A stretch of DNA of 45,975 nt. It comes from Candidatus Levybacteria bacterium RBG_16_35_11 (lineage in GTDB: Bacteria; Patescibacteriota; Microgenomatia; Levybacterales; UBA12049). Made by a program: the position numbers and the translations under genes. Under the pieces are notes generated by a model. It was not told the origin of the DNA. It was given only the letters and a program-made list of their open reading frames with translations, and did no database searches. Below are positions 1-45,975 of this stretch, one piece after another. The stretch covers positions 72,741 to 118,715 of the forward strand of contig MFNH01000040.1 in assembly GCA_001781995.1 (NCBI GenBank), written 5' to 3'. Numbering within the stretch: the stretch's first letter is position 1; each line of letters starts with the position of its first letter.

Positions 1-1
1 T

Positions 2-91
2 AATGCAACACTTGGAAATCCTGCTGAGTGGATACATACGGGGCAAGGTTGGGGTTATGTTCTTTATGGAGCAACATTAATCTCTGGATAA
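2..91 (+). CDS. C-terminal end of an unidentified protein (partial)
   Basis: An open frame enters from the left edge and stops at TAA 89-91. It gives about 29 residues ending in GATLISG and containing NPAEWIHTGQGWGYV. A terminator-like hairpin follows at 112-146, as expected for the end of a transcription unit. Too little is visible to assign a family. It could also be a chance open frame, since only 29 codons are seen. Confidence 0.4.
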   Translation, partial: NATLGNPAEWIHTGQGWGYVLYGATLISG

Positions 92-111
92 TACATTAGC
101 CTTAGTTTTTC

Positions 112-146
112 ACAACCCATTGGGGAAGACTCGGTGGGTTGTTTTT
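112..146 (+). terminator. Rho-independent terminator-like hairpin
   Basis: A perfect 8-bp stem, ACAACCCA (112-119) with TGGGTTGT (135-142), encloses a 15-nt loop and runs into TTTTT (142-146). It lies 21 nt after the stop of the partial upstream frame and 8 nt before the ATG at 155. It most likely ends the upstream transcript; attenuation of the next gene is possible. Confidence 0.65.
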
Positions 147-154
147 AAAGGGTT

Positions 155-424
155 ATGAAATTAGAAAGATTGAGAAAACCAATAAGTGGTTGCTATAGAA
201 GTGATCGTGCAGCTGCTATTAAACAAGTAGCTGAAAAAATAGGAATGCCATTTAAGATATTAGCTGAAGAAGGACAAGCTGTGCCTGTGCCTGGATTTGA
301 AAAGGTGACTGTTTCAAGCGGACATACTTATATTCAATTTGGCACCGGTAAAGAGGAAAGCCTTGGTGATTTTTTGAAAAAAGTGGATAAAATATGTCCC
401 CTTCCATGGGTTAAGCCAAAATAA
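155..424 (+). CDS. Small hypothetical protein, 89 aa
   Basis: This is an unrecognised, mixed-charge, soluble small protein with no signal peptide or membrane segment. It has an Arg/Lys-rich N-terminus (MKLERLRKPISG), a central hydrophobic stretch around VPVPGFEKVTV, and two cysteines (CYRSD near the start, ICPLPW near the end). The ATG lies just after the hairpin at 112-146 with AAAGGG three bases upstream, which is closer than a normal Shine-Dalgarno. No promoter is seen between hairpin and start, so it may depend on read-through. The coding call rests on an open frame of 89 codons in compact DNA. Confidence 0.5.
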   Translation: MKLERLRKPISGCYRSDRAAAIKQVAEKIGMPFKILAEEGQAVPVPGFEKVTVSSGHTYIQFGTGKEESLGDFLKKVDKICPLPWVKPK

Positions 425-440
425 AAACCTTACCACTTAG

Positions 441-470
441 TTGACATCTTATAAAAAGAAGTGTTAGAAT
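441..470 (+). promoter_or_regulatory. Sigma70-like promoter for the 511-789 gene
   Basis: A consensus TTGACA (441-446) is followed after 18 nt by TAGAAT (465-470). The predicted start is near 477, giving a leader of about 34 nt with a strong Shine-Dalgarno. This is one of the few long-leader transcripts in the window. Confidence 0.7.
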
Positions 471-510
471 CCGTTTTTATATTGAGTGCTTTCATTAAAA
501 GGAGGTAAAT

Positions 511-789
511 GTGGGAGAAAAATACGCAGACAAAAATAAAGAGTGTTATGTTTGCGATAAGCGTCGGGGAATTTCTTGTAAACAGAAACCAAAAGACAAA
601 AGAGTTGAGTTTGACGGATCGCAAAAAAAATTGTCTGGGAAACCTATTGTAAAATGCCTGGATGACACCCTCAAAGATAAAGATTCCGGACTTAATGGGC
701 AAGGGCCAGTTATAGAAGAGCTCGGAGACCTAGTTGTTTTTAGGGCGCCGGAAACCAAACAAGAGGCTGAAATGATCCCTCAATCCTAA
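511..789 (+). CDS. Small hypothetical protein, 92 aa, GTG start
   Basis: This is an unrecognised soluble protein. It begins at GTG 511, five bases after GGAGG inside AAAAGGAGGT (497-506), the best Shine-Dalgarno in the window, and has its own promoter at 441-470. The N-terminal part carries a CxxC pair (ECYVCDKR) and a third cysteine in GISCKQ, a possible but incomplete metal site. The C-terminal half is acidic (EELGDLVVFRAPE). No signal peptide or membrane helix is visible. An overlapping ATG at 509 opens a 46-codon frame, but its spacing to the Shine-Dalgarno is worse. Strong promoter plus strong RBS suggests high expression. Confidence 0.6.
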   Translation: MGEKYADKNKECYVCDKRRGISCKQKPKDKRVEFDGSQKKLSGKPIVKCLDDTLKDKDSGLNGQGPVIEELGDLVVFRAPETKQEAEMIPQS

Positions 790-797
790 TCTTACAC

Positions 798-819
798 AAA
801 CCGTCTTTTGGTGGGTTTT
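798..819. terminator. Possible weak terminator between convergent genes
   Basis: AAACC (798-802) can pair with GGTTT (814-818) around an 11-nt loop, followed by T residues. The stem is only five pairs, so this is tentative. It sits between the plus-strand small gene and the end of the minus-strand glycosyltransferase. Confidence 0.3.
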
Positions 820-1507
820 AATCCTTCATTTTAAACCTTAGTCCAATTATTCCCGTATATAATTTAATTGCTGTTTTTAAATTGGTTGTGCTTTTCTTAC
901 TAAACAACCTTGATGTTTTTACCGGAAAAAAGACAATCGGAATCTTTTTTTTGTAGCTCTTTGCTAAAAATTCGGCATCCAAAAGGCTGTTATTGGTATA
1001 AAGCTTTATATCTTTCATTATTTTTTTATGAAACGCTGTAGGAAAAGCGTTTATATCCCAAACGGGAGTACCAAATAATATCCTATTTTCAATATTGTAA
1101 AGAATTGAACCCATCATTCTAAAAGAATCTTCCTCTCTCTTTATACGTTTTGCTTTAATAATTGCCTCCGGATTTTTGGATGCTCTTAAAAGAATTCTCA
1201 CAATATCATTGGGATTGGTATTTGCCGAATTTGTAAAACAAATAAATTCGCCTTTTGATTTTTTTATTCCGTAATTTATTGCCAGCCCCCATCCCGCACC
1301 CTTTATTTTATGGGCGATAAAGTGGGGATAATTTTTTATTTTTTTTAATTCTTCTTCGTAACCCTTAAGGGGACCGTTAATTGCAATAATAACTTCATAT
1401 GGATCTTTCAGTTTTTTTAATGCCTTTGAATGTTCCTTAAATATTTTTAATAAATATCCTTGCTGCTTGTAAACGGGTAAAATTACCGAAAATTTAATTT
1501 TTTTCAT
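818..1507 (-). CDS. Family 2 glycosyltransferase, 229 aa
   Basis: This is a cytoplasmic GT-A fold transferase moving sugar from a nucleotide donor to a glycan or lipid acceptor. The N-terminus has the GT2 start pattern FSVILPVYKQQGYL, then YEVIIAINGP, GAGWGLAINYGIKKSKGEF, and FTNSANTN where the DxD metal motif is normally found. No membrane segment is evident, and at 229 residues it is close to a bare catalytic domain. I chose the ATG at 1507 over a TTG two codons upstream because it forms an ATGA overlap with the preceding epimerase stop. It is the last gene of the operon TkN-TkC-SDR-GT2, which suggests it transfers the sugar made by those enzymes. The absent DxD makes the donor uncertain. 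Confidence 0.8.
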   Translation of the reverse strand: MKKIKFSVILPVYKQQGYLLKIFKEHSKALKKLKDPYEVIIAINGPLKGYEEELKKIKNYPHFIAHKIKGAGWGLAINYGIKKSKGEFICFTNSANTNPNDIVRILLRASKNPEAIIKAKRIKREEDSFRMMGSILYNIENRILFGTPVWDINAFPTAFHKKIMKDIKLYTNNSLLDAEFLAKSYKKKIPIVFFPVKTSRLFSKKSTTNLKTAIKLYTGIIGLRFKMKD

Positions 1508-2505
1508 TGCCAATTTACTTTCCTATTGAATTGAATTGTTTTTTTAAGCCCTTCTTTTAAGTTTATTTTTGCCCTAAACTTTAAGAACTTACTCGCTTTA
1601 CTGGGGTCTGCGAACCAATCTTTTCCATGATCCCATCTTCTTTCTCCCATTGATCCAAAAACAGGATTATCTTTTATTTTGCACACATCTCTTATAATTA
1701 ATGAAAGCGCTTTTATAGAAGTCTTTTTCCCCGTGCCTATATTAAACGCCTCTCCGTAATTTTTTTTATTGCTATTTGCCGCTCCTAAAATAAAAGCCCT
1801 TGTTATATCAAACGTATGAATAAAATCTCTTGATATGTTTGCCGAAACCAGGGGAGGGTATTTTTTTTGCCTCCCAAAGCGAATAATTGTTGGAATTAGT
1901 CTGTCTGACTCTTCTAATGGGCCATAGACGGAGTAAAGACGAAAATGAATTACAGGTAGGTTTTCATGCTTTCCATAATAGTAAAGAAGATTAGAGACAG
2001 AAGCTTTTGACACTGCATAATGACTGTTTGGTGAAAGACTTGAATGCTCTTTTGGTTTTGCTGAGTTTTCCCCGTATTCCGAACTTGATCCTGCATGAAT
2101 ATATGCTTTAAGCATATATTTTTTTAATTCCTCAATTATATTAACCGTTGATAGAAAATTGGTTTGATAAATCTTAAAAGGATTTTCTTGATTTGAATAT
2201 GCCCCATACGCTGAGAAGTTAAAAACTGTTTTCGGTTTTATTTTGGAAAAAACAAGTTTAAGTTTATTAAGATTATTTATGTCGCATTTTAATATTTTAC
2301 TTTTCGGTAGATCTAAAATCTCAAATCTTTTATTATTCTTAGGGTTTCTTGAAAGCCCAAATACATCTTTTCTTGAAAAAAGAAGAGAGGAAAGTAAGTT
2401 TGAACCAATAAATCCTCCGGCGCCAAGGACTAATATTGGACCGGGAATTTTATTTAATATTTTTTCGGTTTTTAAATCAAGTTTAAAAAAGTCTTTATAG
2501 AGCAT
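1504..2505 (-). CDS. NAD-dependent epimerase/dehydratase (extended SDR)
   Basis: This is a nucleotide-sugar epimerase, dehydratase or reductase of the extended short-chain dehydrogenase family, 333 aa. The Rossmann motif GAGGFIGSNLL is near residue 29, with a catalytic serine region GSSSEYGE, YxxxK as YAVSK, and a C-terminal RRWDHGKDWFADPSKA segment typical of sugar-modifying SDRs. Its start overlaps the transketolase C subunit stop by 11 nt, and its stop overlaps the GT2 start. The exact substrate cannot be read from sequence. Lying between a split transketolase and a GT2 suggests it acts on an unusual or branched sugar for a surface glycan rather than UDP-glucose/galactose interconversion, though a 4-epimerase remains possible. 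Confidence 0.82.
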   Translation of the reverse strand: MLYKDFFKLDLKTEKILNKIPGPILVLGAGGFIGSNLLSSLLFSRKDVFGLSRNPKNNKRFEILDLPKSKILKCDINNLNKLKLVFSKIKPKTVFNFSAYGAYSNQENPFKIYQTNFLSTVNIIEELKKYMLKAYIHAGSSSEYGENSAKPKEHSSLSPNSHYAVSKASVSNLLYYYGKHENLPVIHFRLYSVYGPLEESDRLIPTIIRFGRQKKYPPLVSANISRDFIHTFDITRAFILGAANSNKKNYGEAFNIGTGKKTSIKALSLIIRDVCKIKDNPVFGSMGERRWDHGKDWFADPSKASKFLKFRAKINLKEGLKKTIQFNRKVNWQ

Positions 2506-3403
2506 AAAGTTTTTTAAAGTTTCTATAAATTCCGTTTGTGTCTAATGTGTTTTGCTTAAGCATGAAAAGATGACATCCATATCTATCTTTTACATAACCT
2601 TTAGCAGAAAGATGTATAATTTTTTCCAATCTTATCTTTTCTAACTCAAGTTTTGACAAAATTTTTTCTCCAATCCCACCGTCTTTTACATGCTCCTCAA
2701 TTATTATTAATTTCTTTGTTTTTTTTACAGAGTTAATAATCGGGAGATAATTCACTATTGGAATTTCAGTTATAGACCACAAATCTATAATTCCGCTTTT
2801 TTTATATTTTCTTGCCGCGTCTAGAACATTATGAACTAAAGTGCCCAAAACTACCGCGGTAATTTTGTTGCCTCTTAGTATTTGCCTTAGGGGTTTATAC
2901 GAATTTAGTTTGATAGTGGTCTTTGGAACATTATTTAACCTTAAATATGAAGGAGATTTTGCCTTTCCCATTTTTTCTATTATACTTTTGACATCTTCTG
3001 AAAAAGCGGGAACATAAATTTTTATATTTGGAAAAGAGGAAAGAATGGCAATATCCTCAAGCATGTGATGCGACTCGCCCAATATTCCATAGCCATAACC
3101 TCCTCCATTCCCAACCAACTTAACAGTTAAATTTGGATGACAGATATTATTCCTTATCTGCTCTGCTGTTTTTAAAATTAAAAAAGGGGCAATGCTATAA
3201 ACCCAAGGGTTAAGTCCCATTTTTGCCATTCCACAAGCAACATCTACCATATTAGCTTCGGCAACACCTGCGTTTATAAATCTCTCTTTTAGTATCTGCT
3301 GTAAACTTTCAAAAGCATTGTAGCCAAGATCACCTGTTAGGAAAAACAGTTTTTTGTTTTTCTGTCCCAATTTTTCAAGCTCTCTTGCAACTTCAGATTT
3401 CAT
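2495..3403 (-). CDS. Transketolase, C-terminal (pyrimidine/C) subunit
   Basis: The second half of a split transketolase, 302 aa, combines the pyrimidine-binding domain and the C-terminal domain of thiamine-diphosphate enzymes. The conserved glutamate is in NAGVAEANMVDVACGMA, and GGYGYGILGESHHMLEDIA carries the family His residues. I chose ATG 3403 over a TTG at 3421: it has GAGGAG about ten bases upstream and overlaps the end of the N subunit by 11 nt, as expected for translational coupling of two chains in one complex. Known split transketolases act in the non-oxidative pentose phosphate pathway, but this pair is co-operonic with an NDP-sugar SDR and a GT2, so a role in making a ketose-derived glycan sugar is plausible. 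Confidence 0.9.
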   Translation of the reverse strand: MKSEVARELEKLGQKNKKLFFLTGDLGYNAFESLQQILKERFINAGVAEANMVDVACGMAKMGLNPWVYSIAPFLILKTAEQIRNNICHPNLTVKLVGNGGGYGYGILGESHHMLEDIAILSSFPNIKIYVPAFSEDVKSIIEKMGKAKSPSYLRLNNVPKTTIKLNSYKPLRQILRGNKITAVVLGTLVHNVLDAARKYKKSGIIDLWSITEIPIVNYLPIINSVKKTKKLIIIEEHVKDGGIGEKILSKLELEKIRLEKIIHLSAKGYVKDRYGCHLFMLKQNTLDTNGIYRNFKKLYAL

Positions 3404-4187
3404 TTTCTTCAATCTCCTCAAGCGCTTTTTTATACTGTTCTTTGTTTAATTGGTTATAATGCCATTCAATTTTATTTTCCATAAATGAAATTCCATATCC
3501 TTTTACCGTATTAAAAATAATTACTTTTGGTCTTTTGTTTTTAAAGACAAGGCACTTTTTAAATGCGGCTTTAATTTTTTTTCTGTCATGACCGTCAGAT
3601 TCAATTACATTGAAACCGAATACTTTCCAGCGATCTTTCTTTGTCGGATCTCCTAGAACGTTAACAATTTTATCAAATGCCTGAATATTATTTTTATCAA
3701 CCATTAAAATTAGGTTTTCCAAATTTCTTTTAGCGGCATATTGGGCCGCTTCCCATACCTGTCCTTCATTACACTCTCCATCTGAAATTAAGCAAAAAAT
3801 TCTCGGAACTTTTCTTTGTTTTTTTAGTCTCGCGTTATACTTCATTGCCTCCGCAATGCCGCAAGATATAGATAGGCCATGTCCGAGGCTCCCAGAGTGA
3901 AAGCCTAAAATATCATCAAAGCAATTTGGGGCAGGATGACCTGTTAATTTCGTGTTATCCTTTAAATAATTTTTTAAATCGGAGTCGGGGAGCCTTTTTA
4001 AGTGATTTAGAAGAACATACAAAGCAGGTGCAGCATGTCCTTTTGAGAGTATAAATCGGTCTTCTTTTTTCATTTGAAAAAGAAGTGTCTCTATTAAAAT
4101 GTCAAAACAGGATAAGCAACTTCCAATGTGAATCGAGCCGGAATCATAAAGTAAGGTAATTAACCTTCGGTATAAGTTTTTATACAT
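3393..4187 (-). CDS. Transketolase, N-terminal (TPP-binding) subunit
   Basis: The first half of a split transketolase, 264 aa, binds the diphosphate of thiamine diphosphate. It has the GHAAPALYVLL segment, GSLGHGLSISCGIAEA, and the TPP signature beginning SDGECNEGQVWEAAQ and ending in DKNNIQ about 25 residues later. It begins at ATG 4187 and is the first gene of a four-gene minus-strand operon, about 50 nt after an extended -10 promoter. It overlaps the C-subunit gene. Together the two chains have the length of one bacterial transketolase (about 570 aa, slightly short). Identity as transketolase-type is secure; whether it serves central metabolism or glycan synthesis is not. Confidence 0.92.
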   Translation of the reverse strand: MYKNLYRRLITLLYDSGSIHIGSCLSCFDILIETLLFQMKKEDRFILSKGHAAPALYVLLNHLKRLPDSDLKNYLKDNTKLTGHPAPNCFDDILGFHSGSLGHGLSISCGIAEAMKYNARLKKQRKVPRIFCLISDGECNEGQVWEAAQYAAKRNLENLILMVDKNNIQAFDKIVNVLGDPTKKDRWKVFGFNVIESDGHDRKKIKAAFKKCLVFKNKRPKVIIFNTVKGYGISFMENKIEWHYNQLNKEQYKKALEEIEENEI

Positions 4188-4240
4188 TGCCTAAGGATGC
4201 AAAAAATTATATACCCCTGGGTTGTTTTTGTAAATTGGGG

Positions 4241-4271
4241 ATTATAACATGGTTAATTGACATAATTTCAA
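4241..4271 (-). promoter_or_regulatory. Promoter of the transketolase-epimerase-GT2 operon
   Basis: On the minus strand a perfect TATAAT (4246-4241) is preceded by TGT, giving an extended -10. TTGAAA (4271-4266) lies 19 nt upstream, slightly long. The predicted start near 4234 gives a leader of about 47 nt. It faces the histidine kinase promoter across the 189-bp divergent gap. Confidence 0.6.
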
Positions 4272-4321
4272 TTTTTTGCTAAATTGAACTCACGAAAACC
4301 CTTATAAAAGAGCCTCTAGTT

Positions 4322-4350
4322 TTGAGTTATTAATTGGTTTATGTTAAAAT
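4322..4350 (+). promoter_or_regulatory. Promoter of the PAS histidine kinase
   Basis: TTGAGT (4322-4327), a 17-nt spacer, then TAAAAT (4345-4350) preceded by TGT, an extended -10. The predicted start near 4357 leaves a leader of about 20 nt, and no Shine-Dalgarno is visible before ATG 4377. Confidence 0.65.
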
Positions 4351-4376
4351 GAGTCCCTGCTTTTAGTTAATTTCTC

Positions 4377-6332
4377 ATGAATCTAAAAAACCCTGGGAAA
4401 AACAAACAAAGTAGTCAAAAGATAAAGTCCTCAAAAGATTCTGTTAACCTTGAATCGCTTCAAAAACAAGCAGAAAAGATTCTTTTGAAAATTAAGAAAG
4501 AAAGAGAAGAGCTGAGACAAGATTTCGGAAAAATAGAGACTTTCCTTGACAACCTAAATGAAGCCGTGGTTATTTTTGATAAAAATCGAAATATGGTTTA
4601 CGCCAATTCATTAGCCGCTCGGATGTATGGATATAAATCAAAAAAGGAATTTATGAGCGATAAAATTACCCGCATTAGATCAACTGATCTAGAAACCGGT
4701 AAGGTTATCCCTTATTCTAAGTGGCCATCGGCATTAATTTTAAAAGGGAAAGTTTTTAACAGCATGGAAATTCAAATAGAAAATAAATTGGACAAAAGAA
4801 AATGGATAGAAAGCTACAGCGGAAAATTAATCAAAAACAAAAATGGAGAAAAATTCATTATTGCAACTGTGCGAGATGTTACCTTTAAAAAAAGAGCAGA
4901 GGAAATTAAATCACTGGTCTCTTCTATAGTAGATTCGTCAAACGACGCAATAATTGGTGAGACTCTTAATGGAAAAATTACAAGCTGGAACAAGGGGGCA
5001 GAGAAACTTTTTGGTTACAAGGCAAAAGAGATAATTGGTAAAAATCATAACATCATAATCCCCAGCCAATACAGAGAATCAAAAAAAGAGATCATGGAAT
5101 ACTTAGCGGAAAAAGGAAAAACCCATGAAAGACTAAGACTAACAAAAAAAGGGAGAATTTTTACAGTATCCGTAACGGTTTCACCAATTATTATAAGGGG
5201 TAAAATTGTTGGAATTTCAAAAATTATTAGAGATATTTCTGAACAAAAACAAGCAGAGGCGGCATTGCTTCAAAGTCAACAGCGGCTTAAAAAAACACAG
5301 GAGATGGCTAATTTAGGCAGCTGGGACTTGAATCTTATTAACAACAAACTTACATGGTCAGACGAAGTATACAGAATATTTGGCCTTAAACCACAAGAAT
5401 TCGGAGCCACTTACGAAGCATTTTTAAATGCGGTTCATCCGGAAGATAGAAAAGCAGTGGATAGAGCGTATTTTGGCTCGCTGCGTCAGGGGAAGGATAG
5501 CTATGAGATTGAGCACAGGATTGTGAGACTAGATGGAGAGATTCGCACAGTGCATGAGAGATGCGAACACATTAGAGATGAATCAGGAAAGATAGTTCGC
5601 TCGATTGGCATGGTTCATGATATTACCGACCGGAAAAAAATAGACCATCTAAAGGATGAGTTCATTAGCGTTGCAAGCCATGAATTAAAAACTCCGGTAA
5701 CAAGTCTTAAGGCATTTGCAGAGATTCTTGCAGGAAGGTTAAGTTATCTAAACGATGCTCAATCTCTTGAATATGTAGAGAGAATGAAATCGCAAATAGA
5801 AAAGATAATAGAGCTTATAAATGACTTGATGGATGTAAGTAGGATTGAGTCAGGTCAACTAAAACTTAGCAAAGAAGTATTTAGACTTGATGAGATGATT
5901 ACTGAGGCAGTAAATGATATTAAAACCATATCAGTAGGAACGCATCAACTGAAAATTTTGGAAAATGCCCCGGTAAGTGTTAGGGGAGACAGATTTAGAC
6001 TATATCAGGTTATAATAAATTTTTTGGTTAATGCTACAAAATATTCACCTTACGGGTCAGCAGTTTTAATTAAAAGTAAAGTTAGAGGAAAATACGTTAA
6101 GATAAGCGTAAGGGATCGGGGATTGGGAATATCCAAAAAAAACCACGCTAAAATATTCGATAAATTTTTCCAGGTAAAAAACGGTGGATTAGGCAGGAAT
6201 AAGGGATCCGGCTTGGGTCTTTATATTTCGTCTGAAATAATAAAAAGACACAATAGTGAAATTAAAGTTACAAGTGGAGAGGGAAAAGGATCCACCTTTA
6301 GTTTTAGTTTAAGGATTGCAAAAACTAATTAA
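4377..6332 (+). CDS. Soluble multi-PAS sensor histidine kinase, 651 aa
   Basis: This is a sensor kinase that autophosphorylates a histidine in response to a signal sensed by PAS domains. The order is an N-terminal coiled region (about 20-50), PAS (50-170), a second PAS (180-290) and a third PAS of the PAS_3 type with VHPEDR (310-415). Next come HisKA with phosphoacceptor H435 in SVASHELKTPV, and HATPase_c (about 530-645) with N box NFLVNATKYSP, G1 RDRGLGI, and G2 GSGLGLYIS. No transmembrane helix is visible, so it should sense a cytoplasmic cue such as redox, a ligand or a partner protein. There is no response regulator beside it, making it an orphan kinase here. It stands alone with its own promoter, divergent from the transketolase operon. 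Confidence 0.93.
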   Translation: MNLKNPGKNKQSSQKIKSSKDSVNLESLQKQAEKILLKIKKEREELRQDFGKIETFLDNLNEAVVIFDKNRNMVYANSLAARMYGYKSKKEFMSDKITRIRSTDLETGKVIPYSKWPSALILKGKVFNSMEIQIENKLDKRKWIESYSGKLIKNKNGEKFIIATVRDVTFKKRAEEIKSLVSSIVDSSNDAIIGETLNGKITSWNKGAEKLFGYKAKEIIGKNHNIIIPSQYRESKKEIMEYLAEKGKTHERLRLTKKGRIFTVSVTVSPIIIRGKIVGISKIIRDISEQKQAEAALLQSQQRLKKTQEMANLGSWDLNLINNKLTWSDEVYRIFGLKPQEFGATYEAFLNAVHPEDRKAVDRAYFGSLRQGKDSYEIEHRIVRLDGEIRTVHERCEHIRDESGKIVRSIGMVHDITDRKKIDHLKDEFISVASHELKTPVTSLKAFAEILAGRLSYLNDAQSLEYVERMKSQIEKIIELINDLMDVSRIESGQLKLSKEVFRLDEMITEAVNDIKTISVGTHQLKILENAPVSVRGDRFRLYQVIINFLVNATKYSPYGSAVLIKSKVRGKYVKISVRDRGLGISKKNHAKIFDKFFQVKNGGLGRNKGSGLGLYISSEIIKRHNSEIKVTSGEGKGSTFSFSLRIAKTN

Positions 6333-6344
6333 ACTCTTCTTAGT

Positions 6345-6406
6345 CTACTTGAAGTAGGTTCCTATTTAAGCTAGAATTATTTTATATTATCCCGTAAAAC
6401 TACGGG
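6345..6406 (+). promoter_or_regulatory. ileS promoter with 5'-leader hairpin
   Basis: TTGAAG (6349-6354), 17-nt spacer, TAGAAT (6372-6377). The -35 lies inside a small palindrome CTACTT-G-AAGTAG (6345-6357). The predicted start is near 6384. The short leader then contains CCCGTA (6391-6396), AAAC, TACGGG (6401-6406), a six-pair hairpin ending 10 nt before the ileS ATG. The hairpin could also be a weak terminator for the kinase gene, but it lacks a T run. Confidence 0.5.
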
Positions 6407-6416
6407 TATTATTTAT

Positions 6417-9302
6417 ATGAACAAAAAACAGACTTTTAGTCCTGTTTCTCCAAATGTTAATTTCTCCAAAAACGAGGAAGAGATGCTTAAAAAGTGGCAG
6501 AAAGAAAAAGTTTTAGAAAAATACCTTGAAAAAAACAAAAACGCAAAGGATAAGTTTTCCTTCCTAGATGGTCCGATAACCGCAAATAATCCAATGGGCG
6601 TTCATCATGCATGGGGAAGAACATATAAAGACTTTTGGCAAAGATACTTTAATATGCAAGGGTTTAAGCAGCGTTTTCAAAATGGATTTGATGAGCAAGG
6701 ATTATGGGTTGAAGTGGAAGTGGAAAAAGAACTGGGTCTTAAAAATAAAAAAGATATTGAAAATTTAATTCCAAATGATAAATTTAAAAGTCTTGAGAAA
6801 TTCATTAATCTTTGCAAAGAAAGAGTAAAAAAGTTTTCTGCTGTTCAAACAGAGCAATCTAAAAGGCTTGGATATTTTATGGACTGGGGTAACTCATACC
6901 ACACATCTTCGGATGAAAACAACTATGCAATTTGGGATTTTTTAAGCAAAGTTAATAAAAAAGGTTGGCTTTATAAGGGCCATGATACAGTTCCATGGTG
7001 CCCAAGGTGCGGAACGGCAATCTCCCAGCACGAAATCCTAACTGAGGAATATAAAGAAATTACACACGAGTCTGTTTATTTTAGACTTCCTGTTTCTGGG
7101 CGAAAAGATGAATATTTATTGGTTTGGACAACTACTCCGTGGACAATTCCCGGCAACGTTGCATTGGCAATTAACCCAGAACTTAAGTATGTAAAAGCCG
7201 AATTTGAAGAAAATAAATATTATCTGGCTAAATCAAGGCTTAAAATATTAGGTAATGTAAAATACGAAAATGTCGCCATCAAAGAGTTATTAGGCTTTAA
7301 TTACGAAGCTCCTTTTGATGAATTACCCCGAATCAAAAAATCATTAGGAAACTATAATCATAAAGTAGTTGAATCAAAAGAAATAGTTTCGGAAGAGGAA
7401 GGAACGGGAATTTTACATGTTGCTCCAGGCCAGGGAGAGGAAGATTTTGCATTGGGTAAAGAATTTAAGCTTCCGGTTATAGAATTGATAGATGAAGAAG
7501 CAAATTATTTAGATGGTATGGGAGAATTCAGCGGTAAAAATGCAAAAAAACACCCAGAATTAATAATTGACTACCTGAAGAACTTTGGAAACGGAGAATT
7601 CTTTTTAAAAACAGAAAAATTCAAACACCGCTATCCGACTTGCTGGAGATGTAAAACCGAACTTGTTTGGAGAATAGTCGATGAATGGTATATTGCTATG
7701 GACAAACAGGATGAATCGGGAAAAACCTACAGAGAACAAATGATAAAAGTTGCCAAAACAATAGAATGGTTACCTAAGTGGGGGTTAGAGAGAGAATTGG
7801 ATTGGCTAAAAAACATGCACTCGTGGCTTATAAGTAAAAAAAGATATTGGGGGCTGGCACTACCAATTTGGGAATGTAAAAAATGCAAGAATTTTGAAGT
7901 AGTTGGAGGTTACGAGGAGCTTAAAAGTAGGGTGGTTGAGGATTTTGACAAATTTGAAGGAAAGTCGCCGCATCGGCCATGGATTGATCAAATAAAAATT
8001 AGATGTTCGAAGTGTAATGCTATTTCAGAGAGAATTCCGGATGTTGGAAATCCTTGGCTAGATGCCGGAATTGTTCCCATTTCGACAATGCCTTCTAATT
8101 GGTTCCCAGCTGATTTTATTACCGAATCTTTTCCTGGTCAATTTAAGAATTGGTTTTATTCTATTATTGCAATGAGCACCGTTATAAAAGAAGAGAGGCC
8201 AGTAAAAAAAATACTTGGCTTTGGATCAGTAAGAGATGAAAAAGGTGAAGAAATGCATAAGACCAAAGGAAACGCGATTGACTTTGATGAAGCGGCAGAA
8301 AAAATCGGTGTAGATGTAATGCGATGGTTATATCTTCGCACAAATCCAGAGCACAATGTTAACTTTGGCTATCACGTAACCGATGAAGTTCGAAGATCTT
8401 TTCATCTGCGCTTATGGAACGTCTACAGTTTTTTTGTCCTTTATGCAAACGCGGACGGGTGGAAACCCCTGAAATCTGAGCTTAAACCAAAGCACGTTTT
8501 AGACAGGTGGATTCTATCAAGGCTTAATGGAAATATAAAAAATATTACAGGTGCAGTTGAAAAATATGACGCCCAGAAAGCTGCTATTGCAATTGAGGAC
8601 TTTGTAAATGACTTATCTGTTTGGTACGTAAGAAGAAGCAGGGATAGAGTCGGACCATCTGCGGAAAACAAAAATGACAGAGATGTTTGTTATAACACTT
8701 TACATGTTGTTCTTTTAACACTTTCCAAGCTACTTGCTCCTTTTATCCCATTTTTAGCTGATGAAATTTACACAAATTTAACCGGAGAATTATCTGTTCA
8801 CCTTACTAATTGGCCAAGATATAATGAGGATTTAATCAATAATCAACTTGAAGAAGAAATGAAGATTGCAAGAGATCTGGCAGAAACAGCTCATGCATTG
8901 AGGAAAAAATCACAAGTTAAAGTAAGAACGCCGTTAAAAACCGGAACCTACACTGCTCCCAACAGACTTTCAGAAGAGGTGCTGGAAATATTGAAGCAAG
9001 AGATTAATTTCCAGGATTTAGTATTTGATAAGAAATCGGATATTGTTGGTGTTGTTGCGGGGGTCGGCGAAGCAAATCGGGATCTGGAAGCGGGAAAAGC
9101 AAGAGAAATAATAAGGAATATACAAGCAGAGAGAAAAAAATTAAATACGGAAATTACAGATTTTGTCCGCGTGGTTCTTCCTTCTTGGCCTAAAGAATAC
9201 GAGGAATTTATAAAAAAACAGGCGCTGGCAAAAACCTTAACCAAGGGAGAAAAATTCGAAGTAAACAAGTTTGTTTCTCACAAAATAAAAAAAGATGTCT
9301 AA
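6417..9302 (+). CDS. ileS: Isoleucyl-tRNA synthetase (type 2-like)
   Basis: This class I synthetase charges tRNA-Ile. It is 961 aa, normal for the family. The catalytic Rossmann part begins at DGPITANNPMGVHHAWGR (about 51-68). The CP1 editing domain contains VWTTTPWTIPGNVAL and GTGILHVAPGQGEEDF. A zinc-like pair of CxxC sites is present (CPRCGT, CWRCKT, and CKKCKN with CSKCNA further on). The C-terminal anticodon-binding domain ends with RNIQAERKKLNTEITDFV, as in type 2 enzymes. The HIGH position reads GVHH and the KMSKS position reads EMHKT (612-616), both degenerate while keeping the second His and the Lys. It has its own promoter and overlaps rodA by 8 nt. Type 2 enzymes are often mupirocin-insensitive; this is family knowledge only. 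Confidence 0.95.
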   Translation: MNKKQTFSPVSPNVNFSKNEEEMLKKWQKEKVLEKYLEKNKNAKDKFSFLDGPITANNPMGVHHAWGRTYKDFWQRYFNMQGFKQRFQNGFDEQGLWVEVEVEKELGLKNKKDIENLIPNDKFKSLEKFINLCKERVKKFSAVQTEQSKRLGYFMDWGNSYHTSSDENNYAIWDFLSKVNKKGWLYKGHDTVPWCPRCGTAISQHEILTEEYKEITHESVYFRLPVSGRKDEYLLVWTTTPWTIPGNVALAINPELKYVKAEFEENKYYLAKSRLKILGNVKYENVAIKELLGFNYEAPFDELPRIKKSLGNYNHKVVESKEIVSEEEGTGILHVAPGQGEEDFALGKEFKLPVIELIDEEANYLDGMGEFSGKNAKKHPELIIDYLKNFGNGEFFLKTEKFKHRYPTCWRCKTELVWRIVDEWYIAMDKQDESGKTYREQMIKVAKTIEWLPKWGLERELDWLKNMHSWLISKKRYWGLALPIWECKKCKNFEVVGGYEELKSRVVEDFDKFEGKSPHRPWIDQIKIRCSKCNAISERIPDVGNPWLDAGIVPISTMPSNWFPADFITESFPGQFKNWFYSIIAMSTVIKEERPVKKILGFGSVRDEKGEEMHKTKGNAIDFDEAAEKIGVDVMRWLYLRTNPEHNVNFGYHVTDEVRRSFHLRLWNVYSFFVLYANADGWKPLKSELKPKHVLDRWILSRLNGNIKNITGAVEKYDAQKAAIAIEDFVNDLSVWYVRRSRDRVGPSAENKNDRDVCYNTLHVVLLTLSKLLAPFIPFLADEIYTNLTGELSVHLTNWPRYNEDLINNQLEEEMKIARDLAETAHALRKKSQVKVRTPLKTGTYTAPNRLSEEVLEILKQEINFQDLVFDKKSDIVGVVAGVGEANRDLEAGKAREIIRNIQAERKKLNTEITDFVRVVLPSWPKEYEEFIKKQALAKTLTKGEKFEVNKFVSHKIKKDV

Positions 9303-10371
9303 AAAGTTTCATAACTTTGACCCTCTGCTTCTTGTCCCGGTTGCAATCTTGGCAGTTTTAAGCCTTACAACTCTCTATTCGATAAACTTCTCTTATTTTA
9401 GAAGTCAACTAATTTTTTTGATTATCTCAATAGTATTTTTTGTTCTGATTTCTTTTGCCAATTACAGGGTTTTAAAAATGTATGCGCTTCCAATATATAT
9501 AGCATCTCTTATTTTTCTTTTTCTTGTTTTAATTTTAGGGATTGAAACAAGGGGTTCAATAAGATGGATTGAGCTATATGGATTTAGGATTCAATTTTCG
9601 GAAATATTAAAGCCGTTTTTGGCGATTTCTTTAAGTTCGTTTCTAATGACTCGGAAAAATAACCTAAGACACTTTATTTCGGTTTTTCTACTGCTTGCTC
9701 CTATTCTTGTTCTTATTTTCCTTCAACCTGATCTTGGAAATACCCTTATTTATTTATTTGTAACAGTTTTGACAATGATTTTTTTTGGATTTTCTTACCG
9801 CTATTTTGCCTCAATTATATTGCCAGTGTTTATTTTTATCCCTCTTCTTTGGAATTTTCTTCATCAATACCAAAAACAAAGACTTTTCTCTTTCTTAAAC
9901 CCAACAGCCGATCCTCTCGGAAGCTCTTATAATGCAATTCAGTCTTTAATAACAGTTGGGTCAGGAATGTTTCTAGGAAAGGGATTGGGGCAGGGAACCC
10001 AATCATCCCTAAGCTTTCTTCCTGAACAACATACCGATTTTATTTTTGCAACAATTTCCGAACAATTAGGATTTTTAGGTAATCTTTTAATTCTAGTTTG
10101 CTTTGCAGTAATCCTTCTTAGAATCTATTCTATTTTCAAAAACTCAAATGATGATTTTTGCGGAGTTTTTTCCGCAGTTGCCTTTTTTATTATTCTTGTT
10201 CAATTTTTTCTAAATATTGGAATGAACATTGGGATTATTCCAATCGTTGGAGTCACACTTCCTTTTGTATCGTATGGCGGAAGTTCTCTTCTGTCAAGTT
10301 TCATTCTTTTAGGCTTTTTAAGTGCCGTAAGCTCATCGGAAAAGGAGTCAGTCACACTTCAAATCAGATAA
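9295..10371 (+). CDS. rodA: FtsW/RodA/SpoVE-family peptidoglycan glycosyltransferase
   Basis: This SEDS-family integral membrane enzyme polymerises lipid II into peptidoglycan. It is 358 aa with about ten hydrophobic helices. Family motifs include IRWIELYGFRIQFSEILKP, LQPDLGNTLIY, the catalytic-loop region LPEQHTDFIFATISEQLG with its conserved Asp, and the C-terminal GVTLPFVSYGGSSLLSSF. It starts at ATG 9295 overlapping the ileS stop by 8 nt, so the two are translationally coupled. RodA (elongation) and FtsW (division) are hard to separate without alignment. The short length and lack of an adjacent murG or ftsQ favour RodA. No cognate class B PBP lies in this window. Confidence 0.88.
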   Translation: MSKKFHNFDPLLLVPVAILAVLSLTTLYSINFSYFRSQLIFLIISIVFFVLISFANYRVLKMYALPIYIASLIFLFLVLILGIETRGSIRWIELYGFRIQFSEILKPFLAISLSSFLMTRKNNLRHFISVFLLLAPILVLIFLQPDLGNTLIYLFVTVLTMIFFGFSYRYFASIILPVFIFIPLLWNFLHQYQKQRLFSFLNPTADPLGSSYNAIQSLITVGSGMFLGKGLGQGTQSSLSFLPEQHTDFIFATISEQLGFLGNLLILVCFAVILLRIYSIFKNSNDDFCGVFSAVAFFIILVQFFLNIGMNIGIIPIVGVTLPFVSYGGSSLLSSFILLGFLSAVSSSEKESVTLQIR

Positions 10372-10386
10372 AGCTACTGTTGACCG

Positions 10387-10415
10387 TGGAAACAGACTAA
10401 ATTATTTGTTATAAT
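10387..10415 (+). promoter_or_regulatory. rplU promoter, predicted leaderless
   Basis: An extended -10, TGT-TATAAT (TATAAT 10410-10415), has a weak -35 TGGAAA (10387-10392) at 17 nt. The -10 ends 7 nt before the rplU ATG, so transcription should begin at or next to the start codon. TTGACC at 10380 is 24 nt from the -10, too far to be the -35. Confidence 0.65.
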
Positions 10416-10422
10416 TGCCTTT

Positions 10423-10785
10423 ATGAAATACGCAGTAATAAATTGCAGTGGCAAGCAATATAAAGTCTCTGAAGGGGACATAATCAATGTTAGCAGGGTT
10501 TCTGAGAAGCCGGATGAAAAAATTAGCTTTGAGAAAGTCTTGCTTCTTGTTTACGATGGAAAAATAGAATTAGGCAGACCATATCTTTTGGGAGTTAAAG
10601 TAGTTGGAAAGGTCATAGAAGAATTTAAGGGAGAAAAAATAAAAGTTTCTAAATTTAAGGCAAAAGTAAGAGTCAGAAGAGCAATGGGTTTTAGACCTCA
10701 CCTTTCAAAAATTAAAATAGAAAAGATAGAATCAAGCAAATCTCCTCTAAAGCAGACAGTAAAAGGTTCAAAAAAGAAACTTTAG
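10423..10785 (+). CDS. rplU: 50S ribosomal protein L21
   Basis: bL21, 120 aa, binds 23S rRNA in the large subunit. The N-terminus MKYAVINCSGKQYKV and the VGKVIEEFKGEKIKVSKF and GFRPHLSKIKI segments are characteristic. It is longer than the roughly 103-aa E. coli protein by a Lys/Ser-rich tail (SSKSPLKQTVKGSKKKL). rpmA follows 66 bp downstream with its own promoter, the usual rplU-rpmA pairing. No Shine-Dalgarno precedes the ATG. Confidence 0.96.
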   Translation: MKYAVINCSGKQYKVSEGDIINVSRVSEKPDEKISFEKVLLLVYDGKIELGRPYLLGVKVVGKVIEEFKGEKIKVSKFKAKVRVRRAMGFRPHLSKIKIEKIESSKSPLKQTVKGSKKKL

Positions 10786-10804
10786 ATTGACATAGTTTGA
10801 TTAC

Positions 10805-10833
10805 TTGACCTTCGTGAAAAATACTAGTAAAAT
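10805..10833 (+). promoter_or_regulatory. rpmA promoter
   Basis: TTGACC (10805-10810), 17-nt spacer, TAAAAT (10828-10833). The predicted start near 10840 leaves about 12 nt before ATG 10852, with no Shine-Dalgarno. L27 can therefore be made independently of L21. Confidence 0.65.
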
Positions 10834-10851
10834 TGTTTTCACAAATATACT

Positions 10852-11100
10852 ATGGCACATACAAAAGCTCAAGGCTCGGTAAAAGGAAACCGGGATTCAA
10901 AACCAAAGTATTTAGGATTAAAGAGAGGAAGTGGGGAAAAAGTCTCAGTTGGAAATATAATTGCCAGGCAAAAGGGGACCAAGCTCCATCCAGGCAAGGG
11001 TGTTTCTATGGGAAAAGATTATACAATCTATTCCTTAACTGATGGAATAGTTAAGTTAAAGCAACTTCGAGGTAAAAAATATATTGAGGTTCTCGCGTAG
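10852..11100 (+). CDS. rpmA: 50S ribosomal protein L27
   Basis: bL27, 82 aa, is a large-subunit protein whose N-terminal tail reaches the peptidyl transferase centre. The sequence opens MAHTKAQGSVKGNRDSKPK, followed by GLKRGSGEKVSVGNIIARQKGT and HPGKGVSMGKDYTIY, all diagnostic. The N-terminus begins directly with the MAH.K form, so there is no Firmicutes-type cleavable extension. It follows rplU. parB begins 12 bp after its stop, with a small hairpin over the stop codon. Confidence 0.97.
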   Translation: MAHTKAQGSVKGNRDSKPKYLGLKRGSGEKVSVGNIIARQKGTKLHPGKGVSMGKDYTIYSLTDGIVKLKQLRGKKYIEVLA

Positions 11101-11108
11101 AAACGCGA
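11093..11108 (+). other. Hairpin over the rpmA stop codon
   Basis: TCGCG (11093-11097) pairs with CGCGA (11104-11108); the loop contains the rpmA stop TAG. There is no T run, so it is probably not a terminator. It ends 4 nt before the parB ATG and could modulate reinitiation on parB or stabilise the rpmA mRNA end. Confidence 0.4.
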
Positions 11109-11112
11109 CTTA

Positions 11113-11934
11113 ATGTCCATGGATAAAGCAAATCAAATTTACGAACTAGAAATAAATACGCTTCAGGCTAATCCTCTTCAACCAAGGGGAATTATTTCTC
11201 CCGAATCACTTCAGGATTTAGTTGATTCAATAAGAGAACAAGGGATTTTGGAACCATTGGTTATTGCCAAAACACCGGCAGGATACCAAATAATTGCCGG
11301 AGAAAGGCGTTGGAGAGCGGCAAAAGTCCTTGGGTTAAATAAGGTTCCGGTAATTATAAAAGAAACAACTCCACAAGGGATGCTAGAAATGTCTATTGTT
11401 GAAAATGTTCAGCGGGAAGACCTAAATCCAATAGAAAGAGCCCAGGCCTATAAAAGATTAATTGATGAATTTGGACTCGGGACAAATGAGGTTGCAAGAA
11501 AAGTAGGAAAATCGGCGCCAACTATTTCAAATACAATTAGACTCCTTTCCTTACCAGATGCAATCAAAGATGCATTGGTTGCAAATGTTATAACCGAAGG
11601 ACATGTTAGACCCCTTATTTCCCTAGGTGACACAAAACTAATGCTGGATTTATTTAAAAAGATATTAAAGGAAAGTAGCACTGTTCGACAAACGGAAGAA
11701 TTTGCAAGAGTGGTAAAAGGAGAAGTCCAGCAAAGAGAACCAAGGGCAAGCACAGACAGACTTCACGTTCCGGAATTAGATGATATGGCAAAAAAACTAG
11801 CCGAAAAACATGAGCTTGATAAGGTATCTATTTATCAATCTGGGACACTAGGTCGAATTGTAATAGTAATAAAGGGAAATCCGGAGAAAACAGCCGAAAA
11901 AATAAAGAAAATCTACGAAATCCTAAATTCCTAA
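11113..11934 (+). CDS. parB: ParB/Spo0J-family chromosome partitioning protein
   Basis: This is a DNA-binding CTPase clamp that loads at parS and spreads to guide chromosome segregation. It is 273 aa. The N-terminal ParB/Srx domain has the CTP-binding motif GERRWRA at residues 63-69 and ENVQREDLNPIE at 97-108. A helix-turn-helix follows (NEVARKVGKSAPTISNTIRLL), then ITEGHVRPLISL. A C-terminal dimerisation segment is present. Start ATG 11113 is used; an ATG two codons later is possible. No parA lies beside it and I see no consensus parS palindrome nearby. It follows rpmA by 12 bp, probably on the same transcript, and converges on lepB with a 2-bp gap. Confidence 0.93.
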   Translation: MSMDKANQIYELEINTLQANPLQPRGIISPESLQDLVDSIREQGILEPLVIAKTPAGYQIIAGERRWRAAKVLGLNKVPVIIKETTPQGMLEMSIVENVQREDLNPIERAQAYKRLIDEFGLGTNEVARKVGKSAPTISNTIRLLSLPDAIKDALVANVITEGHVRPLISLGDTKLMLDLFKKILKESSTVRQTEEFARVVKGEVQQREPRASTDRLHVPELDDMAKKLAEKHELDKVSIYQSGTLGRIVIVIKGNPEKTAEKIKKIYEILNS

Positions 11935-11936
11935 AA

Positions 11937-12497
11937 CTACTTGTAGGGGTTTCCGACTATTCCCATGCGGTTTATCGGCCAATAAACAAATATAGATTCT
12001 CCTATTAATTTATCTTTACTAACAAAACCCCATTCTCTTGAATCAGAACTATAAAGTCGATTATCGCCCATAACAAAATAGTTATCAAGAGGAACAGTTA
12101 CGGGTATGCCATCTTTCAGAAATGCTCCACCATAGGATTTAACTGAAGGCTTTAGGTATTTACTTTCATCCAGTAATTGATTATTTACATAGACTGAGCC
12201 GTCTCTTATTTCAACCGTATCCCCTGGAATACCAATTACCCTTTTTATAAAGTCTCTTTCGTTGTCGTTTGGAGCTTTAAAGACAACTACATCTCCCTGA
12301 ATAGGTTGATTAAACCTCAAAACAATCAAATTTGTAAGAACATATTCACTATCTAAAAAATTAGGATACATGCTCTCACCTTTTACCTCAAATGGACGGA
12401 AAAAGAATATGTAGATTACCAGAAAGACAGCTGCAGCCATTAAAAATGTCTGGACACTGTCTATTAAAAAAGAACCGATTTTTCGCAAAATATTCAT
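11937..12497 (-). CDS. lepB: Signal peptidase I
   Basis: This membrane-anchored serine protease removes signal peptides from exported proteins. It is 186 aa with one N-terminal membrane helix (about 14-34). The Ser/Lys dyad is S42 in VKGESMYPN and K85 in DFIKRVIGIPGD. Later boxes include VYVNNQLLDES and the DNRLYSSDSREWGFV box. It is typical of short Gram-positive-type enzymes. The likely client next door is the secreted C39-like protein at 12638-14428. It has its own predicted leaderless promoter divergent from tRNA-Val, and converges on parB. Confidence 0.95.
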   Translation of the reverse strand: MNILRKIGSFLIDSVQTFLMAAAVFLVIYIFFFRPFEVKGESMYPNFLDSEYVLTNLIVLRFNQPIQGDVVVFKAPNDNERDFIKRVIGIPGDTVEIRDGSVYVNNQLLDESKYLKPSVKSYGGAFLKDGIPVTVPLDNYFVMGDNRLYSSDSREWGFVSKDKLIGESIFVYWPINRMGIVGNPYK

Positions 12498-12503
12498 GTA
12501 TAC

Positions 12504-12532
12504 ATTGTGCCTGATTCAGCCTCTTTTGTCAA
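12504..12532 (-). promoter_or_regulatory. lepB promoter, predicted leaderless
   Basis: Minus-strand TTGACA (12532-12527), 17-nt spacer, CACAAT (12509-12504). The -10 ends 6 nt before the lepB ATG. The -35 block overlaps that of the oppositely directed tRNA-Val promoter. Confidence 0.55.
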
Positions 12533-12554
12533 TTAGCCTTATTTGTGTTAAGAT
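12526..12554 (+). promoter_or_regulatory. tRNA-Val promoter
   Basis: TTGTCA (12526-12531), 17-nt spacer, TAAGAT (12549-12554) preceded by TGT as an extended -10. The tRNA begins 9 nt downstream. The -35 is the same palindromic TTTGTCAA block used by lepB on the other strand. Confidence 0.6.
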
Positions 12555-12562
12555 TTGTGTGC

Positions 12563-12634
12563 GGATCCTTAGCTCAGCGGTAGAGCGCTGCATTCACATT
12601 GCAGAAGTCAGTGGTTCGAATCCACTAGGGTCCA
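12563..12634 (+). tRNA. tRNA-Val (anticodon CAC)
   Basis: A full cloverleaf of 72 nt can be folded. The acceptor GGATCCT pairs with AGGGTCC (one G-U), with discriminator A at 12634. The D arm is GCTC/GAGC, the anticodon stem CTGCA/TGCAG with loop TTCACAT (anticodon CAC, reads GUG), and the T arm AGTGG-TTCGAAT-CCACT. The 3' CCA is not encoded (the next bases are CAG). The plus-strand transcript then runs into the end of the convergent 12638-14428 gene. Confidence 0.95.
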
Positions 12635-12637
12635 CAG

Positions 12638-14428
12638 TTATAATGCCTTGAGGAGATAGGAGATATCGGAAACGAGAAAATCTTTTGCCTCTTTCTTAAT
12701 TAATATTGTAGGTGATTTTTTTAACATTTCTTGGAGAAATTTTAATTCGGACTTTGCCATTTTCTTATCTCTAATTTTTAAATCTTCTTTAATCTTTCCT
12801 GCAAAATATATCAACTCTTTTGCAAAATCTTTTTGAACCATTTTTAAATTTCTAAATTGGGTAACATCTTTTATGAAACCATCAATAGTTATTTTTCTTT
12901 CCAGTGTCGAAGCTAAAAGGTTTTCTTTATTGAAAAATAACTTGTAATTGTTCGCATTTAACCCTAGCAAAGCTTTTCCATCCAGAATCCTAACTGTTCC
13001 ATCTTTATTGTAAAGGTAAGTTTTAAAACTGTTGAGTTGATTATTTGAAGATGAGAGCGATAGTTCATAATTTTGCTTCTCAGGCTTAGGAATATAAAGA
13101 ATTTTAATAGGTGAATTAGCTTCGTTTGGATTAATATCGTTGACCATTGCTTGTTGAATAAAACTTTCTCCCACATTATTCAAAGATTCATCTTTGGAAT
13201 TTATTGTTACATCTGGACCAGTTACTAACATAATGTAGGAAAGATCTGTACTGGTTGGATTATATGTACCAAGACTTAGAAAAATATTTGAATAATCAGC
13301 TAAAGTTTGTCTATCGAAATAAGGATCGTTAATATTAATTACATCGTCGTCAATTCCCCTAGCAACAACAAAATGACCTGGTTCTTCAACAATGTCTGGT
13401 TTTAAATCCTTAATGTCATTTTTTAAAACTTCTAAGTCAGATGTCCATTTTCTCTCGTATTCCAAGGCATCGAAATCAGTTATTCCATTGATTGATTTCG
13501 CAAGCTTAGACAGGCGTGATATTGCAAGCCAGTTTACGAATCCATTTCCAATATATCCGTCTGCCTGAGATTTTAACCAAGTATTAAGACTTCCCGGATC
13601 AAGAGTTGTTCCACTAGGAAGCAAATTTAAGCCGTAATAATTTAAAATCATAGTGGCTGATGTAAGCGCACAACCCCAAGAGGAAATAGTCCTACTGGAT
13701 CTTCTTGCCCAGCTAATTGCGTTGTCATAAAGTTGCGAGCCCCACGGACTCGATGTTTGCTTTAAGCTGGGAACATTCAAATTTATAGGCGTCGGTGTTG
13801 GGGTAGGTGCTTCTCCTAGGCTTCTCACAACAACATTATCAAACCAAACCTCTGTTGGGAAAGCGGCTCCGGTACTCACAGTAAGTCCAATAGAACCATT
13901 CAAGCATGGAGGAACCTGGTTTGTTATGGTGTTGTCAACCAATAGTTGATTATCTATATAAAGTTTGTAGTTATTATTCACCAATGCCACCCTGACGTGA
14001 TGAACTACATTGTTTGTCATATTATAATCAACATTTGGATCAATATAATCCATATGAATTCGAGGATTTAAATGAAACTGATTACAAAATTGTCTTTCAG
14101 GAGTCCATCTGGTTCGTATATTTCTGTCCACGCCTTCTACTGGATAAATATCCATTTCAAATTCGTAATCTGTCCAAGATGTATCCCCAGCGACAGCGTC
14201 AATAATTGTGCTAGGTCCATTTATCCTTGCTCCAAACCACATGCTTCCATTTATCTCTTTTAATTGCCAGAGGCCCGCTCCACTTAAAACTGTCCATTTT
14301 CCAAGTCCGGATTCAAAGTCATCATCAAATAAAACTGTGGAAGCATAAGTATCTTCTGCAAAAAAAACAAAAGAGAATAGTAATGAAAAAAACAAAATAT
14401 TAATTAAGACCCAAAATTTTTTAAACAT
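12638..14428 (-). CDS. Secreted LamG-like plus C39-like cysteine peptidase protein
   Basis: This is an exported 596-aa protein. A signal peptide covers residues 1-29 (hydrophobic core then EDTYAS). Residues about 30-205 look like a concanavalin/LamG-like beta-sandwich (FDDDFESGLGKWTVL, WFDNVVVRSLG), usually carbohydrate-binding. A PTPTPTP linker follows near 209-215. A C39-like papain-fold domain spans about 218-410, with C253 in SSWGCALTSATM, H352 in EPGHFVVARG and N367/D368 in INDPYFD, a complete Cys-His-Asn/Asp set. The C-terminal 180 residues are helical and Lys-rich, unrecognised. Plausible roles are cell-surface peptide cleavage or adhesion to glycans. It is not the peptidase of a bacteriocin ABC transporter, since no ATPase is fused or adjacent. 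Confidence 0.8.
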   Translation of the reverse strand: MFKKFWVLINILFFSLLFSFVFFAEDTYASTVLFDDDFESGLGKWTVLSGAGLWQLKEINGSMWFGARINGPSTIIDAVAGDTSWTDYEFEMDIYPVEGVDRNIRTRWTPERQFCNQFHLNPRIHMDYIDPNVDYNMTNNVVHHVRVALVNNNYKLYIDNQLLVDNTITNQVPPCLNGSIGLTVSTGAAFPTEVWFDNVVVRSLGEAPTPTPTPINLNVPSLKQTSSPWGSQLYDNAISWARRSSRTISSWGCALTSATMILNYYGLNLLPSGTTLDPGSLNTWLKSQADGYIGNGFVNWLAISRLSKLAKSINGITDFDALEYERKWTSDLEVLKNDIKDLKPDIVEEPGHFVVARGIDDDVININDPYFDRQTLADYSNIFLSLGTYNPTSTDLSYIMLVTGPDVTINSKDESLNNVGESFIQQAMVNDINPNEANSPIKILYIPKPEKQNYELSLSSSNNQLNSFKTYLYNKDGTVRILDGKALLGLNANNYKLFFNKENLLASTLERKITIDGFIKDVTQFRNLKMVQKDFAKELIYFAGKIKEDLKIRDKKMAKSELKFLQEMLKKSPTILIKKEAKDFLVSDISYLLKAL

Positions 14429-14435
14429 AAACTTA

Positions 14436-14464
14436 TTTAATTATGAAATTGATTTGTTTGTCAA
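14436..14464 (-). promoter_or_regulatory. Promoter of the C39-like secreted protein gene
   Basis: Minus-strand TTGACA (14464-14459), 17-nt spacer, ATTAAA (14441-14436), ending 7 nt before ATG 14428. The -10 is weak. The -35 overlaps the divergent methyltransferase promoter. Confidence 0.45.
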
Positions 14465-14486
14465 GATAGTAAAACAATGCTAAAAT
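14458..14486 (+). promoter_or_regulatory. Promoter of the glycan-locus methyltransferase, leaderless
   Basis: TTGTCA (14458-14463), 17-nt spacer, TAAAAT (14481-14486) with TGC before it (extended -10). The -10 ends 6 nt before ATG 14493, so the mRNA should start at the AUG. Confidence 0.65.
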
Positions 14487-14492
14487 TCAAAC

Positions 14493-15245
14493 ATGAAAAA
14501 ATCGATGAATGCAAAAATGGACTACAATTATTTTCACAGAAAAACAAGTGTTCAAACTAAAACTATTGGAAAGAAAAATTATACATATAGATTCTTAGTG
14601 GAAACCTTAAATAAATATAAATATAAAGATAAGGAAATTTTGGATATAGGATGCGGTTCAGGAGCAATTGATTTTTATTTAGCAAGAAATGCTTCATATG
14701 TTTTGGGCATAGACATATCGGAAAACGCTATTAAAAAATGTAAGGAAAGTAGCAGATTACTTGGATTACAAAACAATACGCTATTCAAGGTGGTAGATTT
14801 TCCAAGAAATTTTATAAAACAGAAATTCGATATAATTATTTGCTCTGAGGTTTTAGAACATTTGAAAGAAGATGAATTAGCTATTAAGCAAATTAAGAAG
14901 ATGCTAAAAAATAACGGAATTGCAATAATATCAGTCCCATCTAAAAATGCCCCACTTTATAAATGGGGATTTGCTTCAGATTTTGACAGGGGGGTTGGCC
15001 ATTTAAGAAGGTATTCGATAAATGACCTATCTTCCTTACTTAAAAATGCTGGTCTTACAATTGTTGAAGTAAGAAAGATCGAAGGATTGCTGAGAAATTT
15101 CCTTTTTTTAAATAGAAATGCAGGCAAATTGATAAAGTTTCTAAAATCTTATTTATCTGACATAACTACTATGTTAGATAAGGCACTAATTCTATTATTT
15201 GGTGAGTCAAATATTTTAATCGTTGCTAAAAATAAGAAATCATGA
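14493..15245 (+). CDS. Class I SAM-dependent methyltransferase
   Basis: This is a cytoplasmic methyltransferase of the UbiG/Methyltransf_11-like type, 250 aa. The SAM-binding motif I is ILDIGCGSGAIDFYLA, then VLGIDISENAIKKC (acidic ribose contact), DIIICSEVLEHL, and LKNNGIAIISVPSKNAP. No membrane helix is clear. It is the first gene of a plus-strand unit and overlaps the following GT4 gene by ATGA, so it probably modifies a glycan or lipid intermediate. A quinone pathway role is unlikely given the context. The target atom (O or C) cannot be told. Confidence 0.85.
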   Translation: MKKSMNAKMDYNYFHRKTSVQTKTIGKKNYTYRFLVETLNKYKYKDKEILDIGCGSGAIDFYLARNASYVLGIDISENAIKKCKESSRLLGLQNNTLFKVVDFPRNFIKQKFDIIICSEVLEHLKEDELAIKQIKKMLKNNGIAIISVPSKNAPLYKWGFASDFDRGVGHLRRYSINDLSSLLKNAGLTIVEVRKIEGLLRNFLFLNRNAGKLIKFLKSYLSDITTMLDKALILLFGESNILIVAKNKKS

Positions 15246-16309
15246 AGATTGTGTTTTTAACGAGGAGGTTTTGGCCGGAAATAGGCGGGGTGGAAAAGCA
15301 TACCTTAGAGGTGGGGAAGAGGTTAGTGGCAAGAGGGCACGAGCTTATAGTTGTAACGGAAACTCCGAAAAATCAAGCCTCTAGTAACGGTAATCAATCA
15401 GGGGTTTCGAGTGCTAGGCAGACGGGAAAAATCCTCGGAATTAAGATTGAAAGGATTGAAGCCGGAATCGAAAACTGGTTTAAAAAGTTCAGGGTTTGGA
15501 AACAGCTATGGGGCAAAAAAGACATTTTTAAAAAAGCCGATATAGTTCACTGTCATGATGTTCTCTTCTGGTATTTACCTTTTAGACTAATCTATCCTCA
15601 CAAACCGGTATATGTTACTTTTCATGGCTACGAAGGAAATAAAATTCCGGGAGATAAGGCTATTTTTAGCCACAAATTAGCTGAAATCTTTACAAAGGGA
15701 AATATTTGCATTGGTAATTTTTACAAAAAATGGTATGGGACTAACGCAACAACGGTAAGTTACGGGGCAATTGAGCCAGAAAAGAATGTCTCATTCAAAA
15801 TGCCCGGGAAAGTAAAGAAAATATTATTTGCGGGAAGACTAGAAGATGAAACCGGAATTATGGAATACTTAAGAGCTTTAATGCTGCTGCCGAAAAGATT
15901 TAAATATTCTATGGATATTTTAGGAGACGGCTCGCTTTTAAATGAGGCAAAAAATTTTTGTAAAGAGAATAAAATAAATGCCAAATTTCATGGTTTCGTA
16001 AAAAACGTTGATAAATATACAAAAAATGCCGACTATGTTTTTGTTTCCAGATATTTGGGGATTTTAGAAACATTGGTGTTGAAAAAACCTGTTTTTGCCG
16101 TTTATAACAATAAAATAAAAAAAGACTATTTAAAAATGACACCATTTAAAGATTTTATCTTTATAGAAAAAAATGCTGAAGAAATAGCACATGATTTACT
16201 AAAGGGAATATCAAAAGAAAAGATAGAAGATGGTTACAAGTGGGCTATAAAACAAACCTGGGATAAAATGGTTGAAAACTATCTATCTCTTTGGGGAATT
16301 TCTTCTTAA
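15242..16309 (+). CDS. Family 4 glycosyltransferase, 355 aa
   Basis: This is a GT-B fold retaining transferase. The N-domain opens MKIVFLTRRFWPEIGGVEKHT, with the glycine loop for donor or acceptor, and DIVHCHDVLFWYLPF. The C-domain starts at KKILFAGRLEDETGI and continues with DILGDG and KFHGFVKN. The usual E-x7-E region reads VSRYLGILETLVLKKP, so the first catalytic Glu seems replaced; activity should be checked. It is translationally coupled to the upstream methyltransferase by ATGA. It overlaps the convergent membrane protein gene by 27 bp at its 3' end. Confidence 0.87.
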   Translation: MKIVFLTRRFWPEIGGVEKHTLEVGKRLVARGHELIVVTETPKNQASSNGNQSGVSSARQTGKILGIKIERIEAGIENWFKKFRVWKQLWGKKDIFKKADIVHCHDVLFWYLPFRLIYPHKPVYVTFHGYEGNKIPGDKAIFSHKLAEIFTKGNICIGNFYKKWYGTNATTVSYGAIEPEKNVSFKMPGKVKKILFAGRLEDETGIMEYLRALMLLPKRFKYSMDILGDGSLLNEAKNFCKENKINAKFHGFVKNVDKYTKNADYVFVSRYLGILETLVLKKPVFAVYNNKIKKDYLKMTPFKDFIFIEKNAEEIAHDLLKGISKEKIEDGYKWAIKQTWDKMVENYLSLWGISS

Positions 16310-18040
16310 TCTTTTTATTTTAATCTTCTGAAGAATGATAAGATAAGAAATAAACGCTAGGAATCCTAATAAACTAGCATGATAAGAATACGTCCTGTCT
16401 GGAGTATCCTCGAAAGAAAGTTCAATGTTGTATTTGCCCTCTGGCAGTTTAAAAGTAATTATTCCTGGGAATTTTTTATTTTTATAATTTATATTTTCAA
16501 CTTTTCCATTAACTTTTAGTGTCCAGCCCGGGAAATAGATTGTTTTTTCCATAAATTCTGTGGAGTTTTTAACTAATAAATTATAGTTATGATGATATGG
16601 TGTTCTTTTGAGTTCCTTTATTAACGCATCTCCTTTTATAATTTCCAAATGTTTTGCGTCAAATGGAATTTTAGAAGGATCAACCCAATTCGGTGCAGAC
16701 GCCTCTACTCCGGCAAAAGTGGCGTGACTAGGAGGGGTATTCATAATTCCTTCAAGTATCTTATCGTCTATTTTAATCATTGCTCTATTTCCCCAATTCA
16801 ACATTGTATATCCAATTGTTATTCCGACTAGAATAATTGTGAATGTCTTTTTATTTACAATTTTTGTAACTATCCCAGCCAAAATTGCGGTAAAAAGTGA
16901 AACCAGCACCAGAAGTCGTATGGAAAATTGAAAACTTTTTATAAATGGAACAGTAAACCAGACTGGAGAAGAAACGGGAAGAATCATAAATACTAAAAAG
17001 AAAAAAATTACTAGGGAAAAAATTAATAAATTTTTAATTTTTCCGTCAAGCTTTTTTCTAAAAAGAAATATGAGAGAAAGAAAAACAACTAAAATCTGCG
17101 TATAACCGATTATCAAAGAAAGTTCTCCTTTATGTCCTTGAAAGAGAAAACCCAATCTGTATGGGGAATAAAGTATTTGCCAAAAAGAGGATGGGAAAAT
17201 TACGGTGGAAGGTTGAATATATTTAGATTCGACTAAGATAGGGAACCAGTAAAAAGCCGAAAGCCAAAGTGCAAAAATTAGAAAAACAAGGTAGTTTAAG
17301 ATATTTGATATCCTAAACTTACCCTTTTGATAGGAAAGAAAAACTGCATAAAGAATAAGAATTGGTAAAAGCGAAACCGCAACTACCTGATGGGTTAAGA
17401 TAAGAAGAAAAAAAGCTAGGGTCAGGAAAAATAAATATTTTAATTTCCCTTCATCCATAAACTTTTTTGTTAAATATAAAAGAAGAGGGGGGAAAACAAA
17501 AGAAAGACTTTCAGCAATAGTTGCCCGAAAATGCATATCTACCAAATGATAGGGGGCAAACAGATAAAAAGTTGCGGAAACAAAAGCAAATGTTCTATTT
17601 TTTAGTTCTTCTTTTGCCCATAAATACATTCCTATTCCCGAAGCGATGAACGATAAGGCAAAAACTATTTTCATACTATTTAAGAAGGAAAAGCCTAAAA
17701 GATGAATCATTGATCCAAAGAAATATGGAAGTTGATAAGCAAACATTGCATAAGGATCTCCAAATCCGCCGTAAAATTCGGACGTCCATCTAGGGAGAGA
17801 ATATTCTGTAAATAAAACATTAAAGTAAGAAATTGTTCGCATCGTATGGTAATTTAAATCGCCGCTTTGATATGACCCGCTTCTAAAAATACTTACTATA
17901 GGTAGAAGGGAGATTAAAATTAAAAGATAAAAGATGTTAATTTTTTTCTTAGGATAAATATAACGGTAGAAAAGAACTGAAATCAAAAGCAGTAAAGAAA
18001 GAATAAGGTTCACTATAATCATGTGGTAGGAAGGTAACAT
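16283..18040 (-). CDS. Multipass membrane protein, PTPS-related/GT-C-like
   Basis: A polytopic membrane protein of about 585 aa with roughly 11-13 hydrophobic helices and a C-terminal soluble beta-rich domain (about 420-560, with PGWTLKVNGKVENINY and GIITFKLPEGKYNIELSF) before a final helix. The region RSGSYQSGDLNYHTMR, then PRWTSEFYGGFGDPYAMFAYQLPYF, resembles the membrane family named 6-pyruvoyl-tetrahydropterin-synthase-related and YfhO-like GT-C proteins, which are likely lipid-linked sugar transferases. The frame opens at TTG 18070; I prefer ATG 18040, and ATG 18022 is also possible. Convergent overlap with the GT4 gene is 27 bp. The sugar and acceptor are unknown. Confidence 0.75.
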   Translation of the reverse strand: MLPSYHMIIVNLILSLLLLISVLFYRYIYPKKKINIFYLLILISLLPIVSIFRSGSYQSGDLNYHTMRTISYFNVLFTEYSLPRWTSEFYGGFGDPYAMFAYQLPYFFGSMIHLLGFSFLNSMKIVFALSFIASGIGMYLWAKEELKNRTFAFVSATFYLFAPYHLVDMHFRATIAESLSFVFPPLLLYLTKKFMDEGKLKYLFFLTLAFFLLILTHQVVAVSLLPILILYAVFLSYQKGKFRISNILNYLVFLIFALWLSAFYWFPILVESKYIQPSTVIFPSSFWQILYSPYRLGFLFQGHKGELSLIIGYTQILVVFLSLIFLFRKKLDGKIKNLLIFSLVIFFFLVFMILPVSSPVWFTVPFIKSFQFSIRLLVLVSLFTAILAGIVTKIVNKKTFTIILVGITIGYTMLNWGNRAMIKIDDKILEGIMNTPPSHATFAGVEASAPNWVDPSKIPFDAKHLEIIKGDALIKELKRTPYHHNYNLLVKNSTEFMEKTIYFPGWTLKVNGKVENINYKNKKFPGIITFKLPEGKYNIELSFEDTPDRTYSYHASLLGFLAFISYLIILQKIKIKRLRRNSPKR

Positions 18041-18053
18041 AAGGCTTTGATAG

Positions 18054-18062
18054 TGATATAAT
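18054..18062 (+). promoter_or_regulatory. Extended -10 element for the 18074 GT2 gene
   Basis: TGA-TATAAT (18054-18062) lies 11 nt before the GTG start at 18074. The -35 position at 17 nt reads GTAACA (18034-18039), a poor match, so this would rely on the extended -10. Confidence 0.45.
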
Positions 18063-18073
18063 AATCGCAAATA

Positions 18074-19018
18074 GTGGCAAATTCAAGAATTAAAGCATCT
18101 TTGGTGACAACTGTCTACAATGAAGAAGATTCAATAGGGGATTTCTTAAACTCAATAAGACCCCAAACTATTAAACCTTCGGAAATAATAATCGTAGATG
18201 CCGACTCAAAAGATAAAACCCAAGAAATAATAAGGAAATTTATTAAAGGAAACAAAAAATTAAATATTAAGCTTTTTATAAAAAGAGGGAATAGGTCGAT
18301 TGGTAGAAACGAAGGAATTAAGAAGGCAAAAAATGAAATTATTGCTGTAACAGATGTAGGATGCATATTGAGCAAGAATTGGTTTGAGGAAATTATTAAA
18401 CCTTTTAAAAATTCAAAAATTGATGTGGTAGCTGGTTTTTACGAACCTCTTTTCGAAAATACCTTTCAAAAGTCTTTGTCCACATACACCTGTGTAATGA
18501 GAGATGAGTTGAGTGAAGATTTTTTGCCTTCCTCAAGATCAATTAGTTTTAAAAAAACAGCATGGAAAAAAGTTGGGGGATATCCTGAAAATCTTAATAC
18601 CTGCGAAGATCTGGTATTCGCAAGCAAACTTAAAGAATACGGTTTTAAATTTTCTGTAAATAGTGGGGCAGTTGTTAATTGGCCGCAAAGAAAAAATATA
18701 TTAGAAGCTTTTTTTCAATTCTACGCTTATGCGTTAGGAGACGGTAAGGCCCACTATTTTAGAAGGGGAACGCCATTTCTATTTCTTAGGTTTTTTTTAC
18801 TTTTGGCTTTAATTGTTTTGTCTTTAAGAGATTCATCCATTTTCTACTTACTAATATTTTTAACATTTCTATATATGATTTGGTCAATTTTTAAAAACTA
18901 CAAATATGTTAAAAAAAGTTTGGCTTTTATTTATTTACCGCTTCTGCAAATTACTTCCGACATTGCCGTTTTTTTCGGAACAAGTATAGGATTTATAAAA
19001 AGCTTCAAGGATAATTGA
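18074..19018 (+). CDS. Family 2 glycosyltransferase with membrane tail
   Basis: A GT2 enzyme of 314 aa starting at GTG 18074. The catalytic domain (about 8-220) has ASLVTTVYNEEDSIGDFL, EIIIVDADSKDKTQEI, a nucleotide/metal region AVTDVGCIL, then WFEEIIKPF and acceptor-region NTCEDLVFASKL (an ED motif of processive-like GT2s). Three hydrophobic segments follow (about 235-310), anchoring it to the membrane. It is divergent from the PTPS-related membrane gene. CapE-like follows 34 bp later with its own promoter. It probably adds a sugar to a lipid-linked intermediate. Confidence 0.85.
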   Translation: MANSRIKASLVTTVYNEEDSIGDFLNSIRPQTIKPSEIIIVDADSKDKTQEIIRKFIKGNKKLNIKLFIKRGNRSIGRNEGIKKAKNEIIAVTDVGCILSKNWFEEIIKPFKNSKIDVVAGFYEPLFENTFQKSLSTYTCVMRDELSEDFLPSSRSISFKKTAWKKVGGYPENLNTCEDLVFASKLKEYGFKFSVNSGAVVNWPQRKNILEAFFQFYAYALGDGKAHYFRRGTPFLFLRFFLLLALIVLSLRDSSIFYLLIFLTFLYMIWSIFKNYKYVKKSLAFIYLPLLQITSDIAVFFGTSIGFIKSFKDN

Positions 19019-19043
19019 CTTTAAAAATAGCTTGTGGGAAAAT
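19015..19043 (+). promoter_or_regulatory. Promoter of the CapE/FnlA-like gene
   Basis: TTGACT (19015-19020) contains the stop of the preceding GT2 gene, followed after 17 nt by GAAAAT (19038-19043) with TGG before it. The -10 ends 9 nt before ATG 19053, giving a leader of only a few bases. This also argues for ATG 19053 over the upstream in-frame TTG at 19032. Confidence 0.5.
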
Positions 19044-19052
19044 GAATCGCCT

Positions 19053-20111
19053 ATGGACACATCTATAACTCGCAAACTTAAAGGAAAGACAATTTTAATA
19101 ACCGGCGGGACAGGGTCTTTTGGAAATTCGGTTGTAGGAAGACTTCTTAAACTAAGACCTTTAAAAATAATAATTTTCTCCCGTGATGAAAAAAAGCAGT
19201 TTGACATGCGAAATGAATTTGATAATCCGAAACTTAGATTTGTAATTGGTGACGTTAGGGATAAAGAAACTATTAAGAAAGCTTGCAGGGGAGCAGATTA
19301 TATTTTTCACGCAGCAGCTCTAAAACAAGTTCCAACCTGCGAATTTTTTCCCATGGAAGCAGTTAAAACCAACATAATTGGAACACACAATGTACTTGAG
19401 GCGGCGATTGAGAATAAAGTGTCAAGAGTAGTTGTTCTTGGAACAGATAAAGCAGTTTATCCGATAAATGCAATTGGAATTTCCAAGGCAATGATGGAAA
19501 AAGTAATGATAGCAGAATCAAAAAGCTACGATGGAGACAAAGAAATAAAAACTGTATTATGCGGAGTTAGATATGGAAACGTGCTTTACACAAGGGGATC
19601 GGTTATTCCGTATTTTGTCGATTTGATAAAGAAAAATAAAAGATTACCTGTTACCGATTTTAAAATGACAAGGTTTTTACTGCCCCTTGACGATGCTGTC
19701 TCTTTAGTTTTATACGCATTAATAAAAGGAAAAGCAGGCTACATTTATGTTAAAAAATCTCCCGCTTGCACTTTAGAGACATTGGCTAAAGCAATTTGTC
19801 AGATATTTAATTTTGAAAAAGGGTTTTTCGAAGTTGGGATAAGGGCAGGAGAAAAAGTTCATGAAACTCTGGTTACAGAAGAAGAATTAATAAGATCTGT
19901 CGAAAAAAGAGGATATTTTGAAATACCCCCGGAAAGCCAGGGACTGGATTACAATAAATACTTCTATAGGGGAACAAGAGCTGATTTACACAGAGTAAAG
20001 GCGTTTACTTCTGCCTCAACTATACAGCTTAACGTTAAACAAACAGTGAAAATGCTTCTTAAGTTACCGGAAATAAAAGAAGAATTAAAAAAACTAGGCA
20101 AAAAGAGATAA
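19053..20111 (+). CDS. UDP-GlcNAc 4,6-dehydratase/5-epimerase, CapE/FnlA-like
   Basis: A polysaccharide-biosynthesis SDR of 352 aa that would oxidise UDP-GlcNAc at C4, dehydrate C5-C6 and epimerise C5. The NAD motif is G18GTGSFG24, then DVRDKETI, HAAALKQVP and GTDKAVYPINAIGISKAMM. The TDKAVYPINA context matches CapE/FnlA rather than PseB. CapE/FnlA and WbpM types have Met where other SDRs have the catalytic Tyr; here that place is I141 with K145. Most of the matching reductase and 2-epimerase set lies on the opposite strand at 20809-22832. Its 3' end overlaps the convergent GT2 gene by 18 bp. Confidence 0.87.
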   Translation: MDTSITRKLKGKTILITGGTGSFGNSVVGRLLKLRPLKIIIFSRDEKKQFDMRNEFDNPKLRFVIGDVRDKETIKKACRGADYIFHAAALKQVPTCEFFPMEAVKTNIIGTHNVLEAAIENKVSRVVVLGTDKAVYPINAIGISKAMMEKVMIAESKSYDGDKEIKTVLCGVRYGNVLYTRGSVIPYFVDLIKKNKRLPVTDFKMTRFLLPLDDAVSLVLYALIKGKAGYIYVKKSPACTLETLAKAICQIFNFEKGFFEVGIRAGEKVHETLVTEEELIRSVEKRGYFEIPPESQGLDYNKYFYRGTRADLHRVKAFTSASTIQLNVKQTVKMLLKLPEIKEELKKLGKKR

Positions 20112-20825
20112 AATTAAATACTTGAAGTAATCGTAAAAAATCCTCGGCGTATATTTAAAGTGTGATTTAGAGTCTTTTCTTGCAGTGAGGATGTTTGGAA
20201 TCTCTGTAAATTTTGAGTTTTTCTTTTTAAGATGGTAAATTTCCTCAAGTATTATTGAAAAATTATTTTCCTTAAACCTTACCCCTTTTAGCTTACTTAG
20301 CCTAACCATTTTGAATCCGTTTGTATAATCACTGATTCCTAAGTTGAAAAATAAACCAGCCATACCATTTCCAACAATAGAAATAACGCGTCTAAAAAGG
20401 GGGACGTTTACTACTTTTCCATTATCTATATATCTGGATGCCTTAACGCAATCAACATTATCTGACATAGCCGAAACAAAATCATGAATATATTTAGGAT
20501 CATTAGTAAGATCCGAATCCATAGTTATGTAGTATTCAAACCCATCTTTTATTGCCCATTTTATTCCCGTGCTTAATGCATATCCATAACCTCTATTTTT
20601 TTCGTAGCTTATAATCTTAAGTCTAGATTTATGAAATTTCTTTTTTCTTTTTAAAATATCTAATGTTTTATCTTTGCTTCCGTCATTTACGACAATTAAC
20701 CTTGTGTGTTTCTTTACCTTTTTTATTTCCGCAATAACTCTATCCACACATTTTTCAGCTGAAACTTCCTCATTGAACATGGGGATAATAATGGCGATTG
20801 ATTCTTTTTTAAATTTTAATCCCAT
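20094..20825 (-). CDS. DPM1-like GT2, polyprenyl-phosphate sugar synthase
   Basis: A GT2 enzyme of 243 aa resembling dolichol-phosphate mannosyltransferase, which moves a hexose from a nucleotide donor to polyprenyl phosphate. Motifs are IAIIIPMFNEEVSAEKCV, LIVVNDGSKDKT, NRGYGYALSTGIKWA, the DxD as MDSDLTNDP, and DYTNGFKMVRLSKL near the C-terminus. It has no C-terminal flippase-like membrane domain. The lipid-linked sugar made would be the donor for the GT-C membrane proteins in this locus. Its start overlaps the 2-epimerase gene end by 17 nt, so it is the last gene of a minus-strand unit from 24092. Confidence 0.85.
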   Translation of the reverse strand: MGLKFKKESIAIIIPMFNEEVSAEKCVDRVIAEIKKVKKHTRLIVVNDGSKDKTLDILKRKKKFHKSRLKIISYEKNRGYGYALSTGIKWAIKDGFEYYITMDSDLTNDPKYIHDFVSAMSDNVDCVKASRYIDNGKVVNVPLFRRVISIVGNGMAGLFFNLGISDYTNGFKMVRLSKLKGVRFKENNFSIILEEIYHLKKKNSKFTEIPNILTARKDSKSHFKYTPRIFYDYFKYLILSLFA

Positions 20826-21999
20826 CTTCCATAAAAGACCTTGTTATTGGTAAATGATTATCCTTTGGTAAATGCCCTCTCAATTTATTTGTTCTTAATC
20901 TTCTAATAATATCTTTTGCAATTCTCTCAGATGCCTTCCCGTCTCCTAATGTGTGCTTCCATCTTGTTCCCGTTATTTTCTCAAGTTTCTTAAATACAAT
21001 CTCCGGAGTATATTTCAAGGGTTGATCAGGGTCAAATTTTACACATCCTTTAACATCGTAGACCTGAGGTCTTTCTGTCGACTTTCTGACGTTGATGCAG
21101 GGAATGTTTAATACACATGCTTCTTCATTAAGTGTTCCCGAATCAGTAATTACCGCTTTGCTATGTGTTAAAAGAATCAAGATTTCTTCATAACCGATTG
21201 GGTCGACTATAATTACATTTTTAGGCAAATTTAGTTTTCTTTCTTTAATTATTTTTTGGGTTCTGTAGCTTGCAACAAAATAAACAGGATATTTAGCATT
21301 TTTAAGTAGATTTATTATTGCATCAAAAGATTTATCTATGTGAACATTTTCTCGTCTATGACAGGTCATCAAATAATAGTTCCCATCTATGATTCCCCTG
21401 TTTTTAAAAAATTCTTTTGTGGTTTTTTTTTCAAACTTTTTCTTTTGTTTGAAATAAAATTCGTTTAAAATGTCAACGATCGGATTCCTAACTACAACAA
21501 TGTTTTTGGGATTTAGTCCCTCTGCAATTCCTCTTTGCTTATATTCCTCTTCGTAGGTGTAGATAACATCAGATAAATGATCGATCATCGTCCTGTATTT
21601 TTCCTCGGGCATTCTCCAGTCATAAGAATGCCAACATCCTTCGATGTGTATAATTGGAATATTTAACTGGCCAGCAGCAAGGCAGCCTGCTGTTGTATTT
21701 GTATCTCCTAAAAAAACAATAGTGTCAGGTTTAATCTTTTCCAACAGGGGATATAGCTTCATAATCAGTTGCCCCGAAACTTCGGCGTCTGTTTCTCCCC
21801 TGCATCCCAATTCGTAATCTGCTTTTCGAACATTTAACTCTCTGAAAAAAATAGCCTTCAAGTTATCCGAATAATTCTGTCCTGACCAGACAAAAATAGT
21901 TTCTATGTCTTTTGCCTTTTCTAAAAATCTAAGAATTAGAACAGCTCTTATTAAATCGGGTCTTAATCCTAAAACAAATACTAATTTCTTTTTTTTCAT
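20809..21999 (-). CDS. UDP-HexNAc 2-epimerase, WecB/FnlC-like
   Basis: A GT-B fold UDP-N-acetylglucosamine 2-epimerase family enzyme, 396 aa. It has GLRPDLIRAVLILRFLEK, DTIVFLGDTNTTAGCLAA, IPIIHIEGCWHSYD, the MTCHRRENVH region, and ITDSGTLNEEACVLNIP with CINVRKSTERPQ, all in family order. With the CapE-like and RmlD-like genes it forms the FnlA-B-C set, where the 2-epimerase finishes UDP-L-FucNAc (or UDP-L-QuiNAc in the Wbv variant). It overlaps its upstream reductase by 4 nt and the DPM1-like gene by 17 nt. UDP-ManNAc synthesis alone is a weaker alternative. Confidence 0.88.
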   Translation of the reverse strand: MKKKKLVFVLGLRPDLIRAVLILRFLEKAKDIETIFVWSGQNYSDNLKAIFFRELNVRKADYELGCRGETDAEVSGQLIMKLYPLLEKIKPDTIVFLGDTNTTAGCLAAGQLNIPIIHIEGCWHSYDWRMPEEKYRTMIDHLSDVIYTYEEEYKQRGIAEGLNPKNIVVVRNPIVDILNEFYFKQKKKFEKKTTKEFFKNRGIIDGNYYLMTCHRRENVHIDKSFDAIINLLKNAKYPVYFVASYRTQKIIKERKLNLPKNVIIVDPIGYEEILILLTHSKAVITDSGTLNEEACVLNIPCINVRKSTERPQVYDVKGCVKFDPDQPLKYTPEIVFKKLEKITGTRWKHTLGDGKASERIAKDIIRRLRTNKLRGHLPKDNHLPITRSFMEDGIKI

Positions 22000-22832
22000 T
22001 TAAAAAATTTAATTAGCTCCAAAATCTCCAAATTTAGATCTTTCTTTCCTGGAGGAATATTATAAATCGATTTAAGTCTTCTGTCTATTGGATATAGTGA
22101 TTGAGTTTTGCTAATTTTTTTATTTATTTTCGAAACATTCAGGAAGATTTTTATTAGATCGAATTTTGATATTGGTCCAAGAGGAGCATAATGGATTACA
22201 TAAGATTTTTTCCTGATCTTTTCAAAATTATCACCTTTAATTAAATACTCGCAGAGTTTGGCAAATTGAAGAGTAGTGCATCCCGACCAGATATGATTTA
22301 CATATCCGTTTATTTTATCTTCCGACTTTGCCCATTCCAATAATCCTTTATGACTTAGGGGATCGAGCCCAAGGATAGAAGTTCTAATATTTAATACATT
22401 AGTACTTTTTACCTCCCCTTTGAGTTTTGTTTTTCCGTAAAAAGAATCAGGTTTAGGCTTAGAATTTTCATAAACAACGCTACTAGCTGACGAAAAAACC
22501 GCGTCAGTTGAGATATGAATAACTTTTATCCCGTGTTTTGACGTAAGAGATACTAATTTTTTCGGAAATTTTGAATTAACCAAAGACATTCCCCTTTTAT
22601 CTTTTGAAGAGGGGAGTAGCCCTATGCAATTTATAATAAAATCAATCGTTTTTAAATCTTTGATTATTTTTTTAAAGTCTTTCTGTAGCGTAGGTGCGGA
22701 TAAATGATAATATTTTCTATCACTTCTGTCTGTTCCAAAAGTGTTTGGGTAAATTTGCCTCAAATATTTATAAACTGCTTGACCAAGCATTCCTTTTGCT
22801 CCAATTACTAATATTTTTTTCTCGTTTTTCAT
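21996..22832 (-). CDS. RmlD/FnlB-like NDP-4-keto-sugar reductase
   Basis: A short SDR of 278 aa of the dTDP-4-dehydrorhamnose reductase superfamily. The NADPH motif is IGAKGMLGQAVYKYL, then DFIINCIGLLPSS, HISTDAVFSS and YxxxK as YGKTKLKGE. It lacks the C-terminal cupin domain found in CapF. It would reduce the 4-keto UDP-sugar made by the CapE-like enzyme; the 2-epimerase overlapping its end by ATGA completes the route. Whether the product is the L-talo form (towards L-FucNAc) or L-rhamno form (towards L-QuiNAc) cannot be read from sequence. An rmlABC set is absent here, arguing against dTDP-rhamnose. Confidence 0.85.
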   Translation of the reverse strand: MKNEKKILVIGAKGMLGQAVYKYLRQIYPNTFGTDRSDRKYYHLSAPTLQKDFKKIIKDLKTIDFIINCIGLLPSSKDKRGMSLVNSKFPKKLVSLTSKHGIKVIHISTDAVFSSASSVVYENSKPKPDSFYGKTKLKGEVKSTNVLNIRTSILGLDPLSHKGLLEWAKSEDKINGYVNHIWSGCTTLQFAKLCEYLIKGDNFEKIRKKSYVIHYAPLGPISKFDLIKIFLNVSKINKKISKTQSLYPIDRRLKSIYNIPPGKKDLNLEILELIKFFK

Positions 22833-22835
22833 CTA

Positions 22836-24092
22836 CTAGATTATTCTTACCTTTGGTAAAGGGGTAATGAATTTACCACCATTTTTTTTATATTTTTTAT
22901 TCCTGTTTTTTATTTCTTTGTAGAATGACCAGGCAAACAACAGGGTGTAATCTGGTCTATTTTTATTATTTAAAGTCGAGGGAACTATTTTTAAATGAGT
23001 TCCAGGAGTATAAAAACCCTGCTTTATTTTTGAGTCATCAACTACATAATCGAGAAGCTTATTATCTAAGCCAGCATAGTTACTTATTACCGTTCCCCTG
23101 CCGGATGCTCCGTAGCCTACTATTGTCTTATTTTTCTTTCTTAAGGAAGACAGTAGGTCTAATAATTCTTTTTTTTTCTTTTCTACTTGTTTTGAAAACA
23201 TTTCAAAGGTTTTCAAGCTGTCTAATTTGTGTCTTTTTTCCCAAGCAATTGTGTCTTTGACTCTTTTGGAAATCTTAAAAGGTCCTTTCTTTTTTTGCAC
23301 GAAAAGTCCAATTGATCCTCCGTGAATTGGAATTTTTCTTATATTAAAAATTTCCAAGCTATGTTTCTTTAGGAAGTTAGATAGCGACAATAATGAATAA
23401 TAATAAAGATGTTCATGATAAATCATGTCGTATTGAGTTTCTTTAAGCAAGTTTCCCAAATAATGATTCTCAAAATACAAGAATCCCTCGTCATCTAGTA
23501 AAAGGTTTATTCCGTTAAAGACATCATGCATGTTTTCGATGTGTGCAAGAGTGTTTGTGCTAACGATTAAGCCAGCTTTTCCGTTTATCTTTAAGATTTC
23601 CTTTGCTTCTTTTTTTGAAAAATAGTTATTAATAATTGGCAGTTTTTTTGCGATTAAAGGTTTTATAATATTTTCTGCGGGGTCTATTCCTAGTACTTTA
23701 AATTTTCTCTTTGACATTTCATTTAAAAAATTTCCGTCGTTACAGCCAATTTCAAGAACAAAATTCTCTTGTGGTTTTTTGAAAAATTTAGATAATAAGG
23801 TTGCGTTTTTTTTAAAATGAGAAAGCAGCGTTTTGATTGCAGATGTCTTGTAAAAGTAACTTTTAAAAAGTTTGTCTTTATTTACAACAACTGTTGTTTG
23901 GATAAGATAACAATTGCGGCAAAAATACAAACCTAATGGATAAAATTTTTCATTTTTAAAATCTCCCTTTTTAAGAAAACCCCCTGCTAAGGGTTGATTT
24001 CCCAAAACAATAAATTTATGAATATTTTTACTTTTACAAAACCTGCAATAACTTGTTGTTTTAAATTCACCAAGCTTTTTTCCCTTATTCAT
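22836..24092 (-). CDS. NDP-sugar C-methyltransferase
   Basis: A three-domain sugar C-methyltransferase of 418 aa like TylC3/NovU. The N-terminal zinc domain has CRFCKSKN and FCRNCYLIQ (four cysteines). The middle SAM domain has FVLEIGCNDGNFL and GIDPAENI. The catalytic region includes YHEHLYYYSL, with the family histidines. The C-terminal Rossmann-like domain has IVGYGASGRGTVISNYAGL. Known members methylate C3 of 4-keto sugars, giving branched deoxysugars. It is the first gene of the minus-strand unit leading to the reductase, 2-epimerase and DPM1-like GT2, so the locus glycan may contain a C-methyl branched sugar. Confidence 0.9.
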   Translation of the reverse strand: MNKGKKLGEFKTTSYCRFCKSKNIHKFIVLGNQPLAGGFLKKGDFKNEKFYPLGLYFCRNCYLIQTTVVVNKDKLFKSYFYKTSAIKTLLSHFKKNATLLSKFFKKPQENFVLEIGCNDGNFLNEMSKRKFKVLGIDPAENIIKPLIAKKLPIINNYFSKKEAKEILKINGKAGLIVSTNTLAHIENMHDVFNGINLLLDDEGFLYFENHYLGNLLKETQYDMIYHEHLYYYSLLSLSNFLKKHSLEIFNIRKIPIHGGSIGLFVQKKKGPFKISKRVKDTIAWEKRHKLDSLKTFEMFSKQVEKKKKELLDLLSSLRKKNKTIVGYGASGRGTVISNYAGLDNKLLDYVVDDSKIKQGFYTPGTHLKIVPSTLNNKNRPDYTLLFAWSFYKEIKNRNKKYKKNGGKFITPLPKVRII

Positions 24093-24100
24093 TAACCTTG

Positions 24101-24128
24101 TTGCTAATTAAATTTGATTCAATATAAT
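24101..24128 (+). promoter_or_regulatory. Promoter of the 24136 small membrane gene, leaderless
   Basis: TTGCTA (24101-24106), 16-nt spacer, TATAAT (24123-24128). The -10 ends 7 nt before ATG 24136 and there is no room for a Shine-Dalgarno. Confidence 0.6.
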
Positions 24129-24135
24129 ATACGTT

Positions 24136-24393
24136 ATGAGGGTGGAAAAAGCAATCAAAATTCTTCCGGAATACATTCTTTATTTATTCGTCTTTTTAGC
24201 TTTATTGGTATTTTTTAAGTTTGCTAGGAATTTTTTTCCTCCTCCTGAAATAACACAACAAAAAATTGTAGGATATGCCCATTATTACGGCTATCCTCTT
24301 TATTTTGACAGCATTTTGTTTTTTTACATTCTTCTTTGTCCAGTTTTTGCTTATCTTGTACTTATTCTAAGGAAAAAAATATGGAAAAAATAA
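24136..24393 (+). CDS. Small two-helix membrane protein, 85 aa
   Basis: This is an unrecognised small membrane protein. A hydrophobic helix lies at about 11-30 (ILYLFVFLALLVFFKF), a loop carries FFPPPEITQQK and a Tyr-rich YAHYYGYPLYFD, a second helix spans about 58-77, and the tail is basic (RKKIWKK). It has its own leaderless promoter and overlaps the large membrane protein gene at 24381 by 13 nt, so the two are translationally coupled and probably act together. It could be an accessory subunit of the GT-C-like protein. A decayed N-terminal fragment is less likely given the promoter and overlap. Confidence 0.7.
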   Translation: MRVEKAIKILPEYILYLFVFLALLVFFKFARNFFPPPEITQQKIVGYAHYYGYPLYFDSILFFYILLCPVFAYLVLILRKKIWKK

Positions 24394-26330
24394 AAAGGTT
24401 TTTATATAAAAAAATAGAAGCATTACTAATTTTTATTGTTCTTTTAGTTTTCCATATAAATTTATTCATTACAAACTGCAATCTCTATAAATCGCTAAGT
24501 TTCGACAACCAGGCTCTTTTTACTTGGGATTACTCTGCAATGATTGGACTTTTGCCATTTAAGGATGTCTTTTATCCGTATGGAATATTGCCTTATTTTA
24601 TAAGCACTAGTTACATTGCTCAAATTATTTATTATCTATTATTTATTATTGCGCTTTTGCTTTTTTTTGAATTATTTAGAAAACTGTTTAAAAAAAGACT
24701 AATTGTCTACGTATTGTTTTTTATGTTTGTGGTTTTTATTGATAAGTTTATCGGCACAGAACAATTAATAAGATATGGTTTGCCTTCCGCTCTAATTTCA
24801 ATGTTTACTTTTTCCATAGATTACAAAATCAAATTCATAAAATGGAAAAAGATATTACTTTATTCTTTTTTCTCGGGGTTATTATTTGGTTTACTTAATG
24901 ATAGTGGAATTTACCTTTTTTTATCGATTATTCTTGTTCTTTTTACTTACCCGTTGGTGGTCTCCGCCTTAAATATTCTCAAAGAGCAAATTTATTATAA
25001 GGTAATCTTAAAAAATGTTTTTGTTGCGTTACTCGGCGTATTTTTTGGATTTCTTCCGTTTCTTATTTATTTAATCAGTAAGAATCTTTTATCCTCATTT
25101 GTGCAAAATTTCCTTAGATTATCCGAATACTTTTTCATAGCAAAAATACCTTTTACACCCGGTCTAATATCTTTCGAAAACATTTTTACCGTAGGGATTC
25201 TTCTTGTAACAGTAGTAGTAATTATTTTAAAGTTATCGAAGCTTGTTCCGCATGAAACTAGAGGCTTATTTCTTCAGATTTGCATTATATTTATCCTGGT
25301 TATAGTTGAGCAAAAAAACGTCATTCGCTCAACCGACAGATTAATTTCCTTTTTTGGTTTAATTTTGCTGTATCTTCTTTTAGTCGACTTTATTTATTTT
25401 TTTAAAAAATATGAACCGAGAATAACAGGCTTTTTTGTAATTTTATTGATTTTTTTAGTTTTCGGGGGCTCTTTTTCGAATGTAAATCTTTCTAATTCAA
25501 GAGTGAAAACGTTGAGTCCACAGGCCTGCGTAGAAGAAAACATAGGTCAGATTTTAAAAGATGATGAGCTCTTAAGCTTAAAAAAAGAACTCCAAAAACT
25601 TAGAATTAGCAGAGTATTTTCATATCCGGGCGACCCTGTAATCTATTCCTTACTAAATCAAAAACCGACATATTATTTTTCGGTTTATGAAGGTTCTTCT
25701 AAAATAAGCCAAAACGCAACAATCGAGGATATCAACGAAGATAAGATTGAGTATGTTGTAATAAATACAAAAATTAAAGCAATTCAGGATTCTGTCCCCA
25801 ACCTCATAAGAACGCCAATGCTTACACGTTTTATTGTAAATAATTACTATCCTGTTAGAAAATTGGGAGATTTTTTAATCTTAAAAAAAGATAGCTCCAG
25901 CGATTTTTTCAATTCAAATTTAGACAATTCATTTAAAAATTTTCTTCTTTCGGTTAATTTAGAAGCCATTCCCTTTTCGGAAGGATATTATAAAGAATCG
26001 AAGCTTAATCAAGTGAACCTTACATACTCCGCTAAAGATATAAATTCCTTAAATGATTTTCTCTCAAAAAATAGGATTAGTTCAAGCGACGAGCTTCTTG
26101 TAGTTGTGCCCGTAGAAACATACACTCAAAGTTCGTTCATAATTACCACAGATGATAATAAGCAAACCCGAATTTCTTTTAATGGTTGTCATAAGGATAA
26201 ATCATGCATTGTAAATCTAGACAATATTCCTCTTTTTTATGAAAATAGAGTTATTAAACAAGTGAAGATAAATAATTTTTATGGAGATATAAAAATCTAT
26301 AAAAATCCAGATAATTCTGCATTTTGGTAG
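24381..26330 (+). CDS. Large GT-C-like polytopic membrane protein, 649 aa
   Basis: A membrane protein with about ten or more helices in its first 380 residues and a soluble C-terminal domain of about 260 residues. The first extracytoplasmic loop contains FDNQALFTWDYSAMIGLLPF then KDVFYPYG, a pattern seen in GT-C-like glycosyltransferases with acidic residues for catalysis. I chose ATG 24381, which follows AAGGA at a normal distance and overlaps the small upstream gene, over a TTG-type start at 24336. The C-terminal part includes VFSYPGDPVIYSLLNQKPTYYFSVYEG, seen in hypothetical surface-glycan membrane proteins. It likely transfers a lipid-linked sugar outside the membrane; the acceptor is unknown. 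Confidence 0.72.
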   Translation: MEKIKRFLYKKIEALLIFIVLLVFHINLFITNCNLYKSLSFDNQALFTWDYSAMIGLLPFKDVFYPYGILPYFISTSYIAQIIYYLLFIIALLLFFELFRKLFKKRLIVYVLFFMFVVFIDKFIGTEQLIRYGLPSALISMFTFSIDYKIKFIKWKKILLYSFFSGLLFGLLNDSGIYLFLSIILVLFTYPLVVSALNILKEQIYYKVILKNVFVALLGVFFGFLPFLIYLISKNLLSSFVQNFLRLSEYFFIAKIPFTPGLISFENIFTVGILLVTVVVIILKLSKLVPHETRGLFLQICIIFILVIVEQKNVIRSTDRLISFFGLILLYLLLVDFIYFFKKYEPRITGFFVILLIFLVFGGSFSNVNLSNSRVKTLSPQACVEENIGQILKDDELLSLKKELQKLRISRVFSYPGDPVIYSLLNQKPTYYFSVYEGSSKISQNATIEDINEDKIEYVVINTKIKAIQDSVPNLIRTPMLTRFIVNNYYPVRKLGDFLILKKDSSSDFFNSNLDNSFKNFLLSVNLEAIPFSEGYYKESKLNQVNLTYSAKDINSLNDFLSKNRISSSDELLVVVPVETYTQSSFIITTDDNKQTRISFNGCHKDKSCIVNLDNIPLFYENRVIKQVKINNFYGDIKIYKNPDNSAFW

Positions 26331-26369
26331 ATCGTATCTTCTCTTATCGTCATTTTTGAGTCTACTAAT

Positions 26370-26397
26370 GTCCCGTCGCTTCGTCGTCGGGGAGGAC
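26370..26397 (+). other. GC-rich imperfect hairpin in an AT-rich gap
   Basis: GTCC (26370-26373) pairs with GGAC (26394-26397), enclosing CGTCG-rich sequence that can add one or two pairs. About 35 bases are markedly more GC-rich than anything nearby. There is no T run. A 16-codon ATG frame at 26368 spans it. Its nature is uncertain. Confidence 0.35.
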
Positions 26398-26402
26398 GTC
26401 GT

Positions 26403-26431
26403 TTCCAAATTAAGATAAAAATTGGTAGAAT
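26403..26431 (+). promoter_or_regulatory. Promoter of the 26447 GT-C gene
   Basis: TAGAAT (26426-26431) preceded by TGG forms an extended -10; the -35 at 17 nt is a weak TTCCAA (26403-26408). The predicted start is near 26438, with a leader of about nine bases. Confidence 0.45.
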
Positions 26432-26446
26432 TGAGCATAAGACAAG

Positions 26447-28030
26447 ATGAAAAGGATCTTTTGGGAAAATATCTATTTGTGGCCTATTCTGCTTTTTTAT
26501 TCATTTTTGATGCTTCTAGTTATAGATTGGGGAATTCCCAACGTAAACCACCCTTTTAATTACCACATGGATGAATGGCACCAGATGCAGGCGGTAAGAG
26601 ATCTTTTTAAATACGGGACAAATAATATGGAAGGGGCTGCTCATGGCCCTGTTCTCCAGTTTTTTCTAGGAGGAATTTTTCTTGTCCCCTTTATCCTTAT
26701 TAGATATATCGACCCTTTTTCCATTAGTTCATCACTGCAAAACCTAGTAATGCAGGAAAGAATATTTGAAGTTTTAAGACTAAATACCTTGCTGTTTGGA
26801 GTAACGTCAATAATTGTTCTGTGGAAAACGATTAAGGATAACTTTAATATTTCTCCCTTAATTCCTGTTTTGCTATTCACTTTTTCGCCGATTTGGCTTT
26901 CCTTGAGCAATTACTTCAAGTATGATATTGCGCTTATTTTTTGGATATTGCTGGCTGTTTGGGCAATGTTGAATTACCACAAGAGACCAATTTTAAAAAA
27001 CTTTCTTTTCGCTTCATTTTTTTCCGGCCTTGCTTTGTCTGCGAAGGCTAGCGCTGTTCCTATTTTTCCTATTCTAATTTTTTCATACTTTCTTTTCAGC
27101 AAAGGGATTAGAAAGAACATTACAGGTCTCATTTTGGGGATTGCGATATTTTTTGTAACTTTTACTACATTAGGCATCCCAGACTTGCTTTTTTTGAAAA
27201 AAGGCGATTATTTTGTTTACTTTTATGATAATTTAGTAACATCTCCGACTGCCAGTAATGATTTCATACTTGGTGCGCCTTGGTATATTTATATTCTTTT
27301 TACCCATTACCCTTTGATATTTGGCATTGTGCTTTACCTCTTTTCTTTAGTCTCAATCTTCTTCTTAATTTATAAAAAGTTACTTAATTCTAGGAACAAA
27401 ACAGCTATTTTCATACTTGTTTCTTTATTTTTTTTCTCATTAAGTCTTTTGGCATTAAGACTAGAGCTAAGGGGGAACAGGTCCTTGGTGCTTTTACCTT
27501 TTCTTATTCTGTCGATCACATTTTTTTTACAAGAAATCAAAAGAATAAAAAAAATTCCTGCTTACGCTCTGATCACGTTTTTAGTTGCCGTTCAAGTCAT
27601 TCAATCTGTCCCATATGTATTGTTTAAAACGCAACTAGACACGAAACAGGTTTCTTCTGAATGGATAACTAAAAATATAAATAAAGGCTTAACAATTGGT
27701 CTTCAACCTGTCCCAATTTATCAAGGAATACCTGATTTTCTATTAAAAGACTATTACTTTGGTCAAAAACAAACAGGCTATTACAGGTATAAATTAGTAG
27801 ATTACAAAACTAAAGAACTACCCGATATCATTCTACTAACAAATACTAATTACAATAAGAATTTAATTAACAACAAAGACGAAATTAAACTTTTAGAACG
27901 TTTAAGTAAAGAAGGGTATAAATTGCAGAATGAATTCATTCCCAATTTAAATTTCTTTTTTTCCGATTTTAACAATATACTTTTTTCAGGACTATTTCCC
28001 GTTACTGATATTAGCATTTATAAAAAATAA
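26447..28030 (+). CDS. GT-C membrane glycosyltransferase (PMT/ArnT-like)
   Basis: A polytopic protein of 527 aa with about 11-12 helices followed by a soluble tail of about 120 residues. The first loop has FNYHMDEWHQMQAVRDL, an acidic D-E pair in the place of the catalytic aspartate of ArnT/PMT-type GT-C enzymes, and NMEGAAHGPVLQFFLGG after it. Such enzymes take a sugar from polyprenyl phosphate to a lipid, glycan or protein on the outer face. The stop and the next gene's ATG share one base (TAATG), coupling it to the Wzx flippase. The DPM1-like GT2 at 20094 could provide the donor. Confidence 0.8.
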   Translation: MKRIFWENIYLWPILLFYSFLMLLVIDWGIPNVNHPFNYHMDEWHQMQAVRDLFKYGTNNMEGAAHGPVLQFFLGGIFLVPFILIRYIDPFSISSSLQNLVMQERIFEVLRLNTLLFGVTSIIVLWKTIKDNFNISPLIPVLLFTFSPIWLSLSNYFKYDIALIFWILLAVWAMLNYHKRPILKNFLFASFFSGLALSAKASAVPIFPILIFSYFLFSKGIRKNITGLILGIAIFFVTFTTLGIPDLLFLKKGDYFVYFYDNLVTSPTASNDFILGAPWYIYILFTHYPLIFGIVLYLFSLVSIFFLIYKKLLNSRNKTAIFILVSLFFFSLSLLALRLELRGNRSLVLLPFLILSITFFLQEIKRIKKIPAYALITFLVAVQVIQSVPYVLFKTQLDTKQVSSEWITKNINKGLTIGLQPVPIYQGIPDFLLKDYYFGQKQTGYYRYKLVDYKTKELPDIILLTNTNYNKNLINNKDEIKLLERLSKEGYKLQNEFIPNLNFFFSDFNNILFSGLFPVTDISIYKK

Positions 28031-29280
28031 TGGGCTATAAAAGAACAGCTTTTAAAGGTATATCCTGGATGACTGGCTTGCAAACCTTAATCAGGAGTTT
28101 CGCTTTTATTAAAATTGCTATTTTAGCCAGAATTCTTTCTCCTTCTGATTTTGGTCTCTATGGAATTGCCGCACTGCTTTTGGCTTTCCTGCAAATTATT
28201 ACCGAGACCGGAATTAATGTTATTCTTGTTCAATCAAAAAAAGAAGTAAAAGAGGTTCTTGATTCGGCATGGGTTATCTCGATAATTAGAGGGTTAATTA
28301 TTTTTCTTGGGATTATAATTGCTTCTCCGTTTATTGCCTATTTTTTTAAAACTCCATCTGTATTGGGAATTATTTTAATTATTAGCCTCGCTCCTTTAAT
28401 ATCTGGATTCATTAACCCGGCCGAGATAATTTTTCAAAAAGAACTAAAATTTAAATATGAATTCTTATTTAGAGCATCGCTTTATTTTACAGACGCCATA
28501 GCTGCCGTTTTATTTGCCTTAGTAACTCATTCTGTTTACAGTCTTCCTATCGGTTTGATTGCATCTGCACTTTTAGAAGTAATACTTTCTTTCGTTTTTA
28601 TCAGACCGATTCCTAAGTTTAAGCTCAATAAGAAGTATTTCAAAGAAATATTACATAAAGGTAAATGGGTTACTGGGTATAGTATATTTAATTATTTCGG
28701 AGAAAACGGAGACAATATTACCGTTGGAAAAATTTTAGGATCTGCTTCTTTAGGTGCCTATCAGATGGCATACCGGATCGCAACATTGCCAATAACAGAA
28801 ATATCGGATGTTATAAGTAAAGTTACATTTCCGGTTTATTCAAAAATTGAAGAAGATAAAAAAAGATTATTTTTAGCTTTCGCTAAAACCACCATTATTT
28901 CATCAATTTGTACGATATTCTTAGGTCTTGTTATTTTTATTTTTTCAGAACAATTAGTAAAAATAGTTCTTGGTTCTCAATGGCTAATCACAGTACCAGT
29001 GCTTAAAGTTTTAGCAATATTTGGAATTTTAAAGTCTATTCTCTCGCCTGCAGCTGTAGTCTTTCTAGCGGCTCAAAAACAAAAATATTTGACAATGGTT
29101 TTGTCTGTTAGACTTTTTATTCTTGTTGCTACAGTTATTCCGTTAACTTTTACCTTTGGTATTATAGGGGCCGCCTATTCGCAAATTATTTCTATACTGA
29201 TTGAATATCCAATTTTCGCCTTTTTATTGTATCGCATTTTTAAATCACAAAAATATTTAGTTGAACAAAGTTTACAGTGA
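28030..29280 (+). CDS. Wzx-type oligosaccharide flippase
   Basis: A MOP-superfamily polysaccharide exporter of 416 aa with about 12 membrane helices, moving lipid-linked glycan repeats across the membrane. The start FKGISWMTGLQTLIRSFAFIKI and the segment LARILSPSDFGLYGIAALLL are typical of Polysacc_synt/WzxC-like proteins, followed by ETGINVILVQSK and, later, GKILGSASLGAYQMAYRIA. It is coupled to the upstream GT-C gene. Together with the Wzy-like gene at 36831 it implies Wzx/Wzy-dependent glycan assembly. The 3' end contains the -35 of the next GT4 promoter. Confidence 0.9.
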   Translation: MGYKRTAFKGISWMTGLQTLIRSFAFIKIAILARILSPSDFGLYGIAALLLAFLQIITETGINVILVQSKKEVKEVLDSAWVISIIRGLIIFLGIIIASPFIAYFFKTPSVLGIILIISLAPLISGFINPAEIIFQKELKFKYEFLFRASLYFTDAIAAVLFALVTHSVYSLPIGLIASALLEVILSFVFIRPIPKFKLNKKYFKEILHKGKWVTGYSIFNYFGENGDNITVGKILGSASLGAYQMAYRIATLPITEISDVISKVTFPVYSKIEEDKKRLFLAFAKTTIISSICTIFLGLVIFIFSEQLVKIVLGSQWLITVPVLKVLAIFGILKSILSPAAVVFLAAQKQKYLTMVLSVRLFILVATVIPLTFTFGIIGAAYSQIISILIEYPIFAFLLYRIFKSQKYLVEQSLQ

Positions 29281-29299
29281 TATTTCCCGTTGGTATAAT
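29271..29299 (+). promoter_or_regulatory. Promoter of the GT4-GNAT-DegT operon, leaderless
   Basis: TTTACA (29271-29276) lies inside the end of the flippase gene. After 17 nt comes TGG-TATAAT (TATAAT 29294-29299), an extended consensus -10, six bases before ATG 29306. This is the cleanest leaderless promoter in the window. Confidence 0.7.
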
Positions 29300-29305
29300 A
29301 GCCTA

Positions 29306-30460
29306 ATGATAATTGGTATTGATGCAACTTGCTTGGAGGATAATAACAGAACAGGTCTTTACACCTATCTAATGAGTCTACTAGAAAATTTGCCTAAAAT
29401 TTCTCCTAAAAATGAATACAGGCTTTATTTTAAAAATTCAATTCCATCGATTAGTTTCGGAAACTCAGGCATTTCAACGAAAGCACTTAGGAAACCTTCG
29501 CTTTTTTTCTGGACAAAAAAGCCATTATGGTATTCTTATTGCTTACCGAAAGAGCTTTTAATTAATAAAGTAGATTTGTTCTTCTCGCCGTCTTATGTTC
29601 TTCCTCGCTGGCTTCCTGTAAGAAGCATTGTGTGCATTCATGATATTTCTTTTGAAGCATATCCTGACTCGTTTCCCAGAGATTGGTTATCCGAGACAAG
29701 AAATAGAATAAGAGAGTCTGCTAGAAAAGCCTCGCTTGTCGTCACAAACTCAATTTTCTGCAAACGAGAAATAAAAAAACATTATAATATTCCTGAGAAA
29801 AAAATTTTTGTCATCCGCCCCGGCATTAGCAGGCATTTTACGAGTACCGGCGTATCGAACAGCGCTTATCAGGCAAGTTTAATAAATAAAAAATATGATA
29901 TAAAAAAACCGTTTATAATATCCGTCGGCAATCTTTATCCGAGAAGAAACACACCTGCTCTTATTAAAGCTTTTAAGAAAATAGGGGAGAAAATAAATAA
30001 TTATCAGCTTGTTATTATAGGAAAAAATCAAGAACATGGCCAAGAAAACGTGAAGAAACTTATAGCAAGAACAAATAAGGAGTTAAGCGCAAAAAGAATT
30101 TTACATTATGAATTTGTTCCAGATGAAGACTTAGAATATCTTTTTAAGAACGCTGATCTTTTTGTTAGCCTCAGTAATTATGAAGGTTTTGGTTGCTACT
30201 CAATGTTGGAGGCGATGATTTACGGATGTCCCGTGTTAGCGGTTAAAACTTCATCAATGCCTGAAGTTATCGGAAATGCAGGAATATACACCAGCCATGA
30301 TAATATAGAAAAAATAAGTAGTAAAATTTATTATGCGATAAAGAATAGAAAGCTAAGAAAAGAATTATCGATAAAAGGTGCAGACAGAATTAAGATCTTC
30401 TCAACCAAAAATATGGCAAAGCAGTTTTTAAAGGCATCTGAATATGTCGTTAGTAATTAA
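29306..30460 (+). CDS. Family 4 glycosyltransferase, 384 aa
   Basis: A GT-B retaining transferase. The start is set at ATG 29306 (MIIGIDATCLEDNNRTGLYTYL), because the promoter -10 lies immediately before it and an in-frame ATG at 29261 is inside the flippase gene. The N-domain has SIVCIHDISFEAYPDSFPRD. The C-domain has FIISVGNLYPRRNTPALIKAF and the E-x7-E region NYEGFGCYSMLEAMIYGCPV, intact here. It heads a plus-strand unit with a GNAT acetyltransferase (17-nt overlap) and a DegT aminotransferase, and may add the amino sugar they make. Confidence 0.92.
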   Translation: MIIGIDATCLEDNNRTGLYTYLMSLLENLPKISPKNEYRLYFKNSIPSISFGNSGISTKALRKPSLFFWTKKPLWYSYCLPKELLINKVDLFFSPSYVLPRWLPVRSIVCIHDISFEAYPDSFPRDWLSETRNRIRESARKASLVVTNSIFCKREIKKHYNIPEKKIFVIRPGISRHFTSTGVSNSAYQASLINKKYDIKKPFIISVGNLYPRRNTPALIKAFKKIGEKINNYQLVIIGKNQEHGQENVKKLIARTNKELSAKRILHYEFVPDEDLEYLFKNADLFVSLSNYEGFGCYSMLEAMIYGCPVLAVKTSSMPEVIGNAGIYTSHDNIEKISSKIYYAIKNRKLRKELSIKGADRIKIFSTKNMAKQFLKASEYVVSN

Positions 30461-31001
30461 AAAACCATCGTCAAGCCAAATTTATTCTTTTTTTATTTCC
30501 TTAAGCGACACTGCATTGTATAATTTCAGTATTTATCCCAGGGCAAATAGAAAAAGTGTGGCGCTTCGGCTTTCCAAAGCTCTTCCTAAAGATAAGTTCC
30601 AGAAAATTTTTGGAGCCTTCTATATGGGTAAAATGGTAGGTTACAGTTTTTTAAAATTTTCTCCAAAAAGTACAGACAAAAATATTTGTCAATTCGGAAT
30701 AGTAATAGGCGAGTCTTATCAAGGTAAAGGGTATGGTGATGTCCTTAGTAAAAAAACGATTGATTGGGCAAAAAATAATAAATTTAAAAAAATATGGCTC
30801 ACTGTTTACAGCGATAATCTTGGCGCTATTAAACTATACAAAAAAATTGGCTTTCAGACAGAAGGGATATTTATGTATAATTGGTATTCTCATGGAAAGT
30901 TTCGCCACACTATCAGTATGGCATTATTTTTCGATAAGGAACCATCCTTAGAAAGGAAACGGTTATGGGGAAATTTATCCAAAATGCAAGACCATCGTTA
31001 A
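30444..31001 (+). CDS. GNAT-family N-acetyltransferase
   Basis: A GNAT acyl-CoA transferase of 185 aa. Motif A, the CoA pyrophosphate loop, is GESYQGKGYGDVL, followed by WLTVYSDNLGAIKLYKKIGF, the motif B pattern. The gene overlaps the GT4 gene upstream and the DegT gene downstream by 37 nt. In that setting it most likely acetylates the amino group added by the aminotransferase, as WecD and PseH do for their 4-amino sugars. RimI/RimJ-like protein acetylation is an alternative that the context makes less likely. Confidence 0.88.
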   Translation: MSLVIKKPSSSQIYSFFISLSDTALYNFSIYPRANRKSVALRLSKALPKDKFQKIFGAFYMGKMVGYSFLKFSPKSTDKNICQFGIVIGESYQGKGYGDVLSKKTIDWAKNNKFKKIWLTVYSDNLGAIKLYKKIGFQTEGIFMYNWYSHGKFRHTISMALFFDKEPSLERKRLWGNLSKMQDHR

Positions 31002-32089
31002 TTGGTAGAGAAAAAAAATATGTACTCGATTGTCTTGAGGCCAATTGGATTTCCTCAGTCGGTAAATATGTTGGAAGGTTTGAAAAAAAATTTGCTCGTT
31101 TTCACGAAACGAAATTTGCAGTTAGCTGCAACAGTGGAACTGCAGCTCTACATGCGTCTTTGCTTGCTCTAGGCGTTAAGAAAGGCGATGAAATTATTGC
31201 TCCTTCTCTTACTTATGCGGCCACTACAAATGCGATTATATACTGTGGGGCAAGGCCCGTTTTAGTTGACGTTGACATAGAAACTTGGTGTATAGACTCA
31301 AGCTTAATTGAAAAGAGCGTTACGTCTAAAACAAAAGGTATAATAGTTGTTCACTTCTTTGGGCATCCGGTAGATATGGATCCCATACTCAAAATTGCAA
31401 AAAAGTTTAATTTATTTGTTGTTGAAGATAATGCCCAGGGGATAGGAGCGCTCTATAAAGGGAGAAAAACGGGGACTATCGGAGATGTCGGTGTATTTAG
31501 TTTTTTTGGCAGCAAATTAATCACAACAGGAGAGGGCGGAATGGTGATTACAGACAACAAAGAGCTTGCAGAAAAAGTAAGTCTGTATAAAAATCAGGGA
31601 ACAGATCCAAGCAGAAAATATTGGTTTCCCGTTATTGGCTACAATTACAGGATGACAAATATCGAGGCAGCGATTGGCTTAGCTCAATTGGAAAAAATAA
31701 AAACTCACATAAACGCACGCAGGACAATTGCCAAAAGATATATGGAAGAATTGAAAAATGTAAATTCTTTAATTCTGCCAAGTGAGAGAGACTATGCTTT
31801 TAATGTTTACTGGATGTTTAATGTTAGGCTTAGAGACGATGTTAAAAGAGGCAGAGACGAGGTAATTAAAAAATTTATAAAATATGGGATTGATGCGAGA
31901 TATATTCCTTACCCTATCCATATGCTCCCTAACTACAAAAAATTTACATCGAATAGAAAATATCCCGTCTCAGAGAAAATATTTTTAAGAAGCATAACCC
32001 TTCCCACACATGAGGGACTTAAAATTAAAGATATAAAGTATATTTGTAATAAATTGAAGTATATTCTTAACGAGGCAAATAAAAAATAA
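30965..32089 (+). CDS. DegT/DnrJ/EryC1 sugar aminotransferase
   Basis: A PLP-dependent aminotransferase of 374 aa making an amino sugar from a keto nucleotide sugar, usually with glutamate. Features are SCNSGTAALHASLLALGV (phosphate-binding), ETWCIDSSLIEKSV, VEDNAQGIGALYKG, and the PLP lysine K184 in FFGSKLITTGEGG. YNYRMTNIEAAIGLAQLEK completes the family pattern. It starts inside the GNAT gene, with AGGAAAC just upstream. The keto-sugar donor could be the CapE-like product or another 4-keto sugar made outside the window. With the GNAT it predicts an N-acetylated dideoxyamino sugar in the glycan. Confidence 0.93.
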   Translation: MGKFIQNARPSLIGREKKYVLDCLEANWISSVGKYVGRFEKKFARFHETKFAVSCNSGTAALHASLLALGVKKGDEIIAPSLTYAATTNAIIYCGARPVLVDVDIETWCIDSSLIEKSVTSKTKGIIVVHFFGHPVDMDPILKIAKKFNLFVVEDNAQGIGALYKGRKTGTIGDVGVFSFFGSKLITTGEGGMVITDNKELAEKVSLYKNQGTDPSRKYWFPVIGYNYRMTNIEAAIGLAQLEKIKTHINARRTIAKRYMEELKNVNSLILPSERDYAFNVYWMFNVRLRDDVKRGRDEVIKKFIKYGIDARYIPYPIHMLPNYKKFTSNRKYPVSEKIFLRSITLPTHEGLKIKDIKYICNKLKYILNEANKK

Positions 32090-32132
32090 AATATCTGCAA
32101 TACAGAGCTTAATCTGAGAATAACCATTGGCT

Positions 32133-34391
32133 ATGAAACATCCTAAGTTATCAATAATTATCGTTAACTATAAAGTAAAAAAAGAACTTTTTAACTGCAT
32201 TCGCTCGATAATTAAATCAAAACCGAAAGTTAGCTACGAAATTATTGTTGTTGATAACGATGAAAAGAAAACAATCGAGAATAGTTTAAAAAAAAGATTC
32301 AAAAATGTAAGGTATATAGGAAATCCCGTTAATAGCGGTTTTGGAACGGGAAATAATCTTGGAACAAAAAATGCTAGGGGAGAGTATCTTTTTTTTCTTA
32401 ATCCCGATACCCTAGTTGAAAGAAACGCAATTGACAATCTTATAAGATCAATAAAAAATGACAAAAAAACAGGAGTTGCCTCTCCCCTACTATTAGACAA
32501 AAATAGGGGAGTGTATCCCCTTCAAGGAACTCTTGAACTTACTCCAGTAAGGGCAATTTTTGGACTATCATTTATAAACAAAATTTTCCCCAATAACCCG
32601 ATTTCTAAAAAATATTGGCAAAAAAATTGGGACAAGAGCAAAGATAAAAATGTAGACGTAGTTCCTGGAACTGCTTTGATGATTAAGAAGGATTTATTTG
32701 AAAGAGTCAGTGGATTTGACGAAAAGTTTTTTCTTTATTTTGAGGAATTCGATTTATGCAATCGGATTAAGGATTTGGGATTTGAAATAAAAATTATCGC
32801 ATCCTCTAAGGTTGTTCACTTATGGGAAAGGAGCACAAAAAAAAGAGAAGACATTAAAAAAATATTTGCAAGAAGCAAGTTTTACTATTTCAAGAAAAAT
32901 TACGGATTTTTAAACGCTCTGGCCGTTTCTTTTCTTACAGAGACCACTAAGGAAAAATTTTTACTATTTTTCATATTCATTTTGGGAGTTTTCTTGCGAT
33001 TCTACAAATTAGATCAGTTGATGATTTTCATTGCTGATCAGGGGTGGTTTTATCTTTCCGCAAGGGATCTATTGGTTAATCATTCAATTCCACTCCTGGG
33101 TGTTCCCTCGTCTGTTGTTTGGCTAAAACAGGGTCCTCTTGGTACCTATCTTATAGCACTCTCGTTATATTTTGGAAAATTTCATCCTATATCTCCTGCC
33201 GTATTCTTTTCCGCCTTGGATAGCTTAACCATTCTATTAATATTTTACATAAGTAAAAAATGGATAAATGAAAGATCAGCTCTTTTTGCATCTGCTTTTT
33301 ATGCAACCTCGCCGTTAATTCTGGTAATGAGTAGGATGCCTTATCATACAAGTGCGATACCTTTCTTTGCCTGTTTATTCTTCATTATATTGGGAAGCAA
33401 AAAGAACTATTTAAATCTTTTCTTCTTGTTTTTTATTTTAGGGTTGTTGATTCAACTAGAGCTGTCAAATTCCGTGCTTCTAGTATTGCTTTTAATTTAC
33501 ATTTTGTTTAAAAAAATAAAAATTTCTAAAGCAAAAGTTTATCTCTCCACTTTCGGGCTTATTATTGGTCTTTTACCATTTATAATTTATGACTTTTCAC
33601 ATAGGTTTATTCAGACCGTTGGTCTTCCCTTATGGATAATAAACAGGGTCAGGCTTTTTTTGGGGCTTACAATTTCCGGAAATAGCACGACACACAATTT
33701 CCCCATAGCCTTAACAACAGTAAGGGATCAGCTGGCACAAATAATCTTTCCCTTTTCGCTAACATTTTTTTATTTCATATTAATACTTTTACTAGTTTCA
33801 TTATTTATGAAACGTCGGGAAATTATAGAAAGCAAAATTTTCCTTATAGCCCTTTGGTTCTTTGTTCCGTTATTTGGTTTTTTGATTCACGCAGCTCCGG
33901 GTATGGCGTATTTTCCACTTATTTTTCCCGCTGTCTGCCTTTTAATAGGTTTTTGTCTTGATTTTTATTCTAAATTTAATAAACCGCTAGTCATTTTGGT
34001 TTTCTTGGTGATTCTTTTTGTTAATGTTTTCAACATAGTTAAATCAGATTATTTTATTTGGACGAATAAGTCGGTTAGGATGCCACCGAATAATTATGGC
34101 TTTGGTCCTACATACTTAATTTTCAATGACTTATCAAAAAAAATCGTTAGTGATTCCCAAAAAAGAAACTTTAATGTTAAAGGCGGAGGGTTTTTGTCTA
34201 AATACGAGTCGGGAATTGACAATTTTAAGTATTTAATCTTAATTAATGGTGGGAAGATTGACTACAATTCGTCCTTAAAATATGTTATCTACGCAAAGGA
34301 TGATGTTGAAAGAGAGAAGGCTGTGTCCAACTCTAAAAATGTTCTTTTTAAAAGCAATTATTTTTATATTTATAAGCAAGTGAGTGAATAA
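32133..34391 (+). CDS. GT2 fused to a GT-C-like membrane glycosyltransferase
   Basis: A 752-aa two-module protein. Residues about 1-260 are a rhamnosyltransferase-like GT2: KLSIIIVNYKVKKELFNCI, DNDEKKTIENSL, NSGFGTGNNLGTKNARGEYL and FLNPDTLVERN (DxD position), then WERSTKKRED. From about 275 come ten or more membrane helices resembling PMT_2/ArnT-like GT-C proteins, with ADQGWFYLSARDLL in the first loop. A short soluble tail follows. I chose ATG 32133 over TTG 32127. One chain could load a sugar in the cytoplasm and transfer another outside. No frameshift or linker gap is seen, so the fusion looks genuine. Confidence 0.85.
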   Translation: MKHPKLSIIIVNYKVKKELFNCIRSIIKSKPKVSYEIIVVDNDEKKTIENSLKKRFKNVRYIGNPVNSGFGTGNNLGTKNARGEYLFFLNPDTLVERNAIDNLIRSIKNDKKTGVASPLLLDKNRGVYPLQGTLELTPVRAIFGLSFINKIFPNNPISKKYWQKNWDKSKDKNVDVVPGTALMIKKDLFERVSGFDEKFFLYFEEFDLCNRIKDLGFEIKIIASSKVVHLWERSTKKREDIKKIFARSKFYYFKKNYGFLNALAVSFLTETTKEKFLLFFIFILGVFLRFYKLDQLMIFIADQGWFYLSARDLLVNHSIPLLGVPSSVVWLKQGPLGTYLIALSLYFGKFHPISPAVFFSALDSLTILLIFYISKKWINERSALFASAFYATSPLILVMSRMPYHTSAIPFFACLFFIILGSKKNYLNLFFLFFILGLLIQLELSNSVLLVLLLIYILFKKIKISKAKVYLSTFGLIIGLLPFIIYDFSHRFIQTVGLPLWIINRVRLFLGLTISGNSTTHNFPIALTTVRDQLAQIIFPFSLTFFYFILILLLVSLFMKRREIIESKIFLIALWFFVPLFGFLIHAAPGMAYFPLIFPAVCLLIGFCLDFYSKFNKPLVILVFLVILFVNVFNIVKSDYFIWTNKSVRMPPNNYGFGPTYLIFNDLSKKIVSDSQKRNFNVKGGGFLSKYESGIDNFKYLILINGGKIDYNSSLKYVIYAKDDVEREKAVSNSKNVLFKSNYFYIYKQVSE

Positions 34392-34393
34392 TG

Positions 34394-34399
34394 TAGAAT
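34394..34399 (+). promoter_or_regulatory. -10 element of the 34406 GT2 gene
   Basis: TAGAAT (34394-34399) ends six bases before ATG 34406, as at other leaderless starts here. No good -35 is seen; the best candidates near 34369-34376 are poor. It lies just after the stop of the GT2/GT-C fusion gene. Confidence 0.4.
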
Positions 34400-34405
34400 A
34401 AGAAT

Positions 34406-35161
34406 ATGAGCGACGTAACAGCGGTGATAATTACCAAAAACGAAGAAAAAAACATTGTGGATTGCCTGGAGACTTTAAAATGGGTTAAGCAAATAATAGT
34501 CATTGATGATTTTTCAGACGATCGAACAGCTGATGTTGCAAGAATTAACGGAGCAGAGGTTTTTAAACATACACTTGGACGGGATTTTTCAAAACAGAGA
34601 AACTTTGCTCTAGCTAAATGTAAGACTGACTGGGTATTGTTTATAGACGCGGACGAAAGGGTTTCAGAAAAACTAAAAAAAGAAATAGAATATCGACTAA
34701 GTGAGAGTAAAAACACCAATGGCTTTATTTTCAATAGAAAAGACATATTATGGGGAAGAACTCTAAACCATGGCGAAATGGGAAAGGTAAAATTATTAAG
34801 ACTGGCAAAAAGAGAATCAGGTGAGTGGCAAGGAAAAGTTCATGAGGCATGGAAGATTAATGGAAATGTAAAGGAGCTTAAAAACCCTCTAATTCACTAC
34901 CCACATCAGAACATTACGACATTATTTAGGGAAATAAATTTTTATACAAGTATAAGGGCTGAGGAACTGAGGAATAAAAACTTAGAATCTTCTTTGTATC
35001 AGATTATTTTTTACCCGGCTGGTAAATTTATTATGAATTATTTTATTAGATTAGGCTTCTTAGACGGGATACCGGGACTTATAATGGCGAATGCAATGAG
35101 TATGCACTCATTCCTCGTAAGAGGTAAGCTATGGTTGTCAAAAAGAAACAATCAAAAATAG
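34406..35161 (+). CDS. WaaE/KdtX-like family 2 glycosyltransferase
   Basis: A GT2 of 251 aa resembling lipopolysaccharide core beta-glucosyltransferase WaaE. It has TAVIITKNEEKNIVDCLETLKWV, IVIDDFSDDRTADVA, GRDFSKQRNFAL, DWVLFIDADERVSEKL (intact DxD) and GEWQGKVHEAWKI. It has no clear membrane domain, only a short hydrophobic C-terminal region. No LPS-core genes are present, so it is better read as a generic surface-glycan transferase. A 38-codon membrane peptide gene overlaps its last 31 bases. Confidence 0.9.
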   Translation: MSDVTAVIITKNEEKNIVDCLETLKWVKQIIVIDDFSDDRTADVARINGAEVFKHTLGRDFSKQRNFALAKCKTDWVLFIDADERVSEKLKKEIEYRLSESKNTNGFIFNRKDILWGRTLNHGEMGKVKLLRLAKRESGEWQGKVHEAWKINGNVKELKNPLIHYPHQNITTLFREINFYTSIRAEELRNKNLESSLYQIIFYPAGKFIMNYFIRLGFLDGIPGLIMANAMSMHSFLVRGKLWLSKRNNQK

Positions 35162-35247
35162 AAATTATTTTCTTAGTCTGGTCGATTGCTATTCTCGTTT
35201 ATTATATTTATTCCCTACTTTGCAGAGGGGGAATTTGTTTTGGATAA
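35131..35247 (+). CDS. Small single-pass membrane peptide, 38 aa
   Basis: A short gene starting at ATG 35131 with GAGGT (35121-35125) at ideal spacing. It encodes a Lys-rich N-terminus (MVVKKKQSK), one hydrophobic helix (about residues 11-30, IEIIFLVWSIAILVYYIYSL) and a CRGGICFG tail with two cysteines. It overlaps the end of the WaaE-like GT2 and stops 3 nt before the next gene, exactly filling what would otherwise be an 89-bp gap. The positive-inside pattern predicts the N-terminus in the cytoplasm and the cysteines outside. The family is unknown; it may help the adjacent membrane glycosyltransferase. Confidence 0.65.
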   Translation: MVVKKKQSKIEIIFLVWSIAILVYYIYSLLCRGGICFG

Positions 35248-35250
35248 ACT

Positions 35251-36843
35251 ATGTTTTCCTTTGCTTTTTTAGTTGGAATTTATTCATTTGGGATATTAGC
35301 TCTTGGCATTTCAACACAGCTACATAGAGAAAATGTTTTAGCGATTTCCATAATTTTTCTCTTGACCTTAATAGTCTTACTACTTAAGCTATTCAAAAAA
35401 ACGGAATTTAAGAGAGAAATTAAAAAAGCATTGCGCCCAAAGTTAAATCTGACTATTTTTATACTTATTATTTTTCAGGCGACTGTAAATCTGATAGGAG
35501 TTTTAGGCCCGGAAATTTCTTTTGATGCCCTCTGGTACCATTTGACATTACCAAAAATATTCCTTCAAAACCATGCCATATTTCATATTCCTGGTGGATT
35601 ACTATACTATTCAGATCTGCCAAAATTAGCTGAAACTTTATATATTCCTGCGTTATCTTCATCAGACGAAATTTTGGCAAAATTGATCCATTTCTTATTT
35701 GGGATTTTTTCAGCGTATGCTACCTACAAAATTTCCAGAAAATATTTAGATTATAAATATTCTCTTTTGGCTGTTCTCATTTTTTATTCCAACTTAGTTG
35801 TTGGTTGGCTTTCAATATCTGGTTATGTAGACTTAGTAAGGACATTTTTTGAAATAATCGCATTTTGGGCTTTCTTGGAATGGGTAGAAACGAAAAAAAT
35901 AAACTGGCTAATTGAGTCAGGGATTTTTGTTGGACTTTCCATCTCAACGAAACTCACAGGATTCATATCTTTATTTATTTACGTTTTTTTCCTGTTGTAT
36001 GTCTTAAGGAAAAAAGGAATTGCTGATAAACTGAAAAAACTTTTTACATTTATTGCCCTTTCAATAATTATTCCTCTTCCATATTTTGTTTTGTCATTCC
36101 TTAATACCGGTAACCCTATTTTTCCACTTTTTTCCAAGATATTGCCCTTAAACACACAATTAAACTTCCTAAAGTCTTTAAAAGATTCTTTTATACTATT
36201 AACCTCATCTCCTGATCCAATATCGCCTATTTATTTAATATCATTACCCTTAATAGTAATTTTCTTTAAAAAAATCAGTTTTTCCGCAAAGATAATTATT
36301 ACTTACTGTCTTTCTGCCTTCGTTTTGGTAATTTTTCTGCCGATAGGGGATAAAGCCAGATTCTTTCTACCCTATCTTCCTGCACTGTCTATTGGAATAA
36401 CCATTGTTTTTTCGAAGCTTGATAAAAGCACTATTCAAAAAACAGTATTTTTTGCTGCAATAATATTGTCGTTTATTTCAATAGGTTATCGCTTGGCCGC
36501 AAACTATAAATACATACCATATTTATTTGAAAGTGAAACTAAAGCAGAGTTTTTAGCAAAAAACCTTAATTTCTCATTTGGGGATTTTTACGACACAGAC
36601 GGTTTTTTAGGCAAAAAAATAAACTCAAGTGACAAAGCTTTGCTTTTTGGTTTTCATAACCTTTATTACATAAATTTCCCTTTCATCGACAGCAGCTTTG
36701 TAAAAAAAGGTGATAGTTTTAATTACATTCTCACGCAGAACTCTGAAATCCCTGATCAGTTTAAATATTGGCGATTGGTTTATTCAAACCCTTTGACAAA
36801 AGTTAATCTTTATTCATTAGGAGGCATTTGGTGGGTATATTAG
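35251..36843 (+). CDS. GT-C-like membrane glycosyltransferase, 530 aa
   Basis: A polytopic membrane protein with about 11-12 helices and a short soluble C-terminus. The first long loop has GPEISFDALWYHLTLPKIFL, giving the acidic residue and position expected for a GT-C enzyme, then GGLLYYSDLPKLAETLY. It later has GLSISTKLTGFISL, a pattern common in DUF-type PMT relatives. Its start is 3 nt after the 38-aa peptide gene, and its end overlaps the O-antigen ligase-like gene by 13 nt. Sugar and acceptor are unknown; polyprenyl-phosphate donor use is inferred from the fold. Confidence 0.78.
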   Translation: MFSFAFLVGIYSFGILALGISTQLHRENVLAISIIFLLTLIVLLLKLFKKTEFKREIKKALRPKLNLTIFILIIFQATVNLIGVLGPEISFDALWYHLTLPKIFLQNHAIFHIPGGLLYYSDLPKLAETLYIPALSSSDEILAKLIHFLFGIFSAYATYKISRKYLDYKYSLLAVLIFYSNLVVGWLSISGYVDLVRTFFEIIAFWAFLEWVETKKINWLIESGIFVGLSISTKLTGFISLFIYVFFLLYVLRKKGIADKLKKLFTFIALSIIIPLPYFVLSFLNTGNPIFPLFSKILPLNTQLNFLKSLKDSFILLTSSPDPISPIYLISLPLIVIFFKKISFSAKIIITYCLSAFVLVIFLPIGDKARFFLPYLPALSIGITIVFSKLDKSTIQKTVFFAAIILSFISIGYRLAANYKYIPYLFESETKAEFLAKNLNFSFGDFYDTDGFLGKKINSSDKALLFGFHNLYYINFPFIDSSFVKKGDSFNYILTQNSEIPDQFKYWRLVYSNPLTKVNLYSLGGIWWVY

Positions 36844-38048
36844 TATTCCTGTTTGCTATTCTTTATATTCTAATTTTTCCGATAGGGGAATTATTAGGGT
36901 TTACATTTATTAAATCCGCTAATTTATCATTGCTTGATGTTTTTACATTTATAATATTTTTGTTTTGGTTAATTACGAGTAAGAAAAAGGGAATAAAAAA
37001 TAGCCTTTCACTGCCAATTGCTATTTTTATAGGAATTTTATTCCTCTCGTTTATAATAAACATGTCTGGAATCCCTCTCAATTTACTGACCGTTGCTTTT
37101 TTATATATTGTTAGGTGGCTTTTATACCTTTCTGTTTTTTTTGTTCTTATAAATTCGTCAAAAAGAGTAAAAAATCTTGTCCCCTATTTTATGAGCGGTG
37201 GGGGACTAATTGTTGTAATAATTGGTTATTTTCAGTACTTTTTATTCCCAAGTCTTCAAAGTCTCTATAAATATGGTTGGGATGAACATCTTTACCGTTT
37301 ATTCTCAAGTTTCCTAGACCCAAATTTCTGCGGAATAATAATATCTTTAGTGTTTATTCTCAACTTTTATTTTTTAAGATTTTTTAAAAAGGGACGTTTC
37401 AAAATTGTATTTTTTACTTTACAATTTCTCATTTTTGTTGCTCTTTTACTTACTTATTCAAGAAGCGCGTTGATTACGCTTATCGTATCCATAATAACAT
37501 TTTTAATTCTTGAAAAAAGAATGAAAATTGCCATTGTATTTATTGCAGGATGCATCATTAGCGTTTTTCTCCTATCTTCTGCAAATCCAATTTTAGAGCT
37601 TAAATTTGCAAGAACATATAAAACAGAAGGCACGAATTTTTTAAGGACGACTTCTGTACAGGCAAGGGTGAGATCAATTAAAGATGGGTTAACCTTGTTT
37701 AGCAAATACCCCGTTTTCGGAGTTGGTTTTAATAATTTAAGATACGCCCAATATAAGAGCGGAATTATTGGCGGGCCAAATTGGGAAACAACTCATGCCG
37801 GCGGAGGAACCGACAATAGCTTTCTTTTCGTAGCCGAAACAACAGGAATAGTTGGATTAGGAGCTTATCTATTTCTTTTGTACTCTATTTTTAGGAATCT
37901 TTTAAAGAAAAGGAAAGGTAAGCTAGCAGTTATTGCGATATCATCACTATCTGGGGTAATTGTTGGAACCTTCTTTATAAACGGGTTGTTTTATCCTTTC
38001 ATTATGCTTTGGCTATGGTCTTTAATTGGAATTACTCTGAATACTTGA
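36831..38048 (+). CDS. O-antigen ligase/polymerase (Wzy_C family)
   Basis: A membrane protein of 405 aa with about 11 helices, expected to polymerise or transfer lipid-linked glycan outside the membrane. The Wzy_C/RfaL region includes FSSFLDPNFCGIIISLVFIL, LLLTYSRSALITLIVSII, and the large loop RVRSIKDGLTLFSKYPVFGVGFNN followed by HAGGGTDNSFLFVAETTG. I chose GTG 36831, six bases after AGGAGG, rather than the adjacent TTG 36828. Its end overlaps the convergent Ig-like gene by 17 bp. As there is no lipid A in this type of cell, the acceptor is likely an S-layer or other surface protein, or a capsule chain; this is inferred. Confidence 0.88.
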   Translation: MGILVFLFAILYILIFPIGELLGFTFIKSANLSLLDVFTFIIFLFWLITSKKKGIKNSLSLPIAIFIGILFLSFIINMSGIPLNLLTVAFLYIVRWLLYLSVFFVLINSSKRVKNLVPYFMSGGGLIVVIIGYFQYFLFPSLQSLYKYGWDEHLYRLFSSFLDPNFCGIIISLVFILNFYFLRFFKKGRFKIVFFTLQFLIFVALLLTYSRSALITLIVSIITFLILEKRMKIAIVFIAGCIISVFLLSSANPILELKFARTYKTEGTNFLRTTSVQARVRSIKDGLTLFSKYPVFGVGFNNLRYAQYKSGIIGGPNWETTHAGGGTDNSFLFVAETTGIVGLGAYLFLLYSIFRNLLKKRKGKLAVIAISSLSGVIVGTFFINGLFYPFIMLWLWSLIGITLNT

Positions 38049-38736
38049 CTTTAATTGTTTTTTCGGCTTTATTACCAGCTTGATCCGTTGCAACTACGAT
38101 TATTTCGTTTTCTCCGTTTTTTAAAGGAAGACTGTAAGAGTAGGTATTGCTCTCGTCGACGATAGCCCAAAATCCGTTTACAGTTACAGTTGTTCCTGAG
38201 TCTACTTTACCAGCTACATTAGCGGTTTTTTGTTCTTTTGAAAACTCCTCGCCATCGGCTGGAACGTCAATAGTTATTGAAGGCGCAGAGCTCTTATAGA
38301 CTACTGTAAAAATGTCTGAAAAATCACTTTTCCTTCCGTTAATCTCTACCTTTGTTTTTATTTGATTTTCTCCTGAATCTAATGTTTGAATAAATTTAAA
38401 GTTTCCATCTTCGTTAACTATTTCACTATTGACAAGTTGGTCATTTATAAAAAGTTGTAATGTGCCGTTTTTAATTGCCTTACCTGAAATTTCCAACTGG
38501 GCACTATTAGTTGCAAAAGGGATTGAATTTAAGATAGGGGGCTGGATGAATAAATTATCTTTAGCTTTTGTTTCGGGACCTGTTCTAAATCCGGAAACAA
38601 ATAATGCGAAATTTGCCATAAGCGGAATACCCAGTTTTACAATGAAAATAAAAACAACAGCTATTCCTAAAAGAGTTAGAATAATGTTTCTTTTGGTTTT
38701 CTTTTCCAATCTTCTTGAGCGTCTTGTTTTTTTCAT
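38032..38736 (-). CDS. Membrane-anchored protein with Ig-like domains
   Basis: A 234-aa protein with a strongly basic N-terminus (RRSRRLEKKTKR), one membrane helix (about 18-40) and two extracellular Ig-like beta domains. The first is at about 65-145, with ISGKAIKNGTLQLFINDQL and GENQIKTKVEINGR; the second at about 150-234, with VAGKVDSGTTVTVNGFWA and LKNGENEIIVVATDQAGN. These resemble bacterial Big/glucodextranase-type repeats. It lies 8 nt after tRNA-Thr on the same strand, so it may share that transcript. It probably presents a surface adhesion or structural domain. No catalytic residues are seen. Confidence 0.78.
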   Translation of the reverse strand: MKKTRRSRRLEKKTKRNIILTLLGIAVVFIFIVKLGIPLMANFALFVSGFRTGPETKAKDNLFIQPPILNSIPFATNSAQLEISGKAIKNGTLQLFINDQLVNSEIVNEDGNFKFIQTLDSGENQIKTKVEINGRKSDFSDIFTVVYKSSAPSITIDVPADGEEFSKEQKTANVAGKVDSGTTVTVNGFWAIVDESNTYSYSLPLKNGENEIIVVATDQAGNKAEKTIKVKYSE

Positions 38737-38743
38737 GGTTTTG

Positions 38744-38816
38744 AGCCGACTGTCGGATTCGAACCGACGACCTACGCTTTACGAAAGCGCCGCTCTGCCA
38801 GCTGAGCTAAGTCGGC
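38744..38816 (-). tRNA. tRNA-Thr (anticodon CGT)
   Basis: On the minus strand a 73-nt cloverleaf folds. The acceptor GCCGACT/AGTCGGC has seven perfect pairs and the discriminator is T at 38744. The D arm is GCTC/GAGC, the anticodon stem GCGCT/AGCGT with loop TTCGTAA (anticodon CGT, reads ACG), and the T arm GTCGG-TTCGAAT-CCGAC. CCA is not encoded. It follows the atp operon on the same strand and precedes the Ig-like gene by 8 nt. Confidence 0.95.
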
Positions 38817-38825
38817 AGCACATCT

Positions 38826-38854
38826 ATTTTAGGAGATTTAGGAAGCAAGAGCAA
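38826..38854 (-). promoter_or_regulatory. tRNA-Thr promoter
   Basis: Minus-strand TTGCTC (38854-38849), 17-nt spacer, TAAAAT (38831-38826). The tRNA 5' end lies 9 nt downstream of the -10. The element sits in the 80-bp gap after atpC, with no terminator visible between. Confidence 0.55.
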
Positions 38855-38896
38855 GGAAAGAGTTTGAAAATGGCTAAAGCGAGGAATTTATGACAT

Positions 38897-39310
38897 CTAT
38901 TTGGGGATAGTTCTTCTTTTTCTTGCTACATTTAGTTCTAAAATTGCTTTTTGAAGTTCTGCCTCGGCAATTCTAAGATCATGCTCCGATGCTTTTTCTT
39001 TCATTGCTCTCTCGGCTCTTTTCTGTGCCTCTTGGGCTTTGGCAACTTCAATATCTTCGGCTCTAAGTGCGTAATCAGCTAAAATGGTAGCTTTATTGTC
39101 GCCGACTTCTAAAAAACCTCCGCTGACCGCTAAATGCTGTGTGCGAGGACCTTTTTTTATTGTCAGCTCACCAGGAACAAGTCTTGTTAAGAGGCTGACA
39201 TGATTTTGCAACACGCCAATTTGACCCTGCTCGGTATTAACAAGGATTTCGTCAACTTCATCCTTAAAGACAATTTTTTCTGGGGTTACTATTTCAAATT
39301 GAAACGCCAT
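38897..39310 (-). CDS. atpC: ATP synthase epsilon subunit
   Basis: F1 epsilon, 137 aa, couples the rotor to the catalytic head and can inhibit ATP hydrolysis. It has the N-terminal beta-sandwich (FEIVTPEKIVFKDEVDEI, GQIGVLQNHVSLLTRL, AVSGGFLEVGDNKATILAD) and a C-terminal helical hairpin (about 85-130) rich in Glu/Ala/Lys. It is the last gene of the atp operon. The ATG begins 1 nt after the atpD TGA, so translation is likely coupled. Confidence 0.96.
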   Translation of the reverse strand: MAFQFEIVTPEKIVFKDEVDEILVNTEQGQIGVLQNHVSLLTRLVPGELTIKKGPRTQHLAVSGGFLEVGDNKATILADYALRAEDIEVAKAQEAQKRAERAMKEKASEHDLRIAEAELQKAILELNVARKRRTIPK

Positions 39311-39311
39311 G

Positions 39312-41565
<2,254 letters not shown>

Positions 41566-41567
41566 AG

Positions 41568-43085
41568 TTAATATTTAAATGTTTTTTTAAACTCCTCAGT
41601 CGCCTGATTAAGCTCTCTTAATAATTGGTCATTTGGTTTGTTTCCGGTTGATAGGGAATCCATGATCTTTTTATGGTTTCTCCTCATGTAATCATGGTAT
41701 TCTTTTTCAAATTTCAAAACCTCCTCAACGGGAACATCATCAAGCGCTCCGTTTGAGACAGCCCAGATACTTAAGTATTCCAAATCTTCGGGGAGTGGTT
41801 GATATTGCGATTGCTTTAAGATTTCAACTGTTCTCTTACCTCGCTCAAGCTGTGCGGCTGTTGCTGGATCAAGTTCCGACCCAAATTGAGCAAATGCAGC
41901 AAGATCATTATATTGCGACAATTCAAGCCTCATGATTCCTGAAATTGATTTCATAGCTCCTGTTTGAGCTGATCCTCCAACTCTTGAAACGGAAAGACCA
42001 ACATTGATTGCGGGTCTTATACCTGCATGAAATAAATTCTCTTGAAGATATATTTGTCCATCGGTGATAGAGATAACATTTGTGGGAATATATGCCGAAA
42101 CATCATTAGCTTGAGTTTCAATAATCGGTAACGCCGTAATTGACCCTCCGCCATTTTTTTTATTTAGCTTTACTGCACGTTCAAGCAGTCTACTGTGAAG
42201 ATAGAAAATATCCCCAGGATACGCTTCCCTTCCTGCGGGCCTCTTTAAAACAAGGGAAATTTGTCGATATGCCCATGCATGCTTTGTTAAATCATCATAA
42301 ACAATTAAAACATCCTGACCTTTTTCTAAGAAATATTCTCCAATTGCAACGCCCGCATACGGTGCAAGATATTGCAATGCGGCGGGATCTGATGCGTTTG
42401 CGGATACGACAATTGAAAACTTTAAAGCATCTGTCTCTTTCAATTTGTCTATGATTTGAGCAACTCTACTTTGCTTTTGACCGATTGCAACATAGATACA
42501 AATTAGAGGTTTTAATTTTTTCTGAATTGCTTGATTTATTATCGTGTCAATCGCTATTGCTGTTTTACCAAGCCCCCGGTCGCCAATAATTAGCTCTCTT
42601 TGACCTCTTCCGATAGGAATCATTGAATCTATTGCTTTTATCCCTGTTTTTACAGGTTCGTTTACTGGCTCCCTCAGGATTACTCCAGGAGCGATTTTTT
42701 CAAGAGGCATGTCCTTGCCTTTTTTAATTTTTGGTTTACCGTCCAAGGACTCTCCTAGAGGATTTATTATCCTTTGTAACAAATCCTCAGATGCATTAAT
42801 TGACAAAAGTCTTCCTGTTCTTTTGACTATTTCCCCCTCTTTTATATTGTCTCCTTTTCCAAGGAGGATTATGGAAACGTAATCCTCATCAAGGTTTAGC
42901 ACAAAACCCTCAGTTTTGTCTTCAAATACTACCAATTCACCCATTCCGACTTGCGATAAACCGGAAGCAACAATAACCCCATCGTTATTTTTTTCTACTT
43001 TTCCTACATTTTGTATTTTTGGACTAAGGCTGAAAGAGTCAAGTCCTTCCTGAAGTTCCTTAATAATTTCTTCGCTACTTATCAT
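41568..43085 (-). CDS. atpA: ATP synthase alpha subunit
   Basis: The non-catalytic F1 nucleotide-binding subunit, 505 aa, full length. The N-terminal helix (SSEEIIKELQEGLDSF) for delta contact is present. Walker A reads GDRGLGKTAIA (168-178), where most bacteria have GDRQTGKTA, so the conserved Gln-Thr is Gly-Leu. The arginine-finger region SVSRVGGSAQ and the C-terminal helices are normal. It starts inside the atpH 3' end (11-nt overlap). The operon position is standard. Confidence 0.97.
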   Translation of the reverse strand: MISSEEIIKELQEGLDSFSLSPKIQNVGKVEKNNDGVIVASGLSQVGMGELVVFEDKTEGFVLNLDEDYVSIILLGKGDNIKEGEIVKRTGRLLSINASEDLLQRIINPLGESLDGKPKIKKGKDMPLEKIAPGVILREPVNEPVKTGIKAIDSMIPIGRGQRELIIGDRGLGKTAIAIDTIINQAIQKKLKPLICIYVAIGQKQSRVAQIIDKLKETDALKFSIVVSANASDPAALQYLAPYAGVAIGEYFLEKGQDVLIVYDDLTKHAWAYRQISLVLKRPAGREAYPGDIFYLHSRLLERAVKLNKKNGGGSITALPIIETQANDVSAYIPTNVISITDGQIYLQENLFHAGIRPAINVGLSVSRVGGSAQTGAMKSISGIMRLELSQYNDLAAFAQFGSELDPATAAQLERGKRTVEILKQSQYQPLPEDLEYLSIWAVSNGALDDVPVEEVLKFEKEYHDYMRRNHKKIMDSLSTGNKPNDQLLRELNQATEEFKKTFKY

Positions 43086-43440
43086 ATCTGTCGATTATAA
43101 ATTCGTTAATGTTTTCTAAATTATTTCTTAAATTTAAATCGTATATTAAATCATTATCTATTAATTTTATACCCAAAATCAATTTCGGGTCTTCTTCTAT
43201 TAATACGGTTTTTTTAGGATATGCCGATTTTATCAGTAAAATATTATTCTTACTTATCATCTCTTTGTTTGGGACAACAACCCTGATAACTTTTTTTTCT
43301 TCAATTTTTTTTAATTCTTTTACATATTGCCTCAGCTGACTCGGTTTCAAAAGCTTTGCGATTTGCTTAACTTTCTTAACATCTAGTTTACCCCTAGTAT
43401 AGCTTCCTTGAGCCAATAGTTTAAATTGTTTTCTTGTCAC
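43075..43440 (-). CDS. atpH: ATP synthase delta subunit (short)
   Basis: The F1 delta (OSCP-like) stator subunit, 121 aa, against about 175 in most bacteria. The C-terminal part is recognisable (EEDPKLILGIKLIDNDLIYD, then LRNNLENINEFII), matching the end of delta. The N-terminal six-helix domain that grips the alpha N-terminus is shortened to about 60 residues. It starts with GTG 43440, with AAAGGAGT upstream, and its G overlaps the atpF stop (TAGTG). Position between atpF and atpA supports the identity despite low similarity. Confidence 0.85.
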   Translation of the reverse strand: MTRKQFKLLAQGSYTRGKLDVKKVKQIAKLLKPSQLRQYVKELKKIEEKKVIRVVVPNKEMISKNNILLIKSAYPKKTVLIEEDPKLILGIKLIDNDLIYDLNLRNNLENINEFIIDRYDK

Positions 43441-43943
43441 TAATTACTCCTTTTTATATTTTTTAAAGCTCTTTCTATAATTTCGTCTTCTTCGTTTTTT
43501 GTAAATAAGCCTTTTAGCGATTTTTCAAGCAAAGACAGCGACATTTCGCTTATTCCCTTTGCTAATTTTTTCTCGGCCTCTCTGGTTTCCTGAATTATCT
43601 GGATTCTTGAATCCTCTAAAATTCGCTCAGCTTGCTTTTTTGCTTTTTCCTCAAGCTCAAGTGCCACTTCTTTAGACTGGCTTTTTACATCGTTTAATAT
43701 TTTGGCCGCATGTTCTTGTGCTTTTCTTATGATTTTATCCTGTTTTTCTTCGGCTTCTTCTAAAAGCTTTTTAGTCTCATTGGCCTGTTTTAAGCTCTCT
43801 TCGATTGTGTCTTTTCTTTTTTTAAGCATACTAAGCACCGGTTTATAGACAAACCTTTGCAAGGCAAATAATATTATTCCAAAATTTACTATTTGGGCTA
43901 CCAATAATAATGGCTCAATCCCAAATCTTTCTAGTAAGTTCAT
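43440..43943 (-). CDS. atpF: ATP synthase b subunit
   Basis: The peripheral stalk of Fo, 167 aa. There is one N-terminal membrane helix (about 11-30, EPLLLVAQIVNFGIILFAL), then a long charged amphipathic coiled coil (about 40-140, rich in Glu/Lys/Ala) that dimerises and reaches delta. Its stop shares one base with the atpH start. It has a 29-bp gap from atpE. Confidence 0.94.
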   Translation of the reverse strand: MNLLERFGIEPLLLVAQIVNFGIILFALQRFVYKPVLSMLKKRKDTIEESLKQANETKKLLEEAEEKQDKIIRKAQEHAAKILNDVKSQSKEVALELEEKAKKQAERILEDSRIQIIQETREAEKKLAKGISEMSLSLLEKSLKGLFTKNEEDEIIERALKNIKRSN

Positions 43944-43972
43944 AATGACTTATTTTGTAAAAACAAACTTGA

Positions 43973-44188
<216 letters not shown>

Positions 44189-44206
44189 TCACCCCCAATC
44201 ATTTTA

Positions 44207-44215
44207 ATTATATCA
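44207..44215 (-). promoter_or_regulatory. Possible internal promoter before atpE
   Basis: Minus-strand TGA-TATAAT (44215-44207) forms a perfect extended -10 in the atpB-atpE gap. The -35 region is poor (TTAGCT at 17 nt). It would give a short atpE leader carrying the GGGGGTGAT site. Confidence 0.4.
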
Positions 44216-44217
44216 GT

Positions 44218-44988
44218 CTATACGGCAGCAGCTAATTTTTGCCCTGCAGTATGTTTATCCTGGTGATGTGGTGTTGTAAATATTACCATAAATGCCATAG
44301 TCAACATTGAGAAAACTAATGCCTGAACAGCTCCTACTATTATTTCCAAAACCATAAAGGGAAGCGGAAAAAAGAAGGCAAACATACCAGCAACCGTAAA
44401 TATGACAACTTCACCTGCGAAAATGTTGCCAAATAGACGAAATGAAAACGAGACTATTTTTGCAAATTCCAAAACTATCTCTAAAAGTCCCACAAATAAA
44501 TTTATGGGATTTAAAGAAAAATATCTACTTAGGTAGTCTTTTATTCCTGTAAATTTTATACTCATTACATGTGTTGCAAAAACGGAGATTATCCCAAGCG
44601 CCAAAGTTAAATTAAGATCACTGGATGCCGCTCTAATAAGAGGGACAAGTGTTTTTTCATTACCATGTGTCTCGAAAATACCAATTGTTCCAACTCCAGG
44701 CAGCAGTCCGCTCCAATTTATTAGAAGGATAAATAGAAAAAAAGTCATTGCAATGGGAAAGATTTCTTTCACTCTCTTAGGAGTGATAGATTCAATAAGG
44801 TTATAGTAGGTTTCTACTGCAATTTCAACAATGTTTTGAAGAGTGCCCGGAATATACTTTACACCACGTGAGATAAAAATAATGAGGGCAAAAAGCAACA
44901 CATCTATTAGCAATGTGTCTAAAAGAGTGTTTGTAATCGAAAAAGAGCCAATATTAAATATAGGCTCTGCTGCAATTGGAATAGCCAT
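44218..44988 (-). CDS. atpB: ATP synthase a subunit
   Basis: The stator membrane subunit of Fo, 256 aa, five to six helices. The essential arginine is in FSFRLFGNIFAGEVVIF, and the last helix region VQALVFSMLTMAFMVIF carries the conserved Gln. The segment LPGVGTIGIFETHGNEKTLVP is normal for the family. It is the first gene of the operon, about 9 nt after the predicted transcription start. No atpI gene precedes it; dnaE does. Confidence 0.96.
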   Translation of the reverse strand: MAIPIAAEPIFNIGSFSITNTLLDTLLIDVLLFALIIFISRGVKYIPGTLQNIVEIAVETYYNLIESITPKRVKEIFPIAMTFFLFILLINWSGLLPGVGTIGIFETHGNEKTLVPLIRAASSDLNLTLALGIISVFATHVMSIKFTGIKDYLSRYFSLNPINLFVGLLEIVLEFAKIVSFSFRLFGNIFAGEVVIFTVAGMFAFFFPLPFMVLEIIVGAVQALVFSMLTMAFMVIFTTPHHQDKHTAGQKLAAAV

Positions 44989-45003
44989 TTATTTTCCAGT
45001 TAT

Positions 45004-45032
45004 ATTTTACGGTTAAACGGAATTCAAGTCAA
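45004..45032 (-). promoter_or_regulatory. atp operon promoter
   Basis: Minus-strand TTGACT (45032-45027), 17-nt spacer, TAAAAT (45009-45004). The -35 contains the dnaE stop TGA. The predicted start near 44997 leaves a leader of about nine bases before atpB. Confidence 0.65.
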
Positions 45033-45975
45033 GAAGAAGAATTCTCAAATTTTACTATTTTTTCGGCAATAATAATGGGTTTATCATTCTTGCTGTCTAT
45101 TTTTCCGTCTACAAGAATAACAGAATCTTTAAGCAATGCAAGCTTTGATTGTTCATATATTCTTGGAAAGACGACGCACTCAACTAATAAGCCTTTCTCA
45201 TCGCCTAAGGTTATAAAAGCCATCTCGCTATTGTTTTTTGTGAAAACTTTTCTCATTGCTTCGATTAGCCCTCCAATAATAACTTTTGTTCCCTCGTCTT
45301 CCTCCTCAAGATCAGAAATTTCATGGCTGATTCTCTTTTTTATTGACATAAGGTTGCCCATTTGAGGATGAGATGTTAGGTAAAACCCTAAATATTCTTT
45401 TTCAAAAGATAATTTTTCATCGTTTGAGAAATCTTCCACCTGACTTCTTATAATAGGGGATGGGTCGTCTTCTTCCGAAAATAAACTAGTTTGACCTTCC
45501 CTACTTTGCTTTTTCTTTTTATTGCCTTTTTCCATAACCTCAGGATACTCAATTAATAGGGCTGCTCTATTGCCAAAAATATCCATAGCGCCTGCTTTTA
45601 TTAGACTTTCAACTGTTTTTTTATTTACCGCGCCAAGGTCGACTTTAACGCAAAAGTCTTCAAGGCTTTTAAACGGTTCTTTTTTCCTGGCATCTAAAAT
45701 TGTCTTTATAGCAGCAGTGCCGACGTTTTTTATAGCAGACAAGCCAAACCTTATTTTATCGTTTCCTTCAATTGCAAACTCTGCATCTGATTTATTTATA
45801 TCTGGGGATAACACGGACACATTAAGCCTTTTGCATTCTGCTATTGCCTGAGAAATTTTCTCGTTTTTTGCAGGACCGGATGAGCCTCGAGACTCCGCGG
45901 TTAAGAGAGCCGTCATAAACTCAACAGGGAAGTGCGCTTTTAAGTAAGCCGTTCTAAACGCAATAGTTGCATAGC
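45029..45975 (-). CDS. dnaE: DNA polymerase III alpha subunit, C-terminal part (partial)
   Basis: The replicative polymerase, cut by the window end. The frame runs past the internal ATG at 45916 to the edge, reading YATIAFRTAYLKAHFPVEF before MTALLTAE, a DnaE hallmark. It includes the helix-hairpin-helix region (IRFGLSAIKNVGTAAIKTIL), the segment EKLSFEKEYLGFYLTSHP, and a C-terminal OB-fold (IIGGLIEAMRKVFTKNNSEMAFITL). The end FENSSS at 45029 lies 40 bp from atpB. No catalytic domain is in view. Confidence 0.95.
   Translation of the reverse strand, partial: YATIAFRTAYLKAHFPVEFMTALLTAESRGSSGPAKNEKISQAIAECKRLNVSVLSPDINKSDAEFAIEGNDKIRFGLSAIKNVGTAAIKTILDARKKEPFKSLEDFCVKVDLGAVNKKTVESLIKAGAMDIFGNRAALLIEYPEVMEKGNKKKKQSREGQTSLFSEEDDPSPIIRSQVEDFSNDEKLSFEKEYLGFYLTSHPQMGNLMSIKKRISHEISDLEEEDEGTKVIIGGLIEAMRKVFTKNNSEMAFITLGDEKGLLVECVVFPRIYEQSKLALLKDSVILVDGKIDSKNDKPIIIAEKIVKFENSSS

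Follow-up and report, generated by a model that had tools for sequence, protein, structure and literature searches.

The question raised by this locus is whether a short open reading frame at 35131-35247, lying between two glycosyltransferase genes, is a gene at all and, if so, which of its neighbours its product serves. The window, meaning the whole stretch of 45,975 nucleotides that was analysed, comes from a genome of 1.23 Mb in 72 contigs and carries a surface-polysaccharide cluster in the order flippase, GT4, DegT aminotransferase, GT2-PMT fusion, GT2, peptide, PMT_2 and Wzy_C ligase. Also in the window, a 754-aa ORF at 32127-34391 combines a family-2 glycosyltransferase domain at its N-terminus with a membrane part that is PMT_2-like. 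The features discussed below are as follows.

34406..35161, + strand: upstream family-2 glycosyltransferase gene, GT2 (Pfam match, PF00535)
35120..35125, + strand: Shine-Dalgarno-like site AGAGGT, identical with GT2 codons for Arg-Gly (sequence; the GT2 motif is also found in peptide-less loci)
35131..35247, + strand: gene for a 38-aa single-span membrane microprotein (translation, profile matches, frame-specific conservation)
35131..35161, + strand: start of the peptide ORF, shared with the 3' end of GT2 in a different frame (ORF coordinates)
35164..35220, + strand: predicted membrane helix, residues 12-30 (hydropathy; conservation)
35179-35181, + strand: conserved Trp17 (conservation)
35203-35205, + strand: conserved Tyr25 (conservation)
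35221..35238, + strand: C-R-G-G-I-C tail (Cys pair all-or-none in the peptide family)
35221-35223, + strand: Cys31 of the tail
35236-35238, + strand: Cys36 of the tail
35251..36843, + strand: downstream PMT_2 gene (Pfam match, PF13231), a GT-C type membrane glycosyltransferase and proposed partner

Layout of the locus

The plus-strand frame at 35131-35247 translates as MVVKKKQSKIEIIFLVWSIAILVYYIYSLLCRGGICFG* (38 aa). The original prediction described a membrane peptide with one hydrophobic helix and a basic N-terminus, and our analysis bears this out, since the product has a single hydrophobic stretch (19-residue Kyte-Doolittle maximum of 2.33, residues 12-30) and a Lys-rich start. The two-cysteine tail is likewise present (Cys31 and Cys36), although in the family an overlap with the PMT start usually accounts for the second cysteine. 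The reading frame had also been said to fill exactly the gap between its neighbours; it exists at that position, but its first 31 nt lie within the GT2 gene and 3 nt separate its stop from the PMT ATG (35251), the true GT2-PMT gap being 35162-35250. Similarly, AGAGGT does stand 5 nt before the peptide ATG, as expected of what had been called an ideal Shine-Dalgarno, but it consists of the GT2 codons AGA GGT within the conserved C-terminal motif SFLVRGKLW. Because this motif also occurs in loci without the peptide (L010, L017), the site is not independent evidence. The 38-aa ORF alone is unremarkable as well, as several ORFs of 31-42 aa occur nearby in the AT-rich DNA of the window.

For most relatives, the final peptide codons contain the PMT ATG in constant phase, a typical overlap being ...TGC AGG GGA GGT ATA TGT TT..., in which PMT starts with ATG TTT. 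To a large extent, then, it is the PMT start that sets the I-C-F/L end of the peptide. The window has lost this overlap, the peptide stop TAA being followed by ACT and then ATG. We rejected the idea that the peptide is a PMT N-terminus severed by a stop codon, because the peptide frame differs from the PMT frame in most relatives and PMT begins with its own conserved Met-Phe.

Coding status and conservation

Homologues were first spotted between orthologous GT2 and PMT genes and then collected by profile search, which gave 48 distinct sequences of 29-50 aa (median 36 aa; one member reads as 50 aa), all without stops, and a few more later. A gapless alignment of the 48, with positions counted from the Trp, revealed the common pattern W-x7-Y-x3-L-x-C-[RK]-x3-C, with Tyr at +8 in 47/48, Leu at +12 in 40/48, Cys at +14 in 37/48 and Arg or Lys at +15 in 47/48; the Trp itself is present in 37/48 and is otherwise F, Y or, once, S. 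Over a block of 17 aligned codons in the middle helix, which avoids the usual overlaps with GT2 and PMT, mean pairwise BLOSUM62 was 32.0 in the peptide frame versus -1.4 and -1.2 in the other two, and stops were present in 36/48 and 13/48 sequences in the alternative frames versus 0/48 in the peptide frame. Within-sequence amino-acid shuffles reached at most 5.8, compared with 33.5 for the real sequences (18 codons), and the conservation therefore exceeds shared hydrophobicity. Among the codon positions, the second showed the highest identity (0.69) and the third the lowest (0.38), as in a hydrophobic helix under constraint. Conservation was also periodic along the helix, with p=0.0006 for 85-115 degrees, a range picked after the signal was seen to peak at 90 degrees, and p=0.013 over all angles; for exactly 100 degrees the helix moment fell short of significance (p=0.11).

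Since the conservation is frame-specific, a chance ORF is ruled out, and 35131-35247 is a protein-coding gene. The check proposed with the original prediction, namely conservation in relatives, with stops or frameshifts beside intact flanking genes as the outcome that would speak against a gene, came out in its favour: at 38-52% identity of the flanking PMT the same frame is stop-free, the residue pattern is kept at the protein level, and no such interruption was seen in the relatives. It is hardly credible that there is no gene here and that an open stretch merely appears conserved through the overlapping GT2 and PMT ends; in many relatives both peptide ends do lie within conserved genes, but the overlap-free middle-helix block, which holds the most conserved residues (W, Y and L), is the most conserved part, and the pattern is kept where neither neighbour overlaps the peptide (L115, L236).

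Searches of Pfam, NCBIfam and PDB gave no family match for the peptide family, no NCBIfam family matched the window peptide at E<=1, and no account of such a peptide was found in the open-access literature. The family, absent from the searched libraries, is widely conserved in uncultured Patescibacteria (dozens of genomes).

Distribution and linkage to PMT

In a survey of 374 genomes of the class (thresholds of E<=1e-4 for the peptide and E<=1e-20 for PMT), the peptide was matched in 39, all of them (39/39) among the 67 PMT-bearing genomes, and in 0/307 genomes without PMT. Three slightly weaker or stray matches, in G061, G291 and G470, proved on inspection to be antisense or signal-anchor-like. 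Outside the class, a 380-genome sample of the phylum yielded no convincing match, only chance-level ones. An order-level tally of 82 genomes gave about 40 with the peptide, 8 with PMT but without the peptide, and 5 that contig ends left undecidable; in some 11-12 PMT-bearing relatives the peptide was undetectable anywhere in the genome.

The peptide-PMT pair occurs without GT2 upstream in L129, L131, L224, L225 and L227, following SIMPL or RNase Y genes in the last three. Because the pair is thus found outside the polysaccharide operon too, PMT rather than the upstream GT2 appears to be the partner. This partnership with the downstream enzyme, the wide spread of the family, and the shaping of both the Shine-Dalgarno and the second cysteine by overlapping genes were missed by the original prediction. 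In several genomes the peptide gene lies one or two genes from PMT and adjoins another membrane protein, and the gene that follows in L234, L235 and L240 codes for some other membrane protein (no curated family, weak PMT_2, GT87).

The cysteine pair

The two cysteines are all-or-none among the 48 homologues, both being present in 37, one in 0 and neither in 11 (p=4e-11, kinship uncorrected); five further members either have both (L125, the partial L143, and L274) or neither (L275, L286). Members without the cysteines occur in separate parts of the PMT tree, with about 10 changes in the best fit and at least 3 forced by well-supported branches, and the loss is polyphyletic. The first Cys precedes the PMT start, and the second usually overlaps PMT ATG-T, where it was discounted as independent evidence; the pair was kept as a signal because the first Cys is non-overlapping and is lost together with the second. 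The joint loss points to a working pair, which most simply may form a disulfide. VKOR was present in 19/34 genomes with the cysteines versus 2/11 without (p=0.04, kinship uncorrected), a weak link, and VKOR had no match in the genome of the window. Counts of PMT cysteines made no specific PMT cysteine partner evident.

Residue 409 of PMT

When PMT columns were compared between genomes with and without the peptide, one column stood out, residue 409 in window numbering, just before a Y-R-x-x-A-N segment. Phe occupies it in 9/12 peptide-less versus 2/49 peptide-bearing PMTs (family-wise p=0.001 by label permutation); one of the 12, G068, lies at a contig end and is perhaps not peptide-less, and the count without it is 9/11. 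On the tree the residue changes 9 times, and 200 pairings gave 0 independent pairs against the association, the signal resting on only 5 well-supported independent pairs. Among genomes not included in that scan, G171 (no peptide, F) and G148 (peptide, I) agree with the association, whereas G205 (doubtful peptide, F) is a misfit, and the distant f29 group, with an in-frame GT2-like segment ahead of PMT, is mixed (4/8 F). With moderate confidence, we suggest that Phe409 in peptide-less PMTs compensates at a helix contact. An AlphaFold model of PMT from the single sequence had a mean pLDDT of 41 and was unusable.

Possible role of the microprotein

Taken together, the homologues, the co-occurrence and paired movement with PMT, the gene overlap, the helical periodicity, residue 409 and the Cys pair favour an accessory role for the microprotein, as a co-translated single-pass subunit of the downstream-encoded PMT_2/GT-C glycosyltransferase, a reading to which we assign a probability of roughly 0.55. 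The ribosome would make the peptide and then initiate PMT at once, giving coupled, adjacent synthesis; the peptide helix would insert, probably with the Lys-rich end inside. This orientation is unsure because the end-charge bias is weak (N>C in 20, N<C in 10, equal in 18). The face formed by F-3, W0, I/V4, Y8 and L12 (counted from the Trp) may pack against PMT. The contact would probably be close to the PMT helix that houses residue 409 and leads into the conserved Y-R-x-x-A-N segment. Where the C-terminal Cys pair is present, it would probably be joined by a disulfide, forming a small loop at the surface of the membrane. In such an arrangement the peptide would stabilise or tune PMT and would not be catalytic. 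Counting against a subunit are the 11-12 lineages with a working PMT and no peptide, the occasional position beside other membrane proteins, some of them GT87 or PMT_2 (L234, L235, L240), and, at residue 409, the few pairs, the misfit of G205 and the mixed f29 group. A tentative and rather doubtful extension is that this undescribed family serves a bacterial GT-C enzyme as its redox-sensitive (Cys-pair) subunit, in which case loss of the peptide would be followed by Phe in the contacting helix and loss of the redox role by loss of both cysteines.

The constant-phase overlap of the PMT ATG with the peptide end in most relatives, and the stop 3 nt before the ATG in the window, would also be expected of a translational coupler or leader, whose translation exposes the PMT ribosome-binding site or supplies the PMT start with ribosomes and whose product is itself minor. 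This seems unlikely, as the most conserved residues (W, Y and L) sit in the middle helix, beyond the overlap, the pattern is kept in loci that place the peptide at a distance from PMT or beside another gene (L115, L232, L236), and some 11-12 PMT genes do without the peptide. A function with another partner, such as that of a general membrane regulator or a companion of other GT-C enzymes of the operon, merely encoded beside PMT, would suit the loci in which the next gene is a different membrane protein (L234, L235, L240) and the one in which the peptide is in frame with a GT87 protein (L223), but the strict co-occurrence with PMT and the association with residue 409 make this quite improbable.

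At the other end of the gene, the peptide start overlaps the GT2 end in one frame in many relatives, with A-AAA-AAA/G runs there in L119, L124 and L135, and GT2 has no membrane helix of its own within its Pfam match, so that a detached membrane anchor or partner of the soluble GT2, possibly also fused to it by -1 frameshifting at A-runs, was considered. We rejected it as improbable too: the window has no such A-run, the peptide persists beside PMT with no GT2 upstream (L129, L131, L224, L225, L227), and GT2 is common where the peptide is absent. The accessory subunit of PMT thus remains our preferred reading.

Comparison with known small subunits

Ost4p is a very small single-span subunit of the eukaryotic oligosaccharyltransferase, and to our knowledge a one-helix subunit on a GT-C enzyme is known only from that complex. 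In the Stt3A-Ost3/6-Ost4 sub-complex, Ost4p associates with the GT-C enzyme Stt3 (PMC5045529). The peptide resembles it in having about the same size (median 36 aa versus about 36 aa), one hydrophobic stretch as its membrane helix and a GT-C glycosyltransferase as proposed partner, but it is bacterial, its gene in most relatives overlaps that of its putative enzyme, and it often has a Cys pair. Sequence similarity to Ost4 was not found, the profile search of PDB chains returning one match, photosystem II protein M, at E=3.4. Small single-helix accessory subunits of bacterial membrane complexes are recognised as a class (PMC12350097). Like these, the peptide is conserved, coding, shorter than 50 aa (apart from the member that reads as 50 aa), single-helix and linked to a larger membrane protein; it differs in that its partner would be a PMT_2 glycosyltransferase and its family is not in Pfam or NCBIfam. 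The window peptide did not match the NCBIfam model NF037932 (bacteriocin-like WGxF protein), which weakly matched 2/38 members (best E=0.0069); the neighbours of the window peptide are glycosyltransferases.

The family, missing from the libraries searched, is widely conserved in Patescibacteria, whose cell-surface glycan enzymes are little studied, and it offers a concrete, if proposed, bacterial example of a GT-C enzyme with a one-helix subunit. It also illustrates that comparative genomics can give a 38-residue protein a partner and a candidate contact residue.

Atypical loci

In L119, L124, L132, L133 and L135, A-AAA-AAA or A-AAA-AAG is present at the GT2 end, where a -1 shift would enter the peptide frame. 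At L223:874-2016 a GT87 protein carries the peptide sequence in frame at its C-terminus; alternatively, a GTG with an upstream AAGG could start the peptide separately. In L226 and L228 (G223 and G197, family f15), PMT is split in two frames downstream of an intact peptide gene, representing either a pseudogene or an assembly error. In L287-L294 (family f29), a segment resembling the GT2 C-terminus (FLDGTAGLFLAYLMAVQS) is in frame at the start of the PMT ORF, so that the two enzymes appear to be fused and there is no intervening peptide gene. Upstream of PMT in L285 there is possibly a very divergent peptide (MQIKQIVLLLFFILAVVIVAHYFSVVACAKFLNQGNPICFWAQTGA), which has two cysteines as well.
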